Shown piece after piece: positions 1 through 64,000 of a stretch of 64,000 nt of DNA. The position numbers were made by a program, and so were the translations under genes. The notes below the pieces were generated by a model, which did no database searches, was not told the DNA's origin, and saw nothing but the letters and a program-made list of their open reading frames with translations. Position 1 is the first letter of the stretch. Every line of letters starts with the position of its first letter. Source of the stretch: Demetria terragena DSM 11295. GTDB taxonomy: Bacteria > Actinomycetota > Actinomycetes > Actinomycetales > Dermatophilaceae. The stretch spans positions 124,001-188,000 of the forward strand of contig NZ_AQXW01000002.1 of NCBI RefSeq assembly GCF_000376825.1, written 5' to 3'.

Positions 1-1034
1 AGGACGCCGTCAGTCTGTTGCCCGATCAGGTTCGCTCGGCATACGTCTGGGATTTCCGGCTCGATGCTGCGGGTGAGGTCAGTGCCTTTGAGGTCTATCG
101 CGCCCAGGTCAAGAGCGTGCAGCGGTATGACTACCAGCAGGTGCAGAGCGATGTGGACGCCGGCACCGCTCCGGAAGGTGTGGTGCTGCTGCAGGAGATC
201 GGTGAGAAGCGAATTGCCTTAGAGCGCAGTCGTGGTGGAGCCAACTTGCCCATGCCGGACCAGGAAGTGACCGTGGAGGACGGCCACTACCAAATGCAGT
301 TGAGGCCGCCGGTGCCCAGCGAGGACTGGAACGCGCAAATCTCCCTTATGACGGGAATGGCCGCGGCCGATCTGATGTTGCGGGCCAAAGTCGGCATCCT
401 GCGGACCATGCCAGCGCCCGACGAGAAGGCGCTGGCGACGTTCCGGCGTCAAGCACAAGCCCTTGGAGTCGAATGGCAGAAGGGGCAAACCTACGGCGAC
501 CTTCTTCGCTCGCTCGACCGGGACAACGGATCCCACCTGGCGCTGATCTATTCGGCGACAGCCCTGTTCCGGGGGGCGGGTTACACACCCTTTGACGGAG
601 AGGTGCCCAAGCACACCGAGCAAGCAGCGGTGGCAGCCCCGTATGCGCACGTCACCGCGCCCTTGCGGCGGCTCGTCGACCGATTCGGTTTGGTGATCTG
701 CGAGGCGGTCAGCAGCGGGACTGAGATTCCGGCGTGGGCGCGGGAGGCGCTTGCAGACCTGCCGGACATCATGAAGTCCAGCGACACCCTGGCCGGAGCG
801 GCCGAGCGCGGTTGTGTCGATGCGGTCGAGGCAGCATTGCTGAGCGACCAGGTGGGGAACACCTTTGACGCGGTCGTCGTAGATGAGCGCGGCGACGACG
901 ACGTTCTAGTCCAGCTCACCGAGATACCTGTCATCGCGGTCTGTCAGGGTGACGCTGAGCTTGGTTCGCAAGTCGGCGTCACGGTAGTGAGCGCAGACAT
1001 CAAGGCGCGCAAGGTCGAGTTCTCCCTCGCGTGA
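1..1034 (+). CDS. RNB-family (RNase II/R-like) exoribonuclease, 3' part
   Basis: The reading frame is open from the first bases (codons in frame from position 3), so the gene starts before the window; a TTG at 18 is internal. The visible 343 residues begin with the 'LLPDQVR' strand that follows the catalytic core in actinobacterial RNB proteins. They contain the conserved 'YAHVTAPLRRLVDR' segment (about residues 210-224), where the RNB domain closes over the RNA. The C-terminal 80 residues are probably a degenerate S1-like domain. The expected function is 3'-to-5' hydrolysis of single-stranded RNA in the cytoplasm. The catalytic aspartate cluster lies upstream and cannot be checked, so activity is inferred from the family. 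Confidence 0.85.
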   Translation, partial: DAVSLLPDQVRSAYVWDFRLDAAGEVSAFEVYRAQVKSVQRYDYQQVQSDVDAGTAPEGVVLLQEIGEKRIALERSRGGANLPMPDQEVTVEDGHYQMQLRPPVPSEDWNAQISLMTGMAAADLMLRAKVGILRTMPAPDEKALATFRRQAQALGVEWQKGQTYGDLLRSLDRDNGSHLALIYSATALFRGAGYTPFDGEVPKHTEQAAVAAPYAHVTAPLRRLVDRFGLVICEAVSSGTEIPAWAREALADLPDIMKSSDTLAGAAERGCVDAVEAALLSDQVGNTFDAVVVDERGDDDVLVQLTEIPVIAVCQGDAELGSQVGVTVVSADIKARKVEFSLA

Positions 1035-1070
1035 GCCGTAGGCAACTGTTCATCGCGATATCTCATCCAG

Positions 1071-1093
1071 GCAGCCTGCTCCTGCCAGGCTGC
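1071..1093. terminator. Inverted repeat between exoribonuclease and phosphodiesterase genes
   Basis: Arms GCAGCCTG (1071-1078) and CAGGCTGC (1086-1093) form a perfect 8-bp stem with a 7-nt loop. It lies 37 bases after the exoribonuclease stop and just before the ATG at 1099. It could end the upstream transcript or fold in the leader of the next gene. There is no U tract, so the role is uncertain. Confidence 0.4.
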
Positions 1094-1098
1094 GTGCC

Positions 1099-1953
1099 AT
1101 GACTTCGATCAGTCGACGTACTGCTGTTCTCGGTGCCACAGGCGCGCTGGCCGTACCGTTCGTGGGTATGTCCACCGCGCGCGCCGCCGACGCTTCCGCT
1201 CCGCAGCCACTGGAACGTGCCCACGCCCACAACGACTACGAGCACGACCGACCGCTGGGCGACGCGCTGGCGAACGGATTCACCTCGGTCGAGGCAGACG
1301 TCTGGCTGGTCGACGGCGAGCTCTACATCGGGCACGACGGCCCGGACCTGACGCGTACGCTCCGCTCGCTTTATCTTGAGCCGTTGCGCGCTCGCGTGCG
1401 CCGCGCTGGGCACTCGACTTATGACCACTGGGGTGGATCGCTACGGCTGCTGATCGATGTGAAGTCCGATGGCGACGAGGCGTACGGCGTCCTTCAGCAG
1501 CAGTTGTCGGCATACCCAGACCTCGTGACGGTCTGGCGCAAGGGGCGACGCAAGACCCGGCCGGTGACAGCGGTGTTGTCGGGCGAGCTCGCGAATCGCG
1601 TTGTTCCGCAACGGGATACGCGGTGGTTTGGGTTCGATGGCCGCATTGATGCCCTCCCGGCGGGAGCGAACGCGGAGCAGATTCCGTTGGTGAGTGAGAA
1701 CTGGTCGAAGTTCTTCACCTGGCGCGGGGTAGGTCCGATGCCGGGGGACCAGCGGCGGCTCCTTCACGACATCGTCAGCGGGCTGCACGCGGACGGCTAC
1801 CAAGTGAGGCTCTGGGCCACGCCCGATACGGACGAGGCGGCGCGAACTGCAGTGTGGCGTGAAGAGATCGCGGCAGGCGTCGACGTCCTCAATACCGACC
1901 ACCTCACCGCGCTCCGGTCCTTCCTGCTCACCGAGGACCCAGACGAGCAGTAG
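1099..1953 (+). CDS. Secreted PI-PLC/GDPD-superfamily phosphodiesterase
   Basis: A 284-residue protein with an N-terminal export signal: 'SRRTAVLGATGALAVPFVG' has a twin-arginine start and a hydrophobic core, and a likely cleavage after 'TARA' (about residue 29). The mature part has the TIM-barrel signatures of the glycerophosphodiester phosphodiesterase/PI-PLC superfamily: 'AHNDYEH' near residue 43, 'EADVWLVDGELYIGHD' near 65-80 and 'LLIDVKSDG' near 118. It probably hydrolyses phosphodiester head groups outside the membrane. The 'AHNDY' variant is typical of an uncharacterised subgroup, so the substrate is unknown. The gene stands alone between the exoribonuclease and a repeat array. Confidence 0.75.
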   Translation: MTSISRRTAVLGATGALAVPFVGMSTARAADASAPQPLERAHAHNDYEHDRPLGDALANGFTSVEADVWLVDGELYIGHDGPDLTRTLRSLYLEPLRARVRRAGHSTYDHWGGSLRLLIDVKSDGDEAYGVLQQQLSAYPDLVTVWRKGRRKTRPVTAVLSGELANRVVPQRDTRWFGFDGRIDALPAGANAEQIPLVSENWSKFFTWRGVGPMPGDQRRLLHDIVSGLHADGYQVRLWATPDTDEAARTAVWREEIAAGVDVLNTDHLTALRSFLLTEDPDEQ

Positions 1954-1974
1954 GCCTCCGGTCGATCAGCCCGC

Positions 1975-2142
1975 ACGCCGGTCGGGCCCACCTCCACGCC
2001 GGTCGAGCCCACCTCCACGCCGGTCGAGCCTCACCCCCACGCCGGTCGAGCCTCCTCCCGCCGGTCGAGCCTCCTCCCGCCGGTCGAGCCTCACCCCCAC
2101 GCCGGTCGGGCCACCCCCACGCCGGTCGAGCTTGTCGAGACC
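1975..2142. repeat. Tandem array of eight ~20-bp units ending in a REP-like motif
   Basis: Eight head-to-tail units share the core CGCCGGTCGAGCC and then a C-rich spacer. Their starts are at 1975, 1996, 2017, 2039, 2060, 2079, 2099 and 2119, giving periods of 19 to 22 bp. Two units carry GGTCGGG instead of GGTCGAG. The last unit runs into GGTCGAGCTTGTCGAGACC (2124-2142), which contains TCGAG twice and resembles dispersed REP elements of high-GC actinobacteria. The array lies between the phosphodiesterase stop and the DUF222/HNH gene. Short open frames across it are repeat artefacts. Confidence 0.85.
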
Positions 2143-2226
2143 CTTGTCGGTGCTCGAACGTATGATCGATTCAACAAGATCAGAGTCGAGTCGTTCGAAG
2201 GCAGAATCCGGGGAGGTGTTGGGCAC

Positions 2227-3864
2227 ATGGCAAACGACGCGAGCACGGCGACGCCGCCGACGTTGTCGCTGCAGGGTGTTCCCGACCACGTCGCACGAGA
2301 GTTGATGCGAGCGGTCAAGCTGTTGGGGACCATCGATGCAGACCCGGAGACCGACTTGGAGTCCGCAGGCGACTTGATCTCTGCGGCGCAGGCAGTGTCG
2401 GGATGGGCGGAGTCGATGGAGATCGAGGGCACCCGTCGTCTCGTCCACGCGATCGAGCAGGATCCGGTGATCGACCTGGGGGAGCGCGAGCCTCGGTCGA
2501 GTGCGCGCACCCGGCGCGCCGAGGCGCGGCGCGCGGCCGCGCTAGAGGTGCAAGTGCTCACCGGCCGCTCGCTTTCGCAGTGCCGGGACCGGGTGGCGCT
2601 CGCGGCGGCGACACCTGCTCGTGGGGGCTACCTGCGCGAGCGACTGGCCTCAGGCACGACTTGCGCCTATCGGGTGATCACCGTGGTGAAGGAGACCCGT
2701 CACCTGGATCCGCTGACGGCAGACCGGATCGCTCGTGCGGCGCTGCGTCCACTCGGTAAGGCTGCAACCGATCCGATAGACCCGGAGAGTCTGCACGGCG
2801 AGATTGCCGCAGCAGCGGAGGCTGGATTTCCGTTGTCTCAGGGCACCTTTCGCCGCCGCCTCCGTGCAGAGTTGACCCGAGTCGAGTCGACTCGTGGGTT
2901 GGGTGACCGGTTGGCCACTGAGGCTGTGGCCGGGCGTGAGATGCGGACCGAGCTCGGAAACTTCGGGATGGCCATCACGTGGATCTCCGCTGAGCGTGAT
3001 CGGGCGTTCGCTGCGACCAGTCGAATCGATCGACTGGCACGGGCCGCGCGCTCCGGTGGCGACGAGCGGACTCTGGACCAGTTGCGCTCGGATATCGCGA
3101 CCGATTTGCTCATCCACGGTCAGGTACCCGGCGACGCGCTTCTGGGGTCGGCACCGTCGGCGCGACTGAACGTGTACGTCCCGATCGAGGCGATCCTCCC
3201 GCTTGCCGACGGCGCCGGTTCCGGCGAGAGCCTTGGCGAGGTGCCCGGACTGGGGTTCCTGACACCGGAACAAGTGCGACGCGTCGCCCTGGCGTCTGGG
3301 TCAACCTGGCGGCGTCTGGTGACTGACGCGGTGACCGGCGCGGTGGTCGATGCGGAGCGCACCTACCGCCCCAGTCAGGCGATGCGCGAGTTGCTCGTCG
3401 CGCGGGACGGCACCTGCCGCGCACCTGGATGCGAGCTGCCCGCGCGTGAGTCAGATCTAGATCACACCATCTCGTGGGTCCCCGGCACAGTTGAACCTCG
3501 GGACGGCGCCACGCACCGTGACAACCTCAAGGCGCTTCACCGGGGACATCATCACGCTAAGACCCGCCGATGGTGGACCTGTTTACAAGATCCCGGCGGT
3601 GCCGTGCACTGGCGAACTCTCACCGGCCGTCGGCTCACTGACCATCCACCCGATCACCGATCGGACCTCGGGGCTGCGCGACGACCAGCACCTTCAGGTA
3701 CCGACCAACTCATCGCGACCTGGCGCGACGAGGCGCGTGACCCGCTTCCCATCAGCCGCGAGATGGCTGCCCTTCACCGAGCACTCACCAACCCGGACCC
3801 CGCTACGCTCGACCGTCGTCAGCGGAGCGAAATCCGCCCCGGCGCTGATCTGCCGCCCTTCTGA
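2227..3864 (+). CDS. DUF222 and HNH endonuclease domain protein (13E12 family)
   Basis: A 545-residue protein; ATG at 2227 follows a GGGGAGG ribosome site. Residues 1 to about 340 form the helical, charged DUF222 region. Residues about 385-450 hold an HNH nuclease fold: 'RDGTCRAPGCELPA' supplies the two-cysteine knuckle, 'DLDHTISWV' the catalytic His region, and 'DNLKALHRGHHHAKT' the closing Asn and His residues. Family members occur in many copies per genome in actinobacteria (the M. tuberculosis 13E12 repeat family). Their role is not established; nuclease activity or mobility is inferred. The C-terminal tail after about 470 is low in conserved features. The repeat array immediately upstream may be linked to the gene's spread. 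Confidence 0.88.
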   Translation: MANDASTATPPTLSLQGVPDHVARELMRAVKLLGTIDADPETDLESAGDLISAAQAVSGWAESMEIEGTRRLVHAIEQDPVIDLGEREPRSSARTRRAEARRAAALEVQVLTGRSLSQCRDRVALAAATPARGGYLRERLASGTTCAYRVITVVKETRHLDPLTADRIARAALRPLGKAATDPIDPESLHGEIAAAAEAGFPLSQGTFRRRLRAELTRVESTRGLGDRLATEAVAGREMRTELGNFGMAITWISAERDRAFAATSRIDRLARAARSGGDERTLDQLRSDIATDLLIHGQVPGDALLGSAPSARLNVYVPIEAILPLADGAGSGESLGEVPGLGFLTPEQVRRVALASGSTWRRLVTDAVTGAVVDAERTYRPSQAMRELLVARDGTCRAPGCELPARESDLDHTISWVPGTVEPRDGATHRDNLKALHRGHHHAKTRRWWTCLQDPGGAVHWRTLTGRRLTDHPPDHRSDLGAARRPAPSGTDQLIATWRDEARDPLPISREMAALHRALTNPDPATLDRRQRSEIRPGADLPPF

Positions 3865-3876
3865 GACCTGCGACCG

Positions 3877-4986
3877 TCACCCAGTCCAGACCCCGTCATC
3901 CCAGGCCTGCTTGAGGACGCGCTCGTAGGGCTCCAGATCTAGGCCGTGCTCGCGCAACCAGTCGTCGCATTCGTACGTCTCGCAGTAGCGCTCGGCGTGG
4001 TCGCACACCAACGTCACAATGCTCCCCGCGCGCCCAGCGGCTCGCATCTCGCACGCGAGCAGAAGTGCGCCATACAGGTTCGTCCCGGTAGAGGCACCGG
4101 CCTGGATTCCGGTGCGGCGCTTGAGGAATCGCATGGCGGCGATCGAGGCTGCATCAGGAACGCCGAGCATCCGGTCGACGATCGCGGGGTTGAACGAGGG
4201 CTCGACGCGCGGACGACCGATGCCCTCGATGCGTGAGCCGCGGCCGCCGGTCCCTTGTCCGGCAAAGGACCGTAGGAAGGCCGATCCCTCCGGATCGACG
4301 ACGGCCAGCCTGGAGTCGATTCCGCGATAGCGGGCGAACCGCCCGATGGTTGCGCTGGTGCCACCGGTGCCCGCACCGACCACCACCCACTCTGGGATCG
4401 GGTGTCGCTCCAGGCTCATCTGCTCGAAGATCGACTCGGCGATGTTGTTGTTGCCCCGCCAGTCGGTCGCGCGCTCGGCGTAGGTGAACTGGTCCATGTA
4501 GTGCCCGTGATGATCCTCGGCGAGTTGCCGGGCGACGTCGTAGACAGCGGCGGGGTCATCGACCAGGTGACACACTCCGCCTTCGGACTCGATCAGCGAG
4601 ATCTTCTCGGGGCTAGTGGTTTTCGACATGACAGCGATGAACGGCAACCCCAGTAATCGGGCCATGTGCGCCTCGCTGATCGCCGTTGAGCCCGACGACG
4701 CCTCGGTGACGGTGGTGCCTGGGCCGATCCACCCGTTGCAGATGGCGTAGAGAAACAGCGACCGCGCGAGCCGGTGTTTGAGGCTCCCGGTCGGGTGGGT
4801 CGACTCGTCCTTGAGGTAGAGGTCGACCGCCCAGCCGCGGGGCAGCGGGACAGCGCGCAGGTGCGTGTCGGCCGTACGGTTTGCGTCGGCCATCAGGCGT
4901 CGCACAGCCTCCTGGGTCCAGGCGCGATCGATGGGTGAGGCGGTGGGGACATCAGTCACAGGCTGCACCCGACTAGCATGGTCCAC
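3877..4986 (-). CDS. cds1: PLP-dependent cysteine desulfhydrase, Cds1-like
   Basis: A cysteine-synthase-fold protein of 369 residues if the GTG at 4986 is used. The '[13 protein letters not shown]' motif near residue 61 carries the PLP lysine, '[12 protein letters not shown]' binds the substrate carboxylate, and '[13 protein letters not shown]' is the phosphate-binding loop. The overall pattern matches the mycobacterial Cds1 group, which releases sulfide, ammonia and pyruvate from cysteine; a synthase or other beta-elimination role is possible. The 4986 start lies only 2 bases from the first base of the RNase P RNA P1 helix on the other strand. The in-frame GTG at 4959 (360 residues) is an alternative. 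Neither has a strong Shine-Dalgarno sequence. Confidence 0.82.
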
Positions 4987-4988
4987 TG

Positions 4989-5365
4989 GTGGATGAGTCG
5001 GTCAGGCGGCCGCGGCGCGAGAGCGTCGAGGAACGTCCGGGCTCCTCAGAGCAGGGTGATGGCTAACGGCCACCCGGAGTGATCCGCGGGACAGTGCCAC
5101 AGAAAGGAAACCGCCTTCGATTTCGGTCGGAGGTAAGGGTGAAACGGTGGTGTAAGAGACCACCAGCGCGCCAGGCGACTGGAGCGGCTAGGCAAACCCC
5201 ACCCGGAGCAAGGTCAGACAGCATGTGCTTGAGGGCTGCTCGCCCGAGCATGCGGGTAGACCGCTAGAGGCGGCCGGCAACGGTCGTGCGAGATGGATGG
5301 TCGCCGCTTCGGCGCCGGTAACGGCACCGGAGAACAGAACCCGGCGTATCGACCGACTCATCCAC
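4989..5365 (+). ncRNA. rnpB: RNase P RNA, bacterial type A
   Basis: The segment has the conserved landmarks of RNase P RNA in order: GAGGAACGTCCGGGCTCC (5030-5047), the AGGGTGATGGCTAACGGCC block, GACAGTGCCACAGAAA (5090-5105), and the 3' core ACAGAACCCGGCGTATCGAC. Its ends pair perfectly over 15 bases: GTGGATGAGTCGGTC (4989-5003) with GACCGACTCATCCAC (5351-5365), the P1 helix. The length of about 377 nt fits actinobacterial type A RNAs. It is the catalytic subunit that matures tRNA 5' ends with the RnpA protein. It fills the otherwise gene-free 4987-5385 interval. The promoter must lie inside or overlap the start of the divergent desulfhydrase gene. Confidence 0.96.
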
Positions 5366-5385
5366 ACCCATCGGCCTCGAGCCAG

Positions 5386-5877
5386 CTAGTCGGACTCGTA
5401 GGGATATCCGCGATCCACGAACGCCGCACGCACCGCATCCTTGGGCGCTTCCACACGATGGTCGAACAGGACCCGACCGCTGTCGCCGTCGATGGTGACT
5501 TTCTTGCCGTCTCGGTGAATGCCGACGATCTGGTCGCGCCGCAGGGTACGGCGGTCTTGGTCGTGGACAATCACGACGGTGTCGTGAGAGACAATCAGGT
5601 GGCGCTCATCAGCGACGGCTAGGACGGCAACCACCAGCCCAAGGATCAGCCCCATCACTGGTCGAGCGATCCAGGCCCACGTCTGGTCGAAGGATCCGAC
5701 CCACTCCAGGACGCCCTTGAACGGCACCACGGGAATCGACGCGAGCCAGTCGGAGAGCAGTGGTGCGACCAGGAGGACCAGCAACCCGCCGCCCCCAAAA
5801 ATGACGTAAGTCCACGCGCGGTCGGCCTTGCTCTGCCCGAGGTCAATGCCATCGGCGGGGACCTGGGGCGTCGTCAT
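5386..5877 (-). CDS. Conserved membrane protein with PH-like C-terminal domain
   Basis: A 163-residue protein with two hydrophobic segments (about residues 24-48 and 68-92) separated by a short amphipathic loop. A soluble beta-rich tail follows, with alternating strands such as 'HLIVSHDTVVIVHD' and 'KKVTIDGDSGRVLFDH'. The tail resembles the small bacterial PH-like domains of the YqeB type. No catalytic motif is visible. The gene converges on rnpB with about 20 bases between them. Function unknown; a membrane scaffold or signalling role would be guesswork. Confidence 0.6.
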   Translation of the reverse strand: MTTPQVPADGIDLGQSKADRAWTYVIFGGGGLLVLLVAPLLSDWLASIPVVPFKGVLEWVGSFDQTWAWIARPVMGLILGLVVAVLAVADERHLIVSHDTVVIVHDQDRRTLRRDQIVGIHRDGKKVTIDGDSGRVLFDHRVEAPKDAVRAAFVDRGYPYESD

Positions 5878-6032
5878 GGCGAAAGCCTAGGGCGGCGCCA
5901 GCGCTCGCCACAGCATCCCAAAGTCGATGATTGCGGTCCGAAGGTCGATCGGCGCATTCGACCCACAGCACGGCTACTTATTGGTAACTTTCGGTAACGG
6001 AAGGTCGGATGACGACCTCGCGAAAGGTGATC

Positions 6033-7346
6033 ATGATGGTGAAAAAGACGGCGCGCTGGGGTACCTCACTCATGGGCGTGGCCCTGGTCTCGGCGCTGAT
6101 CAGTGCTCCACCGGCGAGTGCCGCAGACGACTTCTTCACCTACGACGGCGCCAAGCCCTTGGCCGACTATGAACCCGGCGCGGTGTTGAAGACCCGCACG
6201 ATCTCGTACCGGATCGCCGGCATCCCAACACCGCTGAAGGCAGTGCAGTTGCTTTATCGCACGACCAACGCACGGGGTGAAGCCGTGGCCAACACCACGT
6301 CTGTCGTGCGGTCGGCTGTGGGTGATGGCACTAGGGCGGTTTCGTACGGATCGGTCTATGACTCCCTGGACGTCGACCACAGCCCGTCGCGTGCCATTGC
6401 TGGCAACGTCAGCATCGGTGGGGCGATCGCGAACTTCGAGACGACGATGATTGCGCCGATGCTGCTAAAGGGCTACACGGTGCTGATACCAGACACCGAG
6501 GGCCCGACGGCAAACTTCGCCGCCGGTCCCGAATACGGCCAGACCACGCTGGATTCGATCCGTGCAGCGTCTGTAGCGACGAAAGACACCGGCCTGAACC
6601 AGTCCACCAAGGTGGCGCTCGCGGGCTACTCCGGGGGCGCGATCGCCAGCAATTGGGCCGCTCAGTTGGCCCCGACCTACGCACCAGAGGTCAACAAGCG
6701 TCTGGTCGGTGTCGCCTCAGGTGGCGTACTGGTCAACCCCGCGCGCAATCTTGAGTATGTCGGCGGCAGCCTCGTATGGGCTGGTGTCGCGCCGATGGCC
6801 ATTATCGGCGTCGCCCGGGCCTACGACATTGACTTTGGGCCGTACCTCAATGACTACGGCCGCAAGGTCTTTGCGAAGTTGGACAAAGCGAGCATCGTCA
6901 ACGCCCTAGGTCAGTACCCCGGCCTGAAATGGAAGGACATGGTCAAGCCGCAGTATGCCGACCCGCGCTCGGTGCCGCCCTTTGTCGAGGCGGTGAACAA
7001 GGTCAACATGGGCCAGGCGGGCTCACCCACCATCCCGACCTTTATGGGCCAGGGTGCTGGAGGCTTCTTCGAAGGCACCAGTGGAACGAAACCCGGCATT
7101 GGCGCCGGCGACGCGGTGATGGTGGCCGGAGACGTCCGCAGCCTGGCGCGTAAATACTGCACGGAAGGAACCCCAGCGGTGAAGTACGACGAATACACCC
7201 TGCTGAGTCACGTCGCGGGCGCGGTTCCCTGGTATGCCACTGCGCTGCCGTGGATCAGCGACCGGTTTGCGGGCAAGAAGGCGCCGTCGGACTGCGGGCG
7301 GATCCGAGCGGGTAACTCTCTGGCGCCGTTGACGCCGATGTCCTAA
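6033..7346 (+). CDS. Secreted lipase of the LIP family
   Basis: A signal peptide (about 27 residues, 'KKTAR...APPASA') precedes a 410-residue alpha/beta hydrolase of the secretory lipase (LIP) family. The nucleophile elbow 'AGYSGGA' puts the catalytic Ser near residue 200. The segment 'LIPDTEGPTANFAAGPEYG' before it is the family's cap entrance, and the late 'LLSHVAGAVPW' probably supplies the catalytic His. I chose the ATG at 6033 (or 6036) because GAAAGGTGA at 6021-6029 is well spaced; an upstream ATG at 6009 would place this site inside the gene and spoil the signal peptide. It probably hydrolyses triacylglycerols or other esters outside the cell. Stand-alone gene. Confidence 0.82.
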   Translation: MMVKKTARWGTSLMGVALVSALISAPPASAADDFFTYDGAKPLADYEPGAVLKTRTISYRIAGIPTPLKAVQLLYRTTNARGEAVANTTSVVRSAVGDGTRAVSYGSVYDSLDVDHSPSRAIAGNVSIGGAIANFETTMIAPMLLKGYTVLIPDTEGPTANFAAGPEYGQTTLDSIRAASVATKDTGLNQSTKVALAGYSGGAIASNWAAQLAPTYAPEVNKRLVGVASGGVLVNPARNLEYVGGSLVWAGVAPMAIIGVARAYDIDFGPYLNDYGRKVFAKLDKASIVNALGQYPGLKWKDMVKPQYADPRSVPPFVEAVNKVNMGQAGSPTIPTFMGQGAGGFFEGTSGTKPGIGAGDAVMVAGDVRSLARKYCTEGTPAVKYDEYTLLSHVAGAVPWYATALPWISDRFAGKKAPSDCGRIRAGNSLAPLTPMS

Positions 7347-7355
7347 TCCTGAGCG

Positions 7356-8867
<1,512 letters not shown>

Positions 8868-8869
8868 TC

Positions 8870-9520
8870 ATGAGGTTCACCCATCGCGGACATTCCTGCC
8901 TAGTGCTCGAGACCGGCGACACTCGAGTCCTGGTCGACCCTGGCGCATTTTCGCAGTTGGAGGATCTCGGGGAACTCGACGCCGTGCTGGTCACCCACCA
9001 GCATCCCGATCACGTCAGCATCGACTGGGTGTGCGCGCTGGTCGCGGAGTCGGGTGTGTCGTTGTACGTCGATCCTGGCACCGCGACGCAGCTGGCCGAG
9101 CGAAATGTGGCGGCGACCGTGACTCGCGCGGGGGAGACCTTCCAGGTCGGGGGCCTGACCATTACACCAGTGGGGAAGGACCACGCCCACATCCATCCGT
9201 ACGTTCCTGGCGTACCCAACGTTGGCCTGCTCTTTCAGGCCGATGGCACTCGCCTGTTTCACCCCGGCGACGCCTTGGACGGCGAACCTGGTGAGGTCGA
9301 CTACCTGGCGGTGCCGATCAATGCGCCGTGGGCGGCGATTCGCGAAACCCTTGAGTTCGTCAGGCGGATCGCGCCGACGCGGAGCATCATCCCGATCCAC
9401 GACGCGCTGCTCTCGACCACTGGACGACAGATGTATCTCACCCACCTCGGTGGATTCGGTCGCGAGGGTGGCATCCCGGTGCTCGATGGCGCGGACGGCG
9501 ACCCTCACGAGTTGGACTAG
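8870..9520 (+). CDS. MBL-fold metal-dependent hydrolase
   Basis: A 216-residue metallo-beta-lactamase-fold protein. The metal motif 'THQHPDH' (near residue 43-49) is followed by a short second half with 'HPGDAL' and 'IPIHDALL' giving the remaining metal ligands. It resembles the small UPF0173-like cytosolic hydrolases, whose substrates are unknown. I chose ATG 8870 because an upstream GTG (8861) adds only three residues. TAGCGT at 8857-8862 sits 7 bases before the ATG, which fits a leaderless mRNA. Divergent from guaB1. Confidence 0.78.
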   Translation: MRFTHRGHSCLVLETGDTRVLVDPGAFSQLEDLGELDAVLVTHQHPDHVSIDWVCALVAESGVSLYVDPGTATQLAERNVAATVTRAGETFQVGGLTITPVGKDHAHIHPYVPGVPNVGLLFQADGTRLFHPGDALDGEPGEVDYLAVPINAPWAAIRETLEFVRRIAPTRSIIPIHDALLSTTGRQMYLTHLGGFGREGGIPVLDGADGDPHELD

Positions 9521-9546
9521 TCCGGCCCCTCGTTAGCCTGGCCCGT
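9512..9546 (+). promoter_or_regulatory. Promoter of the FemAB-like gene (leaderless)
   Basis: TTGGAC (9512-9517), a 16-bp spacer and TAGCCT (9534-9539) fit a housekeeping sigma promoter. The expected start point falls at the ATG at 9547, and there is no Shine-Dalgarno sequence, so the transcript is probably leaderless. Confidence 0.55.
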
Positions 9547-10683
9547 ATGAGTCTGAGCGTTGAGCCCTGCCTGGACCCGACTGCGTGGGATGCCGAGGTC
9601 AATTCCGCTGGTGGGCACCCACTGCAGTTGTGGGGTTGGGGGGAGCTCAAAGCACGTTACGACTGGACCGCGCATCGCTACTTTGTGCGCGACGGGGCCG
9701 AGATCGTCGGTTCGGCGCAGGTGCTGCTTCGCAGGCTGCCGACTCCGCTTAAAAACCTTGCCTATGTTCCGCGCGGCCCGCAGGCCGCAGAAGGTGATCG
9801 TGCCCGGGTCCTGGCGGCGCTGTCTGCGCATGTCAAGGCCGAGCACGGTTCGGTCGCGCTATCGATCGAACCCGATTGGGCCGAGCCTTTTTCGCCGATG
9901 CCGAAGAAAGACGCAGGTCAGCTCACCGAGTCCGGGCTCTCGGTCGGGCCGACCGGCTGGCTCAAAGGGCTTGCCGATGTGGGTTTCGCTCGGTCGAACA
10001 ACACGGGCTTGATCCCCAGCACCCTCATCGTCGATCTCACGCCAGACGAGGATGAGTTGATGAAGGGTCTCGGGTCCTCAACTCGGCAAAACGTCCGAAA
10101 GTCTTTTCGTGCTGAGAACGTGCGCTTTGGGCTAGTGACGGAGCAGGCTGACCTCGACCAGATCCTCGCAATCAACCGAGAGACGGCACGTCGCGCCGAC
10201 TTCGCTGTGCATAGCGATGACTACCACGCTGCGATTCGCGACTTGCTCGGCGACCGATCCCAACTTCTGGCGGCCTGGGAGGGCCAAGAGGTGGTCGCAT
10301 TCGTCTGGTTGGTGGTGTCAGATACGACCGCGTTCGAGCTTTACGGCGGAGTGAACCAGCGGGGCATGAAGTTGCGCCTCAACTACGGGCTGAAGTTCCA
10401 TGCCATGACCCATGTCAAGGCGCAAGGCGTGCATCGATATGACTTCAATGGCCTTCTCAACGATGGGATTTCGGACTTCAAGCGGCAGTTCGCCAAGCAT
10501 GAGGATCGACTGATCGGAACCTGGGACAAGCCGCTGTCCCCGTTCTATCCAGCATTCGCCAAGGCGTTGCCGATGGTGCGGCGTGGACTCAAGAAGGGCG
10601 TACCCGCGCTGAAGTCCGCGGCCGCCAACCCCAAGGGCACGATGCAGGCGTTGCGGTCAGCCCGCGCGGCACGGCGGGCTTAA
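9547..10683 (+). CDS. FemAB-like peptidyltransferase (GNAT fold)
   Basis: A 378-residue protein with two GNAT-like halves, as in the FemA/FemB/FmhB family. 'HPLQLWGWGELKARYDW' near residue 25, 'NLAYVPRGPQ' near 74, 'SSTRQNVRKSFR' near 178 and 'YDFNGLLNDGISDFKRQF' near 297 are the family's conserved blocks. Such enzymes transfer amino acids from aminoacyl-tRNA to lipid II to build the interpeptide bridge of peptidoglycan. A direct role in cross-bridge synthesis is inferred. The basic C-terminal tail (rich in Arg/Lys/Ala) could contact the membrane or tRNA. The gene ends two bases from convergent ppgK. Confidence 0.85.
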   Translation: MSLSVEPCLDPTAWDAEVNSAGGHPLQLWGWGELKARYDWTAHRYFVRDGAEIVGSAQVLLRRLPTPLKNLAYVPRGPQAAEGDRARVLAALSAHVKAEHGSVALSIEPDWAEPFSPMPKKDAGQLTESGLSVGPTGWLKGLADVGFARSNNTGLIPSTLIVDLTPDEDELMKGLGSSTRQNVRKSFRAENVRFGLVTEQADLDQILAINRETARRADFAVHSDDYHAAIRDLLGDRSQLLAAWEGQEVVAFVWLVVSDTTAFELYGGVNQRGMKLRLNYGLKFHAMTHVKAQGVHRYDFNGLLNDGISDFKRQFAKHEDRLIGTWDKPLSPFYPAFAKALPMVRRGLKKGVPALKSAAANPKGTMQALRSARAARRA

Positions 10684-10684
10684 C

Positions 10685-11473
10685 CTAGGGGCGTACGGCG
10701 CCCTTGCCGGCCGCTCGGTCGTGCGCCTCGCGTGCTGCGCCCACGATGCCGGCCGCATTGAGCAACTGGGCCGGAACGATGGGCGTACGAATGTCCAAGC
10801 GTGGCAAGAACTTTCCGGACTTCTTTGACACTCCGCCGCCCACGACGAACAGGTCGGGCCAGAGCAGGAACTCCAGGTGCTGGTAGTAGCGCTCAAGGCG
10901 CTTGGACCACTCCTTGAAAGAGAGGTCCTCCCGCTCCCGCGCGCTATTGGCGGCGCGCTTCTCGGCGTTCTCGCCGTCCAACTCCAAATGCCCGAACTCG
11001 GTGTTCGGCTGGAGTACCCCATGATGAATCATGGCGCTCCCGATGCCGGTTCCGAGTGTCGTGACGATCACCAAGCCCTCCGTGAGGTCGGCCGCAGCGC
11101 CATAGTGCCATTCGCCGATCCCGGCAGCGTCGGCGTCATTCAAGACCGTGACATCGCGACCGAGACGCTGTTCTAGCGTGTCCTCGATGGGGTAATCCAG
11201 CCACGACCTGTCGATGTTGGCGGCGGTGCGCACAACACCGTTTTGCACCACGCCGGGAATGGTGATCCCGATGGCCTCGTCGCCAATCTGATCGGCAAAG
11301 TTATCGACGATCTCCTCGATGACCCCGGCCACCGCATCCGGTGTGGAGTTTTCCGGAGTGGGGATGCGCAGCCGCTCGTCAGCAAAATCGCCCTTCTCGA
11401 GATTGACCGGCGCGCCCTTGATGCCGGTTCCGCCAACATCGATGCCGAGCGGACGGTGTGGTGTGCTGGCCAT
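10685..11473 (-). CDS. ppgK: Polyphosphate glucokinase
   Basis: A 262-residue ROK-family kinase with 'GIDVGGTGIKGA' (phosphate loop, residue about 10), 'VLNDADAAGIGEWHYGA' (catalytic Asp), 'TLGTGIGSAMIH' and 'EFGHLELDG'. This set matches actinobacterial PpgK, which phosphorylates glucose with polyphosphate or ATP. The start is the ATG at 11473, since GAAGGAG lies just upstream; a GTG at 11488 would include that ribosome site. It is separated from map by a short gap on the same strand, so the two may be cotranscribed. Confidence 0.93.
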   Translation of the reverse strand: MASTPHRPLGIDVGGTGIKGAPVNLEKGDFADERLRIPTPENSTPDAVAGVIEEIVDNFADQIGDEAIGITIPGVVQNGVVRTAANIDRSWLDYPIEDTLEQRLGRDVTVLNDADAAGIGEWHYGAAADLTEGLVIVTTLGTGIGSAMIHHGVLQPNTEFGHLELDGENAEKRAANSAREREDLSFKEWSKRLERYYQHLEFLLWPDLFVVGGGVSKKSGKFLPRLDIRTPIVPAQLLNAAGIVGAAREAHDRAAGKGAVRP

Positions 11474-11516
11474 GGGTGACTCCTTCACGAAACAAGCAGG
11501 CTGCGGCGAGCGTACG

Positions 11517-12377
11517 TCAGGGTTGGGTCAGAATCTCAGGACCGGATTCGGTGATGAGAATGGTGTTTTCGAACTGAGCTGACCATTGACGGTCTTTGGT
11601 GACCGCGGTCCAGCCGTCATCCCACAGATCCCACTCTGGTGTTCCGAGGTTGAGCATCGGCTCGACGGTAAACGTCATGCCTGGTTCGATGACGTCGGTG
11701 TAGAGGGGCGCCGCGTCGTAGTGCGGGATCACCAGGCCGGAGTGAAAGGCGTCGCCAATGCCGTGCCCGGTGTAGTCGCGGACGACGCCGTAGCCGAAGC
11801 GGCGTGCATAGGACTCGATAACGCGGCCAATGATGTTGACCTGCCGCCCGGGCATCGCGGCCTTGATTCCCCGAAGCATGGCCTGCTTGGTGCGCTCGAC
11901 CAACTCGGTGACCTGCGGTTCGGCCTCGCCGACGATGAAGGTGGCGCAGTTGTCGCCGTGGACGCCGTTGATGAATGCGGTGATGTCGATTTTGACGATG
12001 TCGCCGTCCTGCAGCGGCCGGTCATCTGGGATGCCGTGGCAGACGACCTCGTTGACGGATGCGCACAGCGACTTGGGAAAGCCGCGGTATCCCAGCGTGG
12101 AGGGATAGGCGCCATGGTCCAGCAGAAATTCGTGGCCGACCCGGTCGAGATGGTCGGTAGTGACTCCCGGGACTGCCGCATCGCCAGCAGCCCGAAGGGC
12201 CTGGGCTGCAAGGCGCCCAGCGATGCGCATCTTGTCAATGGTCTCGGCGTCTTTGACGTCAGGCAGGCGCGGTGCGGGCGGCTCGTCGAGGCCGACGTAG
12301 GGCGGTCGAGTGATGCGATCCGGGACCGTTCGGAGCGGGCTCACGCGCCCCGGTCGGATGGGGGTGGAGGTCGGCAT
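11517..12377 (-). CDS. map: Methionine aminopeptidase, type I
   Basis: A 286-residue type I enzyme that removes the initiator Met from nascent proteins. The dinuclear metal ligands are visible: Asp in 'IDITAFINGVHGDNC' (two Asp), His in 'YTGHGIGDAFH', Glu in 'TFTVEPML' and Glu in 'AQFENTILIT'. The N-terminal about 40 residues ('TPIRPGRVSPLRTVP...') form the short extension seen in actinobacterial MetAP1c. The ATG at 12377 gives the normal length; an earlier frame start would run into the divergent promoter. Confidence 0.94.
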   Translation of the reverse strand: MPTSTPIRPGRVSPLRTVPDRITRPPYVGLDEPPAPRLPDVKDAETIDKMRIAGRLAAQALRAAGDAAVPGVTTDHLDRVGHEFLLDHGAYPSTLGYRGFPKSLCASVNEVVCHGIPDDRPLQDGDIVKIDITAFINGVHGDNCATFIVGEAEPQVTELVERTKQAMLRGIKAAMPGRQVNIIGRVIESYARRFGYGVVRDYTGHGIGDAFHSGLVIPHYDAAPLYTDVIEPGMTFTVEPMLNLGTPEWDLWDDGWTAVTKDRQWSAQFENTILITESGPEILTQP

Positions 12378-12400
12378 CCGGTGAGAGTACAAGGTGCGGC

Positions 12401-12430
12401 TTGACGCGGCGCTTGCCGCGCCACGATGAT
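12401..12430 (+). promoter_or_regulatory. Promoter of the carbohydrate operon
   Basis: TTGACG (12401-12406), an 18-bp spacer and GATGAT (12425-12430, four of six matches to TATAAT) lie in the map/kinase divergent region. The repeat operator begins at the next base, so it covers the transcription start. Confidence 0.55.
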
Positions 12431-12456
12431 ATCCAAGTAAATCCAACCAGATCCAA
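12431..12456. promoter_or_regulatory. Three direct repeats, candidate DeoR-family operator
   Basis: ATCCAA occurs at 12431, 12441 and 12451, exactly 10 bp apart (TTGGAT on the other strand). Direct repeats one helical turn apart are typical operators of DeoR/GlpR-family repressors, and the operon's last gene encodes one. Position right after the -10 suggests repression by blocking initiation. Confidence 0.65.
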
Positions 12457-12472
12457 CACAGGATGCGTGCGA

Positions 12473-13804
12473 ATGCAGGAGTTACTCGCCGGGCTTGACG
12501 TCGGAACCTCCTCAGTCAAGGTGGCGTTGGTGGACGCCGCCGGCGTGGAGGTCGCCCACAGCCGTCGACCGACGCAGTGGATTCGCACCCCCGATGGCGT
12601 CGAGGCTGATGCCGCCGCGATCCTGAGCGCGAGCCACGAAGCGCTGGAACTGGCGGTTAACCACGTGCCAGACGCCAGGATCGTCGCGGTGGGTGTGGCG
12701 AGCATGGCTGAGGCTGGTGTCCTGGTCGATCGCGACGGGAGGGTCCTGGCTCCCGTGATTGCCTGGCACGACCGGCGTGACGTTGCGCAACTCGACGACC
12801 TGGTGGCTCAACTCGGCGGGAGATCGTTCAGCCAGATGACGGGCCTGCCGGTGTGGACTCAATGGAGCCTGACCAAGCACCGGTGGATGGTCGACCACCT
12901 TCCGCAGGTACGAACGGCGGCCCGCAGATACGCCATCGCCGAGTGGGTGGTGCGTGGTCTCGGCGGAAATCCAGGCACCGAGTTGTCGCTCGCTTCGCGC
13001 ACGGGCTGGCTTGGGTTGCGCTCGAAGCAACTGTGGCCCGAGGCCGTGGAATGGTCTGGCGCGACCCCAAGCATCTTGGCTGACGTGGTCCCGGCCGGAA
13101 CTCCCGCTGGCACTATCGGGGTCGACCACCCTGTGTCGCAACTTCGGGGCGCCGTCCTGACTGTCGCCGGGCACGACCATCAAGCGGCCGCCGTCGGTGT
13201 GGGTGCGACGAGCGATCACGCCGAACTCGACTCCTGTGGAACGGCCGAGGCATTGGTGCGCACCATTCCGCCGGACCTGACGGAGGCCGCATTGGATGCT
13301 CTCACCGGCGCGGGCGTCACCGTCGGGTGGCACGTGGTCGCCGACCGGTGGAGTGTCTTAGGTGCCACCGAGGGCGGGTTGACACTGCAGACAGTCATGC
13401 AGCGGCTCGGCGTCGCTCGGGAACAGATGGCGGCTCTTGACGTCGAGGCGAACGGGCGGGGTTCATCACCCACCAGCATTCAGGTCGGCGCGTCCGGAGA
13501 CGAGGTGGTGATCGCCGGTTCTCAAGAGCCCGCGGATGTCTGGTCGGCTGCCATCCGCACCGTGACCGATCAGGCTCACGCGCTGAGCGAGACCATCAGT
13601 CGGGCGGCCGGTCCGCGCGGTCGTCTCGTGGTCACAGGGGGATGGTCGAACAGCGCGGCACTCATGGCCGCCAAGCGCGCCGCATTCGGGCCAGTGGACC
13701 GGGTCGCGGTGACCGAAGCGGGCGCGAGAGGCGCCGCTCTCATGGCTGGCCTGGCGGCCGGGACGTACGCCCGCCCGAGCGACTTTCCCGTCGCCGAGGG
13801 CTGA
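12473..13804 (+). CDS. FGGY-family carbohydrate kinase
   Basis: A 443-residue kinase of the FGGY family (usually 480-520, so on the short side). 'AGLDVGTSSVKVALVD' at the N-terminus is the ATP phosphate motif, 'IAWHDRRD' near residue 100 carries the catalytic Asp region, and 'VVTGGWSNSAAL' near 380 is the C-terminal FGGY signature region. It phosphorylates a sugar or polyol in the cytoplasm. It is the first gene of an operon with an aldolase, a PfkB kinase and two dehydrogenases, so a ketose is the likely substrate. ATG 12473 lies after AGGA at 12460; GTG 12467 is an alternative. Confidence 0.82.
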   Translation: MQELLAGLDVGTSSVKVALVDAAGVEVAHSRRPTQWIRTPDGVEADAAAILSASHEALELAVNHVPDARIVAVGVASMAEAGVLVDRDGRVLAPVIAWHDRRDVAQLDDLVAQLGGRSFSQMTGLPVWTQWSLTKHRWMVDHLPQVRTAARRYAIAEWVVRGLGGNPGTELSLASRTGWLGLRSKQLWPEAVEWSGATPSILADVVPAGTPAGTIGVDHPVSQLRGAVLTVAGHDHQAAAVGVGATSDHAELDSCGTAEALVRTIPPDLTEAALDALTGAGVTVGWHVVADRWSVLGATEGGLTLQTVMQRLGVAREQMAALDVEANGRGSSPTSIQVGASGDEVVIAGSQEPADVWSAAIRTVTDQAHALSETISRAAGPRGRLVVTGGWSNSAALMAAKRAAFGPVDRVAVTEAGARGAALMAGLAAGTYARPSDFPVAEG

Positions 13805-13861
13805 GACGCGTCATGAATTTGCCTGTCGAATCTTCTGGACATTACCGAGAAGGAGCCTTTG

Positions 13862-14707
13862 ATGGCCCTCGTCACGACCGCTGAGATCATCGACACCGCT
13901 CGCGCTGCGGGTCAGGGCGTCGGTGCCTTCAACGTGATCACCCTCGAGCACGCCGAAGCCATTGCCGACGGAGCGCGCGAGGCGCAACAGCCCGCGATTC
14001 TGCAAATTAGTGAGAATGCGATCCGCTTTCACGGCGGTCGGCTACGGCCCTTGACCGCTGCGGTCGCCACGCTCGCCCAGGAGTCACGGGCCAGCCTGGC
14101 CGTGCACCTGGATCACATCCAGGACGAGTCCTTGCTGCACCAAGCAGCAGGAACGGGCATCAGTTCGGTGATGTACGACGGGTCCACCCTCGAGTACCGC
14201 GAAAACGTTGCCACCACTCGCGAGGCCGCTAGCTGGGGTGCCGAGCACGACATCTGGATCGAAGCTGAGCTCGGCAAGATCGGCGGAAAGGACGGAGCAC
14301 ACGCGCCCGGGGTGCGCACCGATCCGGCCGAAGCCGTTGAGTTCGTCCGGGCCACAGGCGTGAACGCGCTCGCCGTCGCGGTGGGCAGTTCCCACGCGAT
14401 GCTGGACCGTACGGCGACACTCGACCTTGACCTCATTGGACGGCTCGCGGCAGCGTTGCCCGTCCCACTCGTACTGCACGGATCCTCAGGAGTGCCCGAC
14501 GAGACGCTCGCCGCGGCAGTGCGGGCAGGCATGGTGAAGATCAATGTCGGCACCGCCCTCAATATCGCCTTCACGGGGGCGGTTCGTCAGACACTGGGCC
14601 ACGATGAGTCGATCGTCGATCCGCGCAAGTATCTTCTGCCGGGTCGAGAAGCCATGGCCGCCGAGGTAGCGCGCCTCCTGAGCATTATCGGGATGGCCGC
14701 ACGGTGA
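13862..14707 (+). CDS. Class II ketose-bisphosphate aldolase (GatY/KbaY/Fba-like)
   Basis: A 281-residue zinc-dependent aldolase with the size of GatY/KbaY. Zinc and catalytic residues appear in 'VHLDHIQDE' (Asp-His, about residue 82), 'GSSHAM' (His, about 179) and 'LVLHGSSGVPDE' (His, about 206). The phosphate-binding 'INVGTALNIAF' follows. It splits a ketose 1,6-bisphosphate into DHAP and glyceraldehyde 3-phosphate; tagatose and fructose bisphosphates are the usual substrates. AAGGAG precedes the ATG at 13862. It overlaps the next gene by GTGA. Confidence 0.88.
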   Translation: MALVTTAEIIDTARAAGQGVGAFNVITLEHAEAIADGAREAQQPAILQISENAIRFHGGRLRPLTAAVATLAQESRASLAVHLDHIQDESLLHQAAGTGISSVMYDGSTLEYRENVATTREAASWGAEHDIWIEAELGKIGGKDGAHAPGVRTDPAEAVEFVRATGVNALAVAVGSSHAMLDRTATLDLDLIGRLAAALPVPLVLHGSSGVPDETLAAAVRAGMVKINVGTALNIAFTGAVRQTLGHDESIVDPRKYLLPGREAMAAEVARLLSIIGMAAR

Positions 14708-15699
14708 GCGAGGACAACGCACCCGCATCGATCATCACGGTGACGGCCAATCCTGGCTTGGACCTGACGTACACGATGGGCGTGGATGGCGGAGAAGACG
14801 CCGACCTGCGCCGAGCGCAATCGTCGACCTTGGAGGCGAGTGGCAAAGGCATCAACGTCTCGCGCGCATTGACCGCGGTGGGCGTGCCGACGGTCGCGGT
14901 TCTCCCGGTTGGCGGGGCCACCGGACGGTGCCTGGTCGATCTTCTGGATGCGGACGGGGTGGCCTACCGGGCCGCAGCGCAGGGGGCCTGGACGCGGATC
15001 AATACCTCGGTACTAGCCGCCGACCAGAGTGTCAGCAAGGTCAACGGTTCCGGCGGCGTCCTTGAAGAGCATGAGCAGGAGCGCCTTCTATCGGAAGTCG
15101 ACCAGGCCCTGAGTGACACTGGTGCCACTGGCCGGCGGTCGTGGCTGGTGGTGTGCGGCTCTCTTCCACCAGGTGCCACGTCAGAGCTGGTGCGCGAGCT
15201 CGTACGCTTGGCGCGCCGCCACGAATTCAGTTGTGCGGTGGACCTTTCCGGAGACGCACTACGTGTGGCGCTGCAGGAGGGTGTGGACTTGGCCGCTCCG
15301 AACCAAGCCGAACTTGGCGCGGTGAGTTCCGCGGTGGCGGCCTCGGCAACGCCGACTGAGCTAGCCGACGCCGCGCACGCGCTCGCTGTGGATCACGGCA
15401 CCCGGCTCCTGGTCACCCTCGGGGCCGATGGGGCGCTGTATGCCGACGGCGAGCGGGTGCTGTTCGGCAGCGCTCCCGCGCTCCAGCCCATCAACACAGC
15501 CGGCGCTGGCGATGCACTGCTGGCCGGCTGGTTCGCTGATGGCGGCGCGACGGAGGAACGACTCGCTCGAGCGGTGCGATGGGGCAGGTCTGCCTGCCTC
15601 TCGCCGACCACGGTCGACGAGCGACCCGGCCTCCGCGACGATGCCGAGGTGCGAGTCCTCACAGTCGGCCCCACTCCACGACAGAAGGTGAACCCATGA
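14704..15699 (+). CDS. PfkB-family sugar phosphate kinase (1-phosphofructokinase/tagatose-6-P kinase type)
   Basis: A 331-residue ribokinase-fold protein starting at a GTG that overlaps the aldolase stop. 'TVTANPGLDLTY' at the N-terminus and 'ASGKGINVSRAL' near residue 46 are the FruK/LacC-type substrate motifs. 'PINTAGAGDALLAGWFA' near 263 is the anion-hole and catalytic Asp signature. It should phosphorylate a ketose monophosphate to a bisphosphate, feeding the aldolase next to it. Which phosphate isomer it uses cannot be read from the sequence. Confidence 0.86.
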   Translation: MSEDNAPASIITVTANPGLDLTYTMGVDGGEDADLRRAQSSTLEASGKGINVSRALTAVGVPTVAVLPVGGATGRCLVDLLDADGVAYRAAAQGAWTRINTSVLAADQSVSKVNGSGGVLEEHEQERLLSEVDQALSDTGATGRRSWLVVCGSLPPGATSELVRELVRLARRHEFSCAVDLSGDALRVALQEGVDLAAPNQAELGAVSSAVAASATPTELADAAHALAVDHGTRLLVTLGADGALYADGERVLFGSAPALQPINTAGAGDALLAGWFADGGATEERLARAVRWGRSACLSPTTVDERPGLRDDAEVRVLTVGPTPRQKVNP

Positions 15700-16712
15700 A
15701 GGCGGCTGTTGTCACCACACCGGGGAATATCTCGATTGAGTCGATTCCGGACCCAACTCCAGGGTCGGGTGAAGTTGTCGTCGAGGTTGCCGCGTGCGGA
15801 GTGTGCGGCACTGATCTGCACATCTTCGACGGTGAGTTCGCGCCACGCTTCCCGATCGTGCCCGGGCACGAGTTCGCCGGAGTGGTGGTAGCTCTCGGCG
15901 CCGACGTCTCGTTCATCACGGAGGGAGATCGTGTCGCGGTCGATCCGTCATTGCCGTGCCATGCTTGCCGCTACTGTCGGCAAGGGCGAAGCAATCTCTG
16001 CGACAACTGGGCAGCGATCGGTGTGACCGCTGATGGCGGCGCCGCACAGTATGCCGTTGCGCCACAAGGGAATTGCGTGCGCATTCCCGAGGCGGCACGT
16101 CTGGAGGACTTCGCCCTGGTGGAGCCGTTGGCCTGCGCGATCAGCGGCATGGACGCACTCCCACGCCGACCCTCTGAGCACTACCTGATCTATGGGGCGG
16201 GCACGATGGGTGTTCTGATCGCTGGCATGGCGCGTACCTCGGGAGCGGCTTCCGTCACCGTGGTCGAGCCGCGCGCTGAGCGCCGGCTCGGCGTGGAGTC
16301 CCTGACCGGTGCAGATCTAGCCGTGGCGTCGTCGGATGAGGCTGATCGTCGCGATTGGGACACGGTCATTGATTGCACCGGAGTTGCGGCGGCCATCGAG
16401 GACGGGCTGTCTCGGGTCGCCAAGGGCGGCACGTACTTGCAATTTGGCGTGCCGCACACCGGAACTCGCGTCGAGATTGATCCTCATCGCGTCTATCAGC
16501 ATGAGATCACCATTGCCGGATCGATGTCGGTGCGGAACAGTTTTGAGCGTGCTGTCGACCTACTCAGTCATGGCGCCCTTGATCCCCGCCGCATCATCAC
16601 CGCAGAGTTTGCCCTCGAGGAATACCGCAGTGCCCTCGAGGCGGTGCGCTCCGGTCAAGGTCTGAAAACCCAGGTCATCGCCACCGGCACGCCCCCACGC
16701 AGCATCGACTAG
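15696..16712 (+). CDS. Zinc-dependent alcohol/polyol dehydrogenase (MDR)
   Basis: A 338-residue medium-chain dehydrogenase; ATG overlaps the previous stop (ATGA). Catalytic zinc ligands: Cys in 'CGVCGTD' (residue 37) and His-Glu in 'PGHEFAG'. The structural zinc loop 'CHACRYCRQGRSNLC' has all four cysteines. 'YGAGTMGVL' is the NAD(P)-binding turn. It resembles the sorbitol/threonine dehydrogenase group and probably oxidises a polyol to a ketose, with NAD as the likely acceptor. Cotranscribed with the kinases and aldolase. Confidence 0.85.
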   Translation: MKAAVVTTPGNISIESIPDPTPGSGEVVVEVAACGVCGTDLHIFDGEFAPRFPIVPGHEFAGVVVALGADVSFITEGDRVAVDPSLPCHACRYCRQGRSNLCDNWAAIGVTADGGAAQYAVAPQGNCVRIPEAARLEDFALVEPLACAISGMDALPRRPSEHYLIYGAGTMGVLIAGMARTSGAASVTVVEPRAERRLGVESLTGADLAVASSDEADRRDWDTVIDCTGVAAAIEDGLSRVAKGGTYLQFGVPHTGTRVEIDPHRVYQHEITIAGSMSVRNSFERAVDLLSHGALDPRRIITAEFALEEYRSALEAVRSGQGLKTQVIATGTPPRSID

Positions 16713-16742
16713 AGCAGCATCCACGAGAGAAGAGGGACATCC

Positions 16743-17765
16743 ATGGCTGACATTCGGCGGATTGTGGTCGATCGCCACGGCGAGGTAGTGACCGAGCAGG
16801 CGACCATGCCCGAACCCGGCCCACAGGAGGTACGGGTCCGTACGGTGCTCGTGGGAGTCTGCGGGTCGGACACCCACGCTCAGCACGGACGCCACCCACA
16901 TGTCCCGCTGCCCTATGCGCCCGGGCATGAGGTCCTGGGCATCGTGGACGCGGTGGGGGAGCAGGTCACCGACTTTTCTCCCGGGCAGCGCGTGACGGTC
17001 GAGCCGACACTGCCCTGCTGGGATTGCAAGCAGTGCCGGGGCGGGGATGAGAATCTCTGCGAGAACCTCAAGTTCTTCGGCTGCGGCCACGAGCAGGGTG
17101 GAATGGCGCAACTGTTCACCATTGCGGCTAGGCGCTTGCACCACGTCCCGGACGAGCTCGACGATCACACCGCAGCGCTGATCGAACCACTGTCGACGCC
17201 AGTCCATGCCGTCCGAATCGCCGGACCGTTGGAGGGGCGCAGCGTGGCGATCATCGGTGGCGGAACCATCGGCCTCCTCACGCTCGCGGCCGCACGTGCA
17301 GCGGGCGCGCGGCGGGTTGTGCTGACCGACCCACTTGCAGCCAAGCGCGCGCTCGCAGCGGAACTGGGAGCGGACGCAGTCGTCGACGCGGCGGCGCCAC
17401 ACGCGACCGCCCAGATACGTGCGGCTCTCGGCGAAAGCGCGGATGTGGTGTTCGACTGCGTGGCGATCACCCCCACGGTGGCCCAGGGCGTGGAGTTGGC
17501 CCGTAAGGGCGGAACCGTCGCGATCGTGGGCGTACCCACCGACGACCTCGTCGTGCCGTTGCCAATCGTCCAGGATGAGCAGATTCGCCTGCAGGGAAGC
17601 GCGACGTATGTCGCGCAAGACGTCCGCGCTGCAATCGAACTGCTGCAGTCAGGGGCGGTCCCCGCCGACCGCATAGTCACCTCCGAACGCCCGGAAGCGG
17701 AGGCAGCGCAGGCTTTTCGGGACGCGATAAGTGGCGAGCAGATCAAAGTCGTCATTCGGTGGTGA
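16743..17765 (+). CDS. Zinc-dependent alcohol/polyol dehydrogenase (MDR), second
   Basis: A 340-residue paralogue of the preceding enzyme with complete zinc sites: 'GVCGSDTH', 'PGHEVLG' and the four-Cys loop 'CWDCKQCRGGDENLC'. 'IGGGTIGLL' is the dinucleotide-binding turn. Its sequence is clearly divergent from the first dehydrogenase, so they probably act on different substrates or positions, for example successive oxidation and reduction that interconvert polyol and ketose. AGAAGAGGG lies before the ATG. It overlaps the DeoR gene by 7 bases. Confidence 0.85.
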   Translation: MADIRRIVVDRHGEVVTEQATMPEPGPQEVRVRTVLVGVCGSDTHAQHGRHPHVPLPYAPGHEVLGIVDAVGEQVTDFSPGQRVTVEPTLPCWDCKQCRGGDENLCENLKFFGCGHEQGGMAQLFTIAARRLHHVPDELDDHTAALIEPLSTPVHAVRIAGPLEGRSVAIIGGGTIGLLTLAAARAAGARRVVLTDPLAAKRALAAELGADAVVDAAAPHATAQIRAALGESADVVFDCVAITPTVAQGVELARKGGTVAIVGVPTDDLVVPLPIVQDEQIRLQGSATYVAQDVRAAIELLQSGAVPADRIVTSERPEAEAAQAFRDAISGEQIKVVIRW

Positions 17766-18547
17766 CCGATCACCACGGCGGCGATCTCCGGTCGGCGGCT
17801 CAGCGCAGATCCGGGATCGTGCGCATGCTGCGCTCGGCCGGACAGGTACGTGCCGTCGATCTCGCCAACGACCTCGGTGTGACGCACGAGACCGTACGCA
17901 AAGATCTGGTGATGCTTGAGTCGCGGGGCCTGCTCCGTCGAGTACACGGTGGTGCTCTTCCGGTGGAGTCCCTGTCCTATGAGCCGGACGTGAGCGAGCG
18001 GACAGTCCAATCTGAGGAGAAGCGTCGGATCGCTGAAGCCGCGGCAGCTTTGGTGCCCGACCAGGGCGCGGTGCTCCTCGATGCCGGTTCGACCGTTGCG
18101 GCGCTCGCGGACGCTTTTCCGCAGACCGCGCAGGTCACGGTCGTCACCAATGCCCTGCCTATCGCGTTATCCCTTCTTGGGTTTCCGTTGGTATCAGTGC
18201 ACACAGTGGGTGGACGGGTACGCCCCACCACGATGGCGGAGGTCGATCATTGGGCGCTTCGAGCCCTTGCCGAGGTGCGCGTCGACGTTGCCTTCCTCGG
18301 GACGAATGCGTGTTCGGTGAAGCACGGACTGTCGACGCCGGACGATTCTGAGGCGGCAGTGAAACGAGCCATGATCGCGGCCGCCGAGCGCCGAGTGTTA
18401 CTCGCCGACCACACGAAGTTCACCCGGTCATCGGTGTTCACCTATGCCGACCTTTCGGATATCGATGTGCTCGTCACGGACGAGGGCCTGCCCACTGATG
18501 TCCGGCGGGACATCGGTCAATGCGGCGTCGAAGTCGTGACGGCCTAG
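17759..18547 (+). CDS. DeoR/GlpR-family transcriptional regulator
   Basis: A 262-residue regulator (GTG start; a second GTG is next to it). Residues about 10-65 are the winged helix: 'RSGIVRMLRSAGQVRAVDLA' and 'VTHETVRKDLVMLESRGLLR' with the usual 'RVHGGA' wing. The rest is the phosphosugar-sensing ISOCOT fold: 'LLDAGSTVAALA', 'VVTNAL', 'FLGTNACSVKHGLSTPD' and 'LADHTKF'. It most likely represses its own operon and is released by a sugar phosphate intermediate. The direct repeats at 12431-12456 are the candidate operator. Confidence 0.9.
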   Translation: MVTDHHGGDLRSAAQRRSGIVRMLRSAGQVRAVDLANDLGVTHETVRKDLVMLESRGLLRRVHGGALPVESLSYEPDVSERTVQSEEKRRIAEAAAALVPDQGAVLLDAGSTVAALADAFPQTAQVTVVTNALPIALSLLGFPLVSVHTVGGRVRPTTMAEVDHWALRALAEVRVDVAFLGTNACSVKHGLSTPDDSEAAVKRAMIAAAERRVLLADHTKFTRSSVFTYADLSDIDVLVTDEGLPTDVRRDIGQCGVEVVTA

Positions 18548-18619
18548 CGTCGCTGAGCCGCCGTGGCTTTAGGGTGTTTGCTGTACGGGCTCAGCCACAT
18601 GAAGTGAAAGGTGACACCC

Positions 18620-18808
18620 ATGGCGTATTGGTACAACCTCACGAACGGCCAAGTACAGAAGGACGGCGAGACCGACCCCAAGGCCGATTTGATGGGGCCG
18701 TACGACACCGAGGACGCAGCCCGCAACGCGTTGGCGACGGCAAAGCAGAAGACTGAAGCGTGGGATGCCGAAGACCGCGAGTGGAATGAAGGCACCTCCT
18801 CGACGTGA
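18620..18808 (+). CDS. Small conserved protein, SPOR-like
   Basis: A 62-residue acidic protein, ATG 18620 after GAAAGGTG. 'MAYWYNLTNGQVQKDGETD' is followed by 'LMGPYDTEDAARNALATAKQ', a pattern like the 'GPY.T...A..A' half of SPOR domains. Small proteins of this type are common in actinobacteria and are often mislabelled as methionine aminopeptidase. No catalytic motif. Function unknown. Confidence 0.65.
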   Translation: MAYWYNLTNGQVQKDGETDPKADLMGPYDTEDAARNALATAKQKTEAWDAEDREWNEGTSST

Positions 18809-18838
18809 CCATCTGAGGTGAGTCGCTAGCCTGTCGCG

Positions 18839-20017
18839 GTGGCGGTTCCTGAGACGTTCGACTTCCGACGACTCGCCATTCCCGCCTATGCACCCAGTTT
18901 GTTCTTTGGCCTGGGCGAGGGTGCGATCCTGCCGGTCATGCCGTTGGTCGCGCGCGACCTCGGAGCGAGCCTGTCGGTAGCGGCTGGCCTGGTCACCCTG
19001 ATCCAAGTCGGATCGCTGCTGTTCAACGTGCCTGCGGCCTTCTTGTCGAGCCGGTTTGGCGAACGAAAAGCCATCGTCGGCGCCGCGCTGTGCGGGGTTC
19101 TTGCTGCGGTGATCTCGGCCTTCGCGCCCGGCCTCGTGGTGTTTGCAGTCGGTGCGCTCCTCCTCGGTGCCGCTCAGTCAGTCTTCTTTCTTGCCCGGCA
19201 GACCTATCTGACGGATGCGGTACCGATCGCCTTCCGTGCGCGTGCGTTATCCACGCTGGGCGGCATCATGCGGATCGGGTTCTTTGGCGGTCCGTTCATC
19301 GGTGCCGCAGCCATTCACTTTGTGGACCTGCGGGGTGCGTACGCCGTCTGCGTGGTCGCGCTGGTCGTTGCTGGTCTGTGCGCGATGGCGATGCCAGATC
19401 TTGTGTCTGAAGCGCGCGCGGGCCACCACGAATCGGTATCAGCCTGGACTATCTTGCGCGATCACCGCCGAGTCTTTCTGACCGTGGGCATGGGCATCGT
19501 GCTGGTCGCGGTCGTGCGCTCCGCGCGGCAGGTCGTCATCCCACTGTGGGCCGACGAGATCGGGATGACGGCGGCGGCCGCCTCCCTGGCGTACGGCGTG
19601 AGTAACGCCGTGGACATGCTCGTCTTCTATCCAGCGGGCAAGGTGATGGACGTGTGGGGTCGCCGATGGGTCACTGTCCCGTCCATGACGCTGATGGGCC
19701 TGGCCTTGTTGGCGATTCCGTTGACCTCGGCCCCGCTCGCCTTCACGGCGGTCGCGTGTGTTCTGGGTTTCGCCAACGGCATCGGATCCGGCATGGTCAT
19801 GACCCTTGGAGCTGACCTTTCGCCGGCCCGTGGCCGAATTCAATTCCTCGGAATCTGGCGGGTGCTGTCCGACTTGGGTGCCGTTGGCGGTCCCGCGACC
19901 GTGGCGATGCTGACTGCGGTGTGGACGCTCGGAGTCGGGGTCGCTGCCTGCGGCGGGGTCGGTCTGGCTGCGGCCTTGGTGCTGTGGCGAGCCGCGCCCC
20001 GCTCCACGCAAAGTTAA
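18839..20017 (+). CDS. MFS transporter
   Basis: A 392-residue membrane protein with about 12 hydrophobic segments arranged as two six-helix halves. The loop 'SSRFGERKA' between helices 2 and 3 and 'GKVMDVWGRRWV' between 8 and 9 are the MFS A-type motifs. No substrate-defining motif is evident; drug or metabolite export is possible. TAGCCT at 18827-18832 with the GTG at 18839 and no ribosome site point to a leaderless mRNA. Confidence 0.82.
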   Translation: MAVPETFDFRRLAIPAYAPSLFFGLGEGAILPVMPLVARDLGASLSVAAGLVTLIQVGSLLFNVPAAFLSSRFGERKAIVGAALCGVLAAVISAFAPGLVVFAVGALLLGAAQSVFFLARQTYLTDAVPIAFRARALSTLGGIMRIGFFGGPFIGAAAIHFVDLRGAYAVCVVALVVAGLCAMAMPDLVSEARAGHHESVSAWTILRDHRRVFLTVGMGIVLVAVVRSARQVVIPLWADEIGMTAAAASLAYGVSNAVDMLVFYPAGKVMDVWGRRWVTVPSMTLMGLALLAIPLTSAPLAFTAVACVLGFANGIGSGMVMTLGADLSPARGRIQFLGIWRVLSDLGAVGGPATVAMLTAVWTLGVGVAACGGVGLAAALVLWRAAPRSTQS

Positions 20018-20131
20018 AGAAACCTTAAATTCTTCTGAGATCAGAGTGAACGCGGTTCTCCCATGGGTCAAACTTCAAACGGCTCGCGCCCCGTAGGGCT
20101 GTGAGTGTCCTCTCTCACGAAGGAGATCCCA

Positions 20132-22507
20132 GTGACGCGACGATTTCTTGCGCTGGTGACTGCGAGTAGTGCCGTGACGGCACTGTCGGTAGCCACCATT
20201 GCCGGATCGGCTGGCGCGGTTCCCGACTCCGACGGCTCGGCAAGTCCGCCGCAGGCCAACGGACAGCACGTCAAGAAGCACGACTACCCGGACCCGTTGC
20301 AGGACAAGCAGCGTCTTGTCCGTCAGACAGCAGTCGATAACTACGTTAAGGGCAAGATCAAGCCCAAGACCATCGGCGGCGTACGCGTGCTAGAGGTCGA
20401 TGACGGCAAGCAGACGTCTGCTCAGCGAGCAGCACATGGTGGTGCCAAGCACAACGGCGCGAAGAAGCGTTATGTCCAGTACGAGCCCACCGAGACCTCG
20501 AACATCTTCACGGTGCTCGCCGAGTTTGGGACCAAGGCACGAGCCGCCGAAGGCGGAACCCCCGGCCCGGTGCACAACAAGATCGCGAAGCCGGACAAGA
20601 AGATCGACGGTACGGCGACGGACGACAACGAGAAGTACTGGAAGAAGAACTTCAACCGCAAGCACTACAAGAACCTGATGTTCAGCGACACCGATGAGTC
20701 GATGCGCACCTTCTACAAAGCGCAGTCACTGGGGCGCCACCACATCCAAGGCGACGTGAGCGACTGGGTCACGGTGCCCTACAACGGTGCGCGTTACGGC
20801 TCCAACAAGGGTGGGGAGCCGGAGGAACAGGAGCGTTACTGGGCATTCGTCGGCGATAGCTTGACGGCCTGGCACAAGGCGCAGGTCAAGGCTGGCAAGT
20901 CCAAGGCCGAGATCAAGAAATACCTCAAGCAGTTCGACGTCTGGGACCGTTACGACTACGACGAGGACGGCAACTTCAACGAGCCCGACGGATACATCGA
21001 CCACTTCCAGGCCATTCACTCCGGTGAAGGTGAAGAAGCAGGCGGCGGCACGCTAGGCGACGACGCGATCTGGTCCCACCGCTGGTCGGTCGGTACGGGA
21101 GGCGGCGAGATTGGGCCCGGAGCCAACAAGGCTGGCGGCGTTCAGATTGGCGACACCGGGATGTGGGTCCGCGACTACACCACCGAGCCAGAGAATGGCG
21201 GGCTCGGCGTCTTCGCGCACGAGTACGCCCACGACCTCGGCCTGCCGGACCTGTATGACACCTCCGGCGCCGGAGTGAGCAACAGCACGGGCTACTGGAC
21301 ACTGATGAGTTCCGGCTCGTGGCTCGGACACGGCAAGGGCACCACGGGAACGACACCGGGTTATATGGGCGCCTGGGAGAAGTTGCAGCTCGGCTGGTCG
21401 GACGTGAAGACGTTGCAGTACGGCCACTCGGGCAAGGTCGATCTTGGTCCAGCAGACATGGACGACGCGAAGAAGCCACAGGCAGTGGCTGTCTCCCTGC
21501 CAGACAAGTCGGTCACCACTGACTACAACACGCCGAAGTCAGGTGAGTACGAGTGGTGGACCGGGCGAAGCGACAATCGCAACGCCAAACTCACCCGCTC
21601 GATCGACTTGACTGGCAAGAAGGCCGCAAGCGTGAGTTCGGCCGTGTGGTACGACATCGAAGCCGACTATGACTTCCTCTACGGCCAGGTCTCTACCGAC
21701 GGTGGAAAGACCTGGACCACGATCGGTGAGCCGGTGACCGGAGCGAAGAAGGAATGGAGCGAGGTGTCCTTTGACCTGTCGGCCTATGCCGGCAAGAAGA
21801 TTGACTTCCGGTTCCTCTACCAGACCGACAGCGGACTCAACGAGGCTGGCGCGTTCCTGGACGACATTACGGTGACCATCGACGGCGCGAAGGCCACCGA
21901 TGACGTGGAGTCCGAGGCTTCCGACTGGACCTCGTCTGGCTTCATTCGGATGACGGGCTCGCACACCGAGGTGCTCACGCACTACTACTTGGCCGAGCAC
22001 CGGCGCTACAGCGGATATGACACCACCTTGCAGACGGGTCCGTATTCCCGCGGTTACGCCAGCACTCGTCCGGACGTGGTCGAGCACTACCCCTACCAGG
22101 ACGGTCTGCTGATCTGGTACGTCAACAACGCCTACAAGGACAACAACGTCGCAAAGCACCCTGGCGGTGGTCAGGTCATTCCCGTTGATGCCAACCCGAA
22201 GCCGATGAAGTGGCCAGATGGGGCCGACACATCGACGACGCTGCAGTCCTACGACAGCACGTTCGGCACGACGAAGACCGATGCCTTCACGTTGCACAAG
22301 AACGGGCTCGCGGCGAACATCAAGTCCAAGCCCGGAGTCAAGGTCTTCGATGACACCAACCCGAATGCGTACTGGTATGAGTCAAACCAGTACCACTCGA
22401 CCAAGGTGGCCGGCACCGGGACCAAGATCCTGGTGAAGGGCCAGACCAAGGACGGCACGACCGTGTCGGTGCAGTTCCCCAAGGTTGGGGAGATGCGTAA
22501 GCGGTAG
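20132..22507 (+). CDS. Secreted M6-family metalloprotease (immune inhibitor A-like)
   Basis: A 791-residue exported protease. GTG 20132 follows AAGGAG and starts a signal peptide ('RRFLALVTASSAVTALSV...'). A charged propeptide follows, with the 'TSNIFTVLAEFG' strand characteristic of M6 peptidases. The zinc site is 'HEYAHDLGLPDLYD' at about residue 363: HExxH with a downstream Asp. Residues about 500-610 look like a MAM/jelly-roll accessory domain ('SVSSAVWYDIEADYDFLYGQVSTDG' region). It probably degrades extracellular proteins; immune inhibitor A of Bacillus attacks host defence proteins, but that role is not implied here. A terminator follows. Confidence 0.9.
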   Translation: MTRRFLALVTASSAVTALSVATIAGSAGAVPDSDGSASPPQANGQHVKKHDYPDPLQDKQRLVRQTAVDNYVKGKIKPKTIGGVRVLEVDDGKQTSAQRAAHGGAKHNGAKKRYVQYEPTETSNIFTVLAEFGTKARAAEGGTPGPVHNKIAKPDKKIDGTATDDNEKYWKKNFNRKHYKNLMFSDTDESMRTFYKAQSLGRHHIQGDVSDWVTVPYNGARYGSNKGGEPEEQERYWAFVGDSLTAWHKAQVKAGKSKAEIKKYLKQFDVWDRYDYDEDGNFNEPDGYIDHFQAIHSGEGEEAGGGTLGDDAIWSHRWSVGTGGGEIGPGANKAGGVQIGDTGMWVRDYTTEPENGGLGVFAHEYAHDLGLPDLYDTSGAGVSNSTGYWTLMSSGSWLGHGKGTTGTTPGYMGAWEKLQLGWSDVKTLQYGHSGKVDLGPADMDDAKKPQAVAVSLPDKSVTTDYNTPKSGEYEWWTGRSDNRNAKLTRSIDLTGKKAASVSSAVWYDIEADYDFLYGQVSTDGGKTWTTIGEPVTGAKKEWSEVSFDLSAYAGKKIDFRFLYQTDSGLNEAGAFLDDITVTIDGAKATDDVESEASDWTSSGFIRMTGSHTEVLTHYYLAEHRRYSGYDTTLQTGPYSRGYASTRPDVVEHYPYQDGLLIWYVNNAYKDNNVAKHPGGGQVIPVDANPKPMKWPDGADTSTTLQSYDSTFGTTKTDAFTLHKNGLAANIKSKPGVKVFDDTNPNAYWYESNQYHSTKVAGTGTKILVKGQTKDGTTVSVQFPKVGEMRKR

Positions 22508-22538
22508 GAAGACCGCTCCGATCACGTGAGCATGTAGG

Positions 22539-22568
22539 GCAGCCCCGGACCGACTGGTCCGGGGCTGC
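22539..22568 (+). terminator. Strong intrinsic-type terminator after the M6 protease gene
   Basis: A perfect 13-bp stem, GCAGCCCCGGACC (22539-22551) and GGTCCGGGGCTGC (22556-22568), closes a 4-nt GACT loop 31 bases after the protease stop. No U tract, as is usual in high-GC actinobacteria. Confidence 0.85.
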
Positions 22569-22603
22569 TGTGCTCCTGGCCGATGATGCGGCAGGATTCA
22601 CCT

Positions 22604-23941
22604 ATGGATCGTCAACAGGAGTTTGTCCTGCGCACTATCGAAGAACGAGACATTCGCTTCGTGCGCATCTGGTTCACCGATGTGCTCGGCACGTTGAAGT
22701 CGGTAGCCATCGCCCCCGCCGAGCTCGAGGGTGCCTTTGCGGAGGGCATCGGCTTCGACGGGTCCTCCATCGAGGGTTTTGCTCGGGTCTTTGAAGCCGA
22801 CATGTTGCTTCTTCCGGACGCCTCGACCTTCCAGGTTTTGCCCTGGCGGGGCGAAAGTCCCAGCACCGCACGGATGTTCGCCGATATCCGGATGCCTGAC
22901 GGGACCCCGAGCCCCGCCGATCCGCGGACCGTCCTCGGCCGAGCGATGAACACCGCGAGCGAGCAGGGGTTCACCTTCTACACCCACCCCGAGATCGAGT
23001 TCTACCTGTTCAAGCCAGACGTAGAACCCGGGCAGCCCCCTGTGCCGGTCGACCAAGCCGGCTTCTTCGACCACGTGCCGTATGGGACGGCGCACGACTT
23101 TCGGCGGGCCGCGATTACCCGTCTGGAGCAGATGGGAATCTCAGTCGAGTTCAGCCATCACGAGGGCGGGCCTGGGCAGAACGAAATCGACCTGCGCTAT
23201 GCCGATGCCTTGTCGACTGCGGACAACATCATGACTTTCCGCGCGATCGTCAAGGAGACCGCGCTCGAACGCGGTGTTTTCGCATCCTTCATGCCGAAAC
23301 CTCTACTCGGGCAACCAGGCTCGGCGATGCATACCCACCTGTCGCTGTTTGATGGAGACTCCAACGCCTTTTATGAGGCAGGCGCGCCGTACCAGTTGTC
23401 CAAGACCGGGCGGCAGTTCATCGCTGGCCTCCTGGTGCACGCCGGAGAGATCTGCGCGGTCACCAATCAATGGGTCAACTCCTACAAGCGGATCTGGAGC
23501 GGTGGGGAGGCGCCGGCCCACGTTTGTTGGGGGCACAACAACCGCAGCGCCATGGTGCGAGTGCCGATGCACAAGCCAGGCAAAGAACAGAGCGTGCGTG
23601 CCGAGGTGCGGTCTATTGACTCGGCGGCCAACCCCTACCTCGCCTACTCCGTGCTCCTTGCCGCCGGCCTCAAAGGAATCGCCGAAGGCTATGAACTTCC
23701 GCCCGAGGCCGAGGACGACGTGTGGGGCCTGACCGACCGCGAACGGCGAGCCATGGGCATCAAACCGTTGCCGGGCTCGCTCGATGCCGCATTGACCGAG
23801 ATGGAGGAGTCCGAGCTCGTGGCCGAAACTCTCGGCGAGCATGTCTTCGACTTCTTCCTGCGCAACAAGCAGGCCGAGTGGGCGTCCTACCGCGAGCAGG
23901 TCACCCAGTTCGAGCTCGATCAGTACCTCAAGCAGTTGTGA
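22604..23941 (+). CDS. glnA2: Glutamine synthetase, type I (GlnA2-like)
   Basis: A 445-residue type I glutamine synthetase. 'GIGFDGSSIEGF' (residues about 48-59) is the N-terminal beta-grasp signature. 'EIEFYLF', 'NEIDLRYADAL', 'HTHLSLF' and 'VRAEVRSIDSAANPYLAY' hold the metal-binding and substrate residues. Length is short of the 470-residue GSI-beta type, and the tyrosine adenylylation loop ('NLYDLP' type) is not evident. It therefore fits the GlnA2/GSI-alpha-like group, probably not controlled by GlnE. It lies directly before glnE, as in mycobacteria. ATG 22604 is preferred to an ATG seven codons upstream. Confidence 0.9.
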   Translation: MDRQQEFVLRTIEERDIRFVRIWFTDVLGTLKSVAIAPAELEGAFAEGIGFDGSSIEGFARVFEADMLLLPDASTFQVLPWRGESPSTARMFADIRMPDGTPSPADPRTVLGRAMNTASEQGFTFYTHPEIEFYLFKPDVEPGQPPVPVDQAGFFDHVPYGTAHDFRRAAITRLEQMGISVEFSHHEGGPGQNEIDLRYADALSTADNIMTFRAIVKETALERGVFASFMPKPLLGQPGSAMHTHLSLFDGDSNAFYEAGAPYQLSKTGRQFIAGLLVHAGEICAVTNQWVNSYKRIWSGGEAPAHVCWGHNNRSAMVRVPMHKPGKEQSVRAEVRSIDSAANPYLAYSVLLAAGLKGIAEGYELPPEAEDDVWGLTDRERRAMGIKPLPGSLDAALTEMEESELVAETLGEHVFDFFLRNKQAEWASYREQVTQFELDQYLKQL

Positions 23942-23951
23942 GCGCGCCGGG

Positions 23952-26921
23952 GTGAGTACTCGCCGCGCAGGAGAAGGCCCCGCCAGCACGCTCGCGCGAG
24001 CCGGTCTGGTCGATACCGAGCGGGCGCTTGGTCTGCTCGACGAACTCCAGGTCGGTGGTGTTGCGGACGGTAGCCAAGACGGCCTTGTCGAGGCACTCGG
24101 TCGAGTGGCAGACCCGGACGAGGCGCTCCTTGGCCTGGTGCGGTTGCGCGAGGTCATGTCGACGTCCGAGCAGGCTGCGCTGGCCGACGTGTTGGAGCAC
24201 AGTGGCCTCGAACGCGACCGACTTCTTCAGGTGCTCGGCGCCTCCAGCGCGTTGACCGATCACCTCGTCCGACATCCTGAGCACTGGCACGATGCTTGCC
24301 ACGCCGAACTCGCCGACGCACCTGCACTGACCCGGATGGTGCAGGACGACATCGACGCCCGGCCACCAGACATGACGCGGTACGACGCACTGCGGGTGGC
24401 CTACCGCCGCCAGATTGTGCGCATTGCCGCGGTCGACCTGACGTCCGACGCGCGGGAAGTTCTCCCGGAGATTGCCGCGGCCCTGGCCGACTTGGCGGCA
24501 GCCGCACTCGAGGCCGCGCTGCACGTGGCCCGGGACGAGGTACAGAACGCCGATTCGTGTCGGCTCTCGGTCATCGGTATGGGTAAGTGCGGGGGGCGCG
24601 AACTCAACTATGTCTCCGATGTCGATGTGATCTTCGTGGCCGAACCCGCAGAGGGCGTCGAAGAAGACGATGCGCTCACCGTCGCCACCGCGCTCGCGAC
24701 CTCCATGATGCGGGCCTGTTCGGCCTCGACCGGGGAAGGAACCCTGTGGCCGGTAGACGCTGCGCTTCGCCCCGAAGGTAAGCAGGGGCCGTTGGTGCGG
24801 ACGATTGCCAGTCACCGTGCGTACTACGAACGGTGGGCCAAGACCTGGGAGTTTCAGGCGCTTCTCAAAGCCCGGCATGTGGCGGGCGACTCCGGCGTGG
24901 GCGAGGCATACCTGGAGGCGGTGCTGCCCTTCGTGTGGCAGGCGTCCAAGCGCGACAACTTCGTCGGTGATGTGCAGAGCATGCGCCGCAGGGTCGAGCA
25001 ACACGTGCCTGCAGCCGAGGCGCCTCGACAGCTCAAATTGGGTCCAGGTGGTTTGCGTGACATCGAGTTCAGCGTGCAACTTCTGCAGTTGGTGCACGGG
25101 CGGACGGATGACCTGATCCGATTCCGCGGAACACTGACCGGGCTGGAAGCGCTCTCCACCCGCGGGTACGTCGGCCGCACGGACGCGCATCACCTCGACG
25201 ATGCGTACCGTCTCCTGCGGGTTCTGGAGCACCGCATCCAATTGCACCGGATGCGGCGCACCCACCTGGTGCCCACCGCCGAAGCGGACCTGCGCCGGCT
25301 CGGCCGGTCGGTCGGTCTGCGGTCAGAATCAGCGAAGGCCGTCACGAAGTTGTGGCGGGATCAGGCTCGCGAAGTGCGCCGTATGCATGAGCGCCTGTTC
25401 TATCGCCCCCTCCTATCAGCGGTCGCAAGGCTTGATGACGACGCGGCCCGTCTTTCGATGGCAGATGCGCGAGAACGATTGGCCGCATTGGGTTTTCAGG
25501 ACCCAGCTGGAGCCCTTCGCCACGTCCAGGCACTCACGACCGGCGTGAGTCGTCGGGCCGTGATGCAACGCACCCTTCTTCCGGTGATGCTGCAGTGGTT
25601 TGCCGAAGAAGCTGACCCCGACGCCGGGCTGCTGTCTTTCCGGAAGATCAGTGAAGACCTTGGCTCTAGTCCGTGGTTCCTTATGCACTTGCGCGAGGGG
25701 AGCGCTGCAGAGCAACTCGCCAGAGTCCTGGCGCGCAGCCGCTATGCCGGCGCCATGCTCGAGCGGTCGCCGTCATCGGTGGGCCTGCTGGGTTCGGGCG
25801 AGCCGCTCGAGCCGCGAGCTCGAGACGTCATCACCGAGCAGATGCGCCGGGCGGCCGCCCGACACGATGATGCCGAAGCCTCAGCTCATGCCGTGCGTAG
25901 CGTTCGCCGCACCGAACTGGTGCGCGTCTCCGTGGCCGACCTGCTCGGCGCCGTGGATCTGGAGCGAGTAGAGGACGCGCTCACCGATATCGCCCGAGCG
26001 ACATTGCAGTCGTTGTTCGACATTGCTATCGCCGGAGTGACGGGTGGGAATGAGCCGCTGTGTCGGCTCGCAGTGATCGGTATGGGTCGATTCGGCGGCC
26101 GCGAGATGGGCTACAGCAGCGACGCTGACGTCATGTTCGTCTACGAGCCTCTTCCCAGTACTGACGAGACCGCGGCCGGAAAACAGGCGCTGGCGGTCGT
26201 GACTGAACTGACTCGCCTGGCGACCCTCGGCGGACCGGACCCCGCATTTGAGATGGACGCCGATCTGCGCCCGGAAGGCAGATCCGGGCCGCTCATCCGC
26301 AGCCTGGACTCGTATGCCGCCTATTACGAACGATGGAGCGAGGGCTGGGAAGCGCAAGCGTTGCTGCGCGCCAAACCGGTGGCGGGAGACGCAGAGCTGG
26401 GGGAGAAATTCTCGGCGCTGATTGACCCGCTGCGCTGGCCCGCAGACGGAATTTCAAGCTCGGCCGTGCGTCAGATTCGTACCCTCAAGGCACGGATGGA
26501 AGCCGAGCGCATTCCGCGCGGCGGAGATCGCAAGACGCACTTCAAACTTGGCCATGGCGGACTCTCGGACGTCGAGTGGACAGTGCAATTGCTGCAGTTG
26601 CAGCATGCGTGCGCGGTTCCAGCGCTGCGGCACACCGGAACCCTGACGCCCTTGCGGGCGGCGGCCGCTGCCGGTCTCCTGGATCCCGAAGAGGCCGATG
26701 CGTTGCTGGACGCATGGACGTTTGCCACGCGGGTTCGCAATGCCGCGGTGCTGTGGCGCGGGCGTGCCGTTGATGCGCTGCCCAGCGATGTGCGCGATGG
26801 TGACGGCATTGGCAGGATTCTGGGATACCCGCCCGCGTCCGGGCCCCAGGTGCACGATGACTACCGCAGGTCCGCCCGGCATGCGCGCGCCGTGGTGGAC
26901 CGGGTGTTTTACGGGATGTAG
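23952..26921 (+). CDS. glnE: Bifunctional glutamine synthetase adenylyltransferase/adenylyl-removing enzyme
   Basis: A 989-residue protein with two nucleotidyltransferase halves. The N-terminal adenylyl-removing site has 'VIGMGKCGGRELNYVSDVD' (about residues 205-223). The C-terminal adenylylating site has 'VIGMGRFGGREMGYSSDAD' (about residue 705). Each is followed by 'DAALRPEGK' or 'DADLRPEGR' and by 'KLGPGGLRDIEF' or 'KLGHGGLSDVEW'. It controls glutamine synthetase by reversible adenylylation under the PII signal. I chose GTG 23952 because it follows the glnA2 stop by 10 bases and gives the usual N-terminus ('STRRAGE'); an open frame extends further upstream inside glnA2. Confidence 0.94.
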   Translation: MSTRRAGEGPASTLARAGLVDTERALGLLDELQVGGVADGSQDGLVEALGRVADPDEALLGLVRLREVMSTSEQAALADVLEHSGLERDRLLQVLGASSALTDHLVRHPEHWHDACHAELADAPALTRMVQDDIDARPPDMTRYDALRVAYRRQIVRIAAVDLTSDAREVLPEIAAALADLAAAALEAALHVARDEVQNADSCRLSVIGMGKCGGRELNYVSDVDVIFVAEPAEGVEEDDALTVATALATSMMRACSASTGEGTLWPVDAALRPEGKQGPLVRTIASHRAYYERWAKTWEFQALLKARHVAGDSGVGEAYLEAVLPFVWQASKRDNFVGDVQSMRRRVEQHVPAAEAPRQLKLGPGGLRDIEFSVQLLQLVHGRTDDLIRFRGTLTGLEALSTRGYVGRTDAHHLDDAYRLLRVLEHRIQLHRMRRTHLVPTAEADLRRLGRSVGLRSESAKAVTKLWRDQAREVRRMHERLFYRPLLSAVARLDDDAARLSMADARERLAALGFQDPAGALRHVQALTTGVSRRAVMQRTLLPVMLQWFAEEADPDAGLLSFRKISEDLGSSPWFLMHLREGSAAEQLARVLARSRYAGAMLERSPSSVGLLGSGEPLEPRARDVITEQMRRAAARHDDAEASAHAVRSVRRTELVRVSVADLLGAVDLERVEDALTDIARATLQSLFDIAIAGVTGGNEPLCRLAVIGMGRFGGREMGYSSDADVMFVYEPLPSTDETAAGKQALAVVTELTRLATLGGPDPAFEMDADLRPEGRSGPLIRSLDSYAAYYERWSEGWEAQALLRAKPVAGDAELGEKFSALIDPLRWPADGISSSAVRQIRTLKARMEAERIPRGGDRKTHFKLGHGGLSDVEWTVQLLQLQHACAVPALRHTGTLTPLRAAAAAGLLDPEEADALLDAWTFATRVRNAAVLWRGRAVDALPSDVRDGDGIGRILGYPPASGPQVHDDYRRSARHARAVVDRVFYGM

Positions 26922-26936
26922 CCGAGTCTCTCTAGA
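26906..26936 (+). promoter_or_regulatory. Candidate promoter of the his operon (leaderless)
   Basis: TTTACG (26906-26911), a 19-bp spacer and TAGACT (26931-26936) lie across the glnE end. The GTG of hisD starts 8 bases after the -10, with no ribosome site, so the mRNA is probably leaderless. Confidence 0.45.
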
Positions 26937-26944
26937 CTGGGCCC

Positions 26945-28288
26945 GTGCTACGCCTTACTGACTTGCGTGGAGATGCGCTGACGTCCTTGGACGCCCGCGG
27001 TCTGCGCGACACCTTGCCCCGTGCCGCATTCGACGTCGAGGCGGCCCTGGAGGTCGTAGGCCCAATCTGCGAGGCAGTGGAGCATGGTGGCGCCGATGAG
27101 ATCCGGGATCTCTCGGAGCGTTTCGACGGCGTCCGCCCCGAGGCGCTGCGGGTGCCACGCGAGGTTTTGACCCGTGCGCTCGCCGAGTTGTCCCCAGATA
27201 TTCGGGCAGCGCTCACCGAGTCGGTGTCTCGCGCCCGCACCGTCCACGCCGATCAGCGCCGATCGGACGTCACCACTGAGGTTGCGCCCGGTGGCACGGT
27301 CACCGAGCGCTGGGTCCCCGTTGATCGCGTCGGTCTTTACGTGCCGGGGGGCTTGGCACCCTTGCTGTCCTCGGTCGTCATGAATTGTGTCCCGGCGCAG
27401 GCGGCGGGTGTGCCGTCATTGGCCGTGGCGAGTCCTCCTCAGCGCACCAATACGGGGCCTTATGTCGGCTATCCCGACCCGGGCGTACTCGCAGCCTGTG
27501 AACTACTCGGCGTCGATGAGGTCTACGCGGTGGGCGGGGCCCAGGCCATCGCCATGTTTGCCTACGGCGCTCGGGAAGCCGATGGCACGACTGTCTGCGA
27601 ACCCGTCAACCTGGTCACCGGGCCAGGCAACATTTACGTGGTGGCTGCCAAGCGTCTCCTCAAAGGGCTGATTGGCATCGACTCAGAGGCCGGGCCGACG
27701 GAGATCGCGATCCTGGCCGATGACACGGCCAATCCCGAGCACCTCGCTGCCGATCTGATCAGTCAGGCCGAGCACGACAAACTCGCAGCAGCGGTCCTGG
27801 TGACGGATAGCCCGGCCCTTGCTGATGCGGTCGATAGCGCGGTCCAACGGCAGGTCGAGCACACCAAACACCGTGAGCGCATTGAGATTTCGCTGGTCGG
27901 GGAACAATCCGGGACGGTCCTGGTCGATGATGTCGAGGCCGGCCTTCGGGTGGTGAATTCCTACGCTGCTGAACACCTGGAGATTCAAACTCGTGATGCG
28001 GCCGCGGTCGCCGGGCGGGTCCGCAATGCGGGTGCGATCTTTGTCGGTCCGTTCGCGCCCGTCAGCCTGGGCGATTATTGCGCCGGGTCCAACCACGTGC
28101 TGCCCACCGGTGGCTGTGCATGCCACAGTTCTGGGTTGTCCGTGCAGTCGTTCCTGCGCGGAATCCACGTCGTGGACTACACCCGCGAGGCCCTGCACGA
28201 GGTCGCCCGCTCGGTGGTGACTCTTGCCGAGGCTGAGGACCTGCCCGGTCACGGGCAGGCTGTGACCGCACGCTTTCCCGATGAGTGA
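26945..28288 (+). CDS. hisD: Histidinol dehydrogenase
   Basis: A 447-residue enzyme that oxidises L-histidinol to L-histidine in two NAD-dependent steps. Visible signatures are '[19 protein letters not shown]', '[13 protein letters not shown]', '[14 protein letters not shown]', and the zinc-site run '[14 protein letters not shown]' and 'DLISQAEHD'. The C-terminal '[17 protein letters not shown]' holds the catalytic Glu/His region. GTG start, probably leaderless. It heads the operon, overlapping hisC by 8 bases. Confidence 0.97.
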
Positions 28289-29417
28289 GGTTGGCGCGCT
28301 GTTGCGCGAAGACCTGCGTGGGCGGACGGCGTACGGCGCGCCGCAACTCCAGGTGCCCGTTGCGCTCAACACCAACGAAAGTTCCTATGCCGTCCCGCAG
28401 TCTGTCGTCGACGCCATCGTGGCCGAGGTCAGCGCTGTTGCGCCGAGCCTGAATCGCTACCCCGACCGTGAGTTCACCATGCTGCGAGAGCAGTTGGCGG
28501 GCTACCTCACGCGTACCACCGGTGTGGAGTTCGACATTGACCAGGTGTGGGCAGGCAACGGAAGTAACGAGGTGCTGTCTCACCTGGTTCAAACATTTGG
28601 GGGTCCAGGGCGTACCGCGTTGGGCTTCACCCCTTCGTACTCGATGCATCCGATCATTGCGCAGGGTGCGGGCATGGCCTGGGTCGATGGCCTGCGCCGT
28701 GGTGCGCTCGAGTCGGGTGCCTTTGATATCGACCTCGATGAGGCCGTCCGGCAGGCCCACGAGCACGACCCGTCCTTGGTCTTCCTGTGCTCGCCGAACA
28801 ACCCCACGGGCACGGCGCTGCCGCTTGAGATCGTGACCGCGGTGTACGACGCGGCACCGAACGCGGTGGTGGTGGTCGATGAGGCCTATGCCGAGTTCGC
28901 GCGCCCGGGTACTCCGAGCGCAGTCACGTTGCTGCAGGGACGTGAACGGCTAGTCGTCACCAGAACCATGAGCAAAGCCTTCGCCTTCGCGGGAGTCCGA
29001 CTGGGCTACCTCGCCGCGGCGGGTGATCTGACCGAACTGCTTCGACTGGTGCGCTTGCCCTACCACCTCTCCAGCGTGACCCAGGCGGTGGCACGGGCTG
29101 CGCTCTCCCACGCCGACACCATGCTGGAGATGGTCGAGGCCATCAAGACCGAGCGTGATCGCATGGTTGAGCAGACCCGATCCCTGGGGTTTATGCCGGT
29201 CGCTAGCGACGCAAATTTCGTCCTGATCGGTGGATTCGCCGATGCACAGCAGACCTGGCAGGCTCTCCTCGACCAGGGAGTATTGGTCCGCGATGTCGGA
29301 ATTCCCCATCACCTTCGCATCACGGCTGGAACACCCGCTGAAACCGATGAGGTGCTCGCGGCGCTTGCTGACCTCGCGCCCGGTCACCGACAGCAAGCGT
29401 CCGAGGAGACACCATGA
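28281..29417 (+). CDS. hisC: Histidinol-phosphate aminotransferase
   Basis: A 378-residue class I/II aminotransferase. '[11 protein letters not shown]' near residue 32 is the substrate-arm motif. '[12 protein letters not shown]' and '[10 protein letters not shown]' hold the PLP-contacting Asn, Asp and Tyr. '[17 protein letters not shown]' has the PLP Lys in 'SKAF'. It transaminates imidazole acetol phosphate to histidinol phosphate. Overlaps hisD by 8 bases and hisB by 4, so translation is coupled. Confidence 0.95.
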
Positions 29418-30013
29418 CCCGCACCGCGATGCTTTCCCGCAGCACCTCGGAGAGCTCGGTTGACCTCACCCTCAACCTCGATGGCACGGGGACCTATGAC
29501 ATCAGCACGGGCGTCCGCTTCTACGACCACATGCTTGAGAGTTTCAGCAAGCACAGCCTGATTGACCTCCAGGTCAAGGCTGAAGGTGACGTTGAGGTCG
29601 ATGGTCATCACACCGTTGAAGACACCGCCATCGTGCTGGGGCAGGCCATTCGTGAGGCACTTGGTGACAAGTCGGGCATCAGCCGGTTCGGCGACGCGAT
29701 GGTGCCGCTGGATGAGGCGTTGGCCCAAGCGGTGGTCGATGTCGCCGGGCGCCCGTTCGTCGCGCACTCCGGGGAACCCGACGCCCAGGCATACGCCATC
29801 ATCGGCGGTACCTATTCCGGGTCGATGACTCAGCATGTCTTCCAGACCCTCGCCTACAACGCTGGCCTTGCGCTGCATGTCCGGCTGATCTCCGGGCGGG
29901 ATCCTCACCACATCGTCGAATGCCAGTTCAAGGCGGTGGCGCGAGCGCTGCGCGCGGCCATCGCTCCCGACCCGCGGGTGGTCGGCGTGCCCAGCGCGAA
30001 AGGCGCTCTGTAG
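29414..30013 (+). CDS. hisB: Imidazoleglycerol-phosphate dehydratase
   Basis: A 199-residue monofunctional HisB. The repeated metal motifs 'DHHTVED'-like ('[13 protein letters not shown]', residues about 66-78) and '[18 protein letters not shown]' (about 160-177) coordinate the manganese cluster. '[14 protein letters not shown]' near the N-terminus is the first ligand. Dehydrates imidazoleglycerol phosphate. ATGA overlap with hisC. Confidence 0.96.
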
Positions 30014-30017
30014 GGCC

Positions 30018-30662
30018 GTGCCGAAACCGTCCGCTGCCGCCACCCTTCCGGGCCTGCTGCTGTCTCGCGCAGCGCCCAGCAAGGTGAGTTCATGGCTGGG
30101 GCGGGGCACGGTGCCGGGTTATGTCGTTCCTTTGGGTGGTTGGACCGCCGTTGTTCCCGCAGGCCAGTCCCTCGCCGCGGCTCCCTACGACGAGGCGATT
30201 CCGGTGCTGAGCGCACGGCCGGTGCCAGGTCCATTGCGTCCCATGATCGCCTTTGCGGTGATGGATCAGCCGGAGAAGGCCGTCGTGGTCGTGCGACCCA
30301 AGGCGGGGCCAAAGTCGGACCGGTGGCTTGCTTGGGCGCCGGATCAAGGAGCCATGGAACTTCCCGGTTACGCCTCGGCGAATGTGCGCGACCTACTCGC
30401 TGCTGCGGGTCTCGATGAGTCTGAGCGAGGGTCGGTCCTGGCCCTGCTGGGGCGACGGGAAGGGACCTGCCGCCAGACCCTCATTGACGTGGTGACGGCA
30501 CTAGGGCTTCCGGGCGCAGAGTTTTTGGGCGGAGCAGGTGCCGCGACGAAGGAGGATGCAGTCTTGGTAACCCCAGAGCGTCGTCGAGTGGATCGATTCG
30601 ATCGGGACATCCAGGAGGCTCGCGAGATCAATCGTGACCTCGGTCGGGAGCCGCGCCCGTGA
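30018..30662 (+). CDS. Unknown protein encoded between hisB and hisH
   Basis: A 214-residue soluble protein, GTG start four bases after hisB, and its stop overlaps hisH (GTGA). It is Ala/Pro/Gly rich with no signal peptide and no transmembrane segment. Readable segments are 'TAVVPAGQSLAAAPYDEAI' and a basic tail 'RRRVDRFDRDIQEAREINRD' likely to be helical. I do not recognise a catalytic motif. Tight placement in a his operon suggests a link to histidine synthesis or to the neighbouring HisH/PriA steps, but that is position-based only. Confidence 0.75.
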   Translation: MPKPSAAATLPGLLLSRAAPSKVSSWLGRGTVPGYVVPLGGWTAVVPAGQSLAAAPYDEAIPVLSARPVPGPLRPMIAFAVMDQPEKAVVVVRPKAGPKSDRWLAWAPDQGAMELPGYASANVRDLLAAAGLDESERGSVLALLGRREGTCRQTLIDVVTALGLPGAEFLGGAGAATKEDAVLVTPERRRVDRFDRDIQEAREINRDLGREPRP

Positions 30663-31285
30663 ACCGGCGGGTTGTGGTCCTGGACTACGGCAGCGGCAAC
30701 GTGCGCTCTGCCGTACGCATGCTGGAGCGTGTCGGTGCCGATGTCACTCTGACAGCACAACCAGACGCAGTGGCCCGGGCCGATGGGCTCTATGTCCCCG
30801 GTGTCGGAAACTTCCACGCCTGCATGAACGGTTTGCGGGCCGTCGATGGACCGCGCCTGATCCGTGACCGGATCGGTGTGGGGGCGCCGGTGCTCGGGGT
30901 CTGCGTCGGTATGCAGGTCCTGTTCGAAGGTTCCGCCGAGGAGACTGAGGGTGCGCCTCAGCCGGGCTTGGGTGTGTGGTCGGGGGAGATCCATCGACTC
31001 CGCGCCCAGGTGGTGCCGCATATGGGCTGGTCCCAGGTGGAGCCTGCGCCGGGCAGTGACCTGTTCGACGGACTCGACCAGGAGCGCTTCTACTTCGTGC
31101 ATTCATTCGCCGCTGATGAGGCGCCGACCCGGTCGGGTGGTCGGCCAATGGCCACGTGGAGCAGGCATGGGGACACGTTCCTTGCAGCTGTCGAAGACGG
31201 TGCGCTCGCTGCGACCCAGTTCCACCCGGAGAAGTCCGGTGATGCAGGCGCCGAATTGCTGACCCGCTGGCTCCGCCAGTTGTGA
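30659..31285 (+). CDS. hisH: Imidazole glycerol phosphate synthase, glutaminase subunit
   Basis: A 208-residue class I glutamine amidotransferase. '[15 protein letters not shown]' at the N-terminus is the HisH start. The catalytic Cys is in '[13 protein letters not shown]' (about residue 81) and the His-Glu pair is in 'TQFHPEKSG' (about 188). It supplies ammonia to the cyclase HisF, whose gene is not in this window. GTG start overlapping the previous stop. Confidence 0.96.
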
Positions 31286-31304
31286 TCGACCAAGGAGATA
31301 TTTC

Positions 31305-32039
31305 ATGACTGAGGCACGCCTCGAACTGCTTCCTGCTGTAGACGTCGCGGAGGGTCGTGCGGTTCAGCTCGTCCAGGGTGTTGCGGGTACGGGCGGAGAG
31401 TTCGGTGACCCCTGGGACGCCGCCCGAAACTGGCAAGAGCAGGGTGCCGAGTGGATCCATCTCGTCGATTTGGATGCCGCCTTCGGTCGGGGATCGAACC
31501 ATGAACTGCTGGCGCAGATCGTGGGACGCCTTGATATCCAGGTCGAGCTCAGCGGCGGGATCCGTGATGACGCCACGCTGCGTTCTGCGCTCGCGACCGG
31601 GTGTCGGCGGGTCAACGTGGGCACCGCCGCCCTGGAAGATCCCGAATGGACGGCCGCCGCAATCGCCGAGCATGGCGATCGCGTAGCGGTCGGCCTCGAC
31701 GTGCGAGGCGCCACCTTGGCCGCGCGTGGGTGGACACGTGATGGTGGCGACCTGTGGGAGACGCTTGAGCGGCTCGACCGCGAAGGATGTAGTCGTTACG
31801 TCGTCACTGACGTGGCCAAGGACGGAATGTTGCAAGGCCCTAACGTCGAGCTTCTGAAACAGGTGTGTGCCCAGACCGAGCGCCCCGTGGTGGCCTCGGG
31901 GGGTATCTCGACCCTTGAGGACCTTCGTGTGCTTCGCGAGCTCGTCCCCAATGGAGTTGAAGGTGCCATCGTGGGGTCGGCGCTCTATCGCCACGCGTTC
32001 ACGCTGCCCGATGCACTTGAGGTGGCGGGCCGGCCGTGA
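31305..32039 (+). CDS. priA: Bifunctional phosphoribosyl isomerase (HisA/TrpF)
   Basis: A 244-residue beta/alpha barrel isomerase. The first catalytic Asp is in '[15 protein letters not shown]' (residue about 11) and the second in '[16 protein letters not shown]' (about 170). '[16 protein letters not shown]' matches the PriA type of actinobacteria, which does both the histidine step (ProFAR isomerisation) and the tryptophan step (PRA isomerisation). Dual activity is inferred from the group. Strong AAGGAGA site before the ATG. Confidence 0.93.
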
Positions 32040-32776
32040 CCGAAGCCGATTCTGCTGGCCAGAGTTTCGGCGGTAGGGCCCTCACTAGCACCGGTTTCGA
32101 CCGCGATACCGGCGAGGCTGACCCCGATCTTCGCGCTGCGCTCGTTGCCGGTGACGACGTTCGACTCATGGGGGCGATCGTGAATGCCAGGCTTCTGGTG
32201 CCGATTGTCGCGGCGGCCCAGGAAACCGACGACGCCGTCGGTCTCACGGTCGAGAAATCGACCGACATGGCGGCTGTGACCTTGCAGGCACCTGATGGTG
32301 AGCGAGCGCTACCGGTGTTCACCGGCACTGACAGTTTGGCTGCGTGGGATGCGGATGCTCGCCCGACTCCGGTGACGGCGGCTCGCGCGGCACAGGCTGC
32401 GGTGTCCGAGCAGTGCGATGTGATGGTGGTCGATGTCGCGGGCCCGAGGCAGGTGACCTTACGCCCGAGCATGGTGTGGGCACTGGCGCAGCAGCGCGAG
32501 TGGTTGCCCTCGGCGAGCGATCCGATCGTTCAGCGGGCGGTGCGGGCTGCGGTCACTCCGGACGAACGAGTCCTCGCTGCGTCCTGTGAGGCGGCAGACG
32601 ACGTCGCGGCGGGCAGCCTGCGCGTCGTCCTCACTCTCCGGCACGGTCTCGACGCTGAACAGATACGCGAGATCGCCACCGCCGCGGGGGAGCGCCTTGC
32701 CACTGATGGCGAAGTGCGCGCACGCATCGACGCCGTGACGTTCAGCATCCTGTCTGGCCCCGCGGCGGGTGTGTGA
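32036..32776 (+). CDS. sseB: SseB-domain protein
   Basis: A 246-residue protein whose first 130 residues fit the SseB N-terminal domain: '[27 protein letters not shown]', '[22 protein letters not shown]' and '[17 protein letters not shown]'. The last 50 residues are a Glu/Ala-rich helical tail ('[29 protein letters not shown]'). Function not established; in actinobacteria it commonly sits after priA. It overlaps priA by GTGA. A diverged second copy of the tail lies at 45825-45977, at the other end of the accessory region. Confidence 0.85.
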
Positions 32777-32794
32777 TTCCGAAGCCAACACCGA

Positions 32795-34138
32795 TCAGGC
32801 GATCGTGTCCTCACCTGCCATGACAGGCGCCGCCGCATTACGCAGTGGCTGTCGTGCCGTCTCTGGGCCGAAGTATGCAGCCACGAAAGTAACGAGCGAC
32901 AGAAACACGATGTAGAGCGCCACTGGCCACCAGTGATTGTCGAAGAGGATCAGTAGGCCACTGGCAACGAACGGTGCGGTGCCGCCGACCAGTACGACGC
33001 TGAATTCACGAGCGATTCCGACTCCCGCCATTCGGTGGCGAGCGTCGAACAGCTCCGTCAGATAGGCGCACTGCGCTCCCTGCATGCCGGCGACTCCGCA
33101 CGAAACAGCGAGTGAAACTGCCAGGATGATGATGACGGTGTTGCCCGTCTGCATCAGTGCGAAGCAGGGGAACGCCCACGCAACTTGGAACAACGACGTC
33201 GCAAAGAGCACTGGTCGTCTGCCGAACCGATCGGCTAGTTTCGCCGATATCAACAGCGTCACGATTGCACAGGCCGAAGCGACCGAGATCGCTAGTGGAC
33301 CAACGTACGCCGCGACGCCTACCGTCATCGCGAGGTAACTCAATGAGAAGCTGCTGAACAGGTTAGACGGTCCAGCCTCGCCAATACGGACGCCGAAGCC
33401 CACCAAGAGACCCCGACGCTCCGTAGCCAGGAGCTCCGAAATGGGTCGACCACTCGTTTTGGCCGTCTTCTCCAATGCCTCGAATTCGGGCGTTTCGGGT
33501 AGGTGCCTCCGGATGTATACGCCGACGAAGAGGAGAACGATGCTGACTAAGAATGGAATGCGCCATAAGCCGCCCTGGATCGCTTCATCGTCGGCAAGGC
33601 CGATCAAGGCGAAACTTCCAGTGGCAAACAAGAGGCCGCACCAGATTCCGACGAAGGGGATGGCCGACAGGTAGCCGCGGCGATTGTCAGCGGCCATTTC
33701 TGACATCAGCGTGGTCGCGCTGGACTGCTCAGCCCCGGCTCCGAATCCTTGGACCATACGTAGCACAACCAATAAGATCGGCGCGAGTATCCCGATGCTT
33801 TCATAGGTTGGAAGCAACCCAATCGCGGTCGAGGCGCCACCCATCAACAGCACTGTTGCCATAAGTACGCCACGCCGGCCGAACCTGTCTCCTCGCGACC
33901 CAAAATACAGACCACCTAGCGGGCGTACCAGGAAGCCGACCGCGTAGGTGGCAAATGCCGCCAGAACTCCCACCGCATCATTGAATTCAGGGAAGAACAG
34001 TTTGTTGAATACAAGGGCCGCCGCTGCGCTGTAGATTGCGAAATCATAGTATTCCACAGCGCTTCCGATAGCGCTCGCAAATGCAGCGCGACGAATCGTC
34101 TCGTCGCTCACTTTCGGGGCTGTATTGACCGCGCTCAT
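32795..34138 (-). CDS. MFS transporter (metabolite:H+ symporter type)
   Basis: A 447-residue 12-segment carrier. 'GSAVEYYDFAIYSAAAALVF' in helix 1, 'RPLGGLYFGSRGDRFGRRGVLM' between helices 2 and 3 and 'PESFE'-type loop ('LPETPEFEAL') are marks of the metabolite:H+ symporter subfamily (proline/betaine, shikimate, citrate, ketoglutarate carriers). It probably imports an organic acid. ATG 34138 overlaps the dehydrogenase stop by ATGA, so it is last in a five-gene unit. Low-GC accessory region. Confidence 0.85.
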   Translation of the reverse strand: MSAVNTAPKVSDETIRRAAFASAIGSAVEYYDFAIYSAAAALVFNKLFFPEFNDAVGVLAAFATYAVGFLVRPLGGLYFGSRGDRFGRRGVLMATVLLMGGASTAIGLLPTYESIGILAPILLVVLRMVQGFGAGAEQSSATTLMSEMAADNRRGYLSAIPFVGIWCGLLFATGSFALIGLADDEAIQGGLWRIPFLVSIVLLFVGVYIRRHLPETPEFEALEKTAKTSGRPISELLATERRGLLVGFGVRIGEAGPSNLFSSFSLSYLAMTVGVAAYVGPLAISVASACAIVTLLISAKLADRFGRRPVLFATSLFQVAWAFPCFALMQTGNTVIIILAVSLAVSCGVAGMQGAQCAYLTELFDARHRMAGVGIAREFSVVLVGGTAPFVASGLLILFDNHWWPVALYIVFLSLVTFVAAYFGPETARQPLRNAAAPVMAGEDTIA

Positions 34139-35109
34139 GCTTGGCTCTCTCCATTGACTATGACATTTTCTAAGGGCTGTCCGCTGCGTAGGCGTTCGAT
34201 GTTTACCGCAACGCATTCGATCCGTGCTGCGAACGTCTGGAGTGTTAGCCCAGACGTATGTGGAGTCATCACAACATTCGGCAGATCTGCGAAGGGCAGC
34301 GCCGACGGAGCGCCTTGGGATCCATCCGCTGGATAGGAATACCAGACATCGATAGCAGCTCCGCCAAGGCTGCCTGACCTCAAGGCCTCGAAGAGTGCCG
34401 CTTCGTCAACGACAGGTCCACGGCCCACATTGATAAGGACGCCTTGCGGCCCCAGAAGTTCCAGACGTCGTTGGCTAATGAGGCCGCGGCTCTCTGGCGT
34501 GAGCGGCGCGCTGACCACCAGCACGTCGGCAGCCTCACACACGTCATCGAGGGCATCGACTGGTGACCACTGCGGGTGCCCGGCGGCCCAGTTGGTAGCG
34601 GGGCGGGAGCGGGTCACCGCGTAGCCCTCCTGCACGCCAAGCGCCGCAAATGCCTGCCACGCGGCCTTGCCGATATTGCCGAAACCGACGAGGCCCACGC
34701 GTGCCGAGCGAAGGTCGCTGCGGTGCGGCAGCGCAGGGTGATATACGGGGGTTGACCAGGTGTCCTCTCGCAAGGCGCGATCTTGCGCGAGGAGGTCACG
34801 TCGCAGCAGCACAGCCATGGCGACGACATACTCCGCAATCGATTGTTCATGACAAAATGCGTTCGCGCACGTGGTTCCCTTCGGCAACGACTCAAGCGCG
34901 ATGCCGTCAGTGCCCGCGCCGACGACCTGGACGAGTCGCAGGCGGTCAGAGGTCTCGGCCTCGGCCCGGCCAAATTGGGGGCCGATGAATACATCAACAC
35001 CGGTCATCGACATCCCGTCGCTGTGCCATTCGAACTCGTCGTCAGGCAAACGGTCGCGCAGCAGTTGCTCGAAGGAGTGGAGGTTGGGGTCAGCCAAACG
35101 CACGCGCAT
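34135..35109 (-). CDS. D-isomer-specific 2-hydroxyacid dehydrogenase family protein
   Basis: A 324-residue protein with the NAD-binding core 'VGLVGFGNIGKAAWQAFAALG' region (about residues 138-158). 'NVGRGPVVDEAALFEAL' has the catalytic Arg, and 'TPHTSGLT' has the catalytic His. The Glu of the triad probably lies in the 'AIDVWYSYP' stretch and cannot be placed with certainty. Expected reaction: NAD(P)-linked interconversion of a 2-hydroxy acid and a 2-keto acid. It sits 12 bases after the IlvD/Edd gene, so it may act on the dehydratase product or its oxidised form. Confidence 0.86.
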   Translation of the reverse strand: MRVRLADPNLHSFEQLLRDRLPDDEFEWHSDGMSMTGVDVFIGPQFGRAEAETSDRLRLVQVVGAGTDGIALESLPKGTTCANAFCHEQSIAEYVVAMAVLLRRDLLAQDRALREDTWSTPVYHPALPHRSDLRSARVGLVGFGNIGKAAWQAFAALGVQEGYAVTRSRPATNWAAGHPQWSPVDALDDVCEAADVLVVSAPLTPESRGLISQRRLELLGPQGVLINVGRGPVVDEAALFEALRSGSLGGAAIDVWYSYPADGSQGAPSALPFADLPNVVMTPHTSGLTLQTFAARIECVAVNIERLRSGQPLENVIVNGESQA

Positions 35110-35121
35110 GAGCGGGCCTCT

Positions 35122-36921
35122 CTAGTGATTGAAGCGTGGAAGGGACGTCAGCGCGCACACCTGTTGATAATCAGATGCGAGATCGAAGGCCATGCCAACG
35201 TCCAATTGATTGACGTGGTCGCGATGCAGTTGCTGCCACGGCGTCTGGCTCGGCGGGACCGCGTAGCCGCCTGCCGCCTCAAGTCGGGCGCGTCGTTCCT
35301 GGAGCTCTGCGGGATCTAGGTCGACGTTGACCGTGCCCTTGGCCAAGTCGACCCGGATTCGGTCACCGGTCTGCAAGAGCGCAAGGTTGCCACCTGCTGC
35401 CGCTTCGGGAGAGGCGTGCAGGATCGAGGGGGAGCCCGACGTGCCGGATTGCCTGCCATCGCCAATGCACGGCAATGACGAGAAACCCTGCTTCAGGAGA
35501 TGCTTGGGTGGCTGCATGTTGACGACCTCGGCCGACCCGGGGTGACCGATCGGCCCGACGCCCCTCATGACCAGAATCGAGTTCTCGTCGATCTCGAGAT
35601 CGACGTCGTCAATATGACTAGCGTAATCCTCGGGTCCCTCGAAAACCACCGCGCTACCCGTGAATGCGTCTGGGTCTTTCGGGTCTTCCAGGTAGCGGCT
35701 ACGAAATTCTGCCGAGATGCCACTTGACTTCATGATCGCCGAGTTAAAAATGTTTCCGCTGAGGACTCTAAAGCCAGCGCTCGTGAGAAGTGGGTTATCG
35801 AAGGAGCGTATGACCTCGCGGTCGCGCGACGGTTTTACTCCCTTTCCGATGCCTTCACCCGAGATGGTCGGTGCCGAAGTGTGCAAGAGTCCAGCGTTCG
35901 CAAGCTCGGCCAAAACAGCGCGTACTCCGCCTGCGCGCCAGAATTCTTCGCCAAGGTACTCACCGGCGGGCTGCATATTCACGAGGAGCGGTATGTCGTG
36001 GCCTATTTGCTGCCAGTCACGCATTGACAGCTCTATGCCCATTAGGCTGGCGATTGCGTTTAAATGAACGATAGCGTTAGTGGAGCCACCGATCGCAGAA
36101 CATACTCGTATCGCATTCTCGAATGCTGCGCGCGTCATGATTGTGCTTGGGCGTCGATCCTCAAGCACGGCGACCACCGCTGCGCGTCCGGTTTCATACG
36201 CCATCTCCGCGCGTGCTTGGTGAGGTCCGGGAATGGAAGCGCAATCCGGGAGGCTCATACCAAGGGCCTCAGCAAGGCAATTCATCGTCGACGCAGTGCC
36301 CATGGTGTTGCAATGTCCGGCTGATGGCGCACCCGAACTGACTATGCGCCAATAGCCTTCTTCGTCAATTTCTCCGCGCGCGAATTTCTCGCGCGCCTTG
36401 AAGAGGATCGTGCCCGAGCCCACGCGCTCACCGTCCAGCCAACCGTTGAGCATCGGGCCGCCGGAAAACACAATGGCAGGAAGATCGGTCGTCGCCGCAG
36501 CCATCAGCGCGGCCGGGGTGGTCTTGTCGCATCCGGTGGTGAACACCACGCCGTCTAAGGGGTACCCGTGCAGCACCTCGACTTGGCTCAGGTACGACAG
36601 GTTCCGATCCAGCGCAGCGGTTGGCCGCCGACAAGTCTCCTGAATCGGGTGTACGCCGAATTCCATCGGGATTCCCCCAGCATCGCGAATACCGGCGCGG
36701 AGGCGGTCGGCCAACTGCAGGTGGTGTCGATTGCATGGTGCCAGGTCAGACCCGGTTTGCGAGATGCCGATGATCGGGCGCCCGGACTGCAACTCTTCGC
36801 GACTCAAGCCGTAGTTCATGAACCGCTCCAGATAGAGCACGCTCAAACCTGGTTCGTCGGCGTTGTCGAACCAGTCCTGCGAGCGGAGGGTTTTCTGCTG
36901 CCCGCCTGAACGCCCGGTCAT
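35122..36921 (-). CDS. IlvD/Edd-family sugar acid dehydratase
   Basis: A 599-residue iron-sulfur dehydratase. The cluster cysteines appear in 'LAPCNRHHLQLA' (about residue 63), 'TTGCDKTTPAALMA' (about 128) and 'GHCNTMGTASTMN' (about 202); the Lys in 'CDKT' is the residue carbamylated in homologues. The start 'RSQDWFDN' and 'LERFMNYGLSREELQSG' resemble the pentonate dehydratase branch (L-arabinonate/D-xylonate) rather than branched-chain IlvD. It should convert an aldonate to a 2-keto-3-deoxy acid; the exact sugar acid is not known. Five bases after the FAH-type gene. Confidence 0.9.
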   Translation of the reverse strand: MTGRSGGQQKTLRSQDWFDNADEPGLSVLYLERFMNYGLSREELQSGRPIIGISQTGSDLAPCNRHHLQLADRLRAGIRDAGGIPMEFGVHPIQETCRRPTAALDRNLSYLSQVEVLHGYPLDGVVFTTGCDKTTPAALMAAATTDLPAIVFSGGPMLNGWLDGERVGSGTILFKAREKFARGEIDEEGYWRIVSSGAPSAGHCNTMGTASTMNCLAEALGMSLPDCASIPGPHQARAEMAYETGRAAVVAVLEDRRPSTIMTRAAFENAIRVCSAIGGSTNAIVHLNAIASLMGIELSMRDWQQIGHDIPLLVNMQPAGEYLGEEFWRAGGVRAVLAELANAGLLHTSAPTISGEGIGKGVKPSRDREVIRSFDNPLLTSAGFRVLSGNIFNSAIMKSSGISAEFRSRYLEDPKDPDAFTGSAVVFEGPEDYASHIDDVDLEIDENSILVMRGVGPIGHPGSAEVVNMQPPKHLLKQGFSSLPCIGDGRQSGTSGSPSILHASPEAAAGGNLALLQTGDRIRVDLAKGTVNVDLDPAELQERRARLEAAGGYAVPPSQTPWQQLHRDHVNQLDVGMAFDLASDYQQVCALTSLPRFNH

Positions 36922-36926
36922 CTAAC

Positions 36927-37787
36927 TCAGGCCTTCTGGGTGACGCAACGGTTTTCGAGGCGGCCTACGCCGTCGACTTCGACTACCACGGTGTCGCCGT
37001 CCTGCATCCAGACCGGTGGTGTGCGGAAGGCTCCAACCCCGCCTGGAGTTCCTGTGACAATGAGGTCACCTGGCTGAAGGGTGAACGCTCGCGAGCAGTA
37101 ACTAATGATTTCCGCGACAGGGAAGTACATCAACGACGTGTGCGACTCCTGCATGACCTCGTCGTTGAGCAAACAGCGGATCGCCAGATTCTGCGGGTCC
37201 GGGACCTCGTCGGCGGTCACGATCGAGGGACCGCACGGCCCGAATGTCTCCAGCGACTTTCCCCGCGCCCACTGCAGGTCGGCGAACTGGATGTCACGTG
37301 CAGACACGTCGTTGAATACGGTGTAGCCAAGGATGTGATCAAGAGCCGTGTCGACCGACACGTTGCGCGCTGCAGATCCAATCACCACCCCAAGCTCTGC
37401 CTCCCAGTCGATATTTTTCGTGTACGTCGGATCCCAGACGATGTCCTGTAGGTGCGCCGCCTGTGATGATGTGTGCTTGAGGAAGATCTCTGGAGCCGCT
37501 GGCTTGTCGGCGTTTTCTTCTGCGGCGTGTTCGGCATAGTTGCGCCCGATGGCGATGACATTGGTGGGTTTCGGCACGCTGGCGAGCAGCTGCGCACCTT
37601 CGAGATTCGCGGGAGGGCCGCCGTAGGTCGCTGCGGAGGTTTGTAGTCGGCTTGTGGCATCCGGGCCCGCCTCGATCAGTCCGGCCAGCGTGCTCGGACC
37701 GCCGAGGTCTGAGGCAAAAACGTCACCGGACTTGGTGTGGACGACGAGTTGCTCCACGCCATCGCAAAGATAGGACGTGAGGATCAT
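36927..37787 (-). CDS. Fumarylacetoacetate hydrolase family protein
   Basis: A 286-residue FAH-fold enzyme. 'AIGRNYAEHAAE' near residue 78 and 'DWEAELGVVIG' (metal-binding Glu residues, about 125-135) followed by 'GYTVFNDVSARDIQ' (Asp ligand) are the family's active-site blocks. 'GDLIVTGTPGGVG' near the end is also conserved. Members include 2,4-diketo-3-deoxy-sugar-acid hydrolases, which suits the adjacent dehydratase and dehydrogenases, but acylpyruvases are related. GTGCTCC lies before the ATG. Confidence 0.88.
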   Translation of the reverse strand: MILTSYLCDGVEQLVVHTKSGDVFASDLGGPSTLAGLIEAGPDATSRLQTSAATYGGPPANLEGAQLLASVPKPTNVIAIGRNYAEHAAEENADKPAAPEIFLKHTSSQAAHLQDIVWDPTYTKNIDWEAELGVVIGSAARNVSVDTALDHILGYTVFNDVSARDIQFADLQWARGKSLETFGPCGPSIVTADEVPDPQNLAIRCLLNDEVMQESHTSLMYFPVAEIISYCSRAFTLQPGDLIVTGTPGGVGAFRTPPVWMQDGDTVVVEVDGVGRLENRCVTQKA

Positions 37788-37832
37788 GGGGTGCTCCTGG
37801 ATCTATGTCAGAAATATCAGAAATGTGCGGAG

Positions 37833-38789
37833 TTAGGCTGAGTCTGCGGTTCGACGAAATCCTGCAACCGACTCCTGGACGCCCTCGATGAGAGTCGTGA
37901 GCTCAGCTTCGGAAAGCAGATATTCGACCGATTGGTCGTCGACGTGTTCGACCGTCTCCGCTGTCGCTTCACCGCGGGAGATGAGGCCTTTGACGCCTAC
38001 CGCGTTATCGATGGCTGAGATGACCTCATCGACAGTGTGCGAGCGAGCCCTGTTGTTGTGCACGAGGGCACCGTCGACCTCTGCTCGCGCCGAGGTGATG
38101 AAGTCCGCGGCGACATCCCCGGCATACCCGAGGGCGATAGTCCCGCCAAACTTGATGTCAAAAGACTGACCGGTTGCTGCGGCTCGCATGGCGAGGCTTG
38201 GATCCGCGGTGATGCCCTGATCGCGGCCCATTCCGTACACGATCGGCGGCCGCAGGCCCACCGAGCCAACACCTTGGTCAGCCCAAAAGGCGCGAGCCGT
38301 GAATTCGTTTGCCTGCTTGTAGGTTCCGTAGAAGCTCCGTGGGTCTAATGGTGAGTCGTCCGCCACAGTGCGGTCTGGGTAGTCCGCCGCTGGTCCAAAT
38401 ACCGCGACCGAGCTCGCATACGACAGTCCACGGACGTGTTGAGCGGCTTGTGCGCCGGCAAAGACGTTAACCGTGCCTAGAACGTTGACCTGCGCACCAA
38501 GGACCGGGTTGGCTCGGCAGAAGGGAAACTGAAGCCCGCCGAGGTGCACGATGTGGGTGATTTGACCGTCGGCGATGACGTCGGCCACGGCGGTTGGATC
38601 TGTCAGGTCACCCACGACACGGTTTACCGACTCTCGCTCGTCTGGATCCATCAGAAGCTGCCAGCGAGCATCGTCCTCGGACAGGTCGAAGGTCGTCACG
38701 GAGACCCCCTCACGCACTAGCTGAGCGACTACCCAGCTACCGATGCATCCCATCGCCCCGGTGACCAGGAACCTCTCGTCTGAACGCAT
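37833..38789 (-). CDS. Extended SDR (NAD-dependent epimerase/dehydratase family)
   Basis: A 318-residue Rossmann protein. 'VTGAMGCIGSWVVAQL' (residues about 9-24) is the cofactor motif. The catalytic pair is in 'YGTYKQANE' (Tyr and Lys, about 167-171) with Ser in 'YASSVAVFG'. 'RPPIVYGMGRDQG' is the substrate-binding block. Its pattern is near the D-erythronate/uronate-type dehydrogenase branch, so it may oxidise a sugar or sugar acid. First gene of a minus-strand unit, 76 bases from a LacI-type palindrome. Confidence 0.82.
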   Translation of the reverse strand: MRSDERFLVTGAMGCIGSWVVAQLVREGVSVTTFDLSEDDARWQLLMDPDERESVNRVVGDLTDPTAVADVIADGQITHIVHLGGLQFPFCRANPVLGAQVNVLGTVNVFAGAQAAQHVRGLSYASSVAVFGPAADYPDRTVADDSPLDPRSFYGTYKQANEFTARAFWADQGVGSVGLRPPIVYGMGRDQGITADPSLAMRAAATGQSFDIKFGGTIALGYAGDVAADFITSARAEVDGALVHNNRARSHTVDEVISAIDNAVGVKGLISRGEATAETVEHVDDQSVEYLLSEAELTTLIEGVQESVAGFRRTADSA

Positions 38790-38864
38790 TGCACGACCTT
38801 CCAGATAGATATGACGTAGACCACACTGGCCTCGATGAGTGAGTCAAGCACACCGCATGGTGGG

Positions 38865-38882
38865 TGCGCAACCGATTGCTCA
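38865..38882. promoter_or_regulatory. LacI-type operator, site 1
   Basis: TGCGCAACCGATTGCTCA is an 18-bp imperfect palindrome (TGnGCAAnC/GnTTGCnCA) with a central CG, as LacI-family operators have. It lies in the divergent region between the SDR gene (38789) and the regulator gene (38927). On the minus strand a TTGACT -35 (38847-38842) lies 17 bases downstream of it. Confidence 0.75.
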
Positions 38883-38913
38883 CAACCGAACTCTGCTCCG
38901 GACGGTAAGCCCC

Positions 38914-38919
38914 TATACT
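38914..38919 (+). promoter_or_regulatory. Leaderless promoter of the LacI-type regulator gene
   Basis: TATACT at 38914-38919 is followed after 7 bases by the GTG at 38927. A small inverted repeat, CCCCT and AGGGG (38910-38925), encloses the -10. There is no ribosome site, so the transcript should be leaderless. Confidence 0.5.
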
Positions 38920-38926
38920 CAGGGGT

Positions 38927-39955
38927 GTGGCGAGCCTGGCAGACGTCGCGCGTGCGGCCGGAGTTTCGAAGTCGATCGCGTCAAGGGCAATCAGCGGGGA
39001 TGCCAATGCCCGGATGAGCGCGGCGACCCGAGCGCGCGTGCTTGAAGCTGCCGCGGACCTCGATTACGTGGCCAACGCTCGAGCTCAGGCCCTTCGTCAA
39101 TCGAAGTCAGGGGCGATCGGACTGATCGTCCCTGATGTGAATAATTCAGTTTTTGCCGAACTGCTCTCAGGCGTCCAGGATGCGACGAGTCGCCATAACA
39201 CGGATGTGCTCCTGGGCCAGATCGACCCGAACGACAGGCCCAATCGTCGGCTAAATCGGTTGGTGCGGGAGGGGCGAGTCGACGGAATCTTGATCCAGCG
39301 CCGGGAGGATTACGACGATCAGATGCTGGCTGAGCTGCTGCGTCCGAGCTTGCCGGCGATCACTATTAACTCCAGAGTGCCGAGTCACATCGGGTCTGTG
39401 ATCCTCGACGACGAGTCCGGTGCCAAGATCGCGACCGACTACTTGATCAGTCTCGGGCACCGCCGTATCGCGATGATCTCGGGCACGACAGCGCACGACA
39501 GCGCTCGTCGCCGTGAGGACGGTTTCCGTGCGGCTATGGCCGCTGGAGGCCTCGCGGTGCTCGATAAATGGGTCATTTCAGCGGGGTGGGAAGCTCCCGC
39601 CGGAGCCATGGCTGTTCAAAAACTCGAGGGTCTCACCACCGGACTTGGTCGAGCGGATTCACCCACAGCTCTGTTGGTCGCGAGTGTGAACGCAGCACTC
39701 GGCGTTCTCGCAACAGTTCAGCGACTCGGACTACACGTTCCCGAAGACATTTCGATCCTCGCGATCAACACCACCTGGGTATCAGAGACGATTCACCCAC
39801 GTCTTAGCACGGTGCGGATGCCGCTCCGCGAACTCGGATCGGTCGCAGCCAGTGCTCTTCTGGAGCACCTTGCTGGAGCCGACCTGGCGGACATCGTGGT
39901 CGGTGAGCCGCGACCAGAGCTATTAATCCGCGACACCACGGCGCCGCCCAGGTGA
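38927..39955 (+). CDS. LacI-family transcriptional regulator
   Basis: A 342-residue regulator. The N-terminal headpiece is intact: 'ASLADVARAAGVSKSIASRAI' with the hinge segment up to 'YVANARAQALRQ'. A periplasmic-binding-like effector domain follows ('GLIVPDVNNSVFAELLSGV', 'DYLISLGHRRIAMISG', 'PTALLVASVNAALGVL'). It probably senses a sugar-acid-type compound. It is the only regulator in the accessory region and lies beside site 1, so it should control the three palindrome-linked units. Confidence 0.93.
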   Translation: MASLADVARAAGVSKSIASRAISGDANARMSAATRARVLEAAADLDYVANARAQALRQSKSGAIGLIVPDVNNSVFAELLSGVQDATSRHNTDVLLGQIDPNDRPNRRLNRLVREGRVDGILIQRREDYDDQMLAELLRPSLPAITINSRVPSHIGSVILDDESGAKIATDYLISLGHRRIAMISGTTAHDSARRREDGFRAAMAAGGLAVLDKWVISAGWEAPAGAMAVQKLEGLTTGLGRADSPTALLVASVNAALGVLATVQRLGLHVPEDISILAINTTWVSETIHPRLSTVRMPLRELGSVAASALLEHLAGADLADIVVGEPRPELLIRDTTAPPR

Positions 39956-39995
39956 GTGAGAACGTCTTCGAGTGACGACGTAGTCCTGGCTCGCG

Positions 39996-41378
39996 TCAGA
40001 ACGCCGCGTAGATCGCGAGCACGAGCGCGAAGCCGACGACGGATTCCAGTGCCTGTTGGACTGTCCAGGTCTTCAGCGTGGTCTTGACGTCGAGGTCCAT
40101 GAGGCGGCCCACGAGCCAGAATCCTGAGTCGTTGACGTGCCCGGCAAATGCCGAACCGGCAGCAGCGGCCAGCGTAACGGCAGCGGTATCAATGACACCG
40201 AAATTTGCCGTCGCGACCGCAGGGGCCAGGACGCCGGCTGTCGTCACTAATGCCACCGTCGCCGACCCCTGAGCCACTCTTAAGATCACCGCGATCAAGT
40301 ATGTCGCGAAGATAAGTGGCATCCCTGTGTCCGACAGCGTTTGGGAGAGTGCGTCGCCGACTCCGGATGCCCGAAGAACCCCACCAAACATGCCTCCCGC
40401 GCCTGTGATCAAGATGACGGCCGCAACGCTCCCGAGCGTTCGATCGACCAATTTTTCCAGAGCGGACCCCTCAACTCCGCGAAATCGACCAAGTACCAAA
40501 AGAGCAATGATTGCGGAAATGAGTAATGCTACTTGTGACGTCCCGATGAGCATGAGCGCCTTCACCCACGTATCGTCAAGGTCAACCTTTCCCGCTGACC
40601 CGAGCGCGCTGAGACTTGTATTCATAAAGATCAAAGCGATCGGCAAGATTAAGATTGTCAAAACCGTACGCAGGCTCGGGGGGTTTTCGGGTTGATCTGG
40701 GTCCTCGACGCCAAAGATGTTCGGCACAATCATGGGATACCGGGAATTTATGAACTTTGCCCATAGGTATCCGGTGACGTACCAGGTGGGTACGGCAACA
40801 ATGAGGCCAAGAAGCATCACCACGCCAAGGTCTGCCTCGAACGTGTCGGCTGCCGCCACGGGACCTGGGTGTGGCGGCAAGAAGACGTGCATTACGGAGA
40901 AGGCGACTGCGCCACTAAAGCCATAGAGGAGGAGGTTGTTACCGCCAATGCGTCGGGCAACCGCGAAAATGATCGGCAACATGACGACAAGCCCAGCGTC
41001 GAAGAAAATGGGGAATCCGAGGAATAGTGAGCTGACTCCAAGGGCAAAGGCGGCCCGATCCTCGCCAAAGATATCGACCATTCGTTCCGCTATCACCCGC
41101 GCGCCGCCAGAAGATTCAATGAGGCGACCTAAGACCGCCCCGAGCCCGATAAGCAGCGCAATCGGGCCGAGCGTTTCTCCGAAACTCTTGATCATGACAT
41201 CGTTGACGATTGAATCGAGGGGGATGCCAGTCGCCAGCGCGGTGAGGAGGGAAGCGATGATCAAGGCAAAGAATGCGTGCATCTTGACCTTGATCACAAG
41301 AACTAATATCAGGATGACCGCGGCGGCCGCGATGCCGAGCAGCGGGCCGGTGCTCAGAGTTTGTGACCAGTTCTCCAC
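39996..41378 (-). CDS. GntP-family gluconate/aldonate permease
   Basis: A 460-residue permease with about 12-14 hydrophobic segments. 'FALGVSSLFLGFPIFFDAGLVV' and 'HVFLPPHPGPVAAAD' are the signature blocks of the gluconate:H+ symporter (GntP) family, and 'GHVNDSGFWLVGRLMDLD' the C-terminal one. It should import an aldonate or a related hydroxy acid. It is the last gene of the CoA-transferase unit, 31 bases after the FAD oxidoreductase. Confidence 0.92.
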   Translation of the reverse strand: MENWSQTLSTGPLLGIAAAAVILILVLVIKVKMHAFFALIIASLLTALATGIPLDSIVNDVMIKSFGETLGPIALLIGLGAVLGRLIESSGGARVIAERMVDIFGEDRAAFALGVSSLFLGFPIFFDAGLVVMLPIIFAVARRIGGNNLLLYGFSGAVAFSVMHVFLPPHPGPVAAADTFEADLGVVMLLGLIVAVPTWYVTGYLWAKFINSRYPMIVPNIFGVEDPDQPENPPSLRTVLTILILPIALIFMNTSLSALGSAGKVDLDDTWVKALMLIGTSQVALLISAIIALLVLGRFRGVEGSALEKLVDRTLGSVAAVILITGAGGMFGGVLRASGVGDALSQTLSDTGMPLIFATYLIAVILRVAQGSATVALVTTAGVLAPAVATANFGVIDTAAVTLAAAAGSAFAGHVNDSGFWLVGRLMDLDVKTTLKTWTVQQALESVVGFALVLAIYAAF

Positions 41379-41409
41379 AGTATCCTACCTATTCGCCGGT
41401 TGCTTGCGG

Positions 41410-42780
41410 CTAGGACAGTGCGCTTCCGCGATTGAGCATTTGCTTCTGAATTGCACCCACGTCAAGATCGCGGATGGCCAGGTCGCCTTCGAGCGATAGG
41501 TGCGCTGCCACGCCTGCGGCGTGGCCATACTCAAAACACTGAGCGGTCACTCGGGCGGAGGCAAGTGCTTCGTGCTGGGCGCTAAGGCTGCGCCCAGCAA
41601 TGATGATTCCCTCGGCTACGGCTGGAACTAATGCCCCGTAGGGGACGTCATAGTAATCGTCCAGGAGCCAATGCAACTTGGGACGGTCTCCGGAATGCAA
41701 TTCGATCGGCCACGGTGATCGACATATCGAATCGCTGCGCTTCACGCAGCCTACAACGTCCTCGTTGGTCAACGTGGTCATTCCAGCGATCGTCCTCGTT
41801 TGGCGGATTCCCGCCTCAACCCCGGTATCCACCACAAAAGATTCTTTTAAGCCGGGGATGGATTCCGCAAGAAAACGGGCGTAGGAGCGGACTTGGTGCC
41901 GCCCACCGATCTCTGCTTCCGTGAAGTCGGATGGGTTGATGACATTGAGCATCTCCCCATTCCTTCCCGTAAGGCGAGTTGCGTTGACCATGAGTTCTCC
42001 GGGACGTGTGCTCGGAAAGATCCAGATCTTACGGCGAGGGAGGGTGAATCCGTGTTCATTAGCCTGATCGATGAGATCGGAGACCTTCGGGGGGCTGATC
42101 GTGTCTGGGCCCCAGAAGTCACTGAAGGCCTCCATATCAACGTTTCCAAGGCGGAAGAACATCGTCGGGTTCTGGATTGTGCCATCGTCTCCAAACCAGT
42201 AGTCGTAGCCACCTCGAGCAAGTACTGCGGCGTCGCCGGATGCGTCGACGATTCGCTTGGCCAGCACGACACTGGAACCCGCGTTGGATTCCAAGATCAC
42301 GCCCGTGTAGGTATTTCCGTCCACAATCACGCCGGTCACGGCGCTGTGGAACAAGCACGTAACCCCTGCATCTTCGAGGAATTGGTCGGCAGTCTCGCGC
42401 CACTTGAGCGGGTCATGAGTGACGGTGTACGTCTTCCCGTAGATCTGCGGAGGTGTGAGCCCACGACGCTCAGCGATGGCAGATCTGAAGCGCTCGGTGA
42501 ACCCGAAGACAACCTGCTCGGGAGTTCCCAGGTTTTGCTGGCTCAGGTACATCCCGCAGATCGTGCTCGACATGCCCGCCACCGCGGCGCCGCCGCAGAA
42601 GCCGTAACGCTCCACGAGCATGGTGCTGTGCCCTGCTTCGGCGGCGACAGTTGCCGCAGCGACTCCCGCCGCGCCGCCTCCGACCACTAGGACGTCTACC
42701 TCAGCGAGTACCGGAACGTTGTCAGGCACTGCACTTGTGCGGGACAGAAGTTGCCAGCCAGGTATGGACGGTGTCGTCAT
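41410..42780 (-). CDS. FAD-dependent oxidoreductase
   Basis: A 456-residue flavoprotein. 'DVLVVGGGAAGVAAATVAAEAG' region near residue 30 is the FAD dinucleotide motif, followed by 'VERYGFCGGAAVAGMSSTICGMY', where a Cys in 'GFCGG' is characteristic of this FAD_oxidored group. 'IVDASGDAAVLARGG' and 'IIAGRSLSAQHEA' complete the FAD site. The substrate is unknown; oxidation of an acid or CoA ester intermediate is plausible from the neighbours. Overlaps the enoyl-CoA hydratase stop by ATGA. Confidence 0.8.
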   Translation of the reverse strand: MTTPSIPGWQLLSRTSAVPDNVPVLAEVDVLVVGGGAAGVAAATVAAEAGHSTMLVERYGFCGGAAVAGMSSTICGMYLSQQNLGTPEQVVFGFTERFRSAIAERRGLTPPQIYGKTYTVTHDPLKWRETADQFLEDAGVTCLFHSAVTGVIVDGNTYTGVILESNAGSSVVLAKRIVDASGDAAVLARGGYDYWFGDDGTIQNPTMFFRLGNVDMEAFSDFWGPDTISPPKVSDLIDQANEHGFTLPRRKIWIFPSTRPGELMVNATRLTGRNGEMLNVINPSDFTEAEIGGRHQVRSYARFLAESIPGLKESFVVDTGVEAGIRQTRTIAGMTTLTNEDVVGCVKRSDSICRSPWPIELHSGDRPKLHWLLDDYYDVPYGALVPAVAEGIIIAGRSLSAQHEALASARVTAQCFEYGHAAGVAAHLSLEGDLAIRDLDVGAIQKQMLNRGSALS

Positions 42781-43565
42781 CGCTCTTGCCTCAAATCTCT
42801 GGAGTCGCCAAATCGGGGCTTACGCTTCTCAACGAATGCGGCGATTCCCTCCTGACCATCAGTACTCATCAACAGTTCGCGAAGCGTGGATCGTTCCTCG
42901 GCTAGCTTGAGGTCTGCCTCGACCGAGCCGCATAGCCGCTTGAGTGCGGCCAGCGCGGTGGTTGACCGTGCGGTGAGGTTGCCCGCGAGTTCGTGTGATC
43001 GTGAAAGCGCCGAGCCGTCGTCCACAGTCTCATTGACCAGGCCCCAGGCGAGGGCCGTGGCAGCATCGATGCGCTCGTCGAACATGGCTACCCGCTTGGC
43101 GCGTCGGGCACCGATCTGAGCCGCTAAACGCTGGGTGCCGCCCCAGCCGGGAACCAAACCCAAGGTGATCTCAGGAAGGCCAAGTTGAGCGGTTTGGCCC
43201 ATCACGACGAGGTCACAGGCCAGGACGATCTCGAAGCCCCCTCCCAACGCCATGCCCTCGACCGCGGCGATCACCGGAACTGGGACCGTCGCAAGGGCTT
43301 CGGTCGTGGCAGCCGCGGCCATTGTCAGTCGGTGACTTGCAGCTAAGCTTCCTGCGGAGTACACCTTGATGTTGGCACCTGCGCAAAAGAAATCTCCACC
43401 GTGGAGCACGATGGCGCTTACATCGTCGGGTCTGGCGACTAACGCATCACGCAAAGCATCGAGCATCGTCAAATCGAGAGCGTTGCGTTGACGGGGCCGA
43501 TCGAGTGTGATATCACGAACCCCATCGGAGTCCACGACCTTAATGCCACACTCCTCGGCGGTCAT
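42777..43565 (-). CDS. Enoyl-CoA hydratase/isomerase family protein
   Basis: A 262-residue crotonase-fold protein. 'LDRPRQRNALDLTML' starts the family pattern, 'FCAGANIKV' forms the first oxyanion-hole part, and 'AAVEGMALGGGFEIVLACD' the second. 'LPEITLGLVPGWGGTQRL' carries the region where the catalytic Glu usually lies. It acts on a CoA thioester, most likely the product of the CoA transferase next to it. ATGA overlap on both sides. Confidence 0.9.
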   Translation of the reverse strand: MTAEECGIKVVDSDGVRDITLDRPRQRNALDLTMLDALRDALVARPDDVSAIVLHGGDFFCAGANIKVYSAGSLAASHRLTMAAAATTEALATVPVPVIAAVEGMALGGGFEIVLACDLVVMGQTAQLGLPEITLGLVPGWGGTQRLAAQIGARRAKRVAMFDERIDAATALAWGLVNETVDDGSALSRSHELAGNLTARSTTALAALKRLCGSVEADLKLAEERSTLRELLMSTDGQEGIAAFVEKRKPRFGDSRDLRQER

Positions 43566-44731
43566 CGCAGACCTACTTTCTGCTGCAGTGTCGCGATCTC
43601 AGTGCTGCTAAGCCCAAGACTGTTGAGGATCTCTTCGTTCGCCGAACCGAGTGAGGGCGGGACGCTTCGTACCTCAGGTCGCACACCGTCGTAAGTGACG
43701 GGGTGCCCGAGTACTTTGGTCTTACCGGCTGCAGGATGCTCGAATTCGATGAAAGATCCGTTGTGTTCTACCTGGGGGTCAGACAGGACGTCGGAATATG
43801 AGTTGACCGGCGCAAACCACACTTTGTGATCGGCGAGAACTTTCTCCCACTCGGCTGTCGAGCGCTGGGCAAGGTGCTCAGTGATTCGCATATTGACATC
43901 GTCCCTGCGTTGATAGGACTCTTCCTCACTGACCGATGTGAACCACTCGTCGGAAAATACCTCAGCTAGTAGGGCTAAGGAGTTCAAGGAGAGTGTTAGG
44001 TGCCCGTCTGCGGTAGCAAAGACGCCGTACGGAGCTTTGTAGTAGGGCGAGGAAACCCCGGAATGGCTGCGGGTGCCTTCCCAGCCGTTGGCGAAGTATG
44101 CCAAGGGTTCGATCTGCAGGTCGAGTGCGGCACTGAGCAGATTGCTTTCAACCACACAGCCGCGACCGGTTCGCTCCCGTCCGTGCAGTGCGGCCAGGAT
44201 GCCGAAGGCGCCGAGCGCAGCGCCGTGCTGATCGACGATCGAAGCGCCCACCGGGGTCGGCGGTTGGGCCTCGCCGCCAGTCGCCGCGGCGATTCCTGAC
44301 ATTGATTGGAGTAGAACATCCTGACCGGGGCGGTCTTGATATGGACCCGTTGAGCCGTACCCGGACAACGAGCAATAGACCAGTCGTGGGTTCCGTTCGT
44401 GTAGTTCATCTGAGCCGAGCCCCATTCGCTCCATAGCACCGGGTCGAAAACTCTCGATGAGAACGTCAGACTCGTCGACGAGACGTAGGACGACCTCACG
44501 CCACGCCGGATCTTTGAGGTCGGCAACGAGACTTCGAACGTTGCGGTTGCCAAGTAAGAAAAAGATACTTTCGCCATCACGGAAGGCATCGGGGCCAGAC
44601 CAGGATCGTTCGAACGCCCCACGGGGAGGCTCAATTTTGATGACGTCAGCACCGAGGTCCGCCAGCATTTGAGTGGCCGACGGCCCCTGCAAGAAGTGCG
44701 TGAAACTGAGCACTCGAATCCCGTTAAGCAT
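43562..44731 (-). CDS. CaiB/BaiF-type (class III) CoA transferase
   Basis: A 389-residue transferase. 'GIRVLSFTHFLQGPSATQMLADLGADVIKIEPP' region at the N-terminus is the family start, and 'YGSTGPYQDRPGQDVLLQ' carries the nucleophilic Asp (about residue 165). It moves CoA between a donor thioester and an acid. The true start is the ATG at 44731 after a GAGAGAG site; the earlier open frame is spurious. First gene of a unit with site 2 upstream. Confidence 0.9.
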   Translation of the reverse strand: MLNGIRVLSFTHFLQGPSATQMLADLGADVIKIEPPRGAFERSWSGPDAFRDGESIFFLLGNRNVRSLVADLKDPAWREVVLRLVDESDVLIESFRPGAMERMGLGSDELHERNPRLVYCSLSGYGSTGPYQDRPGQDVLLQSMSGIAAATGGEAQPPTPVGASIVDQHGAALGAFGILAALHGRERTGRGCVVESNLLSAALDLQIEPLAYFANGWEGTRSHSGVSSPYYKAPYGVFATADGHLTLSLNSLALLAEVFSDEWFTSVSEEESYQRRDDVNMRITEHLAQRSTAEWEKVLADHKVWFAPVNSYSDVLSDPQVEHNGSFIEFEHPAAGKTKVLGHPVTYDGVRPEVRSVPPSLGSANEEILNSLGLSSTEIATLQQKVGLR

Positions 44732-44803
44732 CTCTCTCGATCCCTTCCGCTGCCCAAGGGTCGGACAGGTTTGTATTTGTCTGGCGCAGTGAACTAGACC
44801 AGG

Positions 44804-44821
44804 CAAGCAATCGGTTGTGCA
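44804..44821. promoter_or_regulatory. LacI-type operator, site 2
   Basis: CAAGCAATCGGTTGTGCA matches the reverse complement of site 1 at 14 of 18 positions and keeps the central CG and both GCAA/TTG arms. It lies in the gap between the beta-hydroxyacid dehydrogenase stop (44855) and the CoA transferase start (44731). Confidence 0.7.
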
Positions 44822-44854
44822 TTCCACACGCCTGGCACACTTGCACCATTTGTA

Positions 44855-45733
44855 TTAGCGCTCTTCTACAAATCGACGCGTCACTGCGATGTCGCAATCG
44901 CCAAATCCACGCTCGACTAACTCATCGAAGGCTGCGACCAGAGTCGGGAGGAGCATCGCGTGAGTCTGGGTGGCCTGGGCGACGTCGGTGGCAAAGGCGA
45001 GATCCTTGACGGCGTAACGTGCCACACCAGACGCGGTGTAGTCGCCGGCCACCAACTTATCGCGGCGCGCTTGTAGTAAGTTGCTGCCCGCATATCCGCC
45101 GGACAGGAGGTCCCATAGTCGGCCAAGATCGATTCCCGATCGTTCGGCAAGCACGCTGGCCTCGCCTAGGGCCAAGATCGTCGACGTGACGACGAGTTGA
45201 TTGCAGGCTTTGGCGACCTGTCCAGCGCCCAGCGGGCCCAGGTGTACCGGGCGACCACAAGGGCTCAACCATGACGCAGCCTCGACGGTGTCATCTTCGG
45301 AACCGCCCAACATGATCGACAACGAGGCTGAGGTCGCACCATCGACCCCGCCGGAGACAGGACAGTCCACAACCCGCACATTCTCAAGGCGCGGGTCGTC
45401 GGCAAGTTCGCGTAGTCGCGTTGGCGAAGTCGTCGACCCGACCATGAGAAGTAGCGGTCGACCGGCGGCCAATAGTCCGTGCGGCCCGAAGAGCACCTCT
45501 TCGAGCTGGGGCAGGTCGGGCAACATGACCAATACCGCATCGACCATTTCAGCCATTGCGACCGGAGTGTCTACCCACTCTGCGCCCAGATTTTCAAGGG
45601 CCGCGTACTTGCGTTCGCGTCCGGTAATCACTACGCGGCCATGGTGCTCGAGTAAGTGGGACGCCATGGGTGCGCCCATGGCCCCGAGCCCGATCAGTCC
45701 GAGCGTGCGCGTTGTTGCCACAGTGGTTCCCAT
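44855..45733 (-). CDS. Beta-hydroxyacid dehydrogenase (3-hydroxyisobutyrate dehydrogenase family)
   Basis: A 292-residue NAD(P)-dependent enzyme. 'LIGLGAMGAPMASHLLEH' (about residues 13-30) is the cofactor motif. 'DCPVSGGVDGATSASLSIMLGG' (about 122-143) is the substrate loop and 'GAGQVAKACNQLV' (about 170-180) has the catalytic Lys. Family members act on 3-hydroxyisobutyrate, tartronate semialdehyde, or four-carbon acids such as L-threonate. The substrate here is not determined. Single-gene unit with site 3 upstream. Confidence 0.88.
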   Translation of the reverse strand: MGTTVATTRTLGLIGLGAMGAPMASHLLEHHGRVVITGRERKYAALENLGAEWVDTPVAMAEMVDAVLVMLPDLPQLEEVLFGPHGLLAAGRPLLLMVGSTTSPTRLRELADDPRLENVRVVDCPVSGGVDGATSASLSIMLGGSEDDTVEAASWLSPCGRPVHLGPLGAGQVAKACNQLVVTSTILALGEASVLAERSGIDLGRLWDLLSGGYAGSNLLQARRDKLVAGDYTASGVARYAVKDLAFATDVAQATQTHAMLLPTLVAAFDELVERGFGDCDIAVTRRFVEER

Positions 45734-45748
45734 CAGCAGTCTGGACCA

Positions 45749-45776
45749 GATTTACCGCGAGGTTAGCCGATCTCAA
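45749..45776 (-). promoter_or_regulatory. Candidate promoter of the beta-hydroxyacid dehydrogenase gene
   Basis: On the minus strand TTGAGA (45776-45771) and TAAATC (45754-45749) are separated by 16 bp. The expected start lies near 45742, giving a leader of about 9 bases. Site 3 ends 5 bases before the -35. Confidence 0.45.
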
Positions 45777-45781
45777 CCAGG

Positions 45782-45799
45782 AGCGCAATCGGTTGCGCA
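45782..45799. promoter_or_regulatory. LacI-type operator, site 3
   Basis: AGCGCAATCGGTTGCGCA is the most symmetric of the three sites (GCGCAATC/GGTTGCGC, with only the centre pair beside CG unmatched). It lies 49 bases before the start of the beta-hydroxyacid dehydrogenase gene. Confidence 0.75.
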
Positions 45800-45824
45800 C
45801 GACGCATCACGCCGCGCCAGTGTG

Positions 45825-45977
45825 TGGTTCCGAGACGATAAGGGCCTGAACGCCGCCCGGGTTCAGGAGATCGCCACGCGAGTGGGGGAACAACTGGCGA
45901 CCGACGGCGAGGTCCGGGCCCGGATCGACGCACTTGCGTTCGCCGTGCGCGGCTCCCGGAGCCATCCGAGCGACTGA
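45825..45977 (+). pseudogene. Truncated second copy of the sseB 3' end
   Basis: The plus-strand frame ending at the TGA at 45977 encodes a 50-residue tail that matches the C-terminus of SseB: '[21 protein letters not shown]' here against '[21 protein letters not shown]' in the intact gene. From the Gly-Leu at 45843 onward, 23 of 33 residues are identical. No start codon, ribosome site or SseB domain precedes it; the match stops near 45825, just beyond operator site 3. The rest of the 342-base gap 45734-46075 holds that site, the promoter and the leader of the next gene. Confidence 0.75.
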
Positions 45978-46075
45978 TCGGCCACGGCCGCCAATTCACT
46001 GCTGCCAAAATCCTCTCGCCTGTCACCGGGGCGCTAGCGTGCATTCATCGATTCGGACTCGAAAGAGGATTCAGA

Positions 46076-47956
46076 ATGTCCACTTCACCCTCCCGCAGAA
46101 TACGTATTTTTGCCGCGCTCTTGGTGACAGCTCTGGGTTTGCCGGCGGCCGGTTCGGCCGTCGCCACATCTGGCGACTCGGCTGAGTCGCCGCCTCACAT
46201 CTCCGGTCACCGGACGACTCCGGTGTATTCGTACGAGGACGCGATCTGGGAGACGGTGTACGTCGACGCTGGCCAGGACACCGACGCGGACGGTGAGAGC
46301 GACCGGGTTGCTGTCGATGTGGTGCGGCCCAAAGAAGCGGCCGAGAGCGGGCACGACTTGCCTGTGATCGTGACGACCTCGCCGTACAACTCCGTCATCC
46401 CAGGGACACATTCGAGCATGCGGGGCGCATTTGACGAGAACTTCAATCGATTGACCGCACCCACCGAGTGGCTGGACAACTACTTCGTTCCGCGTGGTTA
46501 CGCGGTGGCCTTCGTGGATGCCCCTGGCACCTTCCGCTCGACTGGATGCCATGACTACTTCGGCGGCCCGCGTGAGGTCCAGGGTGTTCGCAAGGTCGTG
46601 GAGTGGCTGACTGGCCTGGGGGAGGCGCAGACCCACGACGGAAAGCCAACGGCAGCCGGGTGGTCCAGCGGGCAGGTCGGCATGATTGGCCACTCCGCCA
46701 GTGGGATCAATGCCATCGGGGTTGCTGCGACGGGCGTCAAGGGACTGGAGACCATCGTCCCCTCGGGCGCCGGTGGTGACTTGTATCTGGATAATTCCTC
46801 GAGCGGAGATCCGGGCGGCGGACACGTGCTGGAGATGGTCAAGGGGTCCAACGGTGATCAGGTGCCGTCTCCCGACCCCTACTGTCGGGAGACGGCACTG
46901 CCTGCCCTCGCTGCTCGGGCGGAGGATCCTCGCTACGTCCGGAACGCATTCTGGGATGAGCGCACTGCCATTCGTTCCGCAGCCAACATTCGAGCGAGTG
47001 TCTTCCAGATGCATGGCGTCTCGGACGACCGTGTGTCAATGCAAAACGCCACGTCCTGGTGGAAGGCGATCGCGGCGCGTGACGTGCCTCGTCGACTTCT
47101 CGTCCACCCCTTGGGCCACCAAAACTGGCATGCCGTGGATCCCTCGGTTCATGAACGCCTCGGTGAATGGTTCGATTACTGGTTGCATGATCTCGATAAC
47201 GGCGTAATGAGCACACACCCGGAGGTCACGGTCATCGGCGGCGACGGAGAACGAAAGGAATACTCGACTTGGCCGCATCCAAAGGCGAAGGAGGTCACCC
47301 TCAAGCTCGGAAATACCGAGGGCGCCACGGCCGGGACATTAACGAGCGCCAGCCGACCCAAGGCTGACCGTGACGTGCTGGTTCGTGGGGAATCAGCGGT
47401 GTCACCGAAGGACCTGACCAAACATCGCGATACACAGGCGGTGTTCGTCAGCAATCCGTTGGGGCACGAGGTGACCGTCAGCGGCGACCTGTCGCTCACT
47501 GTGCGGCACAAGAGCACGCAGCCCGAGACAGCGATCCATGTGCAGGCGTTCAAGGTCGGCAAAGAACGGCGCTACCTCGACGCGGGCTACATGGATGGTG
47601 AGGAACTGTGCGTCGGCAGCGCAAGCGAGACCGACCGCCACTGCGTCCCGAAGCAAGACCAGTACTTCGCGGAGGTCGACGATTGGTCCCTCACGGGTAC
47701 CTCGGCGAAGCGGCCGACGCAACTGTCCGTCGACGACCGGACCATGCGCCCGCACCGCCCCGACGTGTGGAGCACCTCTTCCTTCACGATCGGAACTGGG
47801 GAAGAAGTGATCTCCAAGGGGCAGCGCATCGTCTTGGTGGTCCGGGTGGCACCCGGCGGTGCCCGTACTCCGGCAGCGGAGCACGAACTGCTCATCGACC
47901 CGAAGAAGTCCAGCCTGACCGTGCCGATCAAGGGGCGGGCGAGGTCGCTGCGCTAG
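46076..47956 (+). CDS. Secreted X-Pro dipeptidyl-peptidase/CocE-family hydrolase
   Basis: A 626-residue exported protein. The signal peptide runs to about residue 32 ('RRIRIFAALLVTALGL...'). The alpha/beta-hydrolase part begins with 'ETVYVDAGQDTDADGESDRVAVDVVRP', typical of PepX/CocE proteins. The nucleophile lies in 'GHSASGINA' (about residue 205), and the likely catalytic His is in 'HPLGHQNWH'. The C-terminal third is a jelly-roll domain ('LTVRHKSTQPETAIHVQAF'). It probably cleaves X-Pro dipeptides or esters outside the cell. GAAAGAGGA precedes the ATG. Confidence 0.88.
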   Translation: MSTSPSRRIRIFAALLVTALGLPAAGSAVATSGDSAESPPHISGHRTTPVYSYEDAIWETVYVDAGQDTDADGESDRVAVDVVRPKEAAESGHDLPVIVTTSPYNSVIPGTHSSMRGAFDENFNRLTAPTEWLDNYFVPRGYAVAFVDAPGTFRSTGCHDYFGGPREVQGVRKVVEWLTGLGEAQTHDGKPTAAGWSSGQVGMIGHSASGINAIGVAATGVKGLETIVPSGAGGDLYLDNSSSGDPGGGHVLEMVKGSNGDQVPSPDPYCRETALPALAARAEDPRYVRNAFWDERTAIRSAANIRASVFQMHGVSDDRVSMQNATSWWKAIAARDVPRRLLVHPLGHQNWHAVDPSVHERLGEWFDYWLHDLDNGVMSTHPEVTVIGGDGERKEYSTWPHPKAKEVTLKLGNTEGATAGTLTSASRPKADRDVLVRGESAVSPKDLTKHRDTQAVFVSNPLGHEVTVSGDLSLTVRHKSTQPETAIHVQAFKVGKERRYLDAGYMDGEELCVGSASETDRHCVPKQDQYFAEVDDWSLTGTSAKRPTQLSVDDRTMRPHRPDVWSTSSFTIGTGEEVISKGQRIVLVVRVAPGGARTPAAEHELLIDPKKSSLTVPIKGRARSLR

Positions 47957-47961
47957 ACCGG

Positions 47962-48975
47962 TCAGGGCCGGGGACCTGATGGGAGGTTCCTGGCCCAGCG
48001 GTCGATTCGGGACCAGTAGTGCTGGAGCCATTGTTCGACGTCATTCAGGTCATGATTCGGTGGGCGTTCGACCGCACGCGCAAGAACGTCGACAGGGTCG
48101 CGCAGCGGTAACGACGACCAGATCTGGCGAGGCGATCCAGTGCTCTCCAGACCTCGGTGGGTGACGATCACGGGTGCGAGGTGCGGGTTCTCCTCAAGCA
48201 TCTCGCGTGTTCCCTTGGCCCTCGGCGCCAGCACGCGCGGGTGGTCGGCGATCCAATCCCGAAGTCTCGAATTATGCTGCCGCGCAGCCCATTCCATCGA
48301 CTCAGCGTGCCGCTTTCTCGACCAGTTGCCACCTTCGGGAAACAAGATCAACGCGTCGGCAGAGTCGAGTGAGCGCGCGAAGGCCTCCAATTGGCGGTCG
48401 CGCTCGGTGACGTGCAGGTGGCGCGGTGGGAGGAAGTAGCAGTCCAGACGTCCAAGGAGGAGGTCCACGGCCGCATCCCACAGCAGAAAGCGTTTCAGCA
48501 TGACGCGCGGTTGGCGTCCCCACACATTAACCACCAGATGAACCACGATCAGTGAGTCACCCGAGCCGACGTGCCGCGCGAGAACCAACAGCGGTTGGCG
48601 GTCGGTGGCCTCTGGGATATCGACATCGGTCCGGAGCCGCAGTCCCGTCGTGCGCGCGACGATGTCGATGTAGCTCTGCAGCGCGCGTCCAAGAAGGTCG
48701 ACGTGTGCCTGACGCCAGACCGTGGAATCTCGTTTCCACGGGGGATGAACGAACCAGAGCCGCCAGCACCCGAAGACAAGTCGTAAGTCGAGCACCAGGC
48801 TCGCCAACCCGACGCGTACAAGGCGAAGTGCGCGGTGTCGCTTTGTGAAAGGCGCGAGGAGCAGGCACGGAATTGCCGCCAGTCCCAACAGGAGACATAG
48901 GGTGCCAATCAGCAACGGCCACAGCGGGTCTCGCAGAATTCGGCGCACCACCTTGGGCGGCACTGGCAGGCTCAT
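47962..48975 (-). CDS. Lysophospholipid acyltransferase family protein
   Basis: A 337-residue membrane-associated acyltransferase with a hydrophobic segment at about residues 18-45 ('PLWPLLIGTLCLLLGLAAIP'). The acyltransferase motifs are 'ARHVGSGDSL' (HxxxxD, about 137-146) and 'LFPEGGNWSR' (about 213). Expected function: acylation of lysophospholipid or glycerol phosphate. ATG 48975 overlaps the patatin stop by ATGA, so the two are translated together. The long upstream frame is not part of the gene. Confidence 0.88.
   Translation of the reverse strand: MSLPVPPKVVRRILRDPLWPLLIGTLCLLLGLAAIPCLLLAPFTKRHRALRLVRVGLASLVLDLRLVFGCWRLWFVHPPWKRDSTVWRQAHVDLLGRALQSYIDIVARTTGLRLRTDVDIPEATDRQPLLVLARHVGSGDSLIVVHLVVNVWGRQPRVMLKRFLLWDAAVDLLLGRLDCYFLPPRHLHVTERDRQLEAFARSLDSADALILFPEGGNWSRKRHAESMEWAARQHNSRLRDWIADHPRVLAPRAKGTREMLEENPHLAPVIVTHRGLESTGSPRQIWSSLPLRDPVDVLARAVERPPNHDLNDVEQWLQHYWSRIDRWARNLPSGPRP
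47965..47996. terminator. Candidate bidirectional terminator between convergent genes
   Basis: GGGCCGGGGACCT (47965-47977) and AGGTTCCTGGCCC (47984-47996) pair at 11 of 13 positions with a 6-nt loop. It begins 8 bases after the S15-type gene stop and overlaps the 3' end of the acyltransferase gene. Confidence 0.55.
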
Positions 48976-49847
48976 GGTGGCCCGCCGGAGGTGCCGAGCG
49001 CTTGGGCCAGATAGTCCTGGCCAGCCTTGTGGGCGCTCTCGATGCGACGGGCGATATAGCGCGGGTTCCGATGGAGCAGAGACATCATCGGTGCGTCGTC
49101 GACACCACTGGGCATGACGTGGACCTCGACGTCCTTTGGCAGCGCCGCCATCTCTTCGACGTAGCGATGGCGGCGTGCGATCTCGAAGGCGACCTGTGCT
49201 GCTTCCCACGGCCACCGGGGCGGCTTCAGTGGCTGTTCAACCCGCCCGACGTGCACCACGAAGACGCGGGTTGCGCCGAGGGTGAGGGCTCGGCTGATCG
49301 GGATCGAGTGCACGAGGCCGCCGTCGAGGTAGTGCTCGCCGTCGATTTCGATGCTGGGAAATAGCCCGGGCACGGCGCAGGAAGCGAGGATGGCTGGGGC
49401 CGCGAGACCGGAGCTGAACCAGCGAGCCGAGGCGTTCTCAATGCTCGCCGCAACGCATTGGAAGGGCACCGGCATCTGCTCGATCCGCTCCACCGGAAGG
49501 TGGGTGTCTAGCAAGTGCAGGAACGGACCTGGCCGCAGGAGATGGGACCTACCCCGCCGCGGGCGAGTGGCCCGCGGTGTCCGTGGCCGATTCGGCGCGC
49601 GCAGCAACGGGTCCCGCCATGGTGCGGCCGCGGCCAATTCGTCCCATAAAGCGTGGAGGCGCTGGAGTCCTGCCTGGGTGGGGTCGGCCGCCACGAAGGC
49701 GCCATTCACCGCACCAATGCTGGTGCCAAGGACCATGTCGGGCACGATTCCGTCGTCGAGCAAAGCGCGGATCGCGCCAACATGTGTCGCCCCGAGGATG
49801 CCACCGCCACCCAGAACGAAGGCCGTTACGGGCCGTAGTGGGGTCAA
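48972..49847 (-). CDS. Patatin-like phospholipase
   Basis: A 291-residue patatin-fold hydrolase. '[22 protein letters not shown]' is the oxyanion-hole region, the nucleophile is in 'GTSIGA' (Ser about residue 43), and the catalytic Asp is in '[11 protein letters not shown]' (about 174). It releases fatty acids from phospholipids. The only sensible start is a TTG (49847) overlapping the lpdA stop as TTGA, which is unusual. It pairs with the acyltransferase downstream as a deacylation/reacylation set. Confidence 0.88.
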
Positions 49848-51244
49848 AGGTTGATCATGTGACCGGCGATGCCCTCGACGGCTTCCTTGACGGCCTCAGA
49901 GAGCGTGGGGTGCGCAAACACGTTGCGACTGACTTCGTCCGCCGTCAGATCCCACTTCTGCGCAAGGGTGAGGACGGGAAGCAATTCCGTCACGTCGGGG
50001 CCGATCATGTGCGCGCCGAGCAACTCGTTGTGCTTGCCGTCGGCAACGACCTTGACGAAGCCCACGGGGTCTCCAAGGCCCATCGCCTTGCCGTTCGCGC
50101 TGAACGGGAAGGTTGCCGTTTTGACGTCGTAGCCGGCGTCTTTGGCCTGCTTCTCGGAAAGCCCAAAGGAGCCAATCTGTGGGTGGCAGTAGGTCGCTCG
50201 CGGAACCATCGCGTAGTCGACGGGCATTGTTTCGGCTCCGGCCATCGTTTCGGCCGCGACCACACCCTGCGCTTCGGCGACGTGGGCGAGCATCAACTTC
50301 GCGGTGCAGTCGCCAATGGCGTAGACCCCATCGACGTTGGTACGCATGTAGTCGTCAATGGCAATTGCACCCCGGTCAGTCAGTTCAACGCCGGTGGCCT
50401 CCAGGCCGTAGCCCTCGACGCGTGGCGCGAAGCCAATTGCGGAGAGGAACTTGTCTGCTTCAAGGGTTTTCTGCTCCCCACCGTCGGCGGGGGAGACGGT
50501 CACCTTGACGCCGGAGCCGGTGTCTTCGACGCCTTCGACTTTGGTGCCGAGCAGGACGTTGATCCCCAACTTCTTGTAGTGCTTGAGCAACTCCTTGGAG
50601 ACTGCTTCATCCTCAGTGGGTACGACTCGGTCGAGGAACTCCACAACCGTGACGTCGACGCCGAAGTTCTTCATGACGTAGGCGAACTCGACGCCGATGG
50701 CGCCGGACCCAGCAATGACGATGGAGCCGGGCAGTTCGGGGTCGAGGATCTGCTCCTCATAGGTCACCACGTTCTTGCTGAGTTCGACCCCAGGAAGCAT
50801 GCGGGTGACCGCGCCCGCAGCGATGATGATGTTGTCGCCGGTGATTTCGCGGGTGCCGCCGTCGGCGTCCGCGACCGAGATGGTCTTGGGGCCAGTGAAG
50901 GTGCCCCATCCGTCAATCTCGGTGATCTTGTTCTTCTTCATCAAGAAGTGGACGCCCTTGACGATGCCGGCGCTGACCGCCCGGCTGCGCTCGTGGGTCG
51001 GTCCGTACGACATCGTGGCGTCACCCTCGATGCCGTACTTCTTCTTCTCATGGGTCAGCGTGTGTGCGAGTTCAGCGTTCTTGATCAGCGCTTTACTCGG
51101 GATGCAGCCCACGTTGAGGCACACACCGCCCCAGTACTTCTTCTCGATGACAGCAGCCTTGAGTCCGAGCTGGGAGGCGCGGATTGCCGCGACATACCCA
51201 CCAGGACCGGCTCCGAGGACGACAAGGTCAAAGTGATCAGCCAC
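49844..51244 (-). CDS. lpdA: Dihydrolipoyl dehydrogenase
   Basis: A 466-residue flavoprotein disulfide reductase. '[22 protein letters not shown]' at the N-terminus binds FAD; '[15 protein letters not shown]' (about residues 40-54) holds the redox-active Cys pair. '[18 protein letters not shown]' is the NAD site, and '[13 protein letters not shown]'-like '[15 protein letters not shown]' near the end carries the catalytic His-Glu. It is the E3 component of 2-oxoacid dehydrogenase complexes. The GTG at 51244 gives the normal length; the frame is open further upstream. Confidence 0.95.
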
Positions 51245-51254
51245 GGGCACGACT

Positions 51255-52235
51255 CTAACGGGGCGACGGCGGGTGATGTGAGGGGTCCGACACTTCGAGG
51301 TCCAATGTCTCAATGACGGCACGAGCGAGTGCGCCGTCACAGATCAAGGTGTCGATAAATCCACCGGCCGCGGCCGCCCGGACGATGGCCGCACGTTCCG
51401 GTCCGAAGGGAATCCCGATGACGTGGGGGATCGCCCGCAACTCGTGCGGTCGAAGAGTGATGAGTCGCTCAGCGACTGCTGCTTGAACCGGTATGCCGTT
51501 GGCGTCGAGGAAGATTCCAGCAATTTCGCCGATGGCTCCGGCACGGCGAAGTTCTCGGTGTTCGGCTGAGGTCGCTGTATCGAACAGCGAGGAGTCATCG
51601 GGCTTCCACGCGCCGATGCCGACCACTGCCACAGTGACGTCCGCAACACGGCCAGCGGTGTCCTTGGCGTCGGGCTGATCACGCAGGATGCGCGCGGCCT
51701 CGGCATCGCTGGCCACAAAGGGGGCGTAGAACTGGTGAGCCGTCCCGCCGCCGAGCAGAGCGGCCTCACGCACGAGGTCAAGCGATGAATCGTGGTCTGA
51801 CCCGGTGCGTAGTGCGCCCGTCAACTGCACCACCTCGATGGGTGGGAGGCCGGGCAAGACGCCCACGACGGCGGCCACCGTGCGTGATGAGGGAAGCCCC
51901 AGAATATCGTCAGCGCCAAGGCAGCCGCCGAGCACATCGGCCGCCGCGGCCGCAACGGCGGCACGGCGTGCTGCTGTTGTCTGCTCCGCGCTGTCGACCA
52001 CGATGACGCGGCGCAGGTTCAATCGCTCGCGGATGGTGTCGGACAGATCAGCGTCCACTCCGGTTGGCGGGTCGACTTCGATACGCACGACGCCGGATTC
52101 GCGCGCCTCGACGAGAAGCCGAGCGACCTTGAAGCGGCTCATCGACAACTCGTGCGCGATCTGCACCTTGGATCGATCTTCCAGGTAGTACCGACGCGCG
52201 ACCGTCGCCAGAAGGTGCCGGTGGCTCTCGCTCAC
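51255..52235 (-). CDS. SorC-family sugar-binding transcriptional regulator
   Basis: A 326-residue regulator of the SorC/DeoR-sugar-binding type. The N-terminal HTH spans about residues 10-50 ('[27 protein letters not shown]'). The rest is a sugar-phosphate-binding domain with '[17 protein letters not shown]' and '[14 protein letters not shown]'. It is divergent from the polyol ABC operon and very likely controls it, sensing a phosphorylated intermediate such as xylulose 5-phosphate or fructose 6-phosphate (inference). Confidence 0.88.
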
Positions 52236-52297
52236 ATGCTTCTCCGATCACGATGCGGACGGTGTCGGCAGATCGCACCGCTCGGCGACGTGATCTG

Positions 52298-52337
52298 GCA
52301 CACTTCTCTCAGATGTGCACCGTGCGCTCATTTGAGC
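52298..52337. promoter_or_regulatory. Inverted repeats between SorC gene and ABC operon, candidate operators
   Basis: Two dyads lie in the 168-bp divergent gap. GCACA (52298-52302) and TGTGC (52314-52318) are 11 bases apart. GCTCATTTGAGC (52326-52337) has perfect 5-bp arms around TT. Either could be the SorC site. GAGGAGG before the GTG at 52404 is the ribosome site of the binding protein. Confidence 0.4.
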
Positions 52338-52403
52338 ATACGGCCTGGCGGGTCCCTTGTGAACCGGTGTGAGAGCGCCATCGTGGCGTGAAGAGGAGGT
52401 CCT

Positions 52404-53756
52404 GTGCATAGGGCGAAATCAATGGTGGTGATGCCCGTTTCGGCGGCGTTGCTGTTGTCCGGCTGCGCTGGCTGGGGCGGTGGCGTCGGCGGAGGCGGCT
52501 CCAACACGATCAATGTGCTGATGGTCAACAACCCGCAGATGGTTGATCTGCAGAAGTTGGCGCCAGAGTTCACGAAGGAGACCGGGATCAAGGTCAACTT
52601 CACCGTCCTCCCGGAGAACGACCTGCGCGATAAAGCCAGCCAGGAGTTCTCGAGCCAGGCCGGTCAGTACGACGTGGCGACGCTGAGCAACTTTGAGATT
52701 CCGATCTACGCCAAGAGTGGCTGGGTCGCACCAATGAACGCGTTCACCAAACGCGACAAAGAGTTCGACCAAGGCGACATCCTGGAGCCGATGCGCAAGG
52801 CGCTGTCGGTTGACGGCGAGGTCTACGGCCAGCCTTTCTACGGCGAGTCCTCGTTCATGATGTATCGCAAGGACGTCTTCGCCGCCAAGGGCGTCACGAT
52901 GCCCAAGAACCCCACGTGGACTCAAGTCGCCGATATCGCGAAGAAGGTCGACCGAGCCGAGCGCGGTATGCGCTCCATCTGTCTGCGCGGTCAGCCCGGA
53001 TGGGGCCAGTTGTTTGCGCCGTTAACCACCGTGGTCAATACCTTCGGTGGCACCTGGTTCGACAAAGAGTGGAACGCCAAGGTCGACGACAAGGGCTTCA
53101 CCGACGCCACCAAGTTCTATGTGGATCTCACCCGCAAGCATGGACCGGCTGGCGCACCTCAGGCCGGATTCACCGAGTGCCTCAACAACATGACGCAGGG
53201 CAACGTGGCCATGTGGTACGACGCCACGTCGGCCGCAGGATCGCTCGAGGCGGCGAGCTCCCCGGTCAAGGGCAAGATCGGCTACGTGCCAGCGCCTGTG
53301 ATGAAGACTGACAGCTCAGGCTGGCTCTTTGCCTGGGCGTGGGCCATCGAGCAGGCCAGCCCCAAGAAGTCGCAGGCCTGGAAGTTCGTCTCCTGGGCGA
53401 GTTCCAAGAAATACGAGAACCTGGTCGGCGAAGAACTCGGGTGGAGCAAAGTCCCCTCGGGCAAGCGCACCTCGACCTATGCCAACCCGCGCTACCTCAA
53501 GGAAGCCGGTGCCTTCTCGGCGGCGACGAGGAAGGCGATCGAGAGCGCGGATCCGAATAATCCAGGCGTCCAGCCCAGACCTGCGCCCGGGATCCAGTTC
53601 GTCACCATCCCGGAGTTCCCCTCACTCGGGACACAGCTCAGTCAGGAGATCTCTTCGGCGATCGCCGGTCGTAAGACCGTGGACGAGGCCCTCGGCCTTG
53701 GTCAAGATCTCGCGAAAGACGTGGCAAAGCCCTATCAGGAGAGGGAAGGGAAATGA
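52404..53756 (+). CDS. ABC transporter solute-binding lipoprotein (polyol/sugar)
   Basis: A 450-residue extracellular binding protein. 'PVSAALLLSGCAG' ends in a lipobox with the acylated Cys near residue 21. The mature part follows the family-1 solute-binding pattern ('INVLMVNNPQMVDLQKLAPEFTKETGI', 'DVATLSNFEIPIYAKSGW'). It resembles the mannitol/sorbitol/glucitol type binding proteins more than maltose-binding proteins. GTG start after GAGGAGG. It delivers its ligand to the two permeases downstream. Confidence 0.92.
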   Translation: MHRAKSMVVMPVSAALLLSGCAGWGGGVGGGGSNTINVLMVNNPQMVDLQKLAPEFTKETGIKVNFTVLPENDLRDKASQEFSSQAGQYDVATLSNFEIPIYAKSGWVAPMNAFTKRDKEFDQGDILEPMRKALSVDGEVYGQPFYGESSFMMYRKDVFAAKGVTMPKNPTWTQVADIAKKVDRAERGMRSICLRGQPGWGQLFAPLTTVVNTFGGTWFDKEWNAKVDDKGFTDATKFYVDLTRKHGPAGAPQAGFTECLNNMTQGNVAMWYDATSAAGSLEAASSPVKGKIGYVPAPVMKTDSSGWLFAWAWAIEQASPKKSQAWKFVSWASSKKYENLVGEELGWSKVPSGKRTSTYANPRYLKEAGAFSAATRKAIESADPNNPGVQPRPAPGIQFVTIPEFPSLGTQLSQEISSAIAGRKTVDEALGLGQDLAKDVAKPYQEREGK

Positions 53757-54694
53757 CCGCTGCCACTCAAGAAGAACGCACCGACACCGCCCCGTCGACG
53801 CCCAGCCCGGCGCTGAGCAAGGCTGGCCGGTGGGCTCGACGGGCGCCCCTGCTTCCGGCGCTCATCTTCCTCATCGTGGTCACCCAGTTGCCCTTCATCG
53901 GGACGCTCATCGTGTCCTTTATGGACTGGAACGCTTACTACCCCAACGATCGTGGCTTCGCCGGTTTCGGAAACTTCGTCACCGTCCTGACCGACGTCAA
54001 CGCCCGTAAGGCGATTTTCGTCACCGTCGTGTTGACCACGACCGTCGTGTTGACGTCACTGCTCTTGGGGCTAGGAATCGCGCTTCTCCTGGACCGCAAG
54101 TTCCGCGGGCGCGGTGTGGTCCGAACGCTCATGATCACGCCATTCCTGGTCGTCCCCGTGGCTGCGGCGCTGCTGTGGAAGCACGCGCTCTACAACCCCG
54201 AGTACGGCCTCTTTAACGGCATGCTCACGATGATCTTCGGCGACAACGCTCCACAGCCGGACTGGATCACGAATAATCCGCTGATCGCGATCGGCGCAGC
54301 GATTGTCTGGCAGTGGACTCCGTTCATGATGCTCATCTTGCTGGCCGGCCTGCAGAGCCGACCGCTAGATGTGGTGGAGGCCGCCCGGATCGACGGGGCG
54401 TCGCCGTGGCAGATCTTCACCCACATGACGCTCCCGCACCTGCGGCCGTACTTGGAGTTGTCCGGACTTCTCGGGGCGATTTACGTGGTGCAGAACTTCG
54501 ACCATGTATTCACCATCACCTCAGGTGGGCTCGGCACGGCCAACCTGCCGTACTACATCTACCAAACGTTCTACACGGCGCTTGATTACGGCCGTGCGTC
54601 CGCTGCCGGAGTCGTCGTGGTGCTCGGCACCATCATCATCGCGACGTTCGCCTTGAGGACGGTCTTGAGCTTGTTCCAGGAGGAGTCGCGATGA
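53753..54694 (+). CDS. Carbohydrate ABC transporter permease, MalF type
   Basis: A 313-residue inner membrane permease with six hydrophobic segments. The cytoplasmic EAA loop is 'DVVEAARIDGASPWQIFTHMTLP' (about residues 205-227), which docks the ATPase. It overlaps the binding-protein stop by ATGA and the second permease by ATGA. It forms a heterodimer with the next gene product. Confidence 0.93.
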   Translation: MTAATQEERTDTAPSTPSPALSKAGRWARRAPLLPALIFLIVVTQLPFIGTLIVSFMDWNAYYPNDRGFAGFGNFVTVLTDVNARKAIFVTVVLTTTVVLTSLLLGLGIALLLDRKFRGRGVVRTLMITPFLVVPVAAALLWKHALYNPEYGLFNGMLTMIFGDNAPQPDWITNNPLIAIGAAIVWQWTPFMMLILLAGLQSRPLDVVEAARIDGASPWQIFTHMTLPHLRPYLELSGLLGAIYVVQNFDHVFTITSGGLGTANLPYYIYQTFYTALDYGRASAAGVVVVLGTIIIATFALRTVLSLFQEESR

Positions 54695-55551
54695 GCACCA
54701 TGACGAGGGCCCGTAAGCCTGCAGCCCCATCGGAGGTCAAGAAGCCACGGTCGGGGATCTTCCTCACCCTGCTGGCCTGGTTCATCGGACTGGCCTTTGT
54801 GTTGCCTGTGGTGTGGATGGTCCTGACCTCCTTTCACAGCGAAGAGGACGCGGCCAGCAACCCGCCCGCCATCGTCGCGCCATTGAGCCTGGACGGGTTC
54901 AAGTCGTTCTTCGACTCCAACCCGTGGCCGCCGCTGTTGAACTCGATGACCGCGAGCGTGGTGTCGACGATCCTGGTGCTGATTCTGGCCCTGCCGGCGG
55001 CGTACGCCCTGTCAATTAAGCCGGTCGAGAAGTGGAGCGACGTCATGTTCTTCTTCTTGTCGACCAAGTTCCTCCCGATCGTGGCCGGTGTCCTCCCGAT
55101 CTATCTCATTGCGCAGAACTTGCACATGCTGGACAACATCGGGTTCTTGATCATTCTGTACACCGGCATGAACCTGCCGATTGCGGTGTGGATGTTGCGC
55201 TCATTCTTGGCTGAGGTCCCGGTCGAGATGCTGGAGGCCGCCCAGGTCGATGGGGCGAGTGTCACGCGTACGCTCCGCGAAATTGTCGCGCCGGTCATCA
55301 TGCCGGGCATCGCGGCTGCTGCGCTGATCTGCTTCATCTTCTCGTGGAACGAGTTGCTGCTGGCCCGCGTGCTGACCAGCACGACGGCACAGACCGCGCC
55401 GGTCTTCTTGACTGGTTTTGTGACCAGTCAAGGACTCTTCCTGGCCAAGGTCTGCGCGGCCTCGCTGGTGGTGTCGCTGCCGGTTCTTGCGGCAGGATTC
55501 GCAGCACAGGACAAACTGGTCCAGGGTCTTTCGATGGGAGCTGTTCGCTGA
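54691..55551 (+). CDS. Carbohydrate ABC transporter permease, MalG type
   Basis: A 286-residue partner permease with six hydrophobic segments. The EAA loop is 'MLEAAQVDGASVTRTLREIVAP' (about residues 183-204). It ends one base into the ATG of the dehydrogenase (TGATG). No ATP-binding subunit gene follows, so an ATPase from elsewhere in the genome (MsiK/UgpC-type shared ATPase, known in actinobacteria) is probably used. Confidence 0.93.
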   Translation: MSTMTRARKPAAPSEVKKPRSGIFLTLLAWFIGLAFVLPVVWMVLTSFHSEEDAASNPPAIVAPLSLDGFKSFFDSNPWPPLLNSMTASVVSTILVLILALPAAYALSIKPVEKWSDVMFFFLSTKFLPIVAGVLPIYLIAQNLHMLDNIGFLIILYTGMNLPIAVWMLRSFLAEVPVEMLEAAQVDGASVTRTLREIVAPVIMPGIAAAALICFIFSWNELLLARVLTSTTAQTAPVFLTGFVTSQGLFLAKVCAASLVVSLPVLAAGFAAQDKLVQGLSMGAVR

Positions 55552-57041
55552 TGAATGCGCCGATTACCTTGTCTAACAAGGCGCTTGGTGACTTGCCCGG
55601 GAACGTGCAACAGCCGGCATACGACCGCTCCGCGGTCACCGCGGGCATCGTGCATTTTGGCGTCGGCGGCTTCCATCGTGCCCACCAGGCGATGTACGTC
55701 GATGCCCTGATGAACGAAGGCGAGGGCTTGGACTGGGGCATCGTCGGGGTAGGCGTGCTGCCCCACGACGAGCGCATCGTCGACACCCTGAATGCTCAGG
55801 ACGGGCTCTACACCTTGGTGCAGAAGTCTCCTGACGGGGCGCTCGAGGCGCGGGTGATCGGGAGCATCCAGCGCATGTTGCTCGCGCCTCGTGACCCGGA
55901 AGCCGTCCTGAACACGATGACTGACCCCGCTATCCGAATCGTGTCGCTCACGATTACCGAGGGCAGTTATCTGCTTAATCAGGCCACCGGCGAGTTCGAC
56001 GGGGAGCACCCCTCGATCCAGGCTGAACTGCAGCCCGGTTCGACCCCGGCGACCGCATTTGGCTTCATCGTGGAGGCACTCCAACGGCGCCGTGCCGCGG
56101 GGACTGCGCCGTTCACCGTGATGTCCTGCGACAACCTGCCCGGTAACGGTGACGTCGCGCGCAAGACGATGACGGCGTATGCCCGCCTGAAGGACGCAGA
56201 TCTGGCGGACTGGATGCTCGAGCACGTGGCCTTTCCCAATGGCATGGTCGACCGCATCACACCGGTCACCACACCGCAGGACATCGAGAAGACAGCCGAG
56301 TTGGGTGTGACTGATGGGTGGCCGGTGGTGTGTGAGCCGTTCACCCAGTGGGTGTTGGAGGATCACTTCACCTCAGGGCGGCCCGCATTCGAACGGGTCG
56401 GCGTCCAGGTCGTCGACGATGTTGTGCCCTATGAGTTGATGAAACTTCGACTGCTGAACGCCAGCCACCAGGCGCTGTGCTACTTGGGGTATCTGGCGGG
56501 CTACCGGTATGCCCACGAGGTGTGCCAAGACGAGCTGTTCGTGGAGTTCCTGGGGGGCTACATGCGGGGCGAGGGCGTACCGACCCTGCCTGAGGTCCCG
56601 GGAGTGGACCTCGACGCCTACGCGACGACCTTGGTTGAGAGGTTCGCCAACCCTCAGGTCAGGGACACGCTGGCCCGGTTGTGCGCTGAGAGTTCCGACC
56701 GCATTCCGAAGTGGCTCGTACCGGTGATTCGGGAGAACCTGGATCAAGGGCGAGTTCCGGAACGCTCGGCGCTCGTGGTCGCGGCGTGGGCTCGGTATGC
56801 CGAGGGTGTCGACGAGGCGGGGGAGTCGATTGACATCGTGGATCACCGCAAGGATGCCGTGATGGCGGCCGCGGCAGCTCGCGGCGACGATCCGCTGTCG
56901 TTCCTGCGGGACACCACGTTGTTCGGCGACCTGGCCGATCGTCCCGAGTTCACCGCGGCCTATCTGCGCCACCTCGACTCACTGCATGAGCACGGGGCAC
57001 GGGCTACGACCGAACGGGTTGTCGCGACTCTGCGAGACTGA
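55551..57041 (+). CDS. Mannitol dehydrogenase family protein (mannitol/arabitol 2-dehydrogenase)
   Basis: A 496-residue long-chain dehydrogenase. 'IVHFGVGGFHRAHQAMYVD' near residue 34 is the N-terminal Rossmann start. The catalytic signature 'MKLRLLNASHQALCYLGYLAG' (Lys, Asn and His, about residues 299-318) is complete. It oxidises mannitol, D-arabitol or a related polyol to the 2-ketose with NAD. The partner gene downstream is a xylulokinase, which favours D-arabitol to D-xylulose; mannitol to fructose is the alternative. Confidence 0.92.
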   Translation: MNAPITLSNKALGDLPGNVQQPAYDRSAVTAGIVHFGVGGFHRAHQAMYVDALMNEGEGLDWGIVGVGVLPHDERIVDTLNAQDGLYTLVQKSPDGALEARVIGSIQRMLLAPRDPEAVLNTMTDPAIRIVSLTITEGSYLLNQATGEFDGEHPSIQAELQPGSTPATAFGFIVEALQRRRAAGTAPFTVMSCDNLPGNGDVARKTMTAYARLKDADLADWMLEHVAFPNGMVDRITPVTTPQDIEKTAELGVTDGWPVVCEPFTQWVLEDHFTSGRPAFERVGVQVVDDVVPYELMKLRLLNASHQALCYLGYLAGYRYAHEVCQDELFVEFLGGYMRGEGVPTLPEVPGVDLDAYATTLVERFANPQVRDTLARLCAESSDRIPKWLVPVIRENLDQGRVPERSALVVAAWARYAEGVDEAGESIDIVDHRKDAVMAAAAARGDDPLSFLRDTTLFGDLADRPEFTAAYLRHLDSLHEHGARATTERVVATLRD

Positions 57042-57079
57042 CGCTGAACTGTGGTCGTGCCGATGAGAGGCCGGGTGTG

Positions 57080-58480
57080 ATGGGTCGAATGGTTGCTGGA
57101 GTCGATTCGTCGACCCAGTCCTGCAAAGTTGTGGTGTGTGACGCCGAGACCGGCACGGTGCTTCGCGAAGGGCGAGCTGCCCACCCGGACGGTACGGCGA
57201 TCGATGCTGGTCGGTGGTGGGAGGCGTACCAGTTGGCCACCGCTGATGGCCTCCTCGACGGCGTCGAAGCAATCTCGGTTGCTGGCCAGCAACACGGCAT
57301 GGTCACTCTCGACGATGACGACGAGTTGGTGCGCGATGCGCTGCTCTGGAACGACACCCGGTCAGCAGACGCCGCAACGGATCTGATTGACGAGTTCGGT
57401 GGTGCTTCGTTCTGGGCCGGAGCGGTGGGATTGATTCCGGTGGCAAGTTTCACCGTGAGCAAGGTGCGGTGGCTCGCCGAGCATGAGCCCAAGAATGCCG
57501 AAAAGGTACGCACCGTCGTTCTGCCCCACGACTGGCTCACTGGTCGAATCCTTCAGGAAGGCAACGGTTTTCAGCGCTGGACCACAGACCGCGGAGACGC
57601 TTCGGGAACCGGCTACTGGTCAGCGCGCGAAGGTGAATATCGCCCGGAGATCGTGCGCGCGGCGTTCGGTCGGGAACTGAACCTTCCCGAAGTCTTGGGG
57701 CCAAGCGAACGCGCTGGGCAGACTAGCGACGGCCGGATCGTGGCGGCAGGCACGGGCGACAATATGGGCGCTGCGCTGGGGCTCGGACTTCGTCCTGGCG
57801 ACGTAGTTCTGTCCCTGGGCACGAGCGGAACCGTGTTCGCCGACCACGACGAGTCGGTGGCCGATGAGCGCGGCTATGTCGCGGGTTTTGCGAGTGCGAG
57901 CGGGGGACACCTGCCCTTGGTCTGCACCTTGAATGCCGCACGGGTGCTGACGGCGGGCGCCTCGATGCTTGGCACCGATCTCGCGGGTCTGGACGAACTC
58001 GCGATGCGGGCTGAGCCGGGGGCGGGTGGTCTGACGATGCTGCCGTACCTCGACGGGGAGCGGACGCCGAACCTGCCGGGCGCTACAGGCCTGCTGGGCG
58101 GCATCACCCGAACCAATGCCACCCCAGAGAATGTGGCCAGGGCCTGTGTCGAAGGCATGCTGTGCAACCTGGAATTCAGCGCGGCCGGCCTTGCGGCACA
58201 AGGGATTTCCATCGACCGAGTCCTCCTTATCGGGGGAGCGTCCAAGTCCCAAGCCGTGCGCGCACTGGCCTCAACCATCTTCGATGCGCCGGTGGTCATC
58301 CCGGCCTCCGCCGAGTACGTCGGCCTGGGCGCCGCCCGCCAGGCTGCGTGGGCGCTGACCGGCGAGTACCCGGACTGGAAGATCGCGGTTGACGACGAAC
58401 TTGCACCAGGCGACGGTGCTGCGGGCAGGCGGGTCCGCGAGCAGTACGCCGCACTCGGCGCGCGCGTCGAGTGGGCTTAG
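57080..58480 (+). CDS. xylB: Xylulokinase (FGGY family)
   Basis: A 466-residue kinase. 'AGVDSSTQSCKVVVCDAETG' at the N-terminus, 'VAGQQHGMVTLDDDDEL' near residue 70, and 'LWNDTRSADAA' (catalytic Asp, near 94) are typical of xylulokinases. 'LSLGTSGTVFADHD' and 'LLIGGASKSQAVRALA' complete the ATP site. It phosphorylates D-xylulose, the likely product of the dehydrogenase. ATG 57080 chosen; GTG 57077 is one codon earlier. Its TAG shares bases with the convergent DUF952 stop. Confidence 0.9.
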   Translation: MGRMVAGVDSSTQSCKVVVCDAETGTVLREGRAAHPDGTAIDAGRWWEAYQLATADGLLDGVEAISVAGQQHGMVTLDDDDELVRDALLWNDTRSADAATDLIDEFGGASFWAGAVGLIPVASFTVSKVRWLAEHEPKNAEKVRTVVLPHDWLTGRILQEGNGFQRWTTDRGDASGTGYWSAREGEYRPEIVRAAFGRELNLPEVLGPSERAGQTSDGRIVAAGTGDNMGAALGLGLRPGDVVLSLGTSGTVFADHDESVADERGYVAGFASASGGHLPLVCTLNAARVLTAGASMLGTDLAGLDELAMRAEPGAGGLTMLPYLDGERTPNLPGATGLLGGITRTNATPENVARACVEGMLCNLEFSAAGLAAQGISIDRVLLIGGASKSQAVRALASTIFDAPVVIPASAEYVGLGAARQAAWALTGEYPDWKIAVDDELAPGDGAAGRRVREQYAALGARVEWA

Positions 58481-58827
58481 TGGTCTTCGCGGAGTGCTTC
58501 CGCGTCGCCCGACAACACCCGCACCTCACGCACCGCGGCCACAGGTAGGGGTGCGTAGAGGTGTGGGAACTCCTCACCGGTCTGCGGATTGCCGACCTCG
58601 ACCACGACGTCGGCCTCGATCTGCTCGGCATCGATGGTGAGCAACACGAGTTCCTCGACGTCGCCGTAGAACGCGGCGCGGACCTGGGGCCACTGATGCT
58701 CATAGGACAGGTGCATGAAGCCCACCTGCGTCAAGGTTGCCCCGCGCGTGGAGATCTCATAGACGCCTCGGCGCTGGGCCTCCTCCCAGTCGCTGGGCAG
58801 GGCGAGGTGGAAAAGCGGAGTGCTCAT
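58477..58827 (-). CDS. DUF952 domain protein
   Basis: A 116-residue small protein matching DUF952: 'LFHLALPSDWEEAQRRGVYEIST', 'GFMHLSYEHQWPQVRAAFYGD', 'LVLLTIDAEQIEADVVVEVG' and 'FPHLYAPLPVAAVREV'. The function of this domain is unknown. The ATG at 58827 is the second Met in the frame and matches the domain start. Its TAA overlaps the TAG of xylB by 2 bases of shared sequence, in convergent orientation. Confidence 0.85.
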   Translation of the reverse strand: MSTPLFHLALPSDWEEAQRRGVYEISTRGATLTQVGFMHLSYEHQWPQVRAAFYGDVEELVLLTIDAEQIEADVVVEVGNPQTGEEFPHLYAPLPVAAVREVRVLSGDAEALREDH

Positions 58828-58949
58828 GGAGGCAGCCAATCACGGCCAGGCTTCGGGAACACCTCGCACGAGATCAGGTGACGAAAGTCTCCGCCGGCGG
58901 GCGATATTTCCTTCGACTAAGAACATTTCGATATGGAATAATAACGTCC

Positions 58950-60155
58950 ATGTCCCTCGCCCCCTACCGTCGCGTCTTTTCCTACCCGCGGGCCCGCCAG
59001 ATGTTGCTGCTGGGCTTGCTCCTGAGAGTGCCGATCTTCAGCACGGGCGTGCTGCTGATGTTGCACGTCACCGACCATTTGGGACGGTCCTGGACTGAGG
59101 CAGGGGTCGTGTCGGCATTAGCGACCTTGGCTATCGCGATCAGCGGGCCGTGGCGTGGGCGGTTGCTCGACACCTATGGTCTGCGGCGGGTGCTGATCCC
59201 CTCGATTGTCATCACGGGGACGACCTGGGCGATTGCGCCCTTCGTGGGTTATTGGCCGCTGCTGATCATGGTCGGCGTCGCCGGGCTGTTCGTCGTGCCG
59301 ATCTTCTCTATCGCCCGCCAGGGTGTGATCGCGGCCGTGCCGAGCGGGGACCGGCGCACGGCACTGTCGGCGGACAGCGTCACGGTCGAGCTCGCCTATA
59401 TGTCCGGCCCGGCGCTGGCGTTGCTTATCTCCACCCAGATCGGGACGGCGTGGACGCTACTGATGGTGCAGATGCTGGCGCTCCTGGGCAGTGTGACGTT
59501 GTGGATTCTCAATCCGCCACTGCGTGAAGAAGGGGACCAACAGGCTGGCCCGGTGGATGCGCCGGCCGCCTCAGTTGCGCGTTCGTCGTGGTTGGGCCCG
59601 CGATTCGTGGTGCTTTGTCTTGCGGCCGCCGCGACCACGATCGTTCTGGTCGGCAGCGAGGTTGCCGTTGTCGCCGCGGTCAAGGACTGGGGTGATGAGG
59701 GCCAATTGGGCGTGATCTTCGCGGCGTGGGGCCTTGGTTCGATTCTCGGCGGGGTGACCTATGGGGCGCTGTCTCGTGGATTCTCGCCGTTCTTGTTGTT
59801 GGCGGCGCTGGCGGTGACCTCGGTGCCTATGGCGTGGGCTTCCTCGGCCGGCGCAGTTGCTGTTCTCGGGCTGATTGCTGGCGTGTTCTGTGCGCCCACT
59901 GTCACGGCCTCGGTTGAAGCGGTCAGTCGTGCGGTCCCGGCGCTCGCGCGAGGCGAAGCGATGGGGTGGCATGGCTCGTCCATGACGATGGGTTCCGCCA
60001 TTGCTGCTCCGCTCGCGGGGGTCGCGATCGATCACGGGGGTTACCAGGTTGCGATTCTGGTGGTCTGCGCGGTGGGTCTGGCAATTGCACTGGGTGGTGG
60101 CAGCGTGATGCTGCGTGAGCGTCGGCGGGCCCAGCGCCTCGCGCTGGCTGCCTAG
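58950..60155 (+). CDS. MFS transporter
   Basis: A 401-residue carrier with about 12 hydrophobic segments. 'GRLLDTYGLRRVLIP' between helices 2 and 3 and 'ALSRGFSPFLLLAALAV' after helix 8 show the MFS layout. No substrate motif is visible. AATAAT (58937-58942) lies 7 bases before the ATG, without a ribosome site, so a leaderless mRNA is likely. The open frame extends 213 bases upstream but lacks a membrane-protein pattern there. Confidence 0.82.
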   Translation: MSLAPYRRVFSYPRARQMLLLGLLLRVPIFSTGVLLMLHVTDHLGRSWTEAGVVSALATLAIAISGPWRGRLLDTYGLRRVLIPSIVITGTTWAIAPFVGYWPLLIMVGVAGLFVVPIFSIARQGVIAAVPSGDRRTALSADSVTVELAYMSGPALALLISTQIGTAWTLLMVQMLALLGSVTLWILNPPLREEGDQQAGPVDAPAASVARSSWLGPRFVVLCLAAAATTIVLVGSEVAVVAAVKDWGDEGQLGVIFAAWGLGSILGGVTYGALSRGFSPFLLLAALAVTSVPMAWASSAGAVAVLGLIAGVFCAPTVTASVEAVSRAVPALARGEAMGWHGSSMTMGSAIAAPLAGVAIDHGGYQVAILVVCAVGLAIALGGGSVMLRERRRAQRLALAA

Positions 60156-60172
60156 ACTTCCGGCGTACCGAT

Positions 60173-60201
60173 TTCGACGTGTGTCGACCCGGTGCTAAGG
60201 T
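60173..60201 (+). promoter_or_regulatory. Candidate promoter of the infC operon
   Basis: TTCGAC (60173-60178), a 17-bp spacer and TAAGGT (60196-60201) lie upstream of a 210-base leader. The start would be near 60208. Confidence 0.45.
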
Positions 60202-60339
60202 TGGGCCACCGATCCGTGCACCGCACTGTTCACGGATGTGCAAGAGAAGCCCCGCTTCCACCCGCGTTGACCACTGGTCGCCGGGTCCCGGTGAAGGATT
60301 GTGAGCCCGTCAGGGCAACACAGTCCATTGCACCTTTGA

Positions 60340-60370
60340 GGCTCCTCGCGCACTCCAGCGGCGGGGAGCC
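60340..60370 (+). promoter_or_regulatory. infC leader hairpin, candidate attenuator
   Basis: GGCTCCTCGC (60340-60349) pairs with GCGGGGAGCC (60361-60370), with one G-U pair and an 11-nt loop. TTCCTCGTTGTT follows. The hairpin lies 46 bases before the infC start and could end transcription or hide the ribosome site. Whether a ribosomal protein or IF-3 controls it cannot be told from the sequence. Confidence 0.5.
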
Positions 60371-60416
60371 TTCCTCGTTGTTGGACAGCAATTTCAGCAA
60401 CTCAGAAGGAGCAGAC

Positions 60417-61004
60417 ATCAGCGCTGAGACCCGCATCAATGAGCGCATCCGGGTTCCGGAAGTGCGGCTCGTTGGCCCCAACGGCGAACAGGTCGGCATC
60501 GTCCGCGTCGAGGACGCATTGCGACTAGCCGCCGAGGCAGATCTGGATCTGGTCGAGGTGGCACCGATGGCTAAGCCACCGGTGGCCAAGCTCATGGACT
60601 TTGGCAAGTTCAAATATGAAGCTGCCATGAAGGCCCGTGAGGCTCGTAAGAACCAGGTCAACACGGTCATCAAAGAGATCAAACTCCGGCCAAAGATCGA
60701 TCCGCACGACTACGGCACCAAGAAGGGCCACGTCGAGCGCTTCCTCAAGGCCGGTGACAAGGTCAAAGTGACCATCATGTTCCGCGGACGCGAGCAGTCC
60801 CGCCCAGAGTTGGGCTTCCGACTGCTGCAGCGCCTCGCAGAGGACGTTGAGGCACTGGGCTTTGTCGAGAGCAAGCCCAAGCAGGATGGCCGCAACATGA
60901 TCATGGTGCTTGGCCCGACGCGGAAGAAGTCCGAGGCTCGCGCCGAGGGTCGCCGCAAGCGTGAAGCTGAGGCGCAGGCTGCGCAACCGCAGTCAGCCGA
61001 CTGA
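60417..61004 (+). CDS. infC: Translation initiation factor IF-3
   Basis: A 195-residue IF-3 that keeps ribosomal subunits apart and proofreads the start codon. The N-domain starts '[21 protein letters not shown]'-like and continues to '[20 protein letters not shown]'. The linker has '[19 protein letters not shown]' and the C-domain '[12 protein letters not shown]'. AAGGAG (60406-60411) is followed, 5 bases later, by ATC at 60417, which begins the natural protein ('ISAETRIN'). No ATG, GTG or TTG occurs at a fitting place, so AUC is the likely start, as AUU is in E. coli infC. The tail is Arg/Glu-rich. Confidence 0.93.
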
Positions 61005-61066
61005 CCAACGCGCGGGACGATAGTCGCGTCCCCGACGAACTTGCCGCGATGAGCGGCACCCACGTT

Positions 61067-61084
61067 CGATGTGTCACCACATCG
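61067..61084 (+). promoter_or_regulatory. Perfect hairpin before the rpmI ribosome site
   Basis: CGATGTG (61067-61073) and CACATCG (61078-61084) form a 7-bp stem with a 4-nt TCAC loop. AGAAGGAGA follows within 8 bases. A role in L20/L35-type feedback control is possible but not shown. Confidence 0.45.
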
Positions 61085-61106
61085 AGGATGAGAAGGAGAT
61101 CGGCAG

Positions 61107-61301
61107 ATGCCGAAGATGAAGACGCACAGCGGTGCGAAGAAGCGGTTCAAGGTGACCGGTTCGGGCAAAATCAAGCGTCAGCGCGCCCGCCACGTGCACA
61201 AGTTCCAGGAGCGCAGCAAGCGGCACAGCCGTCGTCTGGTTCCGGACATCGTCGTCGCGCCGGCCGATGCGGCCAAGGTCAAGCGCCTCTTGGGCAAGTA
61301 A
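61107..61301 (+). CDS. rpmI: 50S ribosomal protein L35
   Basis: A 64-residue basic ribosomal protein. '[22 protein letters not shown]' and '[14 protein letters not shown]' are the L35 signatures. AGAAGGAGA precedes the ATG. Part of the infC-rpmI-rplT operon. Confidence 0.98.
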
Positions 61302-61338
61302 GCCCCCTTCACCACCAACGAACCAGGAGATTTGAGAC

Positions 61339-61731
61339 ATGGCACGCGTGAAGCGGGCAGTAAACGCCCATAAGAAGCGCCGCACCGTCTTGGAACAGGC
61401 CAGTGGCTACCGCGGTCAGCGGTCGCGCCTGTACCGCAAGGCCAAGGAGCAGGTCACCCACTCGATGGGTTACAGCTACCGCGACCGTCGGGCTCGCAAG
61501 GGCGACTTCCGTCGTCTGTGGATCCAGCGGATCAACGCGGCATGCCGCGCAAACGGCATGACCTACAACAGGTTCATTCAGGGCCTGAAGGCTGCCGAGA
61601 TCGAGGTTGACCGTCGCATGCTCGCCGAGCTCGCCGTCAACGACGCTCCGGCCTTTGCCCAGCTGGTGGAGCTCGCCAAGGCCAACGTGCCCGCGCAGCC
61701 GGCCGCCAACGCCGATTCCTCGGCTGCCTGA
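61339..61731 (+). CDS. rplT: 50S ribosomal protein L20
   Basis: A 130-residue assembly protein. '[25 protein letters not shown]' start, '[22 protein letters not shown]' and '[22 protein letters not shown]' are standard. The last 20 residues are an Ala-rich tail. GGAGA precedes the ATG. Confidence 0.98.
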
Positions 61732-61766
61732 GCTCGTCCACGACACTGAACGCCGATCGAGCCGAC

Positions 61767-62552
61767 GTGCTGACCAACCCCCGCGCAGAGCGGGTGCGGT
61801 CAGTACGTGCGCTCGGTCGGCGTTCGGCACGTGAGCGGGCCGGGCGATTCGTCGCCGAAGGCCCGCAAGCGGTCCGGGAGGCACTTCGGTGTGCGGCCGA
61901 GAGCGTGATCGATATTTATGTCGATGACACCGGACTGGACCGCTATCCAGACCTCCTAGCGGTAGCAGGCCGGGCCGGAGTATCAGTGCACGCGGCCAGC
62001 ACCGCCGTCCTTGCGGCCATGGCTGACACCGAGCATCCGCAGGGGCTTCTGGCGGTCTGCCGGAGTATCGACGTTCCGCTCGCTGAGGCGTTCTCGAACG
62101 CTCGCCGCGTCATCATCCTGAGCAATGTGCGCGACCCAGGAAACGCCGGCACGGTAATTCGCGGGGCGGATGCAGCCGGCGCCGACGCGGTGATCGTGAC
62201 CGCGGACAGCGTCGATATCTATAACCCCAAAGTCGTCCGCTCAACAGCCGGCTCGCTGTGGCACCTGCCCATCAGCCGAGGCGCTGATGCCGAGTCGGTG
62301 CTGGCCGTTGCCCGGGATCATGAATTGTTGGTCTTCGCCGCGGACGGGTCCGGTACGGATCTGCTTCCTGACGTTGACCTCACCACTCCGCATGCCTGGC
62401 TCATGGGTAATGAGGCATGGGGGCTACCCGAGGATCTGCGCGCCAGGTGCGATCGAGTCGTGCGGGTGCCCATCTATGGTCAGGCCGAGTCCCTCAACCT
62501 GGCGATGGCCGCGACGCTGTGCCTGTACGCCTCCGCCGAGGCCGCGCGATAA
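61767..62552 (+). CDS. TrmH-family (SpoU) RNA 2'-O-methyltransferase
   Basis: A 261-residue SPOUT methyltransferase. The N-terminal substrate-binding part has 'RFVAEGPQAVREAL'. The knotted domain has 'VIILSNVRDPGNAGTVIRGADAAGAD' (motif 1), 'WLMGNEAWGLPEDL' (motif 2) and 'VPIYGQAESLNLAMAATLCLY' (motif 3), which bind S-adenosylmethionine. It probably methylates 23S rRNA, as similar genes follow rplT in actinobacteria. GTG start. Confidence 0.92.
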   Translation: MLTNPRAERVRSVRALGRRSARERAGRFVAEGPQAVREALRCAAESVIDIYVDDTGLDRYPDLLAVAGRAGVSVHAASTAVLAAMADTEHPQGLLAVCRSIDVPLAEAFSNARRVIILSNVRDPGNAGTVIRGADAAGADAVIVTADSVDIYNPKVVRSTAGSLWHLPISRGADAESVLAVARDHELLVFAADGSGTDLLPDVDLTTPHAWLMGNEAWGLPEDLRARCDRVVRVPIYGQAESLNLAMAATLCLYASAEAAR

Positions 62553-62654
62553 CCAGGTGAAGCAGCCGACGGCCCGTCGATAGACTTCTGCCGATCTGCC
62601 TGCGAATCGACCACATTCGTCAGGCCTGTGCCGCCTAGTGGTGAAATGAGAGCG

Positions 62655-63749
62655 ATGTCGGGCCCCAACACGCAGTACGACCCGGTCGAGGTCAATGCCC
62701 TTGATCCGGACACCATCGAACAGGCGGTGACCGACGCTCTTGCGGCGATTTCCGGTGCTGGCTCGTTGGAAGAGTTGAAGGCAATCCGCCCCCAGCACCA
62801 GGGCGACAAAAGCCCCTTGGCGCTCGCGAACCGTGAGATCGGAGCGCTCCCACCCACGGCCAAGGCCGAAGCAGGGAAGCGTGTCGGTCAAGCGCGTGGC
62901 CGAGTTGGTCAGGCCATGAAGCAACGTCAGACGGAGCTAGAGGCACAGCGGGACGCACGCATTCTGCGGGAGGAAGCCGTCGACGTGACGATGGTCCCGG
63001 CGCGTCGCCCGCTCGGTCGTCGGCACCCGGTCGAGTTGATGGCGCAGCGCATCGCGGATGTGTTCGTCGGGATGGGTTGGGAAATCGCCGACGGGCCAGA
63101 GGTTGAGGCCGAGTGGTTCAACTTCGATGCGCTGAACTTCGACGCCGATCATCCGGCCCGCCAGATGCAAGACACCTTCTATATCGATCCGCCCGAGGAC
63201 GGGCTGGTCTTGCGCACGCACACGTCTCCGGTGCAGGCGCGTGCGCTGCTGGAGCGCGGCGTACCCCTTTATGTCGGGTGCCCAGGCAAGGTGTTCCGCA
63301 CCGACGAGCTCGACGCGACGCACATGCCGGCCTTCCACCAGATCGAGGGCCTCGCCGTGGATGAGGGCCTGACGATGGCCCACCTTCGTGGCACGCTGGA
63401 CCGGCTCGCGTCTGAGTTGTTCGGCGCAGGCATCACGACGCGGCTGCGTCCCTCGTACTTCCCGTTCACTGAGCCCAGCGCGGAGATGGATCTGCGCTGC
63501 TTCGTCTGTGACGGCACCAATCCGGAGTGCCGGACCTGCTCTGGAACGGGCTGGATCGAATGGGGTGGCTGCGGCATGGTGAATCGCAGCGTGCTCTCCG
63601 CCTGCGGTATCGACCCCGACCGCTACACCGGCTACGCCTTCGGCATGGGAATCGACCGCGCGTTGATGTTCCGCACGGGCGTGTCCGACATGCGTGACAT
63701 GTTCGAGGGCGATGTCCGCTTCAACGCACAGTTCGGACTGGAGGTCTGA
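62655..63749 (+). CDS. pheS: Phenylalanine-tRNA ligase alpha subunit
   Basis: A 364-residue class II synthetase subunit. The N-terminal coiled coil runs to about residue 95. Motif 2 is near 'LLRTHTSPVQARAL'-type 'VLRTHTSPVQARALLERG' and 'PLYVGCPGKVFRTDELDATHMPAFHQIEG'. Motif 3 is 'YAFGMGIDRALMFR'. A zinc-knuckle-like run 'CFVCDGTNPECRTC' is present. I chose ATG 62655 ('MSGPN'); two earlier Met/start codons lie within 27 bases. It overlaps pheT by one base (TGATG). Confidence 0.96.
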   Translation: MSGPNTQYDPVEVNALDPDTIEQAVTDALAAISGAGSLEELKAIRPQHQGDKSPLALANREIGALPPTAKAEAGKRVGQARGRVGQAMKQRQTELEAQRDARILREEAVDVTMVPARRPLGRRHPVELMAQRIADVFVGMGWEIADGPEVEAEWFNFDALNFDADHPARQMQDTFYIDPPEDGLVLRTHTSPVQARALLERGVPLYVGCPGKVFRTDELDATHMPAFHQIEGLAVDEGLTMAHLRGTLDRLASELFGAGITTRLRPSYFPFTEPSAEMDLRCFVCDGTNPECRTCSGTGWIEWGGCGMVNRSVLSACGIDPDRYTGYAFGMGIDRALMFRTGVSDMRDMFEGDVRFNAQFGLEV

Positions 63750-64000
63750 TGCTCGTCCCCATCGACTGGTTGGGCGAGTACGTCGCCCTGGCCGAGGACG
63801 CAACCGGTTCCCAGGTCGCGGCTGACCTGGTCCGAGTGGGCCTCGAGGAAGAAGGCATCACCGGTGGCGGAGTCACCGGACCGCTCGTCGTCGGCAAGGT
63901 GTTGACCCTAGAGCCGGAGCCGCAGAAGAACGGCAAGACCATCAATTGGTGCACCGTCGATGTCGGTGATGCCAACGGAACCGGCGAGCCCCAAGGCATC
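63749..64000 (+). CDS. pheT: Phenylalanine-tRNA ligase beta subunit, 5' part
   Basis: The frame from ATG 63749 runs off the window end after 84 residues. 'MLVPIDWLGEYVAL' and 'VGLEEEGITGGG' are the start of PheT, followed by the beginning of the tRNA-binding (EMAP/OB-like) domain ('VVGKVLTLEPEPQKNGKTINWCTVDVG'). Together with pheS it forms the alpha2-beta2 synthetase. Confidence 0.95.
   Translation, partial: MLVPIDWLGEYVALAEDATGSQVAADLVRVGLEEEGITGGGVTGPLVVGKVLTLEPEPQKNGKTINWCTVDVGDANGTGEPQGI

Follow-up and report, generated by a model that had tools for sequence, protein, structure and literature searches.

The analyzed window, a stretch of 64,000 nucleotides from the genome of Demetria terragena DSM 11295, contains a closely packed series of sugar-catabolic genes preceded by an array of direct repeats (Table 1). 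The gaps between adjacent genes are at most 57 bp from the FGGY-family kinase through the DeoR-type regulator, and from this packing we read the genes as one operon. As had been claimed in the original prediction, it ends with a DeoR/GlpR-type gene. The FGGY-family kinase probably starts at the ATG in position 12473, which follows an AGGA at a distance of nine bases (judged by eye), and the C-terminal domain of this protein is divergent (FGGY_C at 19.8 bits, below the cut-off of 27). The PfkB-family kinase scores 213.6 bits against the TIGR03168 model, whose cut-off is 216.4. The gene families suggest a pathway in which a polyol may be oxidized to a ketose, which would undergo two phosphorylations and aldol cleavage. 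Parts of sugar ABC transporters occur among the neighbors, as do GMC oxidoreductases, and these bear on the question of the substrate; in a family scan of ten long neighboring ORFs, four had no family and one had a nitroreductase match only.

Table 1. Coordinates of the promoter, repeat array and genes in the analyzed window.
Feature	Position	Strand	Basis
Methionine aminopeptidase gene map, divergent bystander across the promoter region	11517-12377	-	TIGR00500, 283.1 bits (cut-off 171.35)
-35 box TTGACG	12401-12406	+	Sequence; 43 of 44 related loci have TTGAC ahead of the array or overlapping it
Degraded first array copy CCACGATGAT, overlapping the -10 box	12421-12430	+	Placement by the 40-bp matrix from 44 other loci
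-10 box GATGAT of the putative promoter, 18-bp spacer	12425-12430	+	Four of six matches to TATAAT
Repeat 1 of the proposed operator, ATCCAA	12431-12436	+	Sequence, shuffles
Repeat 2 of the proposed operator, ATCCAA	12441-12446	+	Sequence, shuffles
Repeat 3 of the proposed operator, ATCCAA	12451-12456	+	Sequence, shuffles
AGGA, putative ribosome-binding site for the ATG at 12473	12460-12463	+	By eye
FGGY-family carbohydrate kinase	12473-13804	+	Pfam FGGY_N 3e-35 (scanned from 12467)
Class II ketose-bisphosphate aldolase	13862-14707	+	Pfam F_bP_aldolase 1.7e-82
PfkB-family kinase, 1-phosphofructokinase-like	14704-15699	+	Pfam PfkB 4.5e-28
Zinc-dependent alcohol/polyol dehydrogenase 1	15696-16712	+	Pfam ADH_N 3.1e-32 (scanned from 15690; ATG start from the ORF)
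Zinc-dependent alcohol/polyol dehydrogenase 2	16743-17765	+	Pfam ADH_N 6e-29, ADH_zinc_N 2.7e-28
DeoR/GlpR-type regulator, proposed to bind the array	17759-18547	+	Pfam DeoRC 2.5e-50, HTH_DeoR 4.2e-13

The original prediction had placed ATCCAA at 12431, 12441 and 12451, behind a TTGACG-18-GATGAT promoter, and both the positions and the spacer length are exact. The array has three exact direct copies at 10 bp, where at least two copies with a 10-11 bp period are expected of a DeoR-family operator of this type. Allowing up to three mismatches, the ATCCAA triplet with 10-bp spacing occurs once in the window, compared with a mean of 0.01 and a maximum of one occurrence in 100 shuffles, and once in the whole 3.57-Mb genome. 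In a motif-free search for any hexamer present in three exact copies at a lag of 8-12 bp, the ATCCAA array was the single case in the window, and none of 30 dinucleotide shuffles yielded a case. The predicted promoter has a weak -10 box, with four of six consensus positions; among the relatives, the best -10 box follows a spacer of 17 or 18 bp in 39 of 43 loci. Most of the promoter spacer in the window is occupied by a perfect inverted repeat, CGCGGC-GCTT-GCCGCG (12405-12420), at the place where most relatives have the first operator unit; by eye, no inverted repeat was seen at that place in the same-family relatives.

The DeoR protein from the window has matches in 86 of 97 related genomes. 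Among 40 longer stretches, six (L032-L037) contain the kinase together with DeoR; among these, L033 has no aldolase match and L037 is rearranged. In 33 of the other 34 stretches a DeoR gene is located beside a PfkB gene, an arrangement that we labeled the fruR-fruK type, and in the remaining one (L038) the DeoR gene stands alone. Further loci were obtained by kinase searches in 186, 396 and 394 genomes and by a scan of named genomes, which gave no relative when the window kinase alone was the query and at least 79 loci with alignment A1. The resulting dataset, with the window excluded, comprises 44 loci counted as having a DeoR gene with more than 40% identity at most 6 kb from the kinase and 39 comparison loci with the kinase and no such gene within 6 kb. 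The DeoR gene was observed in 43 of the 44; the exception is L078 (genome G155), where part of the locus reads N. In L102, L111, L116, L118 and L124 the DeoR gene is about 4 kb from the kinase, with other sequence between them. Four loci (L100, L101, L107 and L122) were dropped as duplicates of L076, L075, L077 and L095, respectively, the first three because their contigs are equally long and L122 because its array and upstream stretch are identical; L110 was dropped with just 45 bp upstream, and loci whose kinase match starts after residue 15 were left out of the upstream scan.

Exact ATCCAA pairs at 9-12 bp were found in L001-L031 only at the window's own site, and L032-L071 contained neither exact pairs nor one-mismatch pairs accompanied by a third near copy. 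The exact triplet is likewise absent upstream of the kinase in L032-L037. In these six loci the region upstream of the kinase contains degenerate head-to-tail copies that cover the promoter and recur every 10 bp; L033 and L034, for instance, have four such copies, and L036 has three. Thus, the period and the CAA core are kept in the relatives, and the hexamer is not. Aligned over the 44 loci, the arrays usually consist of four 10-bp units with the pooled consensus AYCCAAYNAW, in which CAA is the strongest part. This pooled motif is broader than the ATCCAA of the original prediction. The second unit, which holds the likely -10 box in most loci, ends in T more often than the other units (0.75). 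The fourth unit is often followed by a GCAA that comes 1-2 bp ahead of the 10-bp phase, as judged by eye (L103, L105, L112, L131, L132, L135 and others).

The array is also tied to the promoter. A TTGAC lies ahead of the array or overlaps with it in 43 of the 44 loci, the exception being L128, which has an array and no TTGAC near it; anywhere in the upstream stretch, TTGAC is found in 43 of 44 loci with DeoR versus 4 of 39 without. Counted from the first T of TTGAC, the first unit begins after 9 or 10 bp in 29 of 43 loci, after 6 or 7 bp in seven, and after 3, 17, 18, 20, 22 or 29 (twice) bp in the other seven; in 32 of 43 it is within 1 bp of a multiple of 10. The same-family operon loci include five at 17-29 bp and a sixth, L078, at 3 bp. 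The matrix built from the 44 loci puts the window array at 12421-12460, and therefore the window units are located at +20 (degraded), +30, +40 and +50. As in the five same-family loci, this is further downstream than in most relatives, where the array spans the spacer, the -10 box and the transcription start. The geometry originally proposed, with repeats over +1, is correct in that the array covers the predicted start, and incomplete in that the spacer and the -10 box are covered too in most relatives. Overlap with a promoter, as expected of a DeoR-family tandem operator, is thus observed for a promoter that is itself predicted.

For a quantitative comparison, up to 200 bp upstream of each kinase gene were scanned on the kinase strand for three ATCCAA copies at lag 10, with a maximal score of 18. 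Scores of at least 12 were obtained in 38 of 44 loci with DeoR and in 1 of 39 without (Fisher 5.5e-16), a contrast that is phylogenetically confounded and in part reflects phylogeny, since the loci without DeoR mostly carry more distant kinases; many of the 44 loci are near relatives, so that the effective number is lower. Scores exceeded those of the locus's own dinucleotide shuffles at p < 0.05 in 36 of 44 and 0 of 39 loci, respectively. The closer negatives L098, L108, L121, L127 and L139 have scores of 7 to 9; in one of them, L121, a DeoR-family gene with 30% identity lies at a distance of 4.7 kb. Another is L098 from Mycolicibacterium sediminis, which encodes a 60%-identical kinase and has no DeoR match in its 17-kb locus and no array; its kinase starts 26 bp behind the end of the ORF of another gene. 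Six of the 44 loci (L095, L113, L115, L125, L126 and L129) score below 12, some of them with variant units such as NNGCAA in L126.

Among lags of 6-21 bp, lag 10 is the best or joint best in 36 of 44 loci for three copies and in 40 of 44 for four copies, the corresponding numbers in the 39 negatives being 6 and 12; for four copies it is the most frequent best lag in the negatives, too (12 of 39). With three copies, the second-highest mean over the 44 loci belongs to lag 15 (12.02 versus 13.39 for lag 10). The repeats are therefore not lost in relatives that keep the operon: loci with the kinase and DeoR keep a promoter array with a 10-bp period. The check that had been proposed, a search for 10-bp repeats near orthologous DeoR genes, bore out the period; it did not bear out the exact hexamer triplet, and the six low-scoring loci also fell short.

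At the genome level, the array is a single site. The 44-locus matrix gives it 28.3 bits (training minimum 24.1, median 39.3), whereas the best match elsewhere in the 64 kb, on both strands and with other registers of the array excluded, has 10.8 bits. A sequence profile built from 43 of the 44 arrays, with L095 and the window left out, matches a single place in the entire genome of Demetria terragena at E <= 10, namely window positions 12427-12457 (E 0.01). Among 18 other genomes, 10 of 11 kinase holders have a profile match at E <= 1 just before the kinase and no second match; nearly all arrays of these 10 genomes belong to the training set, the array of G649 being outside it. The eleventh, G049, has no profile match at E <= 1 in its genome. 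Of seven control genomes, in which the best DeoR protein is of the fruR type, five have no match, G054 has one at 0.73, and G014 has three at 0.31 to 0.94. A regulator gene within the regulated operon, as read from gene packing, combined with few genomic sites is the pattern expected of a local autoregulated catabolic repressor.

The encoded protein belongs to the DeoR/GlpR family, with HTH_DeoR at 49.3 bits (cut-off 21) and DeoRC at 171 bits (cut-off 31.8). In a midpoint-rooted tree of 78 DeoR proteins, 33 fruR-type proteins form one clade (100/98) that includes no array regulator, and the window DeoR groups with the regulators of five same-family operons (99/97). It thus lies outside the fruR clade and is not a member of the fructose FruR subgroup. 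L038, labeled as fruR at first, falls among the array regulators; with it, the label needs two changes on the tree instead of one. This protein (G081:C20) is the second array-branch DeoR of a genome that holds the operon as well; neither an array nor an adjoining operon gene was found in its locus. The fruR-fruK-type proteins are similar to the window DeoR in length class and are 44-54% identical to it, but they form a separate clade of 33, have other upstream sequences and carry R rather than K at residue 48.

Of the array regulators, 41 of 43 have K at this residue; of the proteins labeled as fruR, 33 of 34 have R, with L038 as the exception. In the predicted structural model (mean pLDDT 83.1, lower in the HTH domain), the HTH helices comprise residues 32-39 and 43-55, and residue 48 would lie in the latter, which we take as the putative recognition helix. 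L094 and L143 have R48 and yet possess arrays, so residue 48 is a marker and not the sole cause of the difference. Of 31 upstream regions of fruR-type genes, one scores at least 12 on the forward strand (L060, 14) and three on the reverse strand. The fit to the DeoR family suggested by the original prediction accordingly holds for the array branch and does not extend to the fruR-type paralogs with their other upstream sequences. Upstream of the fruR-type genes (L039-L071), CCCGTTTCTnTTTAC and AACCACAnAAACGGG are recurrent and by eye look like a different operator.

The array is conserved, follows this branch of DeoR proteins and the kinase promoter, and is unique in the genome. Because the relatives that keep the DeoR gene keep similarly spaced repeats at the promoter, the array is very probably where the operon's own DeoR docks. 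The original reading of the repeats as a DeoR operator is supported by their conservation together with the kinase and DeoR and by the single genomic site, the binding itself being predicted from these sequence data. We hold with high confidence an operator model in which the repeats serve the DeoR encoded by the last gene of the operon through head-to-tail HTH domains, promoter occlusion and release by a sugar phosphate, and within which we infer binding, repression, the oligomeric state and the ligand. Each 10-bp repeat would take up one winged HTH domain, and the domains would line up head to tail along a single DNA face. DeoR covering the -10 box and the transcription start would deny RNA polymerase access to the promoter. 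A sugar phosphate arising in the pathway would then bind the C-terminal sensor domain and free the array, and this release would induce both the operon and the regulator itself. The direct repeats are one turn apart and share the orientation of the TTGAC promoter, both before the kinase and at seven extra sites, which fits head-to-tail domains on one face, and the position of the array over the spacer, the -10 box and the start fits repression.

The alternative that survives best, with a modest chance of being correct, is that DeoR binds the array with an effect other than plain promoter occlusion, either activating transcription or forming a loop that joins the region to the divergent map. 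The intergenic region is indeed common to the operon and map, and many relatives have a divergent aldolase gene with the array between the two genes. However, the array occupies the -10 box and start in the window, and the spacer, -10 box and start in the relatives, that is, the places where repressors sit. Moreover, according to the available text of a study of Caldicellulosiruptor, 12 of 12 LacI- and DeoR-family regulators compared with mapped transcription starts have their sites either in the leader or across promoter elements, an arrangement that the authors interpreted as repression (PMC8579813).

It is improbable, somewhat more so than activation or looping, that the array, while a genuine operator, serves a different transcription factor whose gene lies elsewhere, with DeoR acting on other targets. 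Compatible with this are the array of L078, where the DeoR gene was not seen in the partly N-masked locus, the same-branch DeoR of L038 without an array in its locus, and the fact that the binding of DeoR to the array is a prediction. Against it, the array tracks this DeoR branch near the kinase; L098, with its similar kinase, lacks both DeoR in the locus and the array; and the sole site in the genome directly precedes the DeoR-encoding operon, as expected of a local regulator. An action of the repeats in RNA, as a leader or translation element, is very improbable: the three copies in the window are located about at and after the predicted +1, in the leader, but 36 of 43 relatives have an array that starts 6-10 bp downstream of the first T of TTGAC and thus upstream of the expected start, and the period of the array equals one helical turn. 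Finally, chance repetition within a promoter, conceivable for three hexamers whose exact triplet was not found in relatives, is rejected by the shuffles, the single genomic occurrence and the conservation of the 10-bp period, and has a negligible probability.

Within the preferred reading of the array as the operator of the operon's own DeoR, we tentatively consider a further possibility, slightly less probable than its opposite: the array may act as a ruler with four registers for four DeoR domains in the same orientation, lined up head to tail with one domain to each helical turn, and may slide between lineages mostly by about whole turns while repression is kept. If so, this DeoR branch would assemble on DNA without two-fold symmetry.

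The tandem-repeat type of operator is already known in the DeoR family, and the window array is a further instance of it. IolR of Bacillus subtilis, a DeoR-family regulator, similarly recognizes tandem direct repeats with a CAA-containing unit, WRAYCAADARD; it differs in the 11-bp unit and in controlling inositol genes. Another example is provided by the DeoR-family regulator RhaR of Chloroflexus aurantiacus, for which the available text of the original study describes an EMSA test of a 38-bp region in which four TCGAAA sites stand in tandem and, for DeoR-family RhaR motifs in general, imperfect direct repeats with a 10-11 bp periodicity (PMC3870299). As far as that text goes, RhaR resembles the window DeoR as a local DeoR-family regulator of a sugar operon with a tandem direct-repeat operator, and differs from it in the repeat (TCGAAA versus AYCCAA) and in the regulated genes (rhamnose genes versus FGGY kinase, aldolase and PfkB); the comparison covers the operators and the operons (PMC3870299). 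DeoR and CggR of B. subtilis, carbohydrate regulators from the SorC family, are described in the available text as tetramers on repeat-bearing operators (PMC11229326). CggR with DNA (8r3g) is the fifth by fold to the window DeoR, although SorC is a different family. In the available text on VdtR of Brucella, a DeoR-family regulator, no repeat motif is described. Among the matches listed from the open-licence literature, no paper was recognizable by its title or the start of its abstract as dealing with this operon.

The closest fold to the window DeoR is that of E. coli DeoR (7l6l, the four top chains), and no DeoR/GlpR-family entry besides 7l6l is named among the 50 folds listed. A PDB sequence search also gave 7l6l as the single match, over residues 84-241, the sensor part. 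For this sole close solved relative found, the sequence match is confined to the sensor part, and the array is a clean test case for the reading of direct repeats by DeoR/GlpR proteins. Its regularity and its breadth in actinobacteria make it a good case for experiment. The array provides a sharp and testable DNA motif for the DeoR branch, which occurs in many actinobacteria (Mycobacteriaceae, Micromonosporaceae, Streptosporangiaceae, Pseudonocardia, Leifsonia and others).

Additional candidate targets were revealed by a matrix scan of both strands of loci L032 and later. Arrays were found before GMC-oxidoreductase genes at L103:6953 (-), L106:13591 (-) and L120:6999 (-), before a solute-binding-protein gene at L119:7894 (-), at the matching place in L123:497 (-) and L125:7892 (-), and about 340 bp before an FAD-reductase gene in L112. 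At all seven extra sites (L103, L106, L120, L119, L123, L125 and L112) TTGAC directly precedes the array. These arrays suggest a small catabolic regulon in some lineages, and those before GMC-oxidoreductase genes suggest a pathway with FAD-dependent oxidation of a sugar or polyol; the GMC-oxidoreductase and solute-binding-protein targets may help to narrow down the substrate. In L119, L123 and L125 the second array is divergent and near the kinase array, so that the two stand back to back. Outside the training set, further matrix hits above 14 bits are L112:16564 (+, 19.4) and L169:6665 (-, 15.6), the former located before, not behind, a TTGACA.
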